From assembly GCF_026151205.1 (NCBI RefSeq), contig NC_087074.1, forward strand, positions 5,706,001-5,770,000: DNA of 64,000 nucleotides, written 5' to 3'. This DNA is from Bolinopsis microptera (Eukaryota; Ctenophora; Tentaculata; Lobata; Bolinopsidae). Position 1 is the stretch's first letter. Each line of letters opens with the position of its first letter. Below, one piece after another: positions 1-64,000 of the stretch. The position numbers and the translations under genes are program-made. The notes beneath the pieces are model-generated. The model searched no databases. It worked only from the letters and a program-made list of their open reading frames with translations, and was not told where the DNA came from.

Positions 1-575
1 CGGAGAACTCTTTGGCTTCGTACTCTCTTCACTTCTTTCTCCGCACAAAACTGTTTAATCCGAGGGAGGCCCTGTTATTCAAGGAAAGTTCTGAACCCTC
101 AATCAAGCGTTTAGTTCTAAAACTTTGGTTATGGAAATTGTAGTTTTGTAGCTTTTCTCATAACTATCGTCCTATCGAACTGATGATCAATAAACATCAC
201 GCAGTTTGCTACAATCAAGTTAGTAAAAGGGGTCGTTTACATATCAGCAGAGGGGTCTACCAAATTGCAAATGATTACGATTGACCATATAATATTGTAA
301 TTTTGGCACAATAGCACAATAGCACAATAAGCGATACCCAGATTTAAAATTTAAACAATTTGTAATCGTATTGCCATGCAGTGTTTGTGTAACTGTAGTT
401 AGTAATTTCGCTTTTCTTGTCAAAAAGTTAATATTTATTTCCTTCGATAGTAAATTATTTTGTCCCAAATTCATATATGTTCTAATAATATAAAATTGTT
501 TTGAGACCAATACAATGTCAATAAGTTATGTGACATGTAAGGCGCCAAAGACAAATTGCTAAAAGGCGCGGCGCA
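1..575. other. non-genic sequence
   Basis: No protein with recognisable domains, no exon with paired splice sites and no RNA gene was seen here. The open frames are short and lack composition typical of coding DNA. Confidence 0.5.
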
Positions 576-843
576 ACTGCCACTAACTGCCACAAACTGC
601 CACTAACTGCTACAAACTGCTACTAACTGCTACAAACTGCCACTAACTGCCACTAACTGCCACTAACTGCTGCAAACGGCGCGCGCAGTGCGTGGGCGCT
701 ATTGTAGCAGTTAGTGGCAGTTAGTGGCAGTTAGTGGCAGTTTGTAGCAGTTAGTGGCAGTTTGTAGCAGTTAGTGGCAGTTTGTGGCAGTTAGTGGCAG
801 TTAGTGGCAGTTTGTAGCAGTTAGTAGCAGTTAGTGACAGTTT
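576..843. repeat. inverted pair of 10-bp tandem arrays
   Basis: The left array (about 576-669) repeats the decamer CACTAACTGC and variants such as CACAAACTGC. The right array (about 699-843) repeats the reverse complement GCAGTTAGTG/GCAGTTTGTG. They are separated by a GC-rich spacer (about 670-698) rich in GCGC. The two arrays could pair as a long imperfect hairpin. Open frames across it simply translate the repeat. Confidence 0.85.
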
Positions 844-2138
844 CTTTGCACTTTGCTCCTCCTGTGTATAGTCTATGTAATAAGCGCCATGAGTTGGCAC
901 AGAATTTTTTGTCTCTGATTTTGATAAATTTGGTACCAAAAGTTGCCTCTAAGTGTGAATAATGCAAATTCACCGTGTAGCAAAATAACGTCGAGCTATA
1001 TGTGGCCCTCCTGTGCATTACAAGAATGTACAAAGGACGAAAAATGGGTAATTTATTGCTTAAAATGCCTATAACTCCTAAAATTTTGAATATTTTGAAA
1101 TAATTATTACAGTATCGTAATGAGCTTAGTCAGACGCAACTTTTGGTTTCATTTTCGTCTCATAAACGCACTAGATTCATAGCCTCATTCATGTATGTCA
1201 CGATTCTTTGTTGTACGAAGGTGATTTTATTCGTTGTTAAAGTTTTAAGCAAAATTTGGGCAGAAGATAACATGGTATGATGAATAACCCCGGATAACAT
1301 GTTATGATAACATGGTATGATGAATAACAAAACCCTGGATGGCTAAATATAAGTTTTAAAAGTTCATTACATTGAAATGGGCTGACCACTGAACCAAGGC
1401 ATAATGCAATAGTGAGACCTACTATGTACCGGCTACCAGACATATAATGAATGTAAGGTGTAGCTGCTGATTCCACTCTTAAAGTTCGCCACTTAAGACC
1501 TATCAAGTCCTGTTAGATTTTAACACAGGCTAGGTTCATGCAATCGATGTGGTAGAACACATGTTTCCATTATATCAGAGAAGAATTTCAAACAATATAC
1601 ACATAATATAACAATTACCCTATATAAAAATTCAATATAAATGCAATAGAAAACTACATAAAATTTATAAACACCCTTTAAGTAAGCCAGTTTAAAGAAC
1701 TGGCTCCAAATTTATATCTAATTCTTCTATTTTTACTCAATGAAACTAATAAATCAATGAAACTAATAAATCAATGTTTTAGCTCATTTTACAAAGTCAA
1801 ATATTTAAAACAATTAAAATTGTATAGTGCTCAATTTGTAAATGACTAGTTGATCTTTGCTATTGGAAGTTTGTCAAGGACTGGCAGCTAGCGGGGCAAG
1901 GAATGCACGGGCTTAGGGGCTTTTGTGCACACCAGAACACTAGCTCGGTAGATTTTTGGAAACTAGAAGGACTGAAAACTAAAATTGTTTTTGGTGGAGG
2001 CTGAGGCATGTTTTTGAGAGGGACGGTATAATAGCTTGTGGTAACAACTGGCCTTTACTTTAATAGGATGAAGTTTTAGTTTTAGGACAGGAAGAAGGCA
2101 TTAAGAAGATTTGCTCTTTGTTTACAAGGCAGAATATA
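844..2138. other. non-genic sequence
   Basis: No gene is supported. A short direct duplication (GATAACATGGTATGATGAATAAC) near 1267-1328 and AT-rich DNA are all that stand out. Confidence 0.5.
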
Positions 2139-2151
2139 AGCAATGTTGGTT

Positions 2152-2510
2152 TTTTTTCTAGACACTTATTTTACTTCGGTGTATTCCAACAGCCACAATG
2201 TTACACAAGTGCAACCAGCCAATTACAGGAAGCCGAAGGATCTTTTTGGCCAGTGACGGTTAAGGTAGTGTGTACCATACTTTCTTCGTCCGAGACTTTG
2301 CTGCAATGTGCAGCTCCTCATTTAACCCTCACACCCGATTTCTCGAGTATTCGGCTGAGTAGACCGGGGGGCTGCATAGACCACTCATGATCCTTAGCTG
2401 AACGTCGACGACGCTCACCCCACGACCAGGCAGTCAGTGGGTTTCGAACTCGCAACCTAACGATTGTAAGACAGGCGTTCTAACCAACTGCGCTACCTGG
2501 CCGTTATAAT
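2152..2510 (-). mobile_element. tRNA-derived SINE
   Basis: On the minus strand, 2503 down to about 2430 reads as a tRNA-related head. It has an A-box-like segment (TAGCGCAGTTGG), a B-box-like segment (GAGTTCGAAACCC) and a pairing acceptor stem (GGCCAGG with CCTGGTC). A body of about 270 bp follows toward lower coordinates, ending in a T-run on the plus strand (2151-2157), that is, a short poly(A) tail. A direct repeat AGCAATGTTGGTT lies at 2139-2151 and 2511-2523 and fits a target-site duplication. The combination of tRNA head, A-tail and target duplication is the usual SINE structure. No family name is assigned. Confidence 0.8.
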
Positions 2511-3318
2511 AGCAATGTTGGTTATAATACTGCACTACTACTTTTTAACCCTCTCTCTCCTCTAAGAGCTATGACTGTTGTTCTCAAAAGGTCAAATCTT
2601 ACTCTCTTCCTAATAAATATCATGATTTATTCGTTTATCCAAACTTATAAATCAGGAGGACGGCTGATAATTAGTCACATTATTAGCTCTTTTAGATTTG
2701 ACAATAAAGTTTTGTTTGCAGCATTTCCATTGCTTACTCATTTTCTGCTTCTGGTCTGTATTATTTTAGTTTTATCAATATTATATTTAATTAGATCATT
2801 CAATGATTAGTTCATCTGATACCGTTTTATCTTACATTCTATACTTTAATACAATGTAATGTGCTACTTAAAGATAAGTACTTACATATTGTTGTTGACT
2901 CTAACATTTACCGATGTAAATTTAGTCCAAAGAATCCTTCTAAAAGTTTATATCATGACAAAAGTATAATTCGGGCGATTGATATGGTCATTCAAAGAGG
3001 AGTTTGAACTAAGTTGAGTTAAATGTGTGTTAAAGATAAAGTTGTTTTCTTATGAGAATGGTGTAATCAGGGCACGTGTTAATGAAAAATGTACGTGTCC
3101 TTCCACAATCCCTTCTGTTGGGTCACACGTTATTGGGAACTGAGATCGCTATCGTGTAACTAGAAGCAGTATATGCAAAGTAACTTTGGTGATAGGTGAT
3201 AGGCAATATGAAATTACACATCTTACTTTAACTTTATCCCGTCACCCATGGACTTATTAATTAACGGCTGGTGGTGGTGTCATCGTTTGTCGTACTCAAA
3301 ACGTTTCGCGGTTGCGAA

Positions 3319-3470
3319 TGCCGGCCCATCGAGGAAAATCTTTTTACTTTGTATTTTAACCATTATAAAGTATGATTAGTCGGATATAGTACTGAGTTCA
3401 AATAGTCTCTGAAACGAAAAAGCAAACATTTGATTTTTGTTTCGGCGACTGAATCGTTGATGGGCCGGCA
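3319..3470. mobile_element. possible small MITE with 12-bp terminal inverted repeats
   Basis: TGCCGGCCCATC at 3319-3330 is perfectly inverted at 3459-3470. The interior is AT-rich and non-coding. No target duplication was identified, so it could be a chance palindrome. Confidence 0.35.
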
Positions 3471-4118
3471 AATATTTGTTGTCGAGTAGTGTTGAATACT
3501 CATATTAACATGATTATTGATTTAATTTAGGAATTGTATATAACTATCTTTGACCAAGTTTAATTGTTAATGAGAATGCACCCCAGCACTGGGCGCGCGC
3601 TGCGGCTTTGATGTTAGCGGCTACAAGCTTGAAGCTAGGCAGCCGCAGAAAAAACGCTGTACGCGTTCACAGTTCAGCGTACGGCTTTTCGTTTTTAATT
3701 TTACAAATGACAAAGCAACTTTTAATGATTATTAATGGAATTATAGGATATTTATAATTCAATATGTATTGATTCTTCTGTGGAAAATAAAAATTGTATT
3801 TTACTTTTTCGTGGCACACCTGTGCATTTTAAGTTGTTGTGCCACTATATTCTTAAAGTTTAAATTATTATGATATATTTATTATTTATTTATAATTTAG
3901 ATTTATATAATTAATTATATAAATATAATCTTAATTATTGAATATTCATTCGAGTGAATCAATTGAATCTTTATGAATTATATATGAATTTATATAGGGT
4001 CATTGTAATATTATGTGTATATTTTTTGAATTTATCTTTATGAATTATGTCATCATTGATCAATTTAACAACTTTTCTTATTTGAAGGATATGGGACCAT
4101 AAATATGTCACTAGAGAA

Positions 4119-7100
4119 ATGTCCTACAGGAATAATGAGCCACAGGTAATTCAGAACGGTCTATATTACATTTTTATTGATTATTGGATTTCCTGCTTTT
4201 AAACAGTTTTGATGCAAAAGGTATTTTGTGCATATAAATTGGTCAGATAATTGATCAACATTGTCCTAGATTTCCAATAATGATGATACTTTTTCTCAGG
4301 ATAATCACATAGTTCAAACCAATAATGGCAGACCATCAAATCATTCAAGATCTGATAACAAAAATGTAAGTTTATTTGTACTACTTTAATGTAGCACAAA
4401 TTTATTGCTTCAGGCTCAAACCTGTTTTTATTCTTGGTTGAATATGGCGTTGAGTTTTTTAAACATTGATATGCATACATTTTCAGAGGCATCAGTCTCA
4501 TATAGGGAGACACAGGGAACAAAATGGAAGGCCTCATTATGACAGGGAACGATCTAGTGATGTCTATCGACCAAGATACCCAAGTAACTCATCTGACATG
4601 AGAGATGGCAGAGATAATCGATATAATCCTAGAGGAAATGGACAACACTATCCTGAACCAGTGAACAACAGACCCGACAATCAGCATCCTGTTCAAGAAA
4701 ACAAACACGATCAGAGCACCCTTAAAGTCGAGGTGGCAGAAATAAATCTGCAGAGCCTGAAGACTACACTAATACCCCTGAATATCAGCTATGGGAGAAG
4801 CTTAGTAAAAAGATTAAGGATTGGAACAGTGAGCGAAAGGAAATCTTTCATATGACTTTTCCTGACAAGGTATGCTTATCAAAAATCGTTGATATCGCTT
4901 TTTCAAAATTATAACAATCATTTTTATCAAGTAAGTAATTGGACATTAATTATGTTTAAATTGTACACTAAATTATCATATCATTAAAAAAAGTCTTATA
5001 ATTTCCATTTTCAGTATATGGAATATTTTGGGGTTATCCAAGTATTTCTTCAAGAACCAGACAACAAATATAGCAGTAAATGTGTGAGGATTTCCAGTCT
5101 AACTGATGTTTACGAACTAAAAAGTATCCTGAAGGAAAAGTTTTCGCTTCATCGTGATTTAAACCCACATCGATTGAATGTCTATGAAGTTCACTTGGGT
5201 TCACGTAAGTATAGGTTCTAAAATTATTTGACGAGGTGAGTTAGATTAAAGTGAGCTATTAAAATTTTTGTAACTACATTAAACATTAAGTTTTAACTCA
5301 GTTTTAAAATTTCAGCGGAACTAGAATTAGAACCAGATATGTTCCCCATACAAATTCAATTGGAGTGGGGTAGCAACAGGAGTGATGGTCGATTTGTTCT
5401 AAAACTTCACAGCGACGTTCCTATCTCACAAGACGTGTTTGGGGATGTGGCCACCTTTAAAAAGGCCAACAGTAATGGTAGGATATTTTATATAATGTGA
5501 TACTAGTCATCTTTTTGACGAAATAGAAATGGCCTGTCAAGAATGAAGCTAAAGATTATGTCCAGCTTTTCTCACAATAAAAACTCAATCTAGGGTACTC
5601 GCTTCTAATCCTATACATCGATTTTCAGTGCTACAGCTACAAAGGCACCGGAAAGCAATATTAGATCAGAAACTGAAGGTTTCTTCAAGGACTCGGCCGA
5701 GCCCACTGGAGGACCACTCCGTGTGCACGCAGACACCATCAACAGTAACCAACCCTACAAGACACTGCTGGTCTCCAACACGGATAATGCCTGGTTTGTG
5801 CTGAAGGAGATGTTGGAGAAGTATGATATCAGGGGTTGTGGTCCGGAGGAGTTTGCTCTCTTCCAGATCACTGTTAGAGGCGACACTGGCAAGGTACCTA
5901 GCTCGGGGGGGGGGGGGGGGGGGGGGCTAGCTTATATTTACTAGTTTCATATCTCTAACCTTTAACTTGTGATAAATTGTGCTGTGATTCAATCACAAAA
6001 TGTTTACGTTACCTTTATTGGCTTTCGCTTTTCGCGTTTCAGTCGCTATAAATAGCGATTATAAAATTATTATCAGTCATGATACGAGACAGACTTAATT
6101 GCAATGGAATTCAAAGTTATGTGCCAGCACAAAAGCTTTTCCATTGCAGCACTATCGTTAGATAAAAACTGATAATACTCCACTATAATAAATGAAAGTT
6201 TTAAGAAAGTTCAAACTAATTACTAAGCTACTTTACAACTAAATTTCTTTGTTTCAGGCTGACGAACATTTATTAAGCAACAATGACTGTCCTATGGCGA
6301 TCTTGAAGAAGAGAGACACCGACACAAGTATAACATTTGAAATGAGGAGAAGGCCGCTCAATGCATTCCCTGATATCCCTGATGAGTTTGATGAGGACCT
6401 CATGCAGTCTCGGAACGATGGCACGCTCTCAAGAAGGGTTAGTTATTAATTTACATATTAGTTATTAATTTACATATTAGTTATTAATTTACATATTATG
6501 TTTTATCTAATCTTATCTAGAGTAAAATTAAATTCTCACCACTTTTTTTTCTTAACATGCATCATTTTTGATCCCAGCTAGCTTCAGAATCTCTTATGTA
6601 TTTTATCTTGGGTGATTATAGTTCTTATAATATTATGTAATACTTGAACAACTTTACTAGTGTCCAAATCTAAATCTATCTGATCAAATCTAACATTTTG
6701 AGATACTTGACCACTGCAATGAATACGATTTATCTGCTGTTTGCAGTAATTGAGTGTTAAGGACTCTAATTTCAAACTCATTATCATCTAACAATTACCT
6801 TCAGAGACCCCCAAATTATGCAAAGAATGTGCCGTATCTGTTGGAGATAAACGCAAGACCGGGAGAGCCACCCATTATATTCTATCTTGACAACCACATC
6901 ACCGAGATTGGATCTCTGAGACAGAACAAGTTTAACTATTTGTTCCTTCCTGGCCCGGATGTTGATCAGGTAGGTTAAATGGGCGTTTCCGGATACGATT
7001 TATTTTCATCTTTAATCCTGTTATCTTGGAATGATAAGAATGAATAGATCACCAGATTGATTACAGAAATATTTATCAATATGTTTATAACAGGATTTTA

Positions 7101-10100
7101 CCACAATACAAATTGAATTATCTAAATATTCGTAGGTGCACTGTATAATAAAACAGGATCCCTACTGTATGATAATCTACCCCTGCTCCTCCGAACCAAC
7201 CTTTGTCAATGGTACCCGGATCCCGGACTCCGTCCCGCTCCACCCTGATGACGTCATCACTATCGGACGGAGCTACAAGTTTCAATTTGTAGTGCCGTAT
7301 TTCGAGCGTCCTGACGACGGTAGGGGGTTGAGAAACAACCGGGCACAACCTGATCAGTACTACAAGGGACAATAGACAGCTTCGTGCCAGTGGTGGATCA
7401 GAGGGACAGGGACTCTAACACTTCCGAGAATGTGGAGACCTGTGTTTGGTGTGAAAGGAGGTGACGTTGAGAGGATTTCTACCCTCAGAAAGGTACGTTT
7501 TTGGATGTACAGTTATCATTTAAAGATTTACATCTTGTTACCTTTGTCATATCACTAATTACTTCGATTATGGTATTCACTTTTCTAAGTAGGTCAATTA
7601 TAACAGGCTATTTTCCACAGGAAACAGAGATCGGAGGAGACCCACCTCCACGAGACTCACCATCACGTGACAGCAACCCAAACAGCATTGCAGATCAGAC
7701 CTTCAGGGAGCTCAACAAACCCAGGATCAGTGTTTCATCAGACCGTCCACCCGTAGTAGCTAACCACGAGTCAGAGTTTCCTGTTAAAGCTCGACCACCT
7801 CAAGTGGAGGATCAGGAGAACCTGCCCCTGGTCAATGGTTCAGAACCACCAGCTGAATTCCAGTTCACTACAGTACATCCCCGTGATAGGAACAGACAAC
7901 CAACTCCTCCACAGGATGTTCCCAGAGAACGGCCACTTTGGGACAGGCCTCCTCGGGAAATACTCGACTCTAGAACTACGGTTAATCCTCGAAGTGTGGA
8001 TCCCAGGAATAGGGAACCTAGAAGAGATGACCCCCGTAATGGTCCTAGGTCGCCCAGTCGGCGAGACTCACGAGACACACGTGGTCCTAGAGATCGTGGT
8101 AGACATCCCAGGTACAGTGGTGAGCTGAACGGTCCAGATGGTCGAGATCCTCATCCTCGAGATGTTCCCAGAAGTAGAGAAAGTTCCGGCGATCCACGGG
8201 GTAGACCTGATCCTAGAGATCACAGACACCGGGGAGAGAGAAGAGAAGATCCGAGAGATCGGAGACCAGACCCACGAGACAGAGATCACCCCAGAATGAA
8301 AGGGGATCCCAACATCCGACCATCTTCCAGGGATGGGCCCAGAGGCGACGATCACAAGGACCGTAGAGATGATCCCAGAGATCGACGTGATAGAAGACCT
8401 GATACCAGAGACCGGCGCTCTGATCCACGATACGATCCTAGAGATAGGAGATACGATCCCAGGGATGATCTTAGAGATAGGAGAGATCCACGTCGGGATC
8501 AAAGATCCGATCGTCCTCCACATCGCGACAGAAGAGATGACCCTAGAGACGGACCTCCAACCTGTCCACTTCCAACTCCTCCCTTGCCAGAGCAACCTGA
8601 TGTTGGATTTGACGAAACCCCGGAGCCTTTCCAACCAATTGATTTAGCTCCACCAGAGAAAGAAGACCCAGTCTACACTCAAATCAACTGGCTGACCAAG
8701 AAAAGGCCTTCTTCTCCTCCACCCAAAGAGTACTCTCCGAAGGACGCTGAGATCTCTACTCCAGTTGACCCCCGATGGTCTAGAAGTAGCCCTGAACTAG
8801 ATGAAGCTGCTATGATTGTCGAGGACCTGGACGAGCTTAACATTCTCCCAGTGTCCCTGGAACTTCAGGTACCAACTTGTACTTGGTCTTGAATAAGTGT
8901 CTACTTGTCTAGAAATAATCCCTGACAAACTCGGGCAACTCCCTGTTGTTGGGAATGTTAGTTTCAATTTTAAATTGTAAAAATATTGAGCATCTCTTTT
9001 AACCACACAATATTGGCAGGTAACAAATGATACACTGGACCTCATGCAGACTGCTCCTCCCTTGGAACCCTCAGAACCAGATCTAGAGCTTATACTTCCT
9101 GTCTTCTTCGTGTTCGATCCGGCTAATATAGAAACTATCCTGGATACTATCGTATACAAGGTGGGTGATGATTATATTATGGCGGTGTCTATTTGAACGA
9201 ATTATCGACGGATTCTGTTGAAGATCGCATCTATGTTACATGCCAGATTGATTCACTAATGATAACCGAATTCCATTCAAGTTACTTTTAAACGGTTAAA
9301 TTATAACAACATGCTAGTCAATAATCTAATTTCCTTGCCATATTTGCCCTTTTTTGACTGAACAAAATCTCTTCATGAGGTCTTCGTCCCAATTTACCTA
9401 GATACTATTCTAAGGCACCTTTCATTAGAAATATTTGTTATTATTAGAAATATTTGTTACAGAAATATTTGTTATTATTAGAAATATTTGTTACAGAAAT
9501 ATTTGTTATTATTAGAAATATTTGTTATTATTATTACAGTCCCTGTCTCCGTGGTATTTAACAAGTAGCACAGTTTTTGCGGGGGCCGTGGTTACCCTTC
9601 ATTAATGTATCCCTGTGTAATTTGATAGCATTTTGAGTGCATATTTCGGGCCTGAAATGCGAGAAGGGGGCCGTTCAGTGGCTGTTCCTAGATAACATAC
9701 TTGACATTCTTTTAGCGTGTACACTTAATAACCATAATAACATTCCATTACATTAGGACTGGGGAGATCAGGCATTAGGGAGCGCTGTAATGGTATCTCC
9801 ATTATTTGAACACTCATCATCCCACATTCTTTAGACCTTTAAAATCAATTTTAGAGTTCAATGCTCTTTGTATGTCTACAAGGTCACGTTACTTTAAACA
9901 TACCTTCGTAATGATAAGGAAGTTAACACCCAGACAGTAGCTTCCAAGTATAGTTTGTTAGTTTACACTCAATCTAATACAGTACCCCTCCCCTATTGGA
10001 GTATTGCCAAACATTTCACCACACTCAATAATCAGCTGATTCTATCCAGCTACACACAGTTCCACACCTATTTATATCTAGATATTCTGCATTCCCCAGT

Positions 10101-13100
10101 TCCCTCCCTATTTTCATCCAGCAATGGGATTCACGTAGTCTAGTTCAACACGCACTATAGTTCGACAACATAAGTTCGCCAGATGTCTTACATACCTGTC
10201 GAACTTGGGTACGTGTCGAACTAGAGTCCAAAATAAATTGATATCCGACTGTATCCCATTTTCCGGCTCAGCAGCTAAATCTCTAGACCGGTACCTGGTG
10301 ACTAATCGTATGTGATAATATCTCAATAGAAAGTGTGGTATGTTGTAGATATTTATAGCTAGCATACTCTACAATCTAGATCTATAAAACGGCGTACGAG
10401 TTTCCACGATAGTCTTTTATCTCTCCGCTAAGTCTACAATTTTCTATTATTTAATAAAATGTTCAAAGATATGGATTATAGAGTTCGGTACATTTTAGAC
10501 CTCATTGGATACAGCAGAATAAATGTGAGAATGTACTCTAGTTCGACAGTCGAAGTTTTCTTGTAGAACTTTAGTACGTGTCGACCTTGAGTCCAAGTAG
10601 CGCACTTAAGTTCGACAGAGTCGAACCTTAGGGTTTGTCGAACTAGAGTGCGTGTCGAACTACAGTACGTATACCCAGCTGCAATGGTCACCGTAATAGC
10701 CTCCCCTTTAATAGCCACCATCGCTCAGACACTAAATAATCTAATTACACCAGAGAGGTGGAACTTGACCACATTCCAAAAGAGTCTTCCTTCTTTATAA
10801 TCAGACTGCTAGCAGGCTGCTAGCTTAACTGAGAAAATTAAATCTGCAGGAAGCCCCGTCTAGTTCAGTAATGTACGACTCTCTTCAGAGGGTTTCAGTA
10901 AATCTCGTGTATATCCTACACGATTCTAGTTATTATTGACTTGGCAGTGGGCTGGGTCTTGATCTGAAAAGGTGTAATTCTTATTTCACATTTCTAAGAT
11001 TTCATGACTTTTTCCTTGCACAAGGTTACATGACACTAGGTGTGAAGTGACACTTTATATAATTGTAACTTCATTCTCAGTCCAGATCCGATAATGATAT
11101 GCTGTAACTTGTATGAAAAGCATTAATAGAACCCTTTACGTCACACATTTGAAACGTTTCTGGAATGTAGAATGACTTAAAAAATTAAAAGTAGGTTAAG
11201 GAAGCTATAACCGGGGGAACGAGCCTAATAGTTCTGGTTAGGAAACTTAATAGTTCAACCTTTAAACACACGACTGTAACGAAATATTGGTAAAATAACT
11301 TTTAATGTAATTCTAGCGGCGTTGACTAATGAGGATGATTTGATGTTACTTGAGTCCCCCCCCTTAATTAACTCTCATATGACAGATTTAGAAACTTTAA
11401 TCGTGTCTTATGTTCGCCAAAAAATGCGACATTTACTTAAACATAGTTTTCGCGGGAACGTTAATCAACCGTAATTGAAGATTACCAAGTTTGCAGTTGA
11501 TGAGAGCTGTAGAATGTAGTGTAGTTGGTATGGAATGTTTTACACGTGCTATCACGTGCTATCACGTGTTTGTTTTGTGTGGATAATGTACACAACATTG
11601 TTATCTGCTCAGCTAAACACCTGTTCCCATAACTCATAATTAGTTTGTAGCCTTTAGGATATTCACGCAAATTATGGGTTTTAAATACAGGTTCAATTAA
11701 AAGATATGTAGAACACGCGGAATTTGGCATTTAATTCTATATTAAGATATTCGCCTGATACGATGTGATATTCTGATGCGGTTAAGTCTCGGTTTTTATA
11801 AATAGAAGAGTTAACCGGGACTGTAAATTTCACCACATAATACTAATAACGGAACCTTAACACCCGATCTGGATCTGGGGAATAAATTGAGCCTTTAACA
11901 CTAGATATTGTGTTTCAGGAGTGCTCTTTAACACTCGATATTGTGTTTCAGGAGTGCCCTCAGACAATGTTTAGCCCCACCTACGCTATGTACGCTATCC
12001 TTCACGGCGCTGCACAGGACGAGAGTTATATCTGTAAAGAAGCGTTAGATCTCGTTATTGATTACTATCTCGGCGCAATACAGGTAAACAGTTATTTTTA
12101 GATTTAGTTATACATAAAATACTGATTGCTTTTACCGAATATTGGTTACATATTTGGAACGGGCTGCACTCCTTTTTAACAAAACAAGATCACACAAAAC
12201 GTTCTATTGGCTGTTGCAATTTGTTTCTAGAACAATCTAATCGGTTTTATTGTTTCAGTTGAGCAAGGAGTTTGTTGGAGGTTCATTGTTTTGGCTGACC
12301 AATACTTTAGAGCTTTACCATCTCCTGCAGACGCACCCTAAACTATCTGCCTTCAAAGACCAGGTATTTTATCATAACTACTACTCGTCAGGTGGTTTAA
12401 ATTACCAAACTTCTTGATCTAGTAGGTTTCTAGTTTTTACTAGAAATCTGCTGGAATGTTGGTTCAGCAATTTAAGTCCGTCAGACCTGTGATTTGCAGC
12501 GGTCAGATTGTGAACTTAAATTTGAAGGAGATGATTCTGGAAGGCCCGAGAGTTCTCGATATTGATTCTAAAAGCCCCGAGATTCCTCAATATTGATGCC
12601 AAAACATTAAGTCATTACAACATGACACTCACCTCACATTTAATAAAGCTAACAACACTATGATGATGTATCACATTTAAATGACACGCCCTCTTACATC
12701 AACAACTCTGACCCCCCTTATTACCCCCCTCTCTCTCTGTCTCTCTCTCTCTCTCTCTCTTGTAACCACATTAAACACGTGCCCAGGCTGATATGGGTCC
12801 AGTTGTTAAAGTTGCTATAAAGTCCAGCATTGACTCCTGTACTGAGCAGCTCATTCCTTATCTCAACATGTTCCTGCTGGACTCTGATATAGATACCAAG
12901 CTTCCGGAGGAGACAGTTATGAAGGTATGAGAGAAATCACGTGATCATGAGGAATCACGTGATCTTGAGGAATCACGTGATCGTGATAAATCACGTGATA
13001 ATGAGGAATCATGTGATCATCATTCAGTCTCATGAGATTTTTAGAGCTATCCCATGATAACTTAAATTCTAGTGATCTCGGTTCCTGTGCAAGAATGTAC

Positions 13101-16100
13101 TAGCCACTAGGCCAAATCCAATGATGATCGTGTACGTTATTGTACATAACCATGTACAAATTGTACATTATATAATCTGTACATGTACAATATGCGCACT
13201 GCACAATATAAAGTATGTAACATTCCTGTTGCAGGCCGATACACAGGGTAGCGTGTGTGGTGACCTGTTGGTTGAAGAGGCTGAGATGGCGTCCTTACTA
13301 ACCGAGTCACTGGAGGAACTGATAAACCAGTACGGGAACTTCTCCGATGACGGCAGGGTAAGTGTAGTGTTTTAACTATTTGGATTTCAGATGATGTGAA
13401 TGTTTAACGTTAGATTGATCTCCTTGACAACGTTGTTGACTCTGCAGATCTGCTCTGTATTACTTAAGTTATGTAAATGCTAATATGTCTGATGTAATGG
13501 GACTTCCGTAAAGTTCTACACGCTAGTCTTATTGGACTCTCCCCAAAGATCCACAAAAATGGAAGTTCCCAAGTTCTGTTGGAATGTAAGATTATGATAG
13601 TTGAACTTAGTGTAAGCCAGTACCTGTCCCCTGAGTACATATATGTAACATAATTCAGTTACATCTTTACATAACTGCTATACTGCATTCCAGGCCCTTT
13701 TATTCGCACCAGATCTTCTGATTTGTTCCATATTTAATTAGTACACTGCAGTATCTCAAATTTGGGATTATTGTTCGCCATCTGAGGGTAATCTCTCTCG
13801 CTAAATAAGAGGTACTAAATGTCACGTACCAGTATAAACATTGAAACTAATGACACTAATTTCCAAACATCTAGTCTAACCTTCTATCCCTATCCGAATC
13901 ATGAGCGTGTACATCATCTGATTTTGTTAAGTCTAAATTCAGTTAACTTCATCTCGGAACTTTCTGCGGACCCCCCAGGTCACATATATGTAATGTACCA
14001 AATCTAATATCTTCTATGTTCCATACCTGGGCTCCATTCATTCACTGCTACACCGGTCAATGAAAAGGGCTCGAAACACATATTATGAGATTACCCCCAA
14101 TATTCCCAATAATCTCAACTTTCTCCTGCGCGATCATTACAAGTTTCAAATCGTACGGGGTTTATCATATATCTGGTAAGTTGTGAGTAAGTGAGTTGAG
14201 TAGTTGTCTCCCTGGTTAAGAACTGATGACAGGTTAATAATCCCAAGGGATGGTGTAGTATGTTCTACGGACTGTATATCTGTAAACATTGCGGTATGTT
14301 GGCTTGTGTTTAATCAGATAGAGCTGGCACAAATACCGCTAAGCAATTCGTTTAATTCTGAAGTTGGCAACGTTGTAGACTAATTTCGGATTGAATCTTA
14401 AAATATAATATTATGTTCCATATTTGTCCAGTTTAATGAAGTTGTTGGTGAATTGCCTCCGTCTTCTTAGCCCCTATCTGAAAACCTACATCCTCTGAAA
14501 CATACTTCCTTGAACATTACTACTATATTGTATTCCTTGAACAGTTTGAAATTAACAGAATCACACGAGCGTCAAGGAAAGTAATTTAATATTGAGATTC
14601 AGGCAACTAAACACGTTGAGTTGATCTACCTTACTCGGGATTATTATGACCGGGATAAAGTGGTGGGTTTAGGGTAATTTTGCCATATTTTTCCCGAACC
14701 ACATTTTCACCGGTCGTTAATAAACCCGCCTACTCAGCTTTTAGGGTTCCCAAGGGGTATGGGTGCTCATATTTTAATCGTTGTCTTATATTCACTAAAG
14801 AAGACTATTGGGACACTTGTTGTAGGTTTTTCGACTTCATTTGGCTAAAATTGCAAAAAATTCACCTTTTTGCCCAATTCTTGTCATATACCCTTATTGT
14901 CAAATTTGATTTAAATAGGCCAATTTTTAATTTCTTAGGTATTGACTATCTCTACATAATGAAATAGGACTCAAAGTAAAAGTAACAGTTAAATTAAAAC
15001 TTGAATTAATTAAAACTGATGAAAGGGATGATCCAGATGAAGATAACGAAGATGATTACAACTTATTGGAAGACTAAACAGCTCTCCCTTTATCTTAATA
15101 TCGATCTGGTTGTTACGCTTCAAATGTTAAAAATTATTTTCCATCTAGTTTGATTAACCACGAGTCATTATTTCTGTCTACTTTCGACAATTATTGATAA
15201 TTCTACTTGTTTCACAAGTTTTAGCAATGCGAAAATTTCTAAACTTGCTTATCTCTAATAAGGAAATTTACATCTGAGACAAAATTTTTGAATCTAAAAT
15301 TGAAAGGTTGGACACCGGTAAAATGGCGACCGGGAAAATGTGGTGGGTTTTGAGCAATTTCGCCATATTTTTCCCGAACCATATTTTAACCGGTCGTTAA
15401 TAAACCCGTCGTAATAATCCCGAGTAAGGTAGATTCAAATTTTACTTATATTAAACTCAATGTGTATCACGAACTCCTTAAAACTCAGGTTTGTAAGTTA
15501 GAAATCTAGATTTCACTTACTACAGAGCTCTCCAAAACATTACACACAGACCCATTACGACACCACGTGACTCCAGTCCTCCACTTCCTGGTGTTACTAT
15601 AAATACACCACGTGCGTGTGTGCCAGACTACAGTAGTGAGTCTGCACGTGTAGATGCGCGCGATAGAGAGCACGTGCGTTGGTGTAACTGTCACTTAATG
15701 GGATAATGTAATAACGAGAGGTAAGGACTGAGACTGTTTTCCTCGAAAAGAACCCACCTGGTTCAAAAAGTAAGAAATAGAGGGAGGGAGGGTGGTTGTT
15801 GTCTTGTACTGGAGATCTGTTACTTTTATATGTGTTAGGAGTTGTTAGCTGTGTGCAATGATCCCCGCTGCTGACTACAATTACAGAGAGTATAATATTG
15901 AAATATTGGGAATATTTCATTAATACGATGAGGGGCAGGTGGGCAGGTGTTTCGTGGAGAATGTTTGGAATATTTGGATATTTCCTCTGTTTTGGTAATA
16001 AAAGGAAGACTTCGTATGTGTTTCTGTGTAGTGGACATTTATGTACAAGAAAAAAGAAAACAATGGATGGTAAACAGAATAGAGTGATGAGCTTGGTACA

Positions 16101-19100
16101 AAGGAACAAGGGTCAAATTAGCCGTTCTCTTATTATGAAAAGCTAGGCACATAGAACTTGAACCAATAATTACATAAACATACAGTCTTGTTTTTCTACC
16201 TTGTTCCTGAAAGCTTAAGTGTTTATGTACTTGGTTTGAGTGTGTGCCTACAAACAATGATCTAACAACTGGTGGTATGTAACCCTGGTATGTAACCCTG
16301 GTATGTAACCCTGGTATGTAACCCTGGTATGTAACCCTGGTATGTAACCCTGGTATGTAACCCTGGTATGTTACCCTGGTATGTAACCCTGGTATGTAAC
16401 CCTGGTATGTAACCCTGGTATGTAACCCTGGTATGTAACCCTGGTATGTAACCCTGGTATGTAACCCTGGTATGTAACCCTGGTATGTAACCCTGGTATG
16501 TTACCCTGGTATGTAACCCTGGTATGTAACCCTGGTATGTAACCCTGGTATGTAACCCTGGTATGTTACCCTGGTATGTAACCCTGGTATGTAACCCTGG
16601 TATGTAACCCTGGTATGTAACCCTGGTATGTAACCCTGGTATGTAACCCTGGTATGTAACCCTGGTATGTAACCCTGGTATGTAACCCTGGTATGTAACC
16701 CTGGTATGTAACCCTGGTATGTAACCCTGGTATGTAACCCTGGTATGTAACCCTGGTATGTTACCCTGGTATGTAACCCTGGTATGTAACCCTGGTATGT
16801 AACCCTGGTATGTTACCCTGGTATGTAACCCTGGTATGTAACCCTGGTATGTAACCCTGGTATGTAACCCTGGTACATGTAACCCTGGTATGTAACCCTG
16901 GTATGTAACCCTGGTATGTAACCCTGGTATGTAACCCTGGTATGTAACCCTGGTATGTAACCCTGGTATGTAACCCTGGTATGTAGCCCTGGTATGTAAC
17001 CCTGGTATGTTACCCTGGTATGTAACCCTGGTATGTAACCCTGGTATGTAACCCTGGTATGTTACCCTGGTATGTAACCCTGGTATGTAACCCTGGTATG
17101 TTACCCTGGTATGTAACCCTGGTATGTAACCCTGGTATGTAACCCTGGTATGTTACCCTGGTATGTAACCCTGGTATGTTACCCTGGTATGTAACCCTGG
17201 TATGTTACCCTGGTATGTAACCCTGGTATGTAACCCTGGTATGTAACCCTGGTATGTAACCCTGGTATGTAACCCTGGTATGTAACCCTGGTATGTTACC
17301 CTGGTATGTAACCCTGGTATGTAACCCTGGTATGTAACCCTGGTATGTAACCCTGGTATGTTACCCTGGTATGTAACCCTGGTATGTAACCCTGGTATGT
17401 AACCTTGTGTCATGTGCCTTTACACACCCCAGGCTGGAGCTGGCCGTGTGACTACATCTCTCTCTGGGAGTGTGTGTAAACAGTATGTGAACTTTGTGTC
17501 TAAAGAAATAAACATTGTCTTTGTGAGAGATAATGAGCTGTTCAGTTGGCGTTCTCTTTTTCTGTTACTGTTAGGGAGGCACTGCACTGTAAGGGGGGTA
17601 GCGGCACATTTACATCAGTTATATATTATAGATATAATATTGGTAGTGAGCTTAGATTAAATGTGAAAGATATGGTTGAAATTTGAGCCCAGAGGTTCTG
17701 ATGTAGGATGACATATATGTCACTTTATGACACATAATTAATTCTATGTTGCCACCAACATCCTTCTGAAATGCACTTAGTGAAGTAATAACCCTTATAT
17801 ATCTGCTGAACTGACAAAAATACCCTCAAATATTTCTAATATTAGAGATCTTCTTACTATTTTTACCTTCAAAGTTTTAAAAGTATCTACAAGTATGCAG
17901 TTACAAGAAGAAAGTACTAATGATTATTTAATAACCAAAGTAACTTGATGACTAAAGTTACTAACCAAAATAACTTGATGACTAAAGTTACACACTCACC
18001 CCCAGGTGTATCACGTGATATCAGTACTCTCCATCATGTCAACTCTGCTGTACAGAATGTTGGTTCCTGAGGAGGCTCGTCGTGTTATCATACAATATCT
18101 ACTCTCCTTTATCAACACTTGGATATCAAACGCGGTATGTACTATTATCTAGAGAATATTCATGTTCTACTACCGCTACCAGTATCCATATTGGTACAAA
18201 TTGCATTTTCGAAAATCAATTATTTGATCTCATGAATTCTGAACGTGGTCGGTGGTATGTACCATTATTTAAAGTATCTTCATAGTCTACTACTATATAG
18301 TATATACCCATATTGGTACAAATTGAATTTTCTTTGATTTTACTACCGTCTCCTAATTCCTATGCCCATATTGGTACAAATTGAATTTTCGAAAAGACAA
18401 TTATTTGATCTCATAAATTCTGCTGTCAGACTTTCCCCTTTTTTCTAAATTGCTTTATTATATCATAACTCGAAAATAGACCGGTTATAATCTCCCAAAT
18501 TTCGACTTTCTAGATAATGAAATTTGATGTTTTGCAACGATCATTAGTGTTTGATATGTAAGTCGTAAGATGATTTCATTTGTATGACATACCGCAAATA
18601 CTCCTGACAATATGACCCGTGATCAGTCCCTCTCTGCGCACATTACATCATATTCCTGCAGCACCTTTATCATTAGTTACATCATCAAGTTGCACTTAAA
18701 AATATTTCTCTACACCAATAATGACGTTATCGTCTCTAGCTGCATGGTATGACGTCTCGGCCCTAACTTTATGACGTCACAGCCTAACTTAATGACGTCA
18801 TACTGTTTAACAGGTGTTGAAAGAGGAGAAGTTGTGTAGAAGTTTGTGGGGACTGAGGTTACAGAGACGTCTGGACAAGCTGGATCAGTGGTGTAAACGT
18901 AATGGGATCGGCAAACCCATCTCCCACTTCATGACCGAACTAATTCAGGTAATTTAATAATTTATAATTATAGCCCAGGAATTTACAGCTCAGGTATTTG
19001 CAATTTGTTCGAGAATCGGATTTGATCCGTCCCGCTATAAAATTAAATAGTGAATTAGTCGCAAGCACTTATAATTGAGACTATGAAAATGTCTCAGCAT

Positions 19101-22100
19101 AAACGCGCATGTACTGTGAAAGAATAAAAGACGTTAAGTCCAGTCTCCCACCACTTCTTCATACATAAAACACTCAGTCACGAGACTTATTATTCTCCAA
19201 TTTGTGAACAGTTCCCAGTTTTAGGACTACTCTTGAATGACCAAGATTTAATTTTGAACATGACGTGTTCCTTATTATTTACCTGCTGGGCGCTGGCCCC
19301 TTCAAAGCGTTACAGACACTCCACACTTCACTTCACTTCACTTTACTGATAACATTGTAAGTCCTGGTATACTGACAATCGCATTAAGTCTCATTGTATT
19401 AGAGTTCTGAGAGGAATGTGTTTTAACTTTCACCAGCCAGATGTTTTAAATCCAGGTTTCAGAGCCAGGTTTCAGTAGCCAGGTTTCAGTAACCAGGTTT
19501 CAGTAACCAGGTGTTGGAATGGTTGGTAGTTTAGAGTTTCAACACAGTGAAGCTTTTATTTAATAGGTGGTGCCTTGTAAAACACACAGAACAATGACCT
19601 ATTGTGCGTGTGTGGAGTGTACAACTTACAATTACATGGGTATCACATAACTATATCACATAACTTGTCTCACAAATAAATTCCATAAAACTATAAAATG
19701 CCCTATTTCTATCAGCATTGTTCTCAATACCAGTTCACTAATTCCAGTTATCTAATAACTCCACAACATGTTGAAATTGGTAAAACTTAATTCCCGGCAC
19801 AATTTAAAGTTAGCTAGTGATCTACGCAACCATGTAATTACACATAAAATAGAAGGCACGTTGTAATTAAAGTGTAACCCTATCAAGTTTTAGCTGGTTT
19901 GTAGTTTACCCACCCACTCACCTGTAACTGTTTAATAAATATACTTGTTCTGGAAACTACTGTATTGGTTACTGAGTGTTAATACGATGTGTCTGTGTAG
20001 CATAAACTAATAGTAGAGTGTTCTTTCACCTTTAATTAACATTAACCTTTAATTAATATTATGATATCCAGTCCTGTCAGTAGTTTAAATATCATAGAAT
20101 CAAAGAAATGTTAATGTTAACTGTTGTTTATCCAACAAATCAGACTGTTTGTGGTCGGTTAAACACGATTTGGAAAGCACCGATTTGGATTCTTTAATAA
20201 TAGTAACACACACACACACACAGATGTAAAAATATACCATTTGTTTACTTACTGTGCACACAGTTAAAGTTTAAACGTGACCTCATTCAGCTAATTGTTT
20301 TCTACTTTAATAGTACATGTTAGGAAATGGTCGGGCATTCCATGATACACTACCAGACAGCGACTGTTTTGAATATAATATGTATAATATGCCCTTTATA
20401 ATATGTTATATCCGTCTTGTGGTATTTATTGGCAGGAGTATAGTTAGAAGTGTGCAGTGAATTAGTGAATTCCAAAGATGACGTTCTCTAGTGTCCCGGA
20501 AAAACAGTTTTAAAGCCGAAAAAAGAGCGATTATTGCCCAAAAATCCCAAAAATGTGATAAAATAGCACACCTTCATAATATTAGCGATAAATAAAGTTC
20601 AGACAATTTGAAACATAATACTTATCTGACTTATAGACAGTGAAATTTGTACACTGTATGTTCTCTTTTACTGTGTTTCCGTTTTTCAAACTCAATCTCT
20701 TTTTATCAGTTATTTAGAATATATATTCGCATTTATCCACACTCTATTTACATTACACGTACAACGTGATATCGTTATCAGTGCAGTGTGTACAACACCA
20801 ACTACACCGATCAATTGCCAATCTGCGAAACATTTTTAATTATTATTATCACTTCGAGATGGCCAGGCCTACTCTCATGCTGTCTATATGTGATGATTAA
20901 CTCTGAAAAACTAGGGACAACTGGGGAATGATCCCAGAACCTCGAGATTTCGCGTCTCTTGCTCTACCAATTGAGCTACTGACCCTGATTCTCAGAGCGA
21001 AATCACCACTCATATACAGCACAATTTCATGCTTTGTGTGGAATATCATTTATCAGTTATTTAGAATATATATTCGCATTTATCCACACTCTATTTACAT
21101 TACACGTACAACGTGATATCGTTATCAGTGCAGTGTGTACAACACCGCACTGGTAGAGCAAGAGACGCGAAATCTCGAGGTTCTGGGATCATTCCCCAGT
21201 TGTCCCTAGTTTTTCAGAGTGAATCATCACATATAGACAGCATGAGAGTAGGCCTGGCCATCTCGAAGTGATAATAATAATTAAAAATGTTTCGCAGATT
21301 GGCAATTGATCGGTGTAGTTGGTGTTGTACACACTGCACTGATAACGATATCACGTTGTACGTGTAATGTAAATAGAGTGTGGATAAATGCGAATATATA
21401 TTCTAAATAACTGATAAATGATATTCCACACAAAGCATGAAATTGTGCTGTATATGAGTGGTGATTTCGCTCTGAGAATCAGGGTCAGTAGCTCAATTGG
21501 TAGAGCAAGAGACGCGAAATCTCGAGGTTCTGGGATCATTCCCCAGTTGTCCCTAGTTTTTCAGAGTTAATCATCACATATAGACAGCATGAGAGTAGGC
21601 CTGGCCATCTCGAAGTGATAATAATAATTAAAAATGTTTCGCAGATTGGCAATTGATCGGTGTAGTTGGTGTTGTACACACTGCACTGATAACGATATCA
21701 CGTTGTACGTGTAATGTAAATAGAGTGTGGATAAATGCGAATATATATTCTAAATAACTGATAAATGATATTCCACACAAAGCATGAAATTGTGCTGTAT
21801 ATGAGTGGTGATTTCGCTCTGAGAATCAGGGTCAGTAGCTCAATTGGTAGAGCAAGAGACGCGAAATCTCGAGGTTCTGGGATCATTCCCCAGTTGTCCC
21901 TAGTTTTTCAGAGTTAATCATCACATATTAGACAGCATGAGAGTAGGCCTGGCCATCTCGAAGTGATAATAATAATTAAAAATGTTTCGCAGATTGGCAA
22001 TTGATCGGTGTAGTTGGTGTTGTACACACTGCACTGATAACGATATCACGTTGTACGTGTAATGTAAATAGAGTGTGGATAAATGCGAATATATATTCTA

Positions 22101-25100
22101 AATAACTGATAAATGATATTCCACACAAAGCATGAAATTGTGCTGTATATGAGTGGTGATTTCGCTCTGAGAATCAGGGTCAGTAGCTCAATTGGTAGAG
22201 CAAGAGACGCGAAATCTCGAGGTTCTGGGATCATTCCCCAGTTGTCCCTAGTTTTTCAGAGTTAATCATCACATATAGACAGCATGAGAGTAGGCCTGGC
22301 CATCTCGAAGTGATAATAATAATTAAAAATGTTTCGCAGATTGGCAATTGATCGGTGTAGTTGGTGTTGTACACACTGCACTGATAACGATATCACGTTG
22401 TACGTGTAATGTAAATAGAGTGTGGATAAATGCGAATATATATTCTAAATAACTGATAAATGATATTCCACACAAAGCATGAAATTGTGCTGTATATGAG
22501 TGGTGATTTCGCTCTGAGAATCAGGGTCAGTAGCTCAATTGGTAGAGCAAGAGACGCGAAATCTCGAGGTTCTGGGATCATTCCCCAGTTGTCCCTAGTT
22601 TTTCAGAGTGAATCATCACATATAGACAGCATGAGAGTAGGCCTGGCCATCTCGAAGTGATAATAATAATTAAAAATGTTTCGCAGATTGGCAATTGATC
22701 GGTGTAGTTGGTGTTGTACACACTGCACTGATAACGATATCACGTTGTACGTGTAATGTAAATAGAGTGTGGATAAATGCGAATATATATTCTAAATAAC
22801 TGATAAATGATATTCCACACAAAGCATGAAATTGTGCTGTATATGAGTGGTGATTTCGCTCTGAGAATCAGGGTCAGTAGCTCAATTGGTAGAGCAAGAG
22901 ACGCGAAATCTCGAGGTTCTGGGATCATTCCCCAGTTGTCCCTAGTTTTTCAGAGTTAATCATCACATATAGACAGCATGAGAGTAGGCCTGGCCATCTC
23001 GAAGTGATAATAATAATTAAAAATGTTTCGCAGATTGGCAATTGATCGGTGTAGTTGGTGTTGTACACACTGCACTGATAACGATATCACGTTGTACGTG
23101 TAATGTAAATAGAGTGTGGATAAATGCGAATATATATTCTAAATAACTGATAAATGATATTCCACACAAAGCATGAAATTGTGCTGTATATGAGTGGTGA
23201 TTTCGCTCTGAGAATCAGGGTCAGTAGCTCAATTGGTAGAGCAAGAGACGCGAAATCTCGAGGTTCTGGGATCATTCCCCAGTTGTCCCTAGTTTTTCAG
23301 AGTTAATCATCACATATTATAGACAGCATGAGAGTAGGCCTGGCCATCTCGAAGTGATAATAATAATTAAAAATGTTTCGCAGATTGGCAATTGATCGGT
23401 GTAGTTGGTGTTGTACACACTGCACTGATAACGATATCACGTTGTACGTGTAATGTAAATAGAGTGTGGATAAATGCGAATATATATTCTAAATAACTGA
23501 TAAATGATATTCCACACAAAGCATGAAATTGTGCTGTATATGAGTGGTGATTTCGCTCTGAGAATCAGGGTCAGTAGCTCAATTGGTAGAGCAAGAGACG
23601 CGAAATCTCGAGGTTCTGGGATCATTCCCCAGTTGTCCCTAGTTTTTCAGAGTTAATCATCACATATAGACAGCATGAGAGTAGGCCTGGCCATCTCGAA
23701 GTGATAATAATAATTAAAAATGTTTCGCAGATTGGCAATTGATCGGTGTAGTTGGTGTTGTACACACTGCACTGATAACGATATCACGTTGTACGTGTAA
23801 TGTAAATAGAGTGTGGATAAATGCGAATATATATTCTAAATAACTGATAAATGATATTCCACACAAAGCATGAAATTGTGCTGTATATGAGTGGTGATTT
23901 CGCTCTGAGAATCAGGGTCAGTAGCTCAATTGGTAGAGCAAGAGACGCGAAATCTCGAGGTTCTGGGATCATTCCCCAGTTGTCCCTAGTTTTTCAGAGT
24001 TAATCATCACATATAGACAGCATGAGAGTAGGCCTGGCCATCTCGAAGTGATAATAATAATTAAAAATGTTTCGCAGATTGGCAATTGATCGGTGTAGTT
24101 GGTGTTGTACACACTGCACTGATAACGATATCACGTTGTACGTGTAATGTAAATAGAGTGTGGATAAATGCGAATATATATTCTAAATAACTGATAAATG
24201 ATATTCCACACAAAGCATGAAATTGTGCTGTATATGAGTGGTGATTTCGCTCTGAGAATCAGGGTCAGTAGCTCAATTGGTAGAGCAAGAGACGCGAAAT
24301 CTCGAGGTTCTGGGATCATTCCCCAGTTGTCCCTAGTTTTTCAGAGTTAATCATCACATATAGACAGCATGAGAGTAGGCCTGGCCATCTCGAAGTGATA
24401 ATAATAATTAAAAATGTTTCGCAGATTGGCAATTGATCGGTGTAGTTGGTGTTGTACACACTGCACTGATAACGATATCACGTTGTACGTGTAATGTAAA
24501 TAGAGTGTGGATAAATGCGAATATATATTCTAAATAACTGATAAATGATATTCCACACAAAGCATGAAATTGTGCTGTATATGAGTGGTGATTTCGCTCT
24601 GAGAATCAGGGTCAGTAGCTCAATTGGTAGAGCAAGAGACGCGAAATCTCGAGGTTCTGGGATCATTCCCCAGTTGTCCCTAGTTTTTCAGAGTTAATCA
24701 TCACATATAGACAGCATGAGAGTAGGCCTGGCCATCTCGAAGTGATAATAATAATTAAAAATGTTTCGCAGATTGGCAATTGATCGGTGTAGTTGGTGTT
24801 GTACACACTGCACTGATAACGATATCACGTTGTACGTGTAATGTAAATAGAGTGTGGATAAATGCGAATATATATTCTAAATAACTGATAAATGATATTC
24901 CACACAAAGCATGAAATTGTGCTGTATATGAGTGGTGATTTCGCTCTGAGAATCAGGGTCAGTAGCTCAATTGGTAGAGCAAGAGACGCGAAATCTCGAG
25001 GTTCTGGAGTTCTGGGATCATTCCCCAGTTGTCCCTAGTTTTTCAGAGTTAATCATCACATATAGACAGCATGAGAGTAGGCCTGGCCATCTCGAAGTGA

Positions 25101-28058
25101 TAATAATAATTAAAAATGTTTCGCAGATTGGCAATTGATCGGTGTAGTTGGTGTTGTACACACTGCACTGATAACGATATCACGTTGTACGTGTAATGTA
25201 AATAGAGTGTGGATAAATGCGAATATATATTCTAAATAACTGATAAATGATATTCCACACAAAGCATGAAATTGTGCTGTATATGAGTGGTGATTTCGCT
25301 CTGAGAATCAGGGTCAGTAGCTCAATTGGTAGAGCAAGAGACGCGAAATCTCGAGGTTCTGGGATCATTCCCCAGTTGTCCCTAGTTTTTCAGAGTTAAT
25401 CATCACATATAGACAGCATGAGAGTAGGCCTGGCCATCTCGAAGTGATCAATCTCTTTTTGAATCAATATTTAATTCATTATGAACATCTGAAATACTAA
25501 TTAATTTCAGATAACTGACCTACTGAGAGCACCAAAACATGATCTGGACCAACTAGCAGATCTGTTACAAGGATGTAACGAGCTGAACTCTCTGCAAGTT
25601 GGTACAATTCTCAGGAAATACAAACCTGGCCCAGACGAGGAACCCGTTTCAAGAGGTAAGTAAATAGTTTAAAGTCTTCCGAAGAATTCAGGTAATATTC
25701 CGAAGAATTCCTAATATCGACATTTTCTGTGGAGCATTGCCATTTTGTAATGGAAGTGACAGCGAGTCTGAGCTTTACATCGTTTAGCAATTAGCATTTG
25801 TTGGGATTGCAGCATGTTATTTAACATTATCCGACTTCCGAGGCCCAAAACATCCACGATTTAAACCATGTTTTAATTTCAGAGTTTATAGAGGCCGCAG
25901 TGTCGATCACAGACTCAATAGTAGATGTAAGGCTGCGAGGCGAGGGGGAGCCAATAGATATGAAAGTACAAGAACCCCTCCTCAGATATCCGCTTCACAA
26001 GCTCACGGCTTGTAACCACGAGCCAGGCTTGACTACTTATACCCAGACTTTCTTCGAGAGAGTATGCGAGGGTTGCGGTTAGTTGCTCTTTTATTATGAA
26101 ATCAGTTGAATTTTACTGTTTGTTGTTATCCGATACTATCAACGGGTACAGTTTTTTATATTTAAAAAAAATTATTGATAAATTTAACACGGAGTTGACA
26201 AAAATAAGCCAATTTTAGGACTACATTAGCTTAAGCTAATGATAATTTCCTCAGACGAAGAGTTGGAACTAAGAGAAAACGTTGGAGGTGACCGTTGGTG
26301 TTTCCGGAAGCCAACAGATGATCACCCTAAAACTGGTAATGAACCATGATAAGCATGCAAGACTGAGGCCTCCCCAGATACCACAGTTCAAACGTTCTAT
26401 TTGTAGTCTGGAACAGCTGTTATTTTGATCCAGGCGCGGGAGACCAAATGGAAAACGCGAAATTATATTTTGTCTACTACTAGCACTAGCTTCATTGCGA
26501 GCACGTGAATATACAAAGCCGCGCGGTATGGATTTGATGTGATCGACGTAATTCAAACATACTGACGAATTCTTGGCTTTTGGCATTTTGTCAGTCTGGA
26601 ATGCACATAGCACTCTCCTGTGAAATACATCCCACAATCTGCACGCGAATAGTTTCTCAAACTGCTAAATATTTTCAGATGACAAGCCCAAATCAGAGAG
26701 TCAGAACATACTGGATCAGTGCGAGATAGCTTCTTACACCATCGCAAGAAATGATCTTAGTCTCGGAGTCAGCATCGTTGGAGGGAAAGATTCAAATAAT
26801 TCTCATTCCGGAATCTTTGTTAAGAATGTGTTTAAAGATGGAGCAGCTTATGAGGTATTTTTATCTGTTTATGTTGATCACCACAGTAAAAAATGATTCC
26901 ATTCTTCATTCGAACGGGACTTTAAACGCATAATGATAATTATAATGAAAGAGCTGAATTCATAATTACATATTACAATTTTAGGACGGACGACTGAAGC
27001 CAGGGGATCAGATACTAGAGGTGAACGGAGTGCCAACAAATGAAATCACCCAAGAAATGGCGGCTGCCCTTCTTGACAGAGAAAGTGAAGCTGTTAGCAT
27101 TACCGTCGCCAAGATGGCTGCTGCTTATTATGGCATCCTCAGTGAAGAAGGTACGTGAATATTTCTACCGCCAACGCTCTTTTTAAAAAAGGAATAATTA
27201 TCTCTCAACAAACTTGCCGTCGACGAATTTTGACATTTTATGAAAAGTTATTGTGACAAACTGACTGTATTGATACACTTACAGATCTGACAGAATCATC
27301 TAGCTACTCTGACATACCTGTATAAATACTGACATATCTAAAACTACCGGTGAGAAGAAGCACTTAGCTTACTGCCAGGCAATTGCTAGAACGGGGACTC
27401 TATTATCAATTATACTAGACAGTTGGCTATTTAGACTAAACTGTAGGATATCAACCCAGAAAATCCTGCTCTGAATTTGTAAAGCTTGCCAAATAACTGC
27501 TACAAGAAGCACATTTTACAAAGATATCGACTGTATACGTTTACAAAATGACAATGGCAATAGCTTACTTTTGCTACATATCATGAATATACCACACCTT
27601 CCAGTTTCTCGCTAAAACCTTTTCTTTCTCCAGGAGCCTCGAGGACCTCCTCCCAGCAGTCCAGCCCCAACACTCCCTCCCCTGCCACCCACAACCACGA
27701 CTCAGACTTCCAGTTCCAAGACCCAGCTGATCCTGATGACATGTTGCTCAGAATGTTGGAGAAAGATACCGGCAGTTTAATAATCCACGATTCTGACGAA
27801 GACCTGGCAACAATTGACTCGCTTAGGAAAGACACAACTTTAACCTCCAACATAAGCGTCAACGAGGTGGTTGTGTTTGGGGTTGAGTCCGCGGAAGTGA
27901 GCTTTGAAGAGGACGAAGTGTTGGAAGATGAGGACAGCTACAGGGTTGGTTACGGAGAGGATGGTTCGGACTGTGAGGATAGTTACAGGGTATCAGCAGA
28001 CCCTCATATCGTAGACACACACGTCCCGCTCAACTTTAGGATTTCAGATGAGGTGTAG
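4119..28058 (+). CDS. AFDN: afadin/canoe-like junctional scaffold (whole gene, about 23 exons)
   Basis: Domain order RA-RA-FHA-DIL-PDZ is diagnostic of afadin/canoe, which in animals binds Ras/Rap GTPases and nectins and links adherens junctions to actin. Exons: 4119-4145, 4487-4869, 5015-5204, 5316-5477, 5637-5893, 6258-6437, 6805-6969, 7136-7319, 7380-7492, 7621-8868, 9020-9160, 11952-12083 (or from 11919), 12259-12363, 12787-12924, 13235-13357, 18006-18134, 18814-18948, 25511-25655, 25883-26077, 26255-26335, 26679-26854, 26985-27150, 27634-28058. Splice phases agree at every junction. The exceptions are inside exon 2, where the frame breaks, and after the FHA domain, where a 60-nt intron is assumed. 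The start at 4119 is chosen because its exon ends in the phase needed by exon 2. The product would be about 1,660 residues. It stops about 140 residues after the PDZ domain, so the long actin-binding C-terminus of vertebrate l-afadin is absent. Confidence 0.9.
4487..4869 (+). CDS. AFDN: afadin exon 2: low-complexity N-terminus with frame break
   Basis: The 5' part reads in the frame set by exon 1 and gives an Arg/Asn/Pro/Asp-rich segment. The 3' part must be read in another frame to give WNSERKEIFHMTFPDK, which leads into RA1 as in other afadins. The second frame is closed upstream by a TAA at 4723-4725; the first is closed at 4853-4855. The exon is 383 nt, one base short of the length that would join the two phases. 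A one-base assembly deletion is the simplest explanation; a real mutation or unrecognised splicing is possible. Confidence 0.65.
5015..5477 (+). CDS. AFDN: afadin RA1 domain exons (5015-5204, 5316-5477)
   Basis: These two exons encode the first Ras-association domain, roughly residues 137-250. It opens with YFGVIQVFLQ, continues through KCVRISSLTDVYELKSIL and the LNVYEVHLGS strand, and ends near GRFVLKLHSD. The ubiquitin-like RA fold binds GTP-loaded Rap/Ras in the family. Donor GTAAGT at 5205 and acceptor TTTCAG at 5315 split the domain in phase 1. Confidence 0.88.
5637..6437 (+). CDS. AFDN: afadin RA2 domain exons (5637-5893, 6258-6437)
   Basis: This is the second Ras-association domain, roughly residues 254-399. 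It includes LRVHADTINSNQPYKTLLVS, LEKYDIRGCGPEEFALFQI and, after the intron, NDCPMAILKKRDTDTSITFE followed by MRRRP. Two acceptors are present 8 nt apart, ending at 5628 and 5636. Only the second keeps the phase of the preceding exon, so 5637 is used. Confidence 0.88.
5905..5926 (+). repeat. poly(G) tract, 22 G in a row
   Basis: An uninterrupted run of 22 G begins 11 nt inside the intron after the donor at 5894. It could form a G-quadruplex in DNA or pre-mRNA close to the splice donor. Its exact length is likely to be unreliable in any assembly. Confidence 0.9.
6805..7492 (+). CDS. AFDN: afadin FHA region exons (6805-6969, 7136-7319, 7380-7492)
   Basis: The first exon gives NVPYLLEINARPGEPPIIFY and leads into the FHA domain. 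The second has the FHA core FVNGTRIPDSVPLHPDDVIT followed by IGRSYKFQFV, as in the afadin FHA. FHA domains usually bind phosphothreonine. The same frame then reaches TAG at 7373-7375 and reopens beyond it. Removing 7320-7379 as a 60-nt GT-AG intron joins the exons in phase. That segment lacks a polypyrimidine tract, so the model here is less certain than elsewhere. Confidence 0.7.
7621..8868 (+). CDS. AFDN: afadin linker exon rich in Arg-Asp-Pro repeats
   Basis: One 1,248-nt exon encodes about 416 residues between FHA and DIL. Its central half (roughly residues 160-350 of the exon) is a dense mixed-charge tract of DPRDR, RDRRD and PRDPR type repeats. Such tracts are expected to be disordered. 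The flanks are Pro/Ser/Thr/Asp/Glu-rich. Acceptor TTTTCCACAG ends at 7620 and the donor GTACCA starts at 8869; both phases are 0. The opposite-strand open frames of this stretch are shadows of the codon bias. Confidence 0.85.
9020..9160 (+). CDS. AFDN: afadin exon leading into the DIL domain
   Basis: A 47-codon phase-0 exon reading LELILPVFFVFDPANIETIL, corresponding to the conserved segment just before and at the start of the DIL domain in afadins. Acceptor TTGGCAG and donor GTGGGTG. Confidence 0.85.
9421..9538 (+). repeat. AT-rich repeat of GAAATATTTGTTA
   Basis: Several near-identical copies of TTATTAGAAATATTTG, alternating with ACAGAAATATTTG, lie in the 9161-11918 intron. Confidence 0.8.
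10140..10672. repeat. cluster of TGTCGAACT/AGTTCGACA motifs
   Basis: Within the afadin intron 9161-11918, two groups (about 10140-10226 and 10540-10672) hold many degenerate copies of TGTCGAACTAGAGT in both orientations, often with ACGTG beside them. This is either a decayed repeat or a cluster of binding sites. No protein-coding signal is present. Confidence 0.65.
11892..11957 (+). repeat. AFDN: tandem duplication of a 33-bp splice-acceptor segment
   Basis: Two adjacent near-identical 33-bp copies of the TTTAACAC.CGATATTG/TGTTTCAGGAGTGC segment each contain a full acceptor, giving AG ends at 11918 and 11951. The copies differ at few bases. Because the unit is 33 bp, either acceptor keeps the reading frame. 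Confidence 0.9.
11919..12083 (+). CDS. AFDN: afadin DIL exon with alternative acceptors (11919 or 11952)
   Basis: The core exon (11952-12083) encodes MFSPTYAMYAILHGAAQDES and the following helix, matching the first DIL helices. Using the upstream acceptor adds 11 residues (ECSLTLDIVFQ). Both choices are in frame and free of stops. Confidence 0.82.
12259..18948 (+). CDS. AFDN: afadin DIL domain core exons
   Basis: Exons 12259-12363, 12787-12924, 13235-13357, 18006-18134 and 18814-18948, all phase 0, continue the DIL (dilute) domain. Landmarks are GGSLFWLTNTLELYHLL, VAIKSSIDSCTEQLIPYLN, VLSIMSTLLYRMLVPEEARR, LLSFINTWISN and LWGLRLQRRLDKLDQWCKRN. The fold is all-helical and shared with class V myosin tails. 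The large gap between 13357 and 18006 is one intron of about 4.6 kb filled by repeats. Confidence 0.88.
12940..13021 (+). repeat. five 18-bp repeats containing CACGTG
   Basis: Starting about 15 nt after a splice donor, AATCACGTGATC plus a TGAGG-type spacer is repeated five times. Four copies keep the CACGTG palindrome; the last has CATGTG. Confidence 0.85.
14626..15432. mobile_element. 807-bp MITE-like element, copy 1
   Basis: The element lies in an afadin intron and has terminal inverted repeats CTACCTTACTCGGGATT, inverted at 15416-15432. Subterminal inverted segments around TTCCCGAACCA and CCGGTCGTTAATAAACCC are also present. It has no transposase; the one open frame inside (14680-14967) has no recognisable domain. 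A nearly identical copy of equal length is at 51658-52464. A TA duplication is possible but is not distinguishable from the repeat ends. Confidence 0.85.
16274..17405 (+). repeat. 13-bp minisatellite, about 87 copies
   Basis: The unit is TATGTAACCCTGG. A recurring variant has TATGTTACCCTGG, scattered roughly every 3-8 units. Single units carry TACATG and GTAGCC changes. The array lies in the 4.6-kb afadin intron. Open frames on the minus strand arise because 13 bp read three times gives a stop-free 13-residue peptide repeat; they are not genes. Confidence 0.97.
18130..18420 (+). repeat. degenerate tandem repeats after an afadin exon
   Basis: The motif CCATATTGGTACAAATTG, with flanking TTTTCGAAAA and TTATTTGATCTCAT, appears three times. 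GTATGTAC.ATTATxTA is duplicated too. Units are roughly 80-110 bp and divergent. The first copy starts at the splice donor itself. Confidence 0.7.
19450..19512 (+). repeat. short tandem repeat CCAGGTTTCAGTAA
   Basis: About five copies of a 14-bp unit, CCAGGTTTCAGTAA/CCAGGTTTCAGTAG, within the 18949-25510 intron. Confidence 0.85.
20913..20985 (-). ncRNA. tRNA-like sequence, inverted copy
   Basis: Minus-strand 73-nt cloverleaf like the copies at 21482 onward, in the inverted left end of the array. It is intact. Confidence 0.55.
21482..21554 (+). ncRNA. tRNA-like sequence (reference copy of the array)
   Basis: The 73 nt fold as a cloverleaf. The acceptor GGGTCAG pairs with TTGTCCC with one T:T mismatch. 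The D stem is GCTC/GAGC, the anticodon stem AGAGA/TCTCG has four pairs, and the T stem CTGGG/CCCAG is perfect. The A-box (TAGCTCAATTGG) fits the Pol III consensus; the B-box (GATCATTCC) is close. The anticodon loop CGCGAAA has G where tRNAs have U33. The nominal anticodon CGA would imply serine, but there is no long variable arm, so a functional serine tRNA is unlikely. It is probably a tRNA-derived Pol III promoter or SINE head. Confidence 0.6.
21829..24681 (+). ncRNA. nine further tRNA-like copies
   Basis: Copies start at 21829, 22177, 22524, 22871, 23218, 23568, 23915, 24262 and 24609. Each is 73 nt and identical to the reference copy as far as could be read. Confidence 0.55.
24956..25036 (+). 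ncRNA. tRNA-like copy with 8-nt duplication
   Basis: An 8-nt duplication (GGAGTTCT type, near 25007-25015) splits the T arm of this copy. That also explains the 355-bp spacing to the next unit. The last copy of the array, at 25311-25383, is intact. Confidence 0.6.
25311..25383 (+). ncRNA. tRNA-like sequence, last copy of the array
   Basis: Intact 73-nt copy followed by the truncated unit end ATCTCGAAGTGA at 25447. Confidence 0.55.
25511..26335 (+). CDS. AFDN: afadin exons between DIL and PDZ (25511-25655, 25883-26077, 26255-26335)
   Basis: The first exon closes the DIL domain (ITDLLRAPKHDLDQLADLLQ and the LNSLQVGTILRKYKP segment). The next two encode about 92 residues without a recognised domain, matching the variable DIL-PDZ linker of afadins. 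All three junctions are phase 1, and all acceptors have T-rich tracts. Confidence 0.82.
26679..27150 (+). CDS. AFDN: afadin PDZ domain exons (26679-26854, 26985-27150)
   Basis: The PDZ domain spans roughly residues 1425-1515. The carboxylate-binding loop is DLSLGVSIVGG (the family has GLSIV). Then follow GIFVKNVFKDGAAYEDGRL, the PGDQILEVNG turn and a final VSITVAKMAA strand. In afadin this domain binds the nectin C-terminus. Confidence 0.92.
27634..28058 (+). CDS. AFDN: afadin last exon: short acidic C-terminal tail
   Basis: About 141 residues follow the PDZ domain and end at TAG 28056-28058. The tail is Ser/Thr/Pro-rich, then strongly acidic, with two SYRV-containing near-repeats (EDEDSYRVGYGEDG and DCEDSYRVS). 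Coiled-coil, proline-rich and actin-binding segments seen in vertebrate l-afadin are missing. Confidence 0.85.
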
Positions 28059-29763
28059 GAACGGGATTCTGTTAGGGTTTTGTTTGGCCCTGTGAGATTT
28101 ATCATAAGTTGCGTCAGTTCGTCCGTGCTGGTTAGGTTTTATTTCATCAGAACTTTTTTTGAAGCTAATCGGATGAGACTATCCAACTAACAAGGACCTC
28201 TAAATTTAAGTGAAGCGGTGAAACAACTATCCACCCCTGTTTCACTACAATGTAGTTTAATCCCAGAACCATAAATACCTTTGGGAATCATAACTTTTAC
28301 CAGAATGCTTCAGTCTTTTTAACCTTTCTGAATTTACATGCATGTTTATATACCTTGAATTAATTTTGAAGCTTTATACTTCAATTTATACATACTGAAC
28401 GAGCGGGGGCCGTTATACGTGTAGAAGCATATTTCTTTTATTTTCCCTTCATTGCAACATTTCAGATTTAAAGATTCTGTTATAAAATCCCGAATAATAA
28501 ACATTTTACGGTAAATCATTTTCAAACAGATTTGTAAAGTGATCAAGTAAGAATGCTCCGACATACAATCCTATGTTACTGTTGGTATTTCGAGTGATTT
28601 TCAGTTATTTTATAAATTTTCATTTATTTTTATACGCCAAATATCGAGTGGTTCAGTGCAGATGCAGATTAATCAGTAATTACCGTTGTGTCTTCAGTTA
28701 AGAGATGATTTAATATGTTATTGAGATTTTCTCCGACTTATAACAATAATAAACCCCGAGCATGGTAACTGACTATGAAGCAGTTCAAAACTAAACTTAT
28801 TGTTGTATTTTGTTAATTATATACATTAAATGACAAGGTCTACATTTTTAAAAGAATGGCTATCATGTAAAACTGTAACAGTACCTGTGCTTCATTCTTT
28901 CTGTTGAATGAATTTAAATTTATTCAGAGTTTTGTTGAAAGGCTTTTTGTCAACAATTTACAATAAGTGAACATTTTTACATTCATTAATCACCAATATA
29001 ATACCAGGCGCTATTGCAGTAGGCCGCGTAGGAATGATATATGACAACACCTCCATATCTTTTTTAACGGAATATTATGATTTCTTTTCAATATAAATAA
29101 GCAAAACTTGGTTTGGTGCTGAGTGTCAACCCTAGGTGAAGCATAATGGTGGGACTCCAGAGTATTAAAATATATATTATAGTGCGGTTAGGATTAGTAC
29201 AGAAATTGTGTAGCTTTTTAATGTAATTACCATTTTTATCGAATGAGAGATTCTTGTTTAATTTGTTCTACAATTTAAAATGTACATTTGGCATATTATA
29301 TCAAAACGAACACTAAAGAGCTCACATCATTTCAATTTAATATTCATCATTTTATTGGTTGATCAGCCAGAAACCCAGTTTAAATATAATGTTGAAAAAT
29401 GGCGACGCCTCACGCAGTGTCTGGCCAGTTCTTTTTCATTATGAGCTTTAGATCACAAAGAATAGGTATGAGGAAGTTTAAGCATACTATTCATACATAA
29501 TTGGTTTCATTCAAAAATGTTAATATTTTACTAATCCATGGACAGAATGTAAATGCTATCAGACTAGGAAACAAAGGCGCGGGCACGTGGAAAATATTAT
29601 CGTGCTTGGTTCGAGCTTTTACATTTTACTTTGAGTTCGATTTGCACAGATGAATGTAAGTAAAAGTTGGTAGAAGCAATAAGCAAACAATTTTACTTTA
29701 GTCATATTTTTTTATAATGATGATATACAGCATACATAAAAGAAAAACAGCATACATAACACC
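28059..29763 (+). other. 3' UTR and flank of afadin, non-genic
   Basis: AT-rich DNA without open frames of note. AATAAA-like signals occur (for example near 28747), but the poly(A) site cannot be fixed. Confidence 0.4.
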
Positions 29764-30216
29764 CTAGGGGTCGTTCACAATTCACATATTACGTAATCTT
29801 TTAATTTGGACAATTTTTACCCCCCTGGCCCTCCGTAATCAGCTTTACACTACACAGCTATTGTGTCAAGATAACACTAGCGTAATCATTTGTAAACCCC
29901 CGTTAAATAATGATACAGTTACGCGTCTAATAATTTCTTCGAAATGTTAGACCGCTGGCAAAGTTGAAAGTGCTGTAAAGTAGTGCGTGCCGGGTTAGTC
30001 CATTATGAATGGTATAGAATTCTCATAATGACAGTTATTACAGTTACACTAAAAGTAAAATTGCATATTCAATATTGCTAAAATATAAACACAGAAAAAT
30101 CTAAGCGATATACTATTACTTATTAATTAAAATAAGTAATTTCTTTTGTTTTACCTTACTCTTAGTCTTAGGAACGAAATACTTATAAGTCGTTTACAGT
30201 TTACAAATTTATATAC

Positions 30217-30776
30217 ATAATAGTAAAATTTGGTTATTTAGAATATATATTCGCATTTATCCACACTATATTTACATTACACGTACAACGTGATATCGTT
30301 ATCAGTGCAGTGTGTACAACACCAACTACACCGATCAATTGCCAATCTGCGAAACATTTAATTATTATTATCACTTCGAGATGGCCAGGCCTACTCTCAT
30401 GCTGTCTATATGTGATGATTAATTCTGAAAAACTAGGGACAACTGGGGAATGATCCCAGAACCTCGAGATTTCGCGTCTCTTGCTCTACCAATTGAGCTA
30501 CTGACCCTGATTCTCAGAGCGAAATCACCACTCATATACTAACTGATAAATGATAACTGATAAATGATATTCCACACAAAGCTTGAAATTGTGCTGTATA
30601 TGAGTGGTGATTTCGCTCTGAGAATCAGGGTCAGTAGCTCAATTGGTAGAGCAAGAGACGCGAAATCTCGAGGTTCTGGGATCATTCCCCAGTTGTCCCT
30701 AGTTTTTCAGAATTAATCATCACATATAGACAGCATGAGAGTAGGCCTGGCCATCTCGAAGTGATAATAGTAAAAT
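30217..30776. mobile_element. second tRNA-like element: inverted pair with flanking direct repeats
   Basis: About 30230-30540 is a minus-strand permuted unit and about 30541-30763 is a plus-strand unit. The outer ends match those of the large array (TTATTTAGAATATAT on the left, ATCTCGAAGTGA on the right). The direct repeat ATAATAGTAAAAT lies at 30217-30229 and 30764-30776. tRNA-like copies are at 30435-30507 (-) and 30628-30700 (+). Confidence 0.85.
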
Positions 30777-31138
30777 CTTTGACTAAAATGTTTGTAACCT
30801 AAAAAGTTATTTTTCATTTTTTAAATTTATTTGAACATAGAAAATAAGTTATTTTAAAATTAAAAGGTTATTTAACAAAATAAAAGATTATTTTTTAACT
30901 GAAATAACCTGTCCGTACGTCGGAGTCAAGTACTAATTATAGTGCGTAATATGATTATGGGGTGGTTCACATATTGTAGGGGGTGCACTATAAAAATAAA
31001 CTTGCTCGGATTTTAAAAATTTTTGTACCACTAGCGCTGTTTTCTAGAGACTGTGAGAATTTTCACAATACCAAATTTGTCATACCTTTTTGGAAAGATC
31101 AGTGAGTTTCGCGCCTAGCTGCCATATTTGATGCTGCG

Positions 31139-31209
31139 TTACCTGGGGACCCCAGGCTATTATGTTCATAAAGATTCGGCGGAATGACAGGCTGAGCGCC
31201 GCCCAGTAA
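31139..31209. mobile_element. small MITE, copy a
   Basis: 71 bp from TTACCTGGGG to CCCAGTAA, flanked by the 8-bp direct repeat ATGCTGCG (31131-31138 and 31210-31217). The family also occurs at 39025, 41214 and 53943. Confidence 0.8.
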
Positions 31210-31879
31210 ATGCTGCGCGGCTTTTGGAGCAAAAATAGCTGTAAAAGTTGCGTAATTTGACCAAATTCGTTGATTTTTGTCGTATTATTCGGATATATCT
31301 TCGGTTCCTTGAATGAGATCATTCTGAAAATTGGCGACGACCTTCCAATAGGGCTTTCACAACTGTCCGAAAAATTTGGTGGATATCAGAGTTAATATGG
31401 TAATCAAAATGGAGCAAAATACGCTGCTTTTAGCTGTAACATAATGTTTATGGTTGGATATGCTTTAAATTTTTCGGACACTTTCCTTGTAAGTTTATGA
31501 GTAAGCTTATCAATTTTTGTTGCAATCGGAGGTCGGGAAAGATACTTAATATCGTATCTATTTGTTTGAAGAAAATTGTGCTGGCCGAAATAAGCGCTAA
31601 AAAACCATCCTACAGTCGGCACGCGCGGCTCACTGTCGATGGCGCACTACCTACATATTGTTATTACGTAATCATTTTTTGAAAATTTTTACCCCCTCCA
31701 GCTCCGTAATTGCAGTTTTACACATAGCTATTATGTCAAAATTACACTAGCGTAATCATTCGGAACCCCCCTCAGCTGATTACGTAATATGTGAACGACC
31801 CGTCGACCCCTAGCTATATTGTATATTGTACGTGCATGTAGTGACACGAGCGTACTAAATCACTCTACAGTCGATCTTC

Positions 31880-32160
31880 GAGATTGTTCTAAAAGGGCCC
31901 CCGACAGTTGAAACCAACTTCAATCGATGTATTTTCGGACGCTGATTCCGAATCACCCCCCATGACATAGGGTTAAAATGCTCCCCTGACGAGATATGGG
32001 CGAAAAACTGTCTCGATCACGTGATATGACAGTATAAGGAAGTTAGTCTAATTTCTCGTTAGGGTTAGGGTTTCAGCATATGCTTTTGTTAAGGATTGGG
32101 TTAGGGTTAGGGTTGGGATCAGATAAGAGGGTTAGGGTTTCGAATAGTCGTTCAGGACCA
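31880..32160 (-). mobile_element. decayed relative of the telomere-motif element
   Basis: On the minus strand it shares TGATTCGGAATCAGCGTCC, the CATTTTAACCCTA segment, TCACGTGAT and an internal CCCTAACCCTAACCC tract with the elements at 56256 and 57041. It is diverged and its ends are unclear. Confidence 0.6.
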
Positions 32161-32365
32161 GCTAGAGAACGGGTTGAAAAAGTCACGTGACAGTCGAGTG
32201 TAGAGTGATTAATTATCATCCGTAGTGACAGTAACAAGTAAGCATGCATGGCGCGCATATTGATTAAAAATTGACATGACAGTGTCGTTAATAATTAGTA
32301 CCTCACGCTTATTGCTTTTAGAAACTAACTTTTTGAAGAGCAGAGTCATTTGTTACAAAAAGGGT

Positions 32366-32455
32366 TATAGCGCGATGCACTACTGGGTCGCGCGCGCATC
32401 AAATAATGCTTTTCGCAACCACGTATGCAGATCGGCGAGATGCGAAGGATTGATG
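32366..32455 (+). repeat. dispersed repeat, empty-site copy
   Basis: It shares GCGCGATGCACTACTGGG, CGTATGCAGATCGGCGA and ATGCGAAGGATTGA with 56200-56645, where the same sequence is interrupted by the element at 56256-56609. Confidence 0.75.
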
Positions 32456-32924
32456 CATCGTGAATAAAAAAAGGGCTAATCGGTGACTGTCATATTGTAA
32501 TAAAATTGTATGTTACCGTTTGGATGTGCATTATTTGTACGATATGCTATGCAGATATCATCATTTGATTTAAAACATTTATCAACGTATATAAATATAT
32601 ACCATCCATCGGCCATTTAAAAGTAAGATTGACGATGATATTTCTAATTTTATGTACTTACTATAATAGTACTAGTAGTAGTAGTAGTACTACTGCAACT
32701 GAAAGTTGAAATACTTATTTTCAATTAAACGTAACATGTAGATGACGCCTGACTCGACTATATTTGCAACTAGCGGCGATTTTTAACCAGTCAGCTAAGG
32801 TGAACATTCGGTTCAGTCACTGCATGGATAGTGTTCACTGTTCACTATACTTATAGCATTCCTAATAATAATAAAACTAAAAGTTATGAAGCCATTTTCT
32901 TAGGAGACGAAATCAAAAATTCCT

Positions 32925-33122
32925 TTTGATTAAGACAAACATTTTAAATTGAAGTAGATTCAAAACCCAAGACCTTTTAAACAATGAAAATATCCAATAT
33001 AATTTGACTTTTTGTTCTCCGGAAGAACAAAAAGAACATTTACAATTGAAGCAGATTTGAGATTGAAAACCCAAGACTTTTAAAACAATGAAAATATCCA
33101 ATTTAAATTGACTTTTTGTTCG
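32925..33122. repeat. two tandem copies of a roughly 97-bp unit
   Basis: Both copies share ACAATGAAAATATCCAAT, TTGACTTTTTGTTC and AACCCAAGAC; they differ by a few substitutions and short indels. Confidence 0.75.
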
Positions 33123-33320
33123 GCAGCATTATCAGTGATCCAAGCTATAAGTCACAATGTGGGCGCAAGGAGAGATACATTTCAATTGTTTATGTTATTT
33201 GATGGCAAACAGGTAACTGACAACATTATCAAATGGTTAAATATATAATATGGAAATCATGAAAAGAATAGTACAGGCAGAATTTCCATGTAAAAGGATA
33301 CCAATTATAATTTATATTTC

Positions 33321-33414
33321 CGATTAAGTCGTGTTATCGTCTATTGAGTCTCGTTAAAATTTGATGATTCTTTCAAGAAAATTCCTGATCTTTTTTCTGA
33401 ATAAACTCAGTGAT
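33321..33414 (+). repeat. inverted repeat flanking TRPC gene A, 5' coordinate side
   Basis: It shares GATTAAGTCGTG, TTTGATGATTCTTTCAAGA and TTTTCTGAATA.ACTCAG in inverted orientation with 37744-37820. Confidence 0.75.
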
Positions 33415-33564
33415 AACAATGTTCTAATGACTTTTTGTTTAAGTATAAAATACAAAATTTGATTTTTACGGTAAGCGGACTAAATCCGTAAAACTATCAC
33501 TAAAAGTAAAACAATATAGATTCATTCCGCATGGATTAGTCACCTGATAGCATTACTACATTCA

Positions 33565-36446
33565 CTAAAGTCTGGATGCTCCTCTCTGATTTCTGCCTAA
33601 AGCAGCTCTTCTGGCCATCCTCATGGATGAATTATGTCTCTGAACTGCGACAGTCTCTGCGAAAGTTCCCATTTTCTGATCGTTAAAACCGCTGAAAGTG
33701 CTGCACCTCTCTGTATCAGAGGCGGCCAGTGATCTCCTATAACGGTCACACAGCTTGGACAGCAGCTTGTCCCGTTCTGTTAACCGCCACAGATTTTCTC
33801 TGGTCGTTTGTCGTTTCAATTGGTGTCGTCTGTTGACCATCTTTGAACGGTACGGGATCGTTATGGGTATCAGGAAGAGATGGAAAGGGAATATGAATGG
33901 TTGTCCGTTTCTGTATTCCTGTAAAAGTACATTTATAGTTTCAATCAGTTTGTAATCTTATCGGAAAAGTATCAAAATTGGAAATAAGGCATGACAACCT
34001 TTCAATTCCAAACCTTGAGAAGCAGACTTCTGGCGTATTTCCACTCGATGTCACAGTTTCCCTGAATTCTCTCGAAGGTGCTGTTAAGAAGAGCTATCAA
34101 AATGTTCAGCATTAGAACAACTGCTAAGATGATATACAGGAGGAGAATAATGTACACCACGTAGGTTGAGGTGCTGTCGTTTTCTATCTCAACGTCCTGA
34201 AATATAAAGGGATCCTCAAATAGAGGATTAATGTGACAGTAAAGTATGGGCAAGGCTATTATCAAAAACTGTTCGCAATTTGTTAAAGAGACTTACTCTG
34301 TAAAGACCAAATGTTGACCAAATGACATTTATGAAGCATGTCCCAAAATCGGTGAAGAACTTGGGAGTGTTTTTCAATTTGACGTCTGAATCTGATTTCC
34401 ACTCCTGTGAATATATGTCTTCATAAAGTGTTATAAAAATCAGATTCCAAACTTTTGAATTTTGCCAGTATTATAATCGTGGTTTATGTTTTCAAAATCA
34501 TGAATTAGGCGAGGAGTGATCGATCTTTAGTGAAGAAACAAGCATATTTAGTTTTTGGCCACGAATTACGAACAACTTTTTACGAAAAAATTTTTACAGA
34601 AATGATTGTATTTACCATTTCGTCTTACCTCATGGGACGATTTTATTTCGTTCTGTGATTTGACAGTGCTGACAACAGAGTAAACAGCTATAGTTGTCCC
34701 CACCACACACGTAAACAACACAATCAGCACAAACTTAAACACATCTGCCAGCAAGGTCCTCAGTGCAATGAGGAGTGGACCCAGACCAGGGAAGAACTCA
34801 AGGAAGTTTAACCACCGGAGGATCATGAGAAACTCAGTGATTGCGTATATGTAGGTGATGTTTAAGATATCTTTGTGCAGAGGTTCAAGTTTAGTCAAGC
34901 TACCTTCAGGGTTATCGAATTTAAGGAACACAACGATCCTGTAAACTGCAGCCATGGTAATCAAACAACATGAACAGAGTTCTAGAATGTTCCACATGTT
35001 CTTTAAGTAGCACCTGATCCCTTGTTGGCACATCTGGTCACATTCTATGAAGAGCCTAGATACGGTGCAACACCACAGCGCTATTTCAATATTGTTAGGG
35101 ACCTCCGATTTTTTGGTGCTAATGCAGGTTAGTATGAGCAGTCCCAGGAGGATGAGGTAGTTAAATATATCAGTTACGAAGCAAATGTAGGGAATGAAGA
35201 GGAAACTCATGTGGTCTGCGGCACTGGAGTTCCTTAATGGCACATGTGCTGGTTGTTCGAAAAACACAAGTTTCAGAAAATACAGTGGCAAGAGAATTGG
35301 GCTCATTGCATACTTGACTACTATTCCTATGTGACTAAATACAGTTTTGCTGGAAATTGTTTTGTCGTACCATTCTTCTAAAATAATCTGTTGACTGAAA
35401 GGATGACCGACAAACCGTTTCTTTCCCTCATTTATTGCCTTACTGAGTAGTCCATGTGCCTGAGATAACACAGTTTTGGCCTCACTCATTTTCTCACAAT
35501 AGTCCAACATTTTGTAGGCGAACACATCAGCGTCCCGAATCAACAACTCAAACTCCATTCTGAACTCATCCCTGATGTTTACTATGGCCTCTATACTCTT
35601 GCTCACATCAAATGCCGTCCTGAAGGGGTCCCTGCACTTCAAGTAAACATCGTTGGAGAGAAGGAATGTCAAAGGTTTCACGCTGAACCCAGACTCAAAG
35701 CCAGGCAGGTCTGTATCAGTGTGATCCCGGAGATAAGAGGTTAGTTTGATAACAGCGGCATTAAGACTGGCTCCAGCGTGGATGAGAGTGTCTATGGAGA
35801 GTCTGTCCCTTCTCACCGCTGCGATGCTGAGAGGAGTGTCCCCTTCTCTGTTTTTAGCATTTGGATTGCCTCCATATTCTAAAACTTTATCCACCATAGT
35901 GACACCAACTTTAGCTGCTGCGTGAAGGGGCGAGTCTCCCTCCTCGTTTTCAGTGTTGGCTATGTTCTGTGAAATGAAATCGTGCTGCTGAGGGCAACCT
36001 ATTTTAGGAACGATGGTTACTTTGGTTCCTCTTTCAGACAGAATCTTATCCAACTCATTATACTCATTCGCCTCTATCCTCTTGAAAATCTCCTGGGTGG
36101 TAGGTGACACTCCCCTGAGACCGAAAGAGAATATCATCTCAGGGTTTGCGTGTAGTGATGTCCGTTCGCGCTCGTTGCTATCGATAAGTCGACTTCCTGA
36201 GTCTATTGAATTTGAAACATCCCCTCCAAATACTGAACCAGTAGACGAAGTTAAATCGTGTCCCATTGAATATTGATTGATAAGTCTGCTCCACTTGCTG
36301 CCGTTGTGATGCTCCTGTACATTGAGATAAATATCATCAGCACTGTCATGGCGGTCAGGCGGTATATTCTCCATGTTCAGAGACACTGCCACTACTGGCA
36401 GGATTTTGTTCTTTACCACTACACTGTCATTTTGCATTCTGAACAT
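33565..36446 (-). CDS. TRPC: TRPC-type cation channel, gene A
   Basis: Minus-strand exons 36446-34629, 34404-34297, 34196-34014 and 33918-33565 join in phase 0 to about 820 residues, the usual TRPC size. The start ATG (36444-36446) lies just after an acceptor-like TTCAG, suggesting a 5' UTR exon. In order: a variable N-terminus, two or three ankyrin repeats (about residues 165-235), the TRPC N-terminal linker domain (about 255-330, KCRDPFRTAFDVSKSIEAI), and HPFSQQIILEEWY with a pre-S1 helix. S1 to S5 fall between about 415 and 595, including FLEFFPGLGPLLIAL before S5. The pore helix and filter read NVIWSTFGLY, S6 reads VVLMLNILIALLNSTFERI, and a TRP box EWKYAR follows. EWKYAR matches the TRPC signature EWKFAR. 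The protein would be a plasma-membrane, receptor-operated cation channel forming tetramers. Confidence 0.93.
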
Positions 36447-37743
36447 TAACAGTCAGATTCTGAAGATAGAGGGGATCATTGATTTGATCAGGAATAGCGA
36501 TCCCTGCCAAACCAACCTAAAGTAAGTAAGTAATAGAAAATTTAAGAATTCTATCTTTTCATTTGTTATTTATGAAACTCTGGTAACAGCATACGTGAAA
36601 CTGAATCAAGCATTACCAAAAATATTCATTGAATTCATTGAACATAGCAGCTGCTTTTATAAAGTTAATCTAGTCCTCTGAAATATTAAAAGGCCGAAGT
36701 TTAGGGTAATATATAAAACTATACACAAAATATATATAAAACTATAATATGTAAAACTATATACAAAACTATATATAAAACTATGGGCACAACGATCGTT
36801 TGCGATCACGCTCAGGTTAACTTACCCGACGTTATACTTATAATTTAGCTATAATTTAGCTCAGTATAGCTTGATATAATTTAGCCGACTGCATACAAGA
36901 TATTTCCTTTTGTGATCGACAATATTCAGTCATATATTTGAGCAAAACGATCGCTATATGATGGAATGCTTAATTTGATTTTAATATGAGAAAAATGGCC
37001 AATATATGGCTACTGAAAATTGTCTAATGATAGTTTAATTTGTTCGTTTTGTCTAGTAAATTTTAAAAATGTTGCCTTTTGTCTAGAGAATAAAAACTTG
37101 GCATATGATTATAAATCTTCGCGTGGAAATGATATCAACGTTCCTGATCGAAAATACCTCAACCGAAAGAAATTATTTTGCGATCACAAATTCATGTATG
37201 AAAATTTTGCTGGTTCGAAACACTTGCTTATCATGCTTCGCCATGGGCCCCTTTTGATTCATTACCGGCCGAACAAATATGGCTAAACTATACACCACTA
37301 TAAAAATCAAAAGTCGTATGTTAGATTCACGGAAAGCGACGGTTTTCCCTTCCCTTTCAGACCGGTACCACTATCTGTAGTAACGTAGAAATGGTAAATT
37401 AAAATTAAAATCTTGACAAATGTAAAGCAGACTAGGTGTAACAAAAGCAGTGTCATCAAAGCCAAGGCGTTTAAAAAGCTTTGCAGTCATCATGGGCGGA
37501 ACCTGCGACCAAAACAAATGATCCAAACTAGTAATTATACCGTCTCGTGACATAGCTTCTGAGATCCTTTTGTCCGGTGGTATTGACTATGCATATTTAA
37601 TAGACTCTAGCTGGACGGTACGTAAATAGGTTAGTGCTTTTAACACTACTATATAACAAATAATTTGAGAATATGAGTATGACGTAGCTATGACGTAGCT
37701 ATGACGTAGCTAAAAATGTCGATACGTGATTTATATCAGTACA
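36447..37743. other. intergenic region upstream of TRPC gene A
   Basis: AT-rich. TATATAAAACTATA-type repeats occur near 36709-36780, and AGGCCGAA.TTTAG.GT is shared with 37990. No gene is recognised; the open frame 37020-37286 has no domain. Confidence 0.4.
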
Positions 37744-37820
37744 TCACTGAGTCTATTCAGAAAAAAAATCAGAGATTTTCTTGAAAGAATCATCAAATAA
37801 CACTACACGACTTAATCAGA
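37744..37820 (-). repeat. inverted repeat flanking TRPC gene A, second arm
   Basis: Reverse complement of 33321-33414 with an internal gap. The two arms bracket the whole TRPC gene A. Confidence 0.75.
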
Positions 37821-39024
37821 GTAATATTTAGGTTAGTATAAAGATGTAGTAATAACACTCGTCAGATTCAGAGTGCTGAGTGACCGAGTGGGTGGGATAT
37901 AGCACTTTGATTATTAGAGTTTACTAGATTACTCTAATAATTATCAAGTTATTCTCACCTCATAATCTAGTCGGATAAAATATTAAAAGGCCGAAATTTA
38001 GAGTGGTTATTTATAAAACTGTTTATAAAACTATATTATAAAGATTTGATATTATTAAAAACACTCGTCAGTCTCTAACTCTCGTCAGAGAGGGTGTATA
38101 TAGTGGGATATAAGGTCACTGTTACTCCTCCTTCTGCACTTCTAAATGGTCCATACACGAGCCTAATCGACACCAATAAACCTCCGCATTCAATATACTT
38201 ATCTATAGCCAAACCCGAACCTGATGGCGACGAAATATGGTTCTTACTGGTTGTAAAGCTTTCCCTCAATTTACCACGCAAACAAAAAACAATTTTTGAC
38301 ATACTATAACTCGTCGGGTGTTGTTTTATTTTAAGTCTATTTGATATGACGTCATGTGAGGCGATCAAGACAATACGGCCCTGTCTTATACCCAAATGTG
38401 AGGCCAAACACACTTCCACACAACACAACAAATGACAGCCAGGAAATATATGACAAAGTTGGTATTTTACAAATAATAAACAGCGAATGCACTGCTTTAT
38501 GCCATTGCTGAACTCATTGTCACGCACAAATGTAAAAATGTATGCAGTACTATGATCTCTATAGACGTTTTATTTCAATATTTTCCAATTAGCAAGACAA
38601 AAGCACTAATACGTAGCCACAATTCATGTGGTCAGTACCGAGCTAAAAGAAAGGAATCACTGATTACACAGCCAAATTCTTAATTGTTATTTCAATGATT
38701 TTGATCTAAGGCCAGATTGGCGTGAGTAAATTTCGTTCGGCAATTTTAAAAATTTACAATTCGCATTTTAAAGATTTTACCATTTGTGCTTATCGACTTT
38801 GGGGTTCCAGTCCAAAGCTTTTCCGTTTGGTGTAATAAGGAAACAATTACTTATCTGAAAAATAAAGGCAGAAATCTTTGGGCTGGCGAATTTTTGCAAA
38901 CCAGTTTAAATTCTACCGGCATATCACGTGATGGATCAAACAGTTTTTCGCCGTTAACTCGCCAGGGGAACATTTTAACCGTTAGTCATTTAACTTTAAG
39001 GTGGTTCGGAATCAGCGTTCAAAC
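37821..39024. other. intergenic, no supported gene
   Basis: A 150-codon minus-strand open frame (38075-38527) has no recognised domain, splice partner or homologous context, so it is not called. Confidence 0.4.
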
Positions 39025-39087
39025 TTACCTGTGACCTGGGGACCCCTGGTTATAATGCAAAGAGACAGGCTGAGCGCCGCCCAGAAA
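39025..39087. mobile_element. small MITE, copy b
   Basis: TTACCTGTGACCTGGGG to GCCGCCCAGAAA, flanked by the 9-bp direct repeat CGTTCAAAC (39016-39024 and 39088-39096). Confidence 0.75.
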
Positions 39088-39282
39088 CGTTCAAACTTCA
39101 AGCAAACATTGATCTAACTTGGTCTAACTTGCTCAAAGTTGTATTTTAGATAAATCTCGAAGTTTAGTTTTACAGTAATTATTAGCATGCTCGAAAATTG
39201 TAAAACTGTAAATCAGTAAATGGTATGAATATTGAAAATGTTGTCTATTGGACTTTATAGACTAGATATTTATCACTTATTA

Positions 39283-39350
39283 ATAGAACTAGAAGTGTTG
39301 AAAGTATTCAGGAAAAACGGTTATAATACTTTCAACACTTCTAGTTCTAT
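39283..39350. repeat. perfect 26-bp hairpin
   Basis: ATAGAACTAGAAGTGTTG and its continuation (39283-39308) are perfectly inverted at 39325-39350 around a 16-nt loop. There is no T-run after the stem, and the context is eukaryotic. Confidence 0.85.
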
Positions 39351-41213
39351 GTAACAAAAAATCTAATTTCAGGACATATGCATAAGTCAGTTTCATCAAG
39401 ACGCGTTACAAACCTTTTACTAAAAACTTTTTGCTAAAATCTATAAAATCACCAGAAATTTCGAACACTCAACATTACAAAAATGCGATTAACAATTAAT
39501 GTTCTTTACCTGGATAACTTAACTGCGAAAGTTTTCAGCGCGAATTTTTTCGAATTTTTTCTATCGCTGTGCGAAAATCAAAAATAAAGATCTTTGATCT
39601 TAGACTTAGGACTTATATTTATAATGGCTAGTTAAAATTCAAATTTAACTTTATCGTATGATCAAAGAAAGCAGTAAAAAACAGCAATATAATTCTAACG
39701 AAAAGTTTTGCGACAAAACGATCAACTTTTCGTTGACGTAAACTTTCACCAACTTGGTTTTCGTGACCACAATTATATAATTATATCAATAAATCATAAA
39801 TGAGAACTGAGTAAAACTGGTTTCTCGTGGAAGAATTTAATTCTTCCTCTTGTCTCAGCTCGTTAAGTTAGAATAGCCAATTTTGGCTTCATATTTGAAC
39901 ATGGATATGGTAATTTCCTTAGTTTGCAGTATAGGATTAGGAAAGGTATTATGAGCCATTTTAGTTACCACATAATCTGTCGAAAAGTCCTTTTGAACAC
40001 TCAGCAAACCTCAAAAATAAACCTTTTCATCCCTGACTAGAATGTAGAATGGTGATTGGAGCGGTAATTCGGGGTTCTGATTCAATTATTTGGATCGCTA
40101 GCGTGACATTTAACTTAAAAATGTGAAAAGAGCATGGCACTGGCACAACTACACTATTCAAGAGAATCATACTCAGAGCTGAAGGCAAAATAGGAAAAGC
40201 AAACACTACAAAAAGGAGTAGACCGCGTCACTCGTTTCTGTAGAATATCAATCAAATAATGACAATGCATGCTATGCCAGCGATCCTAACTAAACGAAAA
40301 ATTACCCTTTTGTTTAATGTTTATCAGCTGTTGACAATTGACTCCATTCAAAGATTATAATGCATGTTAAGACCCAGATCCTAACTAAATTAGGCTATCA
40401 CTACCTCGCATTAAAATTCCTTGCCAAACATTTGTAAGTTTCATGAGGAAACTTAGGTAATAAATTCCATATGGGGGCGTTAGACCGGATTGGGAAATAC
40501 GCCTCATCATCAGGTGAAGCCTGTTAAAAATCACATCGCTTACATGATCTTAAAAACTATATACGGGTGTTTCTATTTGGTTGCTACACATTGTATACCT
40601 CTCGGCCGGCCGGTCGGCCGGCTGGAGCGCGATCAAAAGGGGTTGCAGCGTGTGTCAACTATTTGGTCGGGCTGCTCAGACGAATTTTAAAAATCTTTGT
40701 GAATTGGCGAGTGGCCGAGTTGACCGAAGAAAGCTATTTGATTACATTTGGACCCTAATAGGTTTAGCGATAAGATATTATGATAGCTCGGCGTTTGATA
40801 ATCGTATAAATATAATCGTATAAATTAAATGTAATCGTATAAATATAAAGATTAAAGGGCGCCATTTTTGATAATATATTGATTATTGAGACTACAAACT
40901 GGACCCTATATGATAAGCTATTTTACAATCTTACGTTTTTCTTACATGAAATTGTTCTCCTTAACTTTAAGAGAAACAAGCCTGATTCCTTATTAAGTTA
41001 AATAAGTTAAATAAGTTTATTAAGTTTATCCGGAATACTAATGAAAAATCATCGTCTTTCAGCAAGAAATTTAATATTAATTTATAATGGAAATGATGAA
41101 CAAATCAGATCTTATTGAGAAAAGCCACACAAAAATGAAACGCACTTAAAGATGTTATTGTTATAACGAAGATCAAGCGAGTAGGTTACTAGGAGTAGGT
41201 TGCTGGGAGTAGG
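39351..41213. other. intergenic between the TRPC genes
   Basis: No gene recognised. A GC-rich palindromic cluster of CCGGC/GCCGG lies at 40604-40624 in otherwise AT-rich DNA. Confidence 0.4.
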
Positions 41214-41275
41214 TTACTGGGACCCCAGGCTATAATGTTCATAGAATAGAGATTCGGCGGAATGACAGGCTGAGC
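41214..41275. mobile_element. small MITE, copy c
   Basis: TTACTGGGACCCCAGGCT to ACAGGCTGAGC, flanked by GAGTAGG (41207-41213 and 41276-41282). The right terminus lacks the CCCAGTAA end of the other copies. It lies in a short GAGTAGGTT repeat patch. Confidence 0.65.
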
Positions 41276-41612
41276 GAGTAGGTAACTCTGGTGCAAAATC
41301 TAGCATACTTAATATTTCAATGGTTCTTAACACGACGAGGCACAGACTCTCAGCACCTTGAAGAAATACTATGTCACGGAGTCACGGAGTCATGTCCGGA
41401 GTAAGGATTATTTATACTAAATGACCGGCTTAGGCATTGATCTCATCTGAATATAGAGTTAGCAGATATTTTAACAGAATGTCCATCCAGAAAGTCCTCT
41501 GAACAGTTTGTTAGTTCAATAAGTTAGTCTACAACATAATTCAAGTTGTATAAGATACTGGACTAAAATACTCAAACAGTCTAGTTATCATTCATCAAAT
41601 CTCTATATCAAA

Positions 41613-44600
41613 TCAATACAGTTCCTTTATTGAATCTTTCTTGGCTTCCATGTTGTACGTAGCATGACGCTGAATTGCGACAGACTTTGCAAAAACACTT
41701 TCTTTACGGTAATCTGAGTTGTTCAGGTATTCTGAGGTTTTGGAGTTTAGATATTCTAATCTCTGGTCTTGGCTGCTGTCCAGAGACCTCCGTGCAACAT
41801 TAACCACACTGGTTCTGTCGAGGAACTCGTGTGACCTATTGTAGCGATCACACAGCGTACAGAACAGTTTGTCCCGATCTGTTTGTCCTGTTCGATCTTC
41901 ACTCGATTTCCGATTCGTGAGGCTGTCGTCCTGCATCTTTGAACGGTACCATACAGCCACGGGAATCAGAAAGAAATGAAATGGAAAGACAAAGTGCTGG
42001 ACGTTTCTGTATTCCTGAAATAATATTTTGATTATTACCTATTGTTCCTCTTCAAACTTTACATTACACCTTTTCAGAGCAACAATGTAGGGTTACAGTA
42101 TGGGAATCCGGTTTTTGGATTTATTGGAGGATCACGGTTAGGTTTGATAAAGTGTTTCTAGCACAAACCTTGAGTAGTCGACTTCTGGCGTATTTCCACT
42201 CAATGTCACAGTTTCCCTGAATTCTCTCGAAGGTGTTGTTTAGAAGAGCTATTAGCATGTTCAGCATGAGAACGACTGCTAAGATGATATACAGGAGGAG
42301 AATAATGTACACCACGTAGGTTGAGGTGCTGTCACCCTTTATTTCAACGTCCTGTATGGTATAATAACAGGTTTAAACTTTTGGTAAGTGCTTGGAGGGA
42401 GATTATTTAAAACATGTAAGTGATACGAAAGGTTTGTTTTTAGCAGGAGCTTTCAAAATATATGTGTAAATCGTCTTTACTTTTGGTAAGTGGTGTGGCA
42501 ATGTAAATCAATGATCTGGTCAACACCATTGTGGATCAAACATTCGCTGGTAGATATATACCTATAGATTTGTTAAATGGTAATCAAAAACAAAACCACG
42601 CCTCAAACTGAAGTAAACATGCAACTCTCATGTACTTACTTCAAATAGACCGAATGTTGACCAAGCAACATTTATCAAGCATGTCCCGAAGTCCTTGCAA
42701 AACTTGTCCTGAAGACAGTTTCGGTTTCGGTTTCGTTGCCAAATTAGGCTACAGGATTATGCAACTGATAGCGATAGGGAAAGCAAACATCCTTTTTGAT
42801 AGGAAAGTAAAAAGTTAAGTCAATCTCGGGAATTTTAAACAAACTAGGTTGATTTTTAAAAGTTCATGTCGTCCTGCTAAAATATCTCCAGTCAAATTTA
42901 TATTATATATATTACACAAGTACAACCAGTGGACAAATGATCCAGGGGACGAGATATATAATAGGCCCTATCAATCAAACAGTCATTCAAATTTTAAGTG
43001 TTGTTTGCCAGAAATGCATGTCTAGCCTATCACGTTTGAAATGGTCAAGGCATCTGGAAAATTGAGAAACAAAAACGCAAGGAAACTTACAGGCACCAAG
43101 CTTTCTGAACCGTCATTTTTCGAAGTGGCACGTATCTATAAATATGGAAAATGCAATCAGACATAAGTTACAACTTTTTACCATTGACAAATTTGATTCG
43201 TTTATTCAAAATTAGGATGAATCATAAATGAGCAGCCAAAATTGTAAGCGGTCCTTATAATTATTATCAGTAGAGGGCAAACAACCCAAACAAAGGCCGC
43301 CCGATAAGAGTTTATATAATTAATTGATTAATTAAAGATAAGAGTTTATATAATCTCACCTGTCGATCTGAGCTCTCTGTTTTATTCAATGATCTTGCAG
43401 TGCTCACCACAGAATAAAGAGCTATAGCCGTCCCTAGCACACACGTAAATAACACTATCCCCACAAACTTGAACACATCAGCTATTAAGATCCTCAGGGC
43501 GATCAGGAGTGGACCCAGACCAGGAAAAAACTCCAAGAAGTTTAACCATCGCAGAAACATGAGAAACTCAGTTATTGCGTACAAATAGGTGATTTTTAAC
43601 AGCACGTGATTATCAACAGTTTCGTCGAGTGTAAGGCACACCGAGATCCTGAAGATGGCAGCCATTAAAATTAATGTACAGGAAAAGATCTCCAAAACAT
43701 TCCACATATTTGACAAATACCTAGTGAGTCCATTCTGCCACATCTGATCTATTTCTATGAAGGCTCTGGAGGCAGCACAACACCACAAAGTTATTTCCAA
43801 GATGTGAGGGTATTCAATTGTTTTGGAGCAGACACAAGTCGATATGGTTAGTCCCAGCAGGATTAAATAGTTCAAAATATCAGTTACGAAGCAAATGAAA
43901 GGGATGAAGATGAAGTTCATGTGCCTAGCTGCACTTGACTTTCTTATTGGCACCTTTGAAAATTGTTCAAAAAATGCAAACTTAAAAAGGTACCAAATCA
44001 AAAGAATCGGGCTCAGTAGGCACCTCACTGCGAGTTTCACCTGACCGACTGATGATTTGGATGTTATTTCCCCGTACCATTCTTCTAGAATAATTTGCTG
44101 GCTGAAGGGGTGCCCGACGAACCTCTTCTTTCCGTCGTCAATCGCCTTCTTGAGGAGCCCATGTGACACGTCCAGCACCTCCCTGGCTTCCCACATCCTT
44201 TCACAATAGTCCAACATTTTATAGGCAAACACATCAGCGTCCTGGATCAACAACTCAAACTCCATTCTGAACTCGTCCCTAAGGTTCACTAAAGCCTGTA
44301 TACTCTTGCTCACATCAAATGCTGTCCTAAAGGGGTCCCTGCACTTCAAGTACGCATCGTTAGTGAGTAGGAATGTGAGAGGTTTAGCACTGAACCCGGT
44401 CTCAAACCCGGCCTGTTGAGGATTGTTATCAATGTGCCGAGTTAGATAAGAAGTGAGTCTGATAACAGCGTCGTTGAGGTTTGCTCCTGCGTACAGGAGG
44501 GCGTCCACAGAGTTCCTGTTGTTAATGATGTTATATTGGTTTATATTCATCCTTAGGATTAATAACTATTACTAACAAAAAACTATTTCACTTATTATAG

Positions 44601-45241
44601 GAACATAAGTAAGTATCCCTAATCATTGTTGATTGACTTTTACGTTAATTGTCATTATAATTAATTGACAATTATCACCTGTCTCCGCGTACTGCAGCGA
44701 TACTCAGAGGACTGTCTCCCTTCTTGTTGGTGAAGTTGGGGTTTCCTCCGTATCTGATTATCAGGTCAACCATTCTGAAGTTGATTCTTGCTGCTGCTAT
44801 GAGAGGTGTGTCACCTTGTTCATCTATCCTGTTTGCTATGTTTACTCTGCTGTAGTGCAGATCAGAGCACCCTATTTTGGGAACTATTTCCACTTTTTGT
44901 CCTCTTAAAGACAAAATCTTCGACACCTCATTATAGTCTTTTGCTTTTATTTTATCGAATATAAGATATGGATGCTGATCGAAGTCTGTACTTGAAAAGA
45001 TGTATCTGCCCCTTCTGGGAATCTTCCTGGTACTCATGCGACATGTTCGTGAGTCCTGGCTCGATGGAGACATTAACATCTCTGGTAGTGGACAGAGCAT
45101 ATCATTTTCTGCTCCATCAACTTCATTTCCCACTTTATAGTTATCCGTGCCATTCATTTCTCTATGACAGTCATTCGTTTCGTTTTGACAGTCATTCAAT
45201 TTTAGGTTGTTATTTATATAATCATTCATTTCGTATCTCAT
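41613..45241 (-). CDS. TRPC: TRPC-type cation channel, gene B
   Basis: Exons 45243-44679 (start ATG 45239-45241), 44515-43360, 43135-43091, 42708-42640, 42351-42169 and 42014-41613 join in phase to 805 residues. The architecture matches gene A. Ankyrin repeats are around IDEQGDTPLIAAARINF, followed by the TRPC linker (KCRDPFRTAFDVSKSIQAL), HPFSQQIILEEWY, S1-S5 and FFPGLGPLLIAL. The pore reads NVAWSTFGLF, S6 reads VVLMLNMLIALLNNTF and the TRP box EWKYARSRLL. The 183-nt S6 exon has the same length in both genes. Gene B has two introns that gene A lacks, one inside the ankyrin region and one that splits off a 45-nt microexon before the pore. ATG was placed after the acceptor TTTCAG at 45244; an open frame reaching to 45268 includes intron sequence. 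Confidence 0.92.
43091..43135 (-). CDS. TRPC: 45-nt microexon of TRPC gene B
   Basis: Acceptor TTTATAG before ATACGTGCC and donor CCTGTAAGT bound 15 in-frame codons (IRATSKNDGSESLVP), phase 0 on both sides. It encodes the extracellular S5-pore segment and corresponds to the first part of the 108-nt pore exon of gene A. Confidence 0.75.
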
Positions 45242-45243
45242 CC

Positions 45244-47879
45244 CTGAAATGAATAAGCACCTGTTCACTTACTGTCACAGCTTAATAGACACAATTATTA
45301 CCGATTACACTTTTACGGACTAAATGTTTCACGACTATTTATTTGCAAAATACCTCGCGGAGGCCAGTAGTCAGGATGGCCGAGCGATCACGTACGGAAC
45401 AAAACGTCATAAAACAACAAAAAGATGGAAAAACGTGCAAATGCCAAGATCAGCAGTATAATTTCGACTATAAACTATAACATCTGATCCTACAGTTAAC
45501 ATTCTTTAAGGTAATTCATTGAAGTCGGCAGTTATAATGTAGTACTATTATAACTCAGTGAAGATTAATCCAATAAACAATAGTCCTGGCTTGTGCTTTT
45601 CGCGAAAATCCGTTTATTATTTATCATGAGTTTTGATCGTGTCCTACAATGCAGTAAGGAATGAATAATCGCAGGATCGTGGGCGACTAGATCGAGCTAA
45701 TGAAAAAGCATGAAGGAGAGAATTTAATCAGTATTTCAATGCCACCGCCGCGACGTGTTTATTGTTTATTGCTCCCAGGCCAATCCCTTTTGCATTAAAA
45801 ACAAGATCTTTTTGTAATTGTGGCATGCAAGGATATGTTATTTGTCATTTTATTTGTCATTTTATTGTTATTTGTAACAATGGAAACAATGGCTATGTAA
45901 TGGGCATAGTCAATGTTCGTTGACATATTTTAAGCCGTTGTTGTAACGATATAGGCTTAATTGTACCAAATTAAGATTGAGATGGGAGGAATTTTCCTTA
46001 GTTGTAGTGCACGTACGGAACGTTCACTAAAAATTTTCTGTACATGCGTTCAGTGTTCACTAAAACTCATCTCATGTTCTGAACGTTATGGATAAATTAC
46101 TATACTAGTAGTGTACAGAAGCATAAATACAAAAGAGTTTTTAAGATTTCAAAAATTGTATTTTCATGAATTTTTGTTGTTGATAATCACATAACGTTCA
46201 ATAACGTTCACTACAAAATGACTGGAACGTGCGTTCAATACGCCAATATCCACCGTTCACTACAGCTAAGGAATTTTCAAACGATCACCGCTTCGTAGTA
46301 GGAAGGAGGCTGGAGGGGCTCCAGATTACGCAATCAAAATTCAAAATGTTTGAAACTGTATTCCCATAGATTGTAAGCATATAAAAATAAAATTAAGCTT
46401 TTCAAGAAAAAGAACTGCTTAGCACGTTGATTTAGCACGTTTATTGTCATAGGACGTAATACGGAATACCTTATAGTTATCAGAAATGATTGTCACGGAC
46501 ATTACTTTCACGCTTGAAAAACTTGTCCATGATCATGTCCGATAAGGCAGGTGGCGATGGTACTCTAATAACGAAGGCTTTACCTAATCATTGTTTTTAC
46601 TTTACCAATAGGGCTAGTTATTGCAGTAGCTACTATACCTAGTGGATACTGGGTTTACCTGGCACTTCTGAAGCATAGTGGTTTAATTTGTTCGTTGGTT
46701 ATAGAATATATTATCACTGATCTCATTTAAGTTTACTAGTATTACTATTGAACCCATGAGATCAAAATCATACGAGAGTCCAAAGGTTTAAGTCGGACCT
46801 TTGACTCGGAGGAAATAATAATTATTACAATTTAGCGTTTCTTGTGCAGACTCCAAATCTTTAATAACGTCAAAACTCAAAAGTACAAAACAATCCCCAT
46901 ACACAACGTTTTTTAACGGAAATTGAGAATCAATACAATACAAAATATTCATCACAAATATTCAACAACGATATTTTCATGAATAGGGGTACAGAAATTC
47001 GATTTGTAATTTAGTGATTTAATGTCTTTAGTATAACAAAAAATAACTCAACTTCAAGACAAAAAGAATAGTATCAATATCATATTTCTTCCTAACGTAT
47101 GATCAATCGTCAAATAGTAACAATCATATAAATTTGACTGTATATAAAGCCAAAGGTGTTCACAGTGGAAGCAAATACTCCTTCAGTCAAAAGTAGAATA
47201 AAAACCGACAGGTACAAACATTATCCAGTCACTGTACAGTCATGGCGCAGTCCACTTATACTAGGTGAAGTGCTTTGTGATGTGAAATATCAACCAAATG
47301 GTGTAATGCCAGGCAATTGGCGTTTGATCTAGCAGTAGCACTGAATTAATTACACTGATATTTCAGCTAAGTACTATGTGCAATGAATCATTTCTTTGGC
47401 GCATATAGCTTATACTCAATTTAAGGCCTAAAATGTTTTCATTTTGATCAGGAGACTTTTATAAAAATAATGTGTGGAGCAGCCGAGCCCAAATTGTTTA
47501 ACGTTGTTACAAGTTGTAGATTACACATTCACAAATAACGATTGGCAATTGTTTTAATAGGGTCAAAATCCAAAACAAACCCAACTATTTGTAAGCTCCT
47601 TCCTGCACGATTGGATTGAAGTAGTGCTTTTAACCACTAGCCACTGAAGCAGACGAAATAGTGTTAGTTTTGTAAAAAGTAACCTTTAGTCTGAATGATT
47701 GACTTTCTAATTATGCCAAAATAGATATTCTACAGAATGCCCAGGAAAAGTGCAAACTATTGTCCTAGACAATCAAAGTAACAGATCATTAAATATTGAA
47801 TGCAGATTAAGGATGAAGTAAGCAGGACATACCTGGAGATGTCTTGTTTTTAGAGGAGGGAGGTGGTTCGGGAAGATGG
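45244..47879. other. intergenic between TRPC gene B and integrin alpha
   Basis: No gene recognised. It contains the small inverted-repeat element at 45994-46273 and AT-rich DNA. A splice-donor-like CCAGGTATGTCC occurs on the minus strand at about 47830, which could belong to a 3' UTR intron of the integrin gene. Confidence 0.4.
45994..46273. mobile_element. MITE-like element with inverted ends
   Basis: TTCCTTAGTTGTAGTGCACG at the left is inverted with few changes at the right (CGTTCACTACAGCTAAGGAA). Inside, ACGTTCACTA motifs repeat in both orientations. No target duplication was resolved. Confidence 0.65.
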
Positions 47880-50800
47880 TCAGGTGGGGTGACTTTCACA
47901 ACACCAGTCGTTAAAGCTGTAGCTTCTACAGTTGCCTGCCTCATCAGCCTTCACTTGGTCCCTGTCTTTTCGTGAGAAGAAGCCGCACCTGATGAGGATA
48001 ACCACGAGGATTACAAGGAGCAGAGAACCTCCCCCAACTCCCGCCACAATGTACCATAGAGTCCCCACTATCCCCGGTATCACCTCCATTACAGCTCTTA
48101 TCTCTTGTTCTACTGTCTTATCAGTGTACACACTCCGGTGGTCTCTCAGAGTCACGGTAAAGCTCACAGTATATGTGATATTCGGGTACTGACTAGCTGC
48201 CTCCGCGTTCAGGTATGTCTTCACCACCAAGCTGTTTTCTCTGCCACTCCGGATATTGCCGACAGTGCAGGTGAGGAGCAAGCACTTCCAGGCATCTCCG
48301 CACTTCACAAGTGGAAGTGAGGTGAACTTTCCCGAGCTCTGCTTTCTTTCAGAGTTGTAGATGTCTATGAGGTTGCGATAGTTGAGGGCTCGGTTGGTAT
48401 CTTGGCTACAGTTGAACTTGGTGCTAGTTATGTTCGCAATGTAGATCATATCTTGACCTAGATATTGAACTGGATACATCACTGACACTTCAGCGTGGTC
48501 AATAGTCGGAACACCTTTGTTCTTCAGCTGTATTGTCAAGGTCTGATCAGGGCCGTACTTTTGCAGGGTTCTTGAGCTGGATTTGTAGTTCCTCAACCGA
48601 ATACCGGTCACATTAGATGGCATTAAACTCGACATCGCCTCAAAATCTAAAACTTTGCTTACACCAACGTTGACAGTGACAGCGTTGTTGGTTTGGTTAG
48701 TTTCTATAGATCTCCTAGACAACGCAATCATGTTTACCTGCAAGCTATCTTGTAAATACACCGTGGTTTGATTCACAGGTATCCTCAGCAGAAAGCTCCT
48801 CTTGTCTCCAGGACTCTCGACCTTGCTACACGAGAATACCTCATCACCCTCACATGTCACTGCTCCCACTGAACATTCCTCAGCCTCAGTCAGGTCTAGC
48901 GTTATCTTGTTGCTCTTCTGTCCATGCAGATTACATTTAGTTGTGGGGACTACCACTTTGAGATTTTCCCCCAAGTTAATGGTTAGTTGTTCACTGTACT
49001 TTCCCTCGGTGAAATTCCCTTCAACTGCTTCAATGGAGACGTTAAGCACCAATACCTCCTTTCCGCTCCCAAAATAGAGCTCCTTCTTGCTGATGACTGT
49101 CTTGTTGGAGATGGTTTTAAAAAGCTCAGTCTGTTCATTTCTCTCTATTTCCCACTCTGTAGCTATTTCAAAGTCAGCTTCACAGAAGTCCCTACCACAT
49201 CTGCCAGTGGTACTAACTGTGTGTGTTTTCTTTGTCAAAGTTTCGGGTGCAATAGCCACGACTCTTCCCTCCACCGGATCTGGCCCTTGTGTGAAGCTGA
49301 ACTCTATCTCTACATCTGAGGACAAGTCAAAGTGTCTTATGTCGCTCCCCGATCTTCGAACGAACTGTAAATCTAAACATTTGTTGTCTGACAGATCGGT
49401 CACCTCACTTTTTTTCTTGCTCACTTCAGTGATATTCGGTGGTTGATAGACCAGCTCAAACCAACATTCACTGTTTGGGACGGTTGAGAGCCACTTCTTG
49501 GGCTGAGTGTGATGCACACTTTACACGGTGTGGTCTCCTGGGTGTCTATGTTTAGCCTATCAGTACATTCAGTTATATCGCTTGAGAGATCTAGCACGTC
49601 TAGGGTCCTATAAAGATAGATTTTATTTGCCATAGGATCTGATATTGCAAGAAGTCCCTCATGTCCTGATATGGCAAATCCAAACATGTTATCATATTCT
49701 TTTAGAGGTTCCTGGGGTCGGATAGTTTGCGATACAGAGGTTTGTACGCCAGTCGCTCCCCCTCTAATAATGTGTACTGAGTTGTCGTAGACGGATCCGA
49801 CAGCGATGTCAGTGAAGCTGTCTCCATCGATATCTCCAATGTCAGCTACAACGGCCCCAAAACCTCCACATGAAGGTGCACGGATTGAGTGTTTAAGATG
49901 GAACTGTTCAGTTCCATCTTCTAGTCCGTGCAGAGAGTAGACATACACAATCCCACAATCGAATGTCCTGTCCTGTGTGGTGAGGGGAGCAGAAACCACG
50001 AGCTGCAGGATGTTCCCTGAGTTCCAGAATGTCAGTGCTCTTCCAAACCCTGTTCGACCAGAAACCTCGTTAATGATACTGTTAAGTACTTTGTCCTTCA
50101 AGATGATAACATGGTTAGAAGGGGACGAGGTTTGACTTGAAATGCCTGTCAGCGCCGACCACGTGGAATCTTTTGCACGGATAGAACGGTAAACCAGACC
50201 TTTTTCCTCTATGTCTTCTAGTTTCTTCATTTCTTCCTCATTAAGGATTTCATTCCCAAAGAAAAGTGTGCCGGAGTAGGTAGGTCCATTGTTGTCGTAG
50301 CCCGGAGCAGAGAGCACTAGATTGTCCTCATGATCAAACCACCCGGAGTAACCTAACATGCATGAACCCAGTTTCTTTAACTCATTCTTGCGTTTTGTCA
50401 GGTCTGTGTACTCTGCGAAACTTTCTTCCCACCAGCTGGATGGTCCTGTCAGCAATAAGTTTTTACTAAACTTCTTTTCTAATTTAATATCTTTTAGCTT
50501 CCGCCCATTGCAATAAACTCTCAATATATCGACTTGAGAGTTTGGCTTTACTCGACTGAATGCCACTCCCTCAGGATTACATTCGAATTCTAGTATTTCA
50601 TCAAAAAGTCCCACTTTGAAATTGAAAAGATCTGTCTCACTGTTTTTGCTATACGTTACCTCGAAATCATCCCCGCTTATAGGAAACTCCCCTGTGGAAG
50701 AGCTGCTCGATATATCTAACTGAAGACAAGTAAACTTGGTGCCAGAGGTGATGTCAATTTTGAAAGTTTCCAAGTTCTCATTTTGACCCGCCTCAACATC

Positions 50801-51596
50801 TCGCCACTCCGATACATCGCAATGGTTGTGAGTTATTATAGTAGGGGAACCCCAGTCATCGACTGCGAACTCATAACAAATTCCTCTAACATTACTCTCA
50901 ACATCAGAGGCAGTCATCCCACAAAAATTGCGATTTCGGACCTTGTGACGAGGAGCACAGATCACGAGTTTTGTCTTGTCAGAGTTTAGAATTAGAGTTT
51001 CTCCCAGGCCTTGATCTGTCTCGTCCACCATGGTAGAATCCGCAGATCTTGGAATGGACGAAACTTTCGTGCATACCTGAGTCTTGTCTATGTTTCTATT
51101 ATTCTCCTTCCCTGAAAACCATTCAATACTAATAATAGAATTAATGTTGGTTTATATGTAGCAGTACTTGTAGCTGTTAACTTTTTCTTAGCTAGCACGG
51201 TAAATCTACAGCAATATTTTTGATAATTGTGTAGTTTTATAACAATTTTACGAATTACAAAATCATGAGCACTTATTCTTAACTTAGCCTCATCAAGTTT
51301 ATCAAAGAACTTCCTTATCACACTCATCATAATTATAGCCACGATATTTTGATGGTTAGGACCTCCTAATTGAAAATACAGCTCGTTTTTTACTAACCTT
51401 CCAGTGTTCTGTCACATCGGTACAAAGCTCCCTTTCTGTCCTCATCTTTAGGTGACGCTACGAAGAGGTGGCCTGCTGTTACCGCTAAACTAAACCCAAA
51501 CTCTCCTGAGTCAGAGAGTCCGTCCAGTACACTGTACTTATTGGTGTTTATGTTAAAGGAACCAACTCCGCTTATCACCAGAAAGAATATGAACAT
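47880..51596 (-). CDS. ITGA: integrin alpha subunit (one frame break)
   Basis: Exon 1 (51596-51398) begins with a signal peptide (MFIFFLVISGVGS) and the mature N-terminus FNINTNKYSVLDG, then GEFGFSLAV. Exon 2 (51111-47880) carries the rest. The seven-bladed propeller is diverged, and only one clear calcium loop, DIDGDSFTD, is visible with its FG-GAP motif (GFGAVVADIG). Thigh and calf domains follow, then a transmembrane helix (WYIVAGVGGGSLLLVILVV). The cytoplasmic RCGFFSRKD corresponds to the conserved GFFKR that clasps the beta subunit. The length, about 1,140 residues, is normal, and no I-domain is present. The frame changes once near 49420-49517. Integrin alphas pair with a beta chain as matrix receptors. 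Confidence 0.9.
49420..49517 (-). other. ITGA: frame discontinuity in integrin alpha
   Basis: Two frames overlap here. The upstream one ends at a TGA at 49421-49423 after the stretch VNVGLSWSI. The downstream one is already open and continues to the transmembrane region. The total exon length is one base short for a continuous frame. There is no credible intron in this 98-nt overlap. Confidence 0.75.
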
Positions 51597-51657
51597 TTGC
51601 TACGATAGAAGAGGTTATATTAAAGTCACTATTGTGAAATGTGACGGTTCATTAGAA

Positions 51658-52464
51658 CTACCTTACTCGGGATTATTATGACCGGGATAAAGTGGTGGGT
51701 TTAGGGTAATTTCGCCATATTTTTCCCGAACCACATTTTCACCGGTCGTTAATAAACCCGCCTACTCAGCTTTTAGGGTTCCCAAGGGGTATGGGTGCTC
51801 ATATTTTAATCGTTGTCTTATATTCACTAAAGAAGACTATTGGGATACTTGTTGTAGGTTTTTCGACTTCATTTGGCTAAAATTGCAAAAAATTCACCTT
51901 TTTGCCCAATTCTTGTCATATATCCTTATTGTCAAATTTGATTTAAATAGGCCAATTTTTAATTTCTTAGGTATTGACTATCTCTACATAATGAAATAGG
52001 ACTCAAAGTAAAAGTAACAGTTAAATTAAAACTTGAATTAATTAAAACTGATGAAAGGGATGATCCAGATGAAGATAACGAAGATGATTACAACTTATTG
52101 GAAGACTAAACAGCTCTCCCTTTATCTCAATATCGATCTGGTTGTTACGCTTCAAATGTTAAAAATTATTTTCCATCTAGTTTGATTAACCACGAGTCAT
52201 TATTTCTGTCTACTTTCAACAATTATTGATAATTCGACTTGTTTCACAAGTTTTAGCAATGCGAAAATTTCTAAACTTGCTTATCTCTAATAAGGAAATT
52301 TACATCTGAGACAAAATTTTTGAATCTAAAATTGAAAGGTTGGACAACGGTAAAATGGCGACCGGGAAAATGTGGTGGGTTTTGAGCAATTTCGCCATAT
52401 TTTTCCCGAACCATATTTTAACCGGTCGTTAATAAACCCGTCGTAATAATCCCGAGTAAGGTAG
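51658..52464. mobile_element. 807-bp MITE-like element, copy 2
   Basis: Nearly identical to 14626-15432, with only scattered substitutions and the same orientation. It begins about 60 bp upstream of the integrin alpha start codon, so it lies in the presumed 5' UTR or promoter. Confidence 0.88.
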
Positions 52465-53942
52465 ACAGAAACAAAGTGTGAAGGGCCTGAACGGAACCCC
52501 TCAGTTTCAGTTCCTTGTTTAACACTGCCGTACAGCAAGGACATTCGCCGGGTTCTCCAAGGATGGGTACAACTACATAGCTCACTCCACACTATGCTCT
52601 GTCAAATGTATACCAAGGATCTACAGGAAATATGTTATAATTATAGACAATGGTGAATACGGAATAGTGACTGATAAATCGAGTGTTTATTTGAGGAACT
52701 GAAAGCTTAATACTAATAGCATAAATTTACCCGTAAGATTTTTTTTTAAAATCTACTATTTAATAAGGTCCAACCAATCGTAGTTCATAGATTTCACTGT
52801 TGATGTTATACTGTTAATGTATGTCATCTTTACGGGCACCAGTAGCACCATTCAGTGCCGATGTTAAGATTAAAGTTTTGGAGATCAATTAACGTTGTTT
52901 CAGTTTAATTTTAAATTAAATAGGCGAAATTCACGACGTTGAACTGAAATTTAATCAATCAAAGAATAAACTTAAATATTTAATCATCTGGCGTCATATG
53001 TAATTGTGATAGGAGCTAGCTGAGAGATGGTGGTTTCACGACTACTGATCTACTTAAAGTGCTGATTAAATTTAATGGTATATATCATATTTATAGGATG
53101 CACTAAGCATTTATTACATATAACAGTTAAAGTGGTTTCCAGGAAACTACAGGGAAAAGTATACAACAAGGCGAGTAAGAGGGTAGAATGGTAAGACCAA
53201 AGTAATAGTAACAGTAAGGTTTAAGCACTGCAAGCATGTTATGTTGATGTAACCTCTGAGTACACCAAAACCGCGTAGTGAGGAGCACGTTAAAGTAATT
53301 GGTATTTCAAGTCCAGGGTACTACGGAGTGAAAAAAAGCCATGCAAGAAACGCATCTCATCCTTAAGATTGGGGTATCAGTATCAGCAGTACTACAATGT
53401 AAAAGGTAGCAGTATGTTCTTGCAGTTGTTAATGTATTCAATGTGACGACTTTCTATTTTACTTTTCAATATCACACAATATTCTCATTTCAAACATCAG
53501 TTTACTGAACCACACCAACCTCCTTCTCAGGCGAATTTCGCCTATATAATTATAATTTATCTTCTAATTTCGTAATGACGCCTACATAAAATGTTAATAG
53601 AATTTAGTCTAGAAGTAGAACTCCATAACTAATGAAACTTTTATATTTAAAATAATCTAAAACAGCTACAGTGATATACTTATAGCTCAACTGTTCAATT
53701 AGTTGATAGTGATACGTTATTTTTGAGATGCAAGAAGATCGACGATATCCAGAGTCTGTAGGACAAATTAACAGTGGAAATAATTTCATAGGTCCTATAA
53801 ATTATGAAATGACTTTTCCAGAACTAGCTCTGCACTGATAGATATTAGTTACAACATTTGATTCACGTTGTCAATCCTTCACATGTCACAGTGCATTTCG
53901 CCAATCTGTGGTACTGGTTGCGAGAAGCATTAATATTATTGG
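52465..53942. other. intergenic, no supported gene
   Basis: No gene or clear element was recognised in this AT-rich stretch. Confidence 0.4.
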
Positions 53943-54024
53943 TTACTGGGCCGCGCTCAGCCTGTCATTCCGCCTAATCTCTATTCTATGTTAATGAACA
54001 TAATAGCCTGGGGTCCCCAGGTAA
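53943..54024. mobile_element. small MITE, copy d
   Basis: 82 bp from TTACTGGGCCGCGCTC to CCCCAGGTAA, with a perfect 9-bp direct repeat TATTATTGG at 53934-53942 and 54025-54033. It is in the opposite orientation to copies a and c. Confidence 0.85.
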
Positions 54025-54120
54025 TATTATTGGATGCGCAATGCGGCCCGGTTAAGTAGTACTACATTGCGCTACAATCACAATGCTGGCAAGCATGACC
54101 GTCGCCCTTATATTCACAAT

Positions 54121-54232
54121 ACTATTTACCCCCTTTACTATTTACCCCCTTTATTATTTACCCACCTTTACTATTTACCCCCTTTACTATTTACCCCCTT
54201 TACTATTTACCCCCCTTACTGTTTACCCCCAT
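54121..54232 (+). repeat. tandem repeat CTATTTACCCCCTTTA
   Basis: About seven 16-bp units with small variations (TTATTTACCCACC, CTGTTTACCCCC). Confidence 0.85.
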
Positions 54233-55573
54233 TCTAATTCAATGTTTGACAGGATGATGACAGGAATAAAAATAGCTATGTGGAGGTTTTTAAGAAATTT
54301 GCGCAAAATACGCGCCAGCATGTTATACGAAATTAGGTAAAAAACCCAAAATCGCCATATTCAGGTGCCTTAAACACCACGTTAAAAATGAGTAAGAGAT
54401 CTGAAACTTTGCAGGGCGTCTAGACGTTGACCAAATCGACTGTAAAACAAATTTCAAGTTACAGGAGTATTGAGAAGTGGGTTTCCTGGAACCCCTGTTT
54501 TACAACTGATTGTCGTGAAGCATATGTATATATTATATAATATGTATAGACGCTTTGGCAGTCAATTGTAGCCTACATTTAAGTGTTCGTAGATTCAAAA
54601 GTATAAAAGATACAGTCACTTCGAACCACAGGTTTTAAAGATAATCGTTTACACTTCAGTTTAGATTATATTTAAAAATAATTTATTGTCATCATCATCA
54701 CTTGATGACGTCATCAAATTAAGTGTTTTTTAAACTTGATTTTTGACAGAATAACACGTTTTCAAATCAATTTTACACCATTAAGGAATAATTTTATTCT
54801 AAATCTGAGGACATTTTTACTTAGATAATTGTTCAAGCTTTCTGAAAATCTACCGGAAAAGTTTCCTACCTTACTCCTTCATAAAGATATTCGCTATTGA
54901 AGTTGGTGCTTTTTTGAAGAATAAATTTATAAAAACACAAAAGTTGTGAATTAGTATTCTCCGGTGTTGGGCCATCCCTTGGGTTGTGGAGCTCAATTTT
55001 GATTCTTAAAGGTCTAAATTGTGTTATAGGCTAGTTTTAATGTTGAAAATCAAAAAGTTGCACATATGGGGAAACGCCCAAATTGATTTAAAATTGCTTA
55101 AATCACTGAAAATTGTTATTTTCATGATTTTTATCAACTTTGGAGTTCCGTTGTGATCCAAGTTCTTTTTGAAATCTTCTGAAACTTTGCATGCTTATCA
55201 AACTATATATAAAGTACCACTATGCAAAAATTTACGGTGAATCAATATTTTATGCGCACGCAACGTCCGATTAAAGATTGCACGTGCGAAAGGTGAGAAT
55301 CGTGCTCATTCGTGATTTCGAATAAATTCTGCTTTCCCACGATATTTAAATGGCATTATATATGAATTTAATGCCAACTTGAATGAGTAAAAAGTGCCAT
55401 ATTCAGTCAGATATCGACAGATATGCCTACTTAAACACAAGGAAATGTTTTAAAAGGTAAAATTTCGAAATCGTTGAAATTACCTCCTTATAAATATTAA
55501 TAATAATAGTGATCAGGTTAAATTTCAACTTTGTAAAATATCCTGATATTATAAACAAAAAGAGATGATATTT
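54233..55573. other. intergenic, no supported gene
   Basis: AT-rich; nothing recognisable. Confidence 0.4.
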
Positions 55574-55875
55574 AATTTGACCAAAACCCATAATCATGGG
55601 TAGAGTGGACCGCTGCCAGTGTCTCTCTTTTCCAAACAAAAGGAAATGATATTAATTTGAATAACCGTCCGCAAATGCAAATTGATACCGAGAATGAAAT
55701 CGGTCGCTCGCTTTTTCCATTCAATAAGCTTTATTACAATTCGTATAAAGCTGTGAATGTCAATGAATGGAAAAAGCGAGCGAGTTATTCAAATTAATAT
55801 CATTTCCTTTTGTTTGGAAAAGAGAGACACTGGCAGCGGTCCACTCTACCCATGATTATGGGTTTTGGTCAAATT
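55574..55875. mobile_element. foldback element with 91-bp inverted arms
   Basis: 55574-55664 and 55785-55875 appear to be exact reverse complements. Inside them, CGCTCGCTTTTTCCATTCA at about 55704-55722 is inverted at 55764-55782. The remaining loop is about 40 bp. This is a long cruciform or hairpin candidate, probably a foldback or MITE-type transposon. Confidence 0.85.
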
Positions 55876-55941
55876 ACAACATATATATAAGTATATATAG
55901 GTAAACTAGCAGTCGATCATAAGTGCAAAGTGGTCCCTTGA

Positions 55942-56138
55942 AGGTTTACAACCTACCAGGACGCGCGCCGAGTTGGTCAACGGGTGATACTCGTAAATGG
56001 TAAAATATCTGTTCCATATATTGGACCGTCGACGAGTCCAACTCGGCGCGCGTCCTGGTAGGTTGTAAACCTACAACGTGTTGGATAGGACTCGTCGACG
56101 GTATATATGGAACAGATATTTTACGAGTATCACCCGTT
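55942..56138. repeat. interlocked inverted repeats A-B-A'-B'
   Basis: A (55942-55976) is perfectly inverted at 56038-56072. B (55979-56039) is inverted with a few missing bases at 56088-56138. B lies inside the A hairpin while B' lies outside, so the two long stems compete unless they form a pseudoknot. Confidence 0.85.
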
Positions 56139-56199
56139 AAAGAGGTCCCACGAATCACGTCATTTATAATGGTCTGTGCACTTCACGGATGAAAGTTGT

Positions 56200-56645
56200 A
56201 GCGCGATGCACTACTGGGCCGGCCAGGCCGCGCATTTTTTTCGTATGCAGATCGGCTCTTACTAATTCGCACGCCCAAAAATTTCACGTGACTTTGGTTT
56301 TTATGGTTTTGCAGCCGTACAAAACGGTTTTACATAAACCCTAATCCCAACCCTAACCCTAACCATAACCCCGAAGCTAACCATAACCCTTACCATAAAG
56401 TAAAGTAAAGTACTACCTAGCCTGTCACGTGATCAAAACGGTTTTTTTGCCCATAACTCTCCAGGGAAGCATTTTAACCCTACGTCATGGGGGGTGATTC
56501 GGAATCAGCGTCCAAAAATACACCGATCTAGATTACCTTCATGCCCAAAGGGCCTTTTCAATTTCACAAGAATTTTCTTAAAATTTGGGCGAGCGATTTA
56601 GTAGGAGCGATGCAGATCGGCGAAATGCGAAGGATTGACATTTTG
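56200..56645 (+). repeat. dispersed repeat interrupted by an element
   Basis: The outer parts (56200-56255 and 56610-56645) match the uninterrupted copy at 32366-32455. Confidence 0.7.
56256..56609. mobile_element. TIR element with telomere-like interior, copy 1
   Basis: 354 bp. Ends CTCTTACTAATTCGCACGCC and GGGCGAGCGATTTAGTAGGAG are imperfect inverted repeats. The 11-bp direct repeat ATGCAGATCGG lies at 56245-56255 and 56610-56620. The interior contains CCCTAACCCTAACC-type repeats and a GTCACGTGA motif. No coding capacity. Confidence 0.87.
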
Positions 56646-57040
56646 AATCAACATCAAGATGAAAGGTATGACTATGTAGTCAACAAAATGGGTAACGGGA
56701 CCGGTGCCTGAAAATTTAAGATTGTAAAACAGTTGCCCTAATTTAACCGTACTTTTAGGTTATGCAAAGTTTTAGTTTTACAAGTCAAATTATTAAGGGC
56801 TCATCATTTATCTTTACATAGGGTGTTTGGGTTCAGGATAGGATATGATAATTTATGAAGTCAAAGTATCAGACATTTAAACATTGGAACGAGGAGTCGT
56901 TGAAAGTCTAGCTGGTATAGTAGAATCAGCTCAATAACAAAAGCAGACGAAAAAGAAAGCGGAAGGGAATAGCAAAGTTTCTTATTCAAATTTCTTGTAT
57001 TTGGCAACATGTGAAATATTTCACCAAGTACAATTAGGGG

Positions 57041-57435
57041 CTCTTACTAAATCGCTCGCCCAAAAATTTCACGTGACTTTGGTTTTTTTGGTTTTGCAGC
57101 CGTACAAAACGGTTTTACATAAACCCTAATCCCAACCCTAACCCTAACCATAACCCCGAATTTGCGCGAAACTATCCATAATCTTAACCACAACCCTAAC
57201 CCTAACCCGAGCCCTAAATAATCGAATTCACGTTTTAGTTTTACTAGCCTGTCACGTGACAAAAACGGTTTTTTGCTCATAACTCTCCAGGGAAGCATTT
57301 TAACCCTACGTCATGGGGGGTGATTCGGAATCAGCGTCCAAAAATACACCGATCTAGATCACTTTCAGTGTCATGCCTAAAGGGCCTTTTCACAAGAATT
57401 TTCTTAAAATTTGGGCGAGCGATTTAGTAGGAGCG
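57041..57435. mobile_element. TIR element with telomere-like interior, copy 2
   Basis: 395 bp in the same orientation as copy 1. The ends CTCTTACTAAATCGCTCGCC and GGGCGAGCGATTTAGTAGGAG pair better than in copy 1. The 11-bp direct repeat ACAATTAGGGG lies at 57030-57040 and 57436-57446. It carries two CCCTAACCC-type patches. Confidence 0.88.
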
Positions 57436-57446
57436 ACAATTAGGGG

Positions 57447-58444
57447 CAGTCAAGAGTTCCTCTCTGATTTGGCATATTTATATGCTTGTCCAGTTTATTA
57501 GATATTCATGAAAAAATAATACAAATTGATTCTTGTTGAATAAATTAGGCAATTTTCATAGTATATAGAATCGTATTAACTCAAGTTTAACTTTAAGATA
57601 AACGAATTCTTCTTCAAATACTCCAGAAAACAACTTAAACCAATAAATCAGAGTTGTCAACTGTAAATGATTATTCCGCTACTCTTTTAAGTGCCAGCAT
57701 AGTAAAGCGGTGACAAAAATTACATCAAATCTCTGTCATGGAACAATTTAACCGGTGTTTCTACATCACGCAATTTATTGGATTCTTCGGAAAGGCACAA
57801 ATATTAGAAAGTACTTTCGACTGTTCGTACTGTTACCATATACAAGCAAGTTTGACACAAATATATTTAAAATGAGATAAAAACAAATAACTTCCTGTAC
57901 TCAAGATTCGGATCATAATATCTCGGACGAATAGTTTGATCAAAATAAAAAATGAAAACTGTACCTCGCGATCAAATAAACACAAATAAAGCAAATGAAT
58001 GTGACGTATAAATATTATTATGCTGCGTTTAGTTAAGTATCGGTATCTATATTTCAGCACGACCATTCCGTAACTCGACCGGTTTTTAGGTTAAGAGTTT
58101 TTATTACCTTTTTTCATTATCTTGTCAGTTATGACAGCATGGGTACAGAATATTTTTGTCAAAAAATGTCTTCCTTCGTCAAGTTACAGAACAGTTTGCT
58201 TTTTAATTACGACATATCATTTCAAATAACACCCAAAACATCTGTTTAGAAAAATCAAGAATCTTTTGGGCAACACTATGTTTTGGGTGCTAATATTTCT
58301 GAATTTTCATAGAAAATTGCAAATAAAAATCAAATATTCGGAGTTAATAACACTCTAAAATAGCTCTGGTATATAAAGCATCCCGGGGGAGGGATGACAT
58401 CTGAACTGTTCAATATCGACAACATTCTGCTGCTGGACAAACAA
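57447..58444. other. intergenic, no supported gene
   Basis: AT-rich, no gene recognised. Confidence 0.4.
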
Positions 58445-58546
58445 CCTGCACAGTGCACGTGCTAGCGGAGTCACGTGACCTGCACAGTGCACGTGCTAGC
58501 GGAGTCACGTGACCTGCACAGTGCACGTGCTAGCAGAGTCACGTGA
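58445..58546 (+). repeat. three 34-bp tandem repeats with CACGTG
   Basis: Three copies of a 34-bp unit containing GTGCACGTGC and GTCACGTGA start 14 bp beyond the T-box stop codon, within its likely 3' UTR. One base differs in the last copy. Confidence 0.92.
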
Positions 58547-58559
58547 CACACACTACAGT

Positions 58560-61500
58560 TCAATGATTGGCTGTTGCCAGTCCCCAGTACGGGTGGTCAC
58601 CTCGGTTGGTGAAGCGAGACCGGGGGTGCTCCTTGCTGTAGAGGCAGTTGTTAACGGGGGAGAAGTCTGAGTCTGAGGAGGTGGGGAGAGCAGGGGAGGA
58701 GTGTGGAGGAGGGGTGGGGGCCGGGGAGCTGGAGCTGGAGACTGGGAGCAGGGGTTTGGAGTCACTGCCACCGTCTACACTGGAACTGCGGTCTGAAGCC
58801 ATGCCGGGGTACGACCAGGCTCTGTGGAGGGAAGGGAGGTGTTAGTCTATTTTACTCACCATACGATCAATTGTTTTTGTTTACATATCAGATTGCACTT
58901 GAACGGGAATTTTAACCAAAACAACCAGAGTTGGATCGTTTAATTGATGTGATAAGATAAATATCAAACAGGAAAGCCCTTAACTTTTACGTCTGCGAAA
59001 TTTAGAAATGCAAACATTAGCAATGACCAAGTGGAGACATCACTTAAAATAGAAATATACAAAGTTTGGAGAAGCAGTCTTAATCAAATATTAAAATAAT
59101 AAAATATTTAATCTTAATAAAACATTTGATGTAATCTCCTAGCCCAATATTGTTTACACTAAGTTCAATTAGTTAAACTAACCCAGTATCAGGATGATTC
59201 CCGTACATCAGTGGGATATAGCTTGAGTTGTAAAAGTTGGGTACTCTGATGTCAGGACCTCCTGGGTAATCAGACCCGCCTCCTCCAATTGGGGATGTCC
59301 TGTACGCGTCACGTGCGTACGGAGAGAAATCTGAGGACGGGGTGTTCGTTAATAGGGGGTTTATACCGGCATTTCAGTTGTAAAGCACACCGCTTCACTG
59401 GTGACGGGAAGATGACGAGATAAATTTAGCTTTAAAGTCATGACATCATCTGGAACTAATGTTCGATAATTCAGTCCCTTTGACACAACCTTAGCTTGAA
59501 ACAAAGGCCGTACGTTAAAATTTCAAGTAAAATAAAGCCAGGTTCTAGACAAAGACCACAACTAGACCAACTAAACCAACTTAACCGACTAAACCAACTT
59601 AACCGACTAAACCACAACTAGACCAACTAAACCACAACTAAACCACAACTAACCGAGAGCAGCACTGTAAGGGATCTGGGAAGCAGCGAGACCGTCACTC
59701 CAAGCGGAGGAGGTATAGGGATAGTCGATATCACAACACTTGCTGAGAGAACCTGGGGATCCGGCACCCAGCAACATGGGCAGCGGCACTGCACTGCTAC
59801 TCTGAAAATACTATTCTCAGGTAATGTTCCAGTTTCTTGGTAACACTTGGTAACACTTGGTAACACTTGGTAACACTCGTTACTTAGCAATACTGATCAT
59901 TACAAGACTGTTAACCGTATAACTGCTACAGTGTCAGTAGTAGTAACCAATTAGATTCACAGTTTATATTCTTACCTGAGGAGCTAGATCTTCAGGGTAA
60001 GGAGCTATTGCTAGTGGTACTCCGTTCTGGACAGGTGGGTTGATGTCGAACTGGGACTGCTGGTCTGAAAATATTTTATCCGTTAAATAAAGTTCACGAT
60101 GTATCAAATACAGCGTGTATTGAGCCTCGGCGAATCGTAGCATTCATTGATTACTTCGATTTTAACGAATTTCGATTCATCAAATTCGTTCTAAATCTAC
60201 ACTACATGCAGAGCCCATGTTTCATCATGATGACGAATGACGATAATTCAGCTCACTAAATTGAAGTGAATAAAAGTGCTCATATGCGCATTTATCGAAC
60301 ATATTCACGGTCGCGTTCCCAGCGATAGTGTATAAAGTGTGCATGTGAAACAGGTTGATAAGCATGACTCAGCTGGAAGAAACACGCCCAAACGCGAAGC
60401 ATGTTGGACTGTGTGTGCTTCAGCCCTCACCTCATACTTCAGCATACCACAGCTCATCATATACTGCAGGGCATGGGCTGAGAGTAGGGAGTGTTTTTAG
60501 TAGAATCATAGATCCACAAATTAGCAGATGTTGTTGGAGGAATTAGCTGAGAGTAGAGTAAGATTGACTGAGAGAGAGAGAGAGAGGCGGCGCGATATTA
60601 CCCCCAGCAACGGACACGACATATCACCATGACAACTAATAAAAACTAGCTGGTGGATCGACAGGACAACCAATAGAGCTCCTTTAAACCACCATATCAC
60701 TTTGAGAGCTGGCCAATCAGCAGCCTGGATCAGCGTCACGTGACACTGCTGAGCGGAGAAACAGGAGCAAGAGCAATATGATGATTAATGTAGAGCCGTG
60801 AGGGGAGACTGTAAAATAACATTAATCCAGTAGGGTGAGCAAGCCAATCAGAAGCTCGCCAGCTTGCCACGTGAGGGGAACCAACCGATCAGAAGCTGTC
60901 TAGCAGGCCACGTGGTAGGTTTGGGATGAGTTCAATCCAGGGGGTCGGTTGGCGGGACGGTTCCCGGTGATGACCCCATTAGAGGACCCCTTGAACGACT
61001 GGGGCTCACTTGTGATACGCCTTCCAGACACGTTCTTACAAAGGGACCCGTGCGTTCTGGTGTCTAAAAGGTTGAACGAAAAAACTACAAAAATCTGAAA
61101 ACTTGTCTCGATCCTCTCTCTAAATATCTAATACTCAATAGTAAAAGAAAGTTCGAACTTACAGTTTGACTTACAGTTAGACTTGGAACTGGATTGCTGG
61201 GTGTGTTGGATGGCTCCTCCAGCAGCCAGGAAGGGTGGGGCACCGTACGAGTCCAGGGCGATGATCACATGATTGATATCTTTAGACTCGTGGCGTTCCT
61301 CAGCTGCTTGGGTAGCAGTTCCTGGTTCCCGGAACCCTTTAGCGAACGGGTTGTGTTCGATCTTCAGCTGGGTTATCTGAAACAGATATCGATTAGAGAT
61401 GGATTATAGACATGTTTTTATCCACACTAAGAATTGGCATTGAAAATAGCCTCGGTTTATGAATTTTGATCCCATTTGGTACCAGATGACCGCTATTTCA

Positions 61501-62947
61501 AAATCGTGCCAAGTGATCTACTTCCCAATCAGTGAAACTGGAAGGGTAACCGGTAATGCGTTTCAGTGAATGCCTGGTTTCAATGTATTGAACAGCTCTT
61601 AATTTGTTTACCTTTCCAAAGCTCTTACAAAGGGTGTGTCCAAAGTGCTTCATTCCCATGGCAACAAAAACCACGTGACAGTTTCGCTAATTCTTACAGG
61701 TCAATCCCAGTCACGTGGGAGCTGGCTAACAACGACTAAAGCTCATTTGCGTTCCCACATTTCTTCCGGTGAGTGAAAATCCAGATTTCCAGGCCGCAAT
61801 ACCCCATTGAAACAAGGATGAGCGTCGTAACGTTTGATGTGGTTAACATTAAATGAGTAAATAGCTCGGCCACTCAGGTCTCGCTCCGTAAAGGGTGCTA
61901 CTTGGTTTTTGGAGCTGCTAATAAGAGTAATGATGTTATTACAGCGGGATACTGGGATCAGTGTTTTAGAGAGAGAGAGGAGTGTTTATTTAACTGAGTG
62001 GATACTTTAATCACACTGCAGATAAAGATACATTTCATTAGTTCGGGACTCATATTATTCCGGCCAATCGCAGACTTGTGATATCATAGTTCGGGGTTTT
62101 TTATACATTATGATTACAGAGGATCTGATATTTAGATATATATTGCTGTGCTGTAAAAATTGACTTTATTTATTTATTTATTTGTCTGTGTCAGGACTGC
62201 CAGGACAATCTGCCAATCATAGGAGCTGATACTTGAGCCTGAGCTCTGAAGGGGCTGTCCCACGGTAACTGCGAGGAGTTAAGTGGGAAATGTTCCAGAA
62301 GGAAGCTTGAGGGCCACCACGGCAGTAAACCTGGCACAGTTCCAAGTAGTTCCTGTCAGCTTGTTTATTATCTAAATATTCCCGGACATGGCAGATTGAA
62401 AACCTCCCCACGAACAATGCTAAATTTAAATCTGAGTTTTAACTATGGGAGACCAAGGTGTTACCTAGGCCTCGTTGCAAGAGCAAGAAATTATCAAAAT
62501 TTGTCAGTTCAGTAATTTTTCACTCTCCACTCATCACTTAATGTAGTGAAGTGTTGTGCGGAATTGAAATTTAGAGAAGAAACGCTCGTTTAAAAGTTTT
62601 AAAAGCTCATTCATGAAAAATGATCGCATCGGTCAAATCATTTCATGTAATGTAATGGTTAAATATAACGTCACTTTCCATTCTTATTTTCTTGAAAACC
62701 TAGAATAAAGACTTACGAAAAGCTTAAAATAAGCAAGAAATTAGGTTAAGAAATTCAGTTTTACTTTTCAAAAGAAAACAAAAAAAAGTAAGATATTTAC
62801 CTTCTCACTCTGATACGCAGTGACAGCAAAGAACTCGGTTTCCTGGAATATCATAGTCCTAAAGGCACACCACGGGATCTTGTAGATATCATCACACTGA
62901 ACGATGTGGACTCGGGGCTGGTAACGGTGCATGGAGTTCAGGATAGC
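58560..62947 (-). CDS. TBX: T-box transcription factor, Tbx2/3-like (3' six exons)
   Basis: Minus-strand exons 62947-62801, 61376-61175 (or to 61163), 60064-59976, 59801-59654, 59330-59183 and 58821-58560 join in consistent phase and end at TGA 58560-58562. The first two give the C-terminal half of the T-box: [40 protein letters not shown] and [11 protein letters not shown]. The stretch [13 protein letters not shown] before the FxETEF motif fits Tbx2/3 better than Brachyury or Tbx4/5. The tail is Ser/Pro/Gly-rich with tyrosines and has no recognised domain. The start codon and the first half of the DNA-binding domain lie beyond the window. The predicted role is nuclear DNA binding and transcriptional control. 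Confidence 0.9.
59553..59653. repeat. AACCAACTTAACCGACTA-type tandem repeats
   Basis: Short repeats of AACCACAACTA and AACCAACTTAACCGACTA abut the donor of the T-box exon ending at 59654, so the donor GTTAGT is itself the edge of the repeat. Confidence 0.8.
59838..59877 (+). repeat. TTGGTAACAC tandem repeats
   Basis: Four to five 10-bp units in a T-box intron. Confidence 0.85.
61163..61376 (-). CDS. TBX: T-box exon with tandem alternative donors
   Basis: It begins [19 protein letters not shown] and ends in a Ser/Lys/Asn-rich segment. Two CTGTAAGT donors lie 12 nt apart, giving exon ends at 61175 or 61163. Both keep frame with the next exon and differ by four residues. Confidence 0.8.
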
Positions 62948-62951
62948 CTGA

Positions 62952-63490
62952 AAAACACACCGTCAAAACACTAGAAACACTAGAAAAACACACCGTCAAA
63001 GCACTAGAAACACTAGAAAAACACACCGTCAAAACACTAGAAACACTAGAAAAACACACCGTCAAAACACTAGAAACACTAGAAAAACACACCGTCAAAA
63101 CACTAGAAACACTAGAAACACTAGAAACACTAGAAACACTAGAAACACACCGTCAAAACACTAGAAACACTAGAAACACTAGAAACACTAGAAACACTAG
63201 AAACACTAGAAACACTAGAAACACACCGTCAAAACACTAGAAACACAAGAAAAACACACCGTCAAAACACTAGAAACACTAGAAAAACTAGAAACACTAG
63301 AAACACTAGAAATACACACCGTCAAAACACTAGAAACACTAGAAATACACACCGTCAAAACACTAGAAACACTAGAAACACTAGAAACACTAGAAACACT
63401 AGAAATACACACCGTCAAAACACTAGAAACACTAGAAACACTAGAAACACTAGAAACACTAGAAATACACACCGTCAAAACACTAGAAAC
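62952..63490. repeat. compound minisatellite next to a T-box splice acceptor
   Basis: A 9-bp unit ACACTAGAA is nested in a longer unit bounded by ACACACCGTCAAAAC, with a variable number of 9-mers per long unit. It starts within about 5 bp of the acceptor for the T-box exon 62947-62801. Minus-strand open frames here translate the repeat ([11 protein letters not shown] type) and are not genes. Confidence 0.93.
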
Positions 63491-64000
63491 AAACTCACAA
63501 AACAACGATAAATTATCACGCTTGCTTCCGGACTATAGGTCTGTTAAAACTAAATCCTAAGACGTTCCTAACAGAACTGAACGAACCACCACTCAAGTCA
63601 CGACAAAAATCAAGATACTTAAGACGTTGGTAGCAGCAAAAAGAACTAAGAAGCAGAGCGTTATGTGGCATTGTAAGGCACTGAATACTCAGGCTGCTGG
63701 TCGAACATTAGCATGCTACCCAAAGCTTTGCTTGTTAAACACGCTTCATATTCACATGTACCGAGATGTGGAGAGGACCATACAGTCAGGCTGCTTTATT
63801 GCATGCTTGTTTATTATCTGTTGTCTATCTTGTTATGAGAGTTTTCATATCCCTGATATTGTGGATAATCTGCATGTGCCGTTGCCCGTTACCAGGGGAT
63901 TTCTATTCCCTGAATTCGTGTTCAGGCCATATTCTACCGACAAATTTGACCGTTCAATTTTGTCGATGGATCGCTAAGTCTCATGTACAGGGATAATATC
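63491..64000. other. T-box intron, no exon recognised
   Basis: No T-box coding segment upstream of ILNSMH was found on the minus strand to the window end. The plus-strand open frame 63627-63977 has no recognisable domain. Confidence 0.5.

Follow-up and report, generated by a model that had tools for sequence, protein, structure and literature searches.

The window, that is, the whole 64,000-nt stretch of DNA analysed here (C3:5706001-5770000 in the searched genome), contains a block at 20692-25460 in which two unequal arms of one repeated unit lie in opposite orientation. A second, shorter copy of the same family, with its own 13-bp duplication, was found at 30217-30776. The features of both copies are as follows (tRNA-like domains of the plus arm as matched with Rfam).

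20692-20704, no strand: left 13-bp target duplication, TCAATCTCTTTTT, at the block edge
20705-21146, minus strand: minus arm of 1.28 units that ends outward at site B (~268 of the unit)
20913-20985, minus strand: tRNA-like domain of the minus arm (Rfam RF00005, 43.3 bits)
21147-21150, no strand: GCAC, four extra bases between the minus and plus arms, at the centre
21151-25447, plus strand: plus arm, a 347-bp unit repeated 12.4 times and ending outward at site A (~121 of the unit)
21482-21554, plus strand: first complete tRNA-like domain of the plus arm
starting at 21829, 22177, 22524, 22871, 23218 and 23568, plus strand: further tRNA-like domains
starting at 23915, 24262, 24609, 24956 (with an 8-bp insertion) and 25311, plus strand: last tRNA-like domains
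25448-25460, no strand: right 13-bp target duplication, TCAATCTCTTTTT, at the block edge
30217-30229, no strand: left target duplication of the second copy, ATAATAGTAAAAT
30230-30763: body of the second copy, minus arm of 0.89 unit (B end) and plus arm of 0.64 unit (A end)
30764-30776, no strand: right target duplication of the second copy

The plus array was delimited by TRF at 21151-25448, with 12.4 copies of a 347-bp unit and 99% matches. Thirteen tRNA matches were obtained in the block with Rfam; against a gathering score of 29, twelve reach 43.3 bits and the thirteenth, which carries the 8-bp insertion, 35.7 bits; ARAGORN likewise called 13 tRNAs within the block. The initial annotation had described about 12.5 near-identical 347-bp direct units with an inverted left end, a perfect flanking 13-bp direct repeat and no coding sequence, and all of these features were recovered (the longest ORF touching the block has 66 aa). 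The TAATAATAATT tract to which it had also pointed does occur in the units. This tract is frequent across the genome (1777 + 1768 matches; 2321 + 2278 for the reversed control) and therefore means nothing by itself. A and B boxes of the unit were judged by eye against the consensus, the B box being imperfect. The block is confirmed and is one member of a family dispersed in the genome. The second copy, in which 13 extra bases lie where the arms meet, was absent from the initial annotation. Elsewhere in the window, TRF identified a 13-bp tandem repeat, TGGTATGTAACCC, at 16273-17404 (87 copies, 97% matches), 9-bp units of the AAACACTAG type arranged in a complex array with several longer periods at 62950-63491, and short degenerate AACCCT-type arrays at 56337-56398 and 57122-57157, which resemble internal telomere-type repeats.

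The genome searched comprises 264.65 Mb in 232 contigs, with thirteen large contigs accounting for 97.5%. A search with the unit gave at least 188 matches (best 40 of 240 candidates scored), while a 54-base pattern of the tRNA-like domain, allowing up to three mismatches, was found at 186 places genome-wide and nowhere with the reversed control; the 100 listed of these 186 places, all exact, occupy 53 loci. In total, 59 copies were examined. The first set consists of 41 copies (39 fetched loci and the two in the window) which are the best-scoring ones and therefore biased to long copies. The remaining 18 were held out, being taken from 27 unfetched loci among the listed tRNA-like-domain places, and all of them were chosen with an exact tRNA-like domain. 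Unit positions (q) are counted from q1 at window position 21498, and the unit counts of arrays come from one assembly. No description of a two-armed, tRNA-bearing family was present among the matches listed in the open-licence literature.

A typical copy consists of two head-to-head arms of a ~345-bp unit bearing the tRNA-like domain. In 32/41 copies of the first set, an outward-reading minus arm is followed on the right by an outward-reading plus arm; two-armed copies amount to 44/59 overall, and one-armed ones to 9/41 in the first set, 6/18 in the held-out set and 15/59 in total. The outer ends fall at two places of the unit. Site A ends lie at q110-150 (..CGAAGTGA/TAATAATAATT, the slash marking the end; the highest values extend into the flank) and site B ends at q261-276 (..AATAACTGAT/AAATGAT). 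In the first set, 28 copies were typed as A/B, one as B/B and none as A/A, the other 12 lacking an arm or a typed end; the sole B/B copy is L041, the second end of which is at q247. The same end windows applied to the held-out set gave 12 A/B and six single-arm copies, with neither A/A nor B/B. Thus, where both ends could be typed, 40 of 41 copies carry one A and one B end, one is B/B and none is A/A (P = 2e-11 for at least 40/41 mixed, assuming independent ends at one half). The central feature is a pair of outward arms whose ends are fixed at two different sites, each used once per copy. The position of the arm junction is variable, with overlaps and gaps of up to 13 bases, and even copies with a total length below one unit can be two-armed (held-out L073, L076 and L086). 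In five copies (L037, L039, L046, L077 and L086) the arms stop no more than one unit position apart, resulting in near-palindromic centres. A nested inverted duplication was observed in the family copy at L035 (964-2428), where a 13-bp duplication flanks the whole.

Of the 59 copies, 45 are flanked by target duplications of 10 bp or more, usually 12-14 bp (4/487 in swapped-flank controls). They were found in 31/41 copies of the first set (3/319 with swapped right ends) and in 14/18 held-out copies (1/168 in the swapped control). The lengths in the first set were 12 bp (n = 12), 13 bp (n = 8), 14 bp (n = 7), 10 bp (n = 2), 15 bp (n = 1) and 23 bp (n = 1). The check proposed with the initial annotation, namely whether other copies show common ends and duplications of 12-13 bp, thus gave a positive result that extends to the held-out copies, and the retroelement-like insertion of the block is supported by ends and duplications shared across copies. 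That part of the earlier interpretation stands, whereas the outward two-arm, two-fixed-end architecture had been left out of it. A motif W/GT (the slash marking the nick) is common to both nicks. Read 5' to 3' on its own strand, the first base 3' of the nick is G in 29/60 cases of the first set (p = 4e-7) and the next one T in 39/60 (p = 6e-8). The nick priming A has G in 18/30 and T in 19/30, and that priming B has G in 11/30 (weak) and T in 20/30. With T in 16/28 but G in only 10/28 of the held-out nicks, G is the weaker letter of the motif. The similarity of the motifs suggests that two like endonuclease subunits may act at the two nicks.

Subfamily markers (69, 196, 209, 237 and others) vary between loci. 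The arms of one locus are concordant at these markers, with 0 discordant cells compared to 42 expected with random pairing and two mixed cells (L021 and L035); this sum leaves out two homopolymer sites at site A, at which L030 and L038 are discordant, with mixed cells in L013 and L019. At private sites outside the subfamily markers, changes in one arm only were seen in many loci. They would fit mutation after insertion, errors of copying or alignments that run into the flank, the last of which accounts for some of these arm differences. An arm longer than one unit is present in 24/32 two-armed copies of the first set (maximum 12.5 units) and in 1/18 held-out copies, the arms of which are mostly shorter than one unit; multimers are common in the best-scoring set only. 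Long arms, of 12.5, 9.5, 9.0 + 7.7 and 7.3 + 3.5 units, are found on three marker haplotypes. In arms with at least four unit segments, nine unit-private changes were found, eight in a single unit and one in two non-neighbouring units.

The tRNA-like domain, presumably closest to tRNA-Lys, is directly followed by a run of five T in 132/134 occurrences, so that Pol III transcription of the whole unit from the tRNA-like head looks unlikely. Seven tRNA-Lys-like places were found in the genome. Folded as a circle, the plus strand of the unit reaches -100.5 kcal/mol (-77.4 +/- 5.3 for 60 shuffles) and the minus strand -74.3 kcal/mol (shuffles -60.1 +/- 4.4). The predicted plus-strand fold is a long stem capped by the tRNA-like domain, and forcing the cloverleaf (less two non-standard pairs) is predicted to cost 0.9 kcal/mol. 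Sites A and B are 142 nt apart, both in predicted loops. Site B would be in one of the most accessible regions (2.3% of windows as open), and site A would lie in a less exceptional open loop (15% of windows as open). A hammerhead core (CUGANGA) was found on neither strand of the reference unit, the CUGANGA..GAAA pattern in 0/41 first-set copies, and no Rfam ribozyme family was matched in 5.2 kb (E cut-off 1) or in 1.3 kb (E cut-off 10); neither a known self-cleaving ribozyme nor a promoter was found for the unit. Matches to MIR7533 and MIR8007 were rejected as being far below the gathering scores and lying across the palindromic centre. A stronger conservation of the tRNA-like domain was rejected as well: changes were counted in 11/2967 cells inside and 124/11077 outside, but only in 38/10872 outside without five subfamily sites, and with the gap reduced in this way there is no clear difference in conservation. 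A cluster of breakpoints in the D arm (unit positions 341-10) comprised 16/64 inner ends of the first set within 17 nt, a value reached in 0/400 simulations. It was dropped after not being repeated in the held-out copies (0/24 inner ends; 1.2 expected if uniform). Both samples may be biased there because the query was cut at this place and the held-out copies were picked by an intact domain, and the cluster may reflect sampling bias or real stops.

The two arms, the two fixed ends with their one-A-one-B rule, the duplications and the common arm haplotype, all observed in the DNA as is the nick motif, would be explained together by two 3' ends priming the same RNA, each at its own site. We infer an RNA template, its circular form, a dimeric enzyme and a Penelope-type partner: the family is probably a non-autonomous retroelement whose ~345-nt unit RNA, most simply a circle, is copied by a PLE-like enzyme at both cut strands. 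The template would be the ~345-nt unit, most simply as a covalent circle, on which an endonuclease/reverse transcriptase with a Penelope-like mode would act. Both target strands would be cut at about W/GT with a stagger of 12-14 nt, and the two target 3' ends would serve as primers for reverse transcription of a single RNA, one starting at A, the second at B. Both cDNAs would extend the same way along this RNA, giving two outward arms of variable length, which would then be joined in the middle. A multimeric or circular RNA template had already been suggested in the initial annotation; it is the simplest reading of the copies.

The same two-site, two-strand target-primed copying could instead have used a linear multi-unit transcript of an older array. 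PLEs are tandem and thought to be transcribed as multi-copy RNA (passages of PMC11167929), the held-out copies require a template of only one to two units, and the circle is itself conjectural. A linear template would, however, cap each arm at the length of the parent's, yet arms of 12.5, 9.5, 9.0 + 7.7 and 7.3 + 3.5 units occur on three haplotypes, and the unit-private changes show no block pattern; this source of the template is considered unlikely. Growth in place, by which a single-unit insertion would have been followed by unequal crossing-over, inverted duplication or assembly expansion, is hardly credible. It can draw on the nested inverted duplication in L035 and on the fact that unit counts in assemblies can err. 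Against it, identical two ends and duplications are found at tens of loci, the two-armed form appears even in L073, L076 and L086 with less than one unit in total, and neighbouring units share none of the nine private changes, which argues against growth by unequal crossing-over. The other possibility raised in the initial annotation, expansion after a single insertion, is thereby disfavoured.

Twin priming likewise yields outward arms with duplications, and an ordinary tRNA SINE mobilised by a LINE with L1-like twin priming would account for the tRNA-like head. Such an origin is very unlikely considering that no poly(A) is present at the listed ends, the two priming sites are fixed, most copies have two arms (44/59), the nick motif is similar on both strands and five T directly follow the tRNA-like domain. 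Moreover, the inner arm ends show no clustering at the tRNA 5' end (q332, within 5 nt: 0/64 in the first set, 1/24 held out). Like tRNA-derived SINEs, the family has a tRNA-like head (RF00005, 43.3 bits) and is non-coding and dispersed; unlike them, it is two-armed and often multimeric, with two fixed ends and a T run directly after the head. With the Helenus TRIM, as presented in passages of PMC10886601, it shares the non-autonomous retroelement character and a tRNA-like sequence in the repeats, whereas Helenus is of the LTR type with a primer-binding site and duplications of 4-5 bp (mostly 12-14 bp here).

Copying of a unit RNA at both cut strands by a PLE-like enzyme, the preferred reading, has its closest parallels among PLEs. 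According to passages of PMC11167929, a purified PLE protein from Anolis both cleaves and extends the two target strands, with initiation at two positions inside the RNA that delimit an optional tail, and a dimer is predicted; in these passages the start site was not seen to differ between strands, in contrast to the one-A-one-B rule described here. Passages of PMC3846280 report that inverted PLE arms are mostly head to head, with a 31-bp tail optional at one, and that PLEs move other DNA in trans. Self-priming on an antisense template is discussed there as a cause of the inverted PLE form; it is possible in the present family too, where it would not alone give two fixed ends. The inverted arms and short target duplications resemble those of PLEs (Anolis Poseidon and Adineta vaga Pen families; passages of PMC11167929 and PMC3846280), as would two internal RNA start sites and the cutting and extension of both target strands (same passages). 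Head-to-head terminal arms and one-sided extension are also shared, with one A and one B end in 40/41 copies here. Unlike PLEs, the unit of only ~345 bp encodes no protein (RT, usual GIY-YIG; longest ORF 66 aa), contains a tRNA-like domain and has no hammerhead that could be found. The distance between A and B is 142 nt compared to 30-40 for the PLE tail in the passages describing it, and the duplications are mostly 12-14 bp compared to 8-10 bp in those of PMC11167929 and PMC3846280.

For retrozymes, RNA circles are proposed as templates and PLEs as strong mover candidates in passages of PMC7229834, and retrozyme repeats show no mover-revealing motif according to passages of PMC7761336; in the passages of both, the moving enzyme and circles as insertion templates are open questions. 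The present family resembles metazoan non-LTR retrozymes (coral, mussel, axolotl) in its non-coding tandem units, ~150-450 bp in passages of PMC7229834, and in duplications of more than 4 bp where present (same passages), with the held-out arms here being mostly shorter than one unit. Retrozymes are defined in these passages by a type I hammerhead, unlike the present family, in the unit and copies of which none was found. As to the inverted arrangement, the word "inverted" is absent from the main text of PMC7229834. The family fits the union of the PLE and retrozyme ideas but fails both definitions, since it encodes no protein and a hammerhead was looked for and not found. Speculatively, the tRNA-like domain might recruit host tRNA-processing or ligating enzymes instead of a ribozyme. 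It is possible, although we lean against it, that the family represents a ribozyme-free retrozyme, in which host tRNA-processing and ligation enzymes would cut and close the circle and two RT subunits would copy it at once, one per strand. The family preserves a DNA record of two fixed start sites, one per broken strand, with single-haplotype arms that can exceed the unit, and through it the circle-template and two-subunit models become directly testable. It also suggests that retrozyme-type insertion may not need a hammerhead.

GIY-YIG reading frames, as possible partners, are abundant in the genome (at least 147 matches; 150 of 527 candidates scored). Three families were compared with the unit, one with a C-terminal GIY-YIG (L049-L057 and L062) and two with an N-terminal one (L058 and L069-L071; L059-L061 and L065-L068). 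Their similarity to the unit does not exceed chance (best E 0.31 and 0.79), no ends in common with it were found, and their flanks are AT-repeat or unclear, with duplication matches that are mostly AT-repeat and none interpretable. Beside the GIY-YIG element of L058 lies a 366-bp satellite array (2481-6001), which was set aside as a dispersed satellite (275 matches, many genomic places). Pfam identified GIY-YIG in three of the ORFs, one below the curated cut-off, and no reverse transcriptase domain in these three; RYxDD motifs are present in two of them. The single GIY-YIG ORF tried against PDB gave no match, and a structure prediction of L065 without alignment was uninformative (mean pLDDT 32.9). 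According to blastp, GIY-YIG is located near the N terminus in L065 and L069, followed by an RT-like region, and the order is reversed in L055. As judged from these matches, the order in L065 and L069 appears to be a permuted PLE layout, found in two families with many long open frames.
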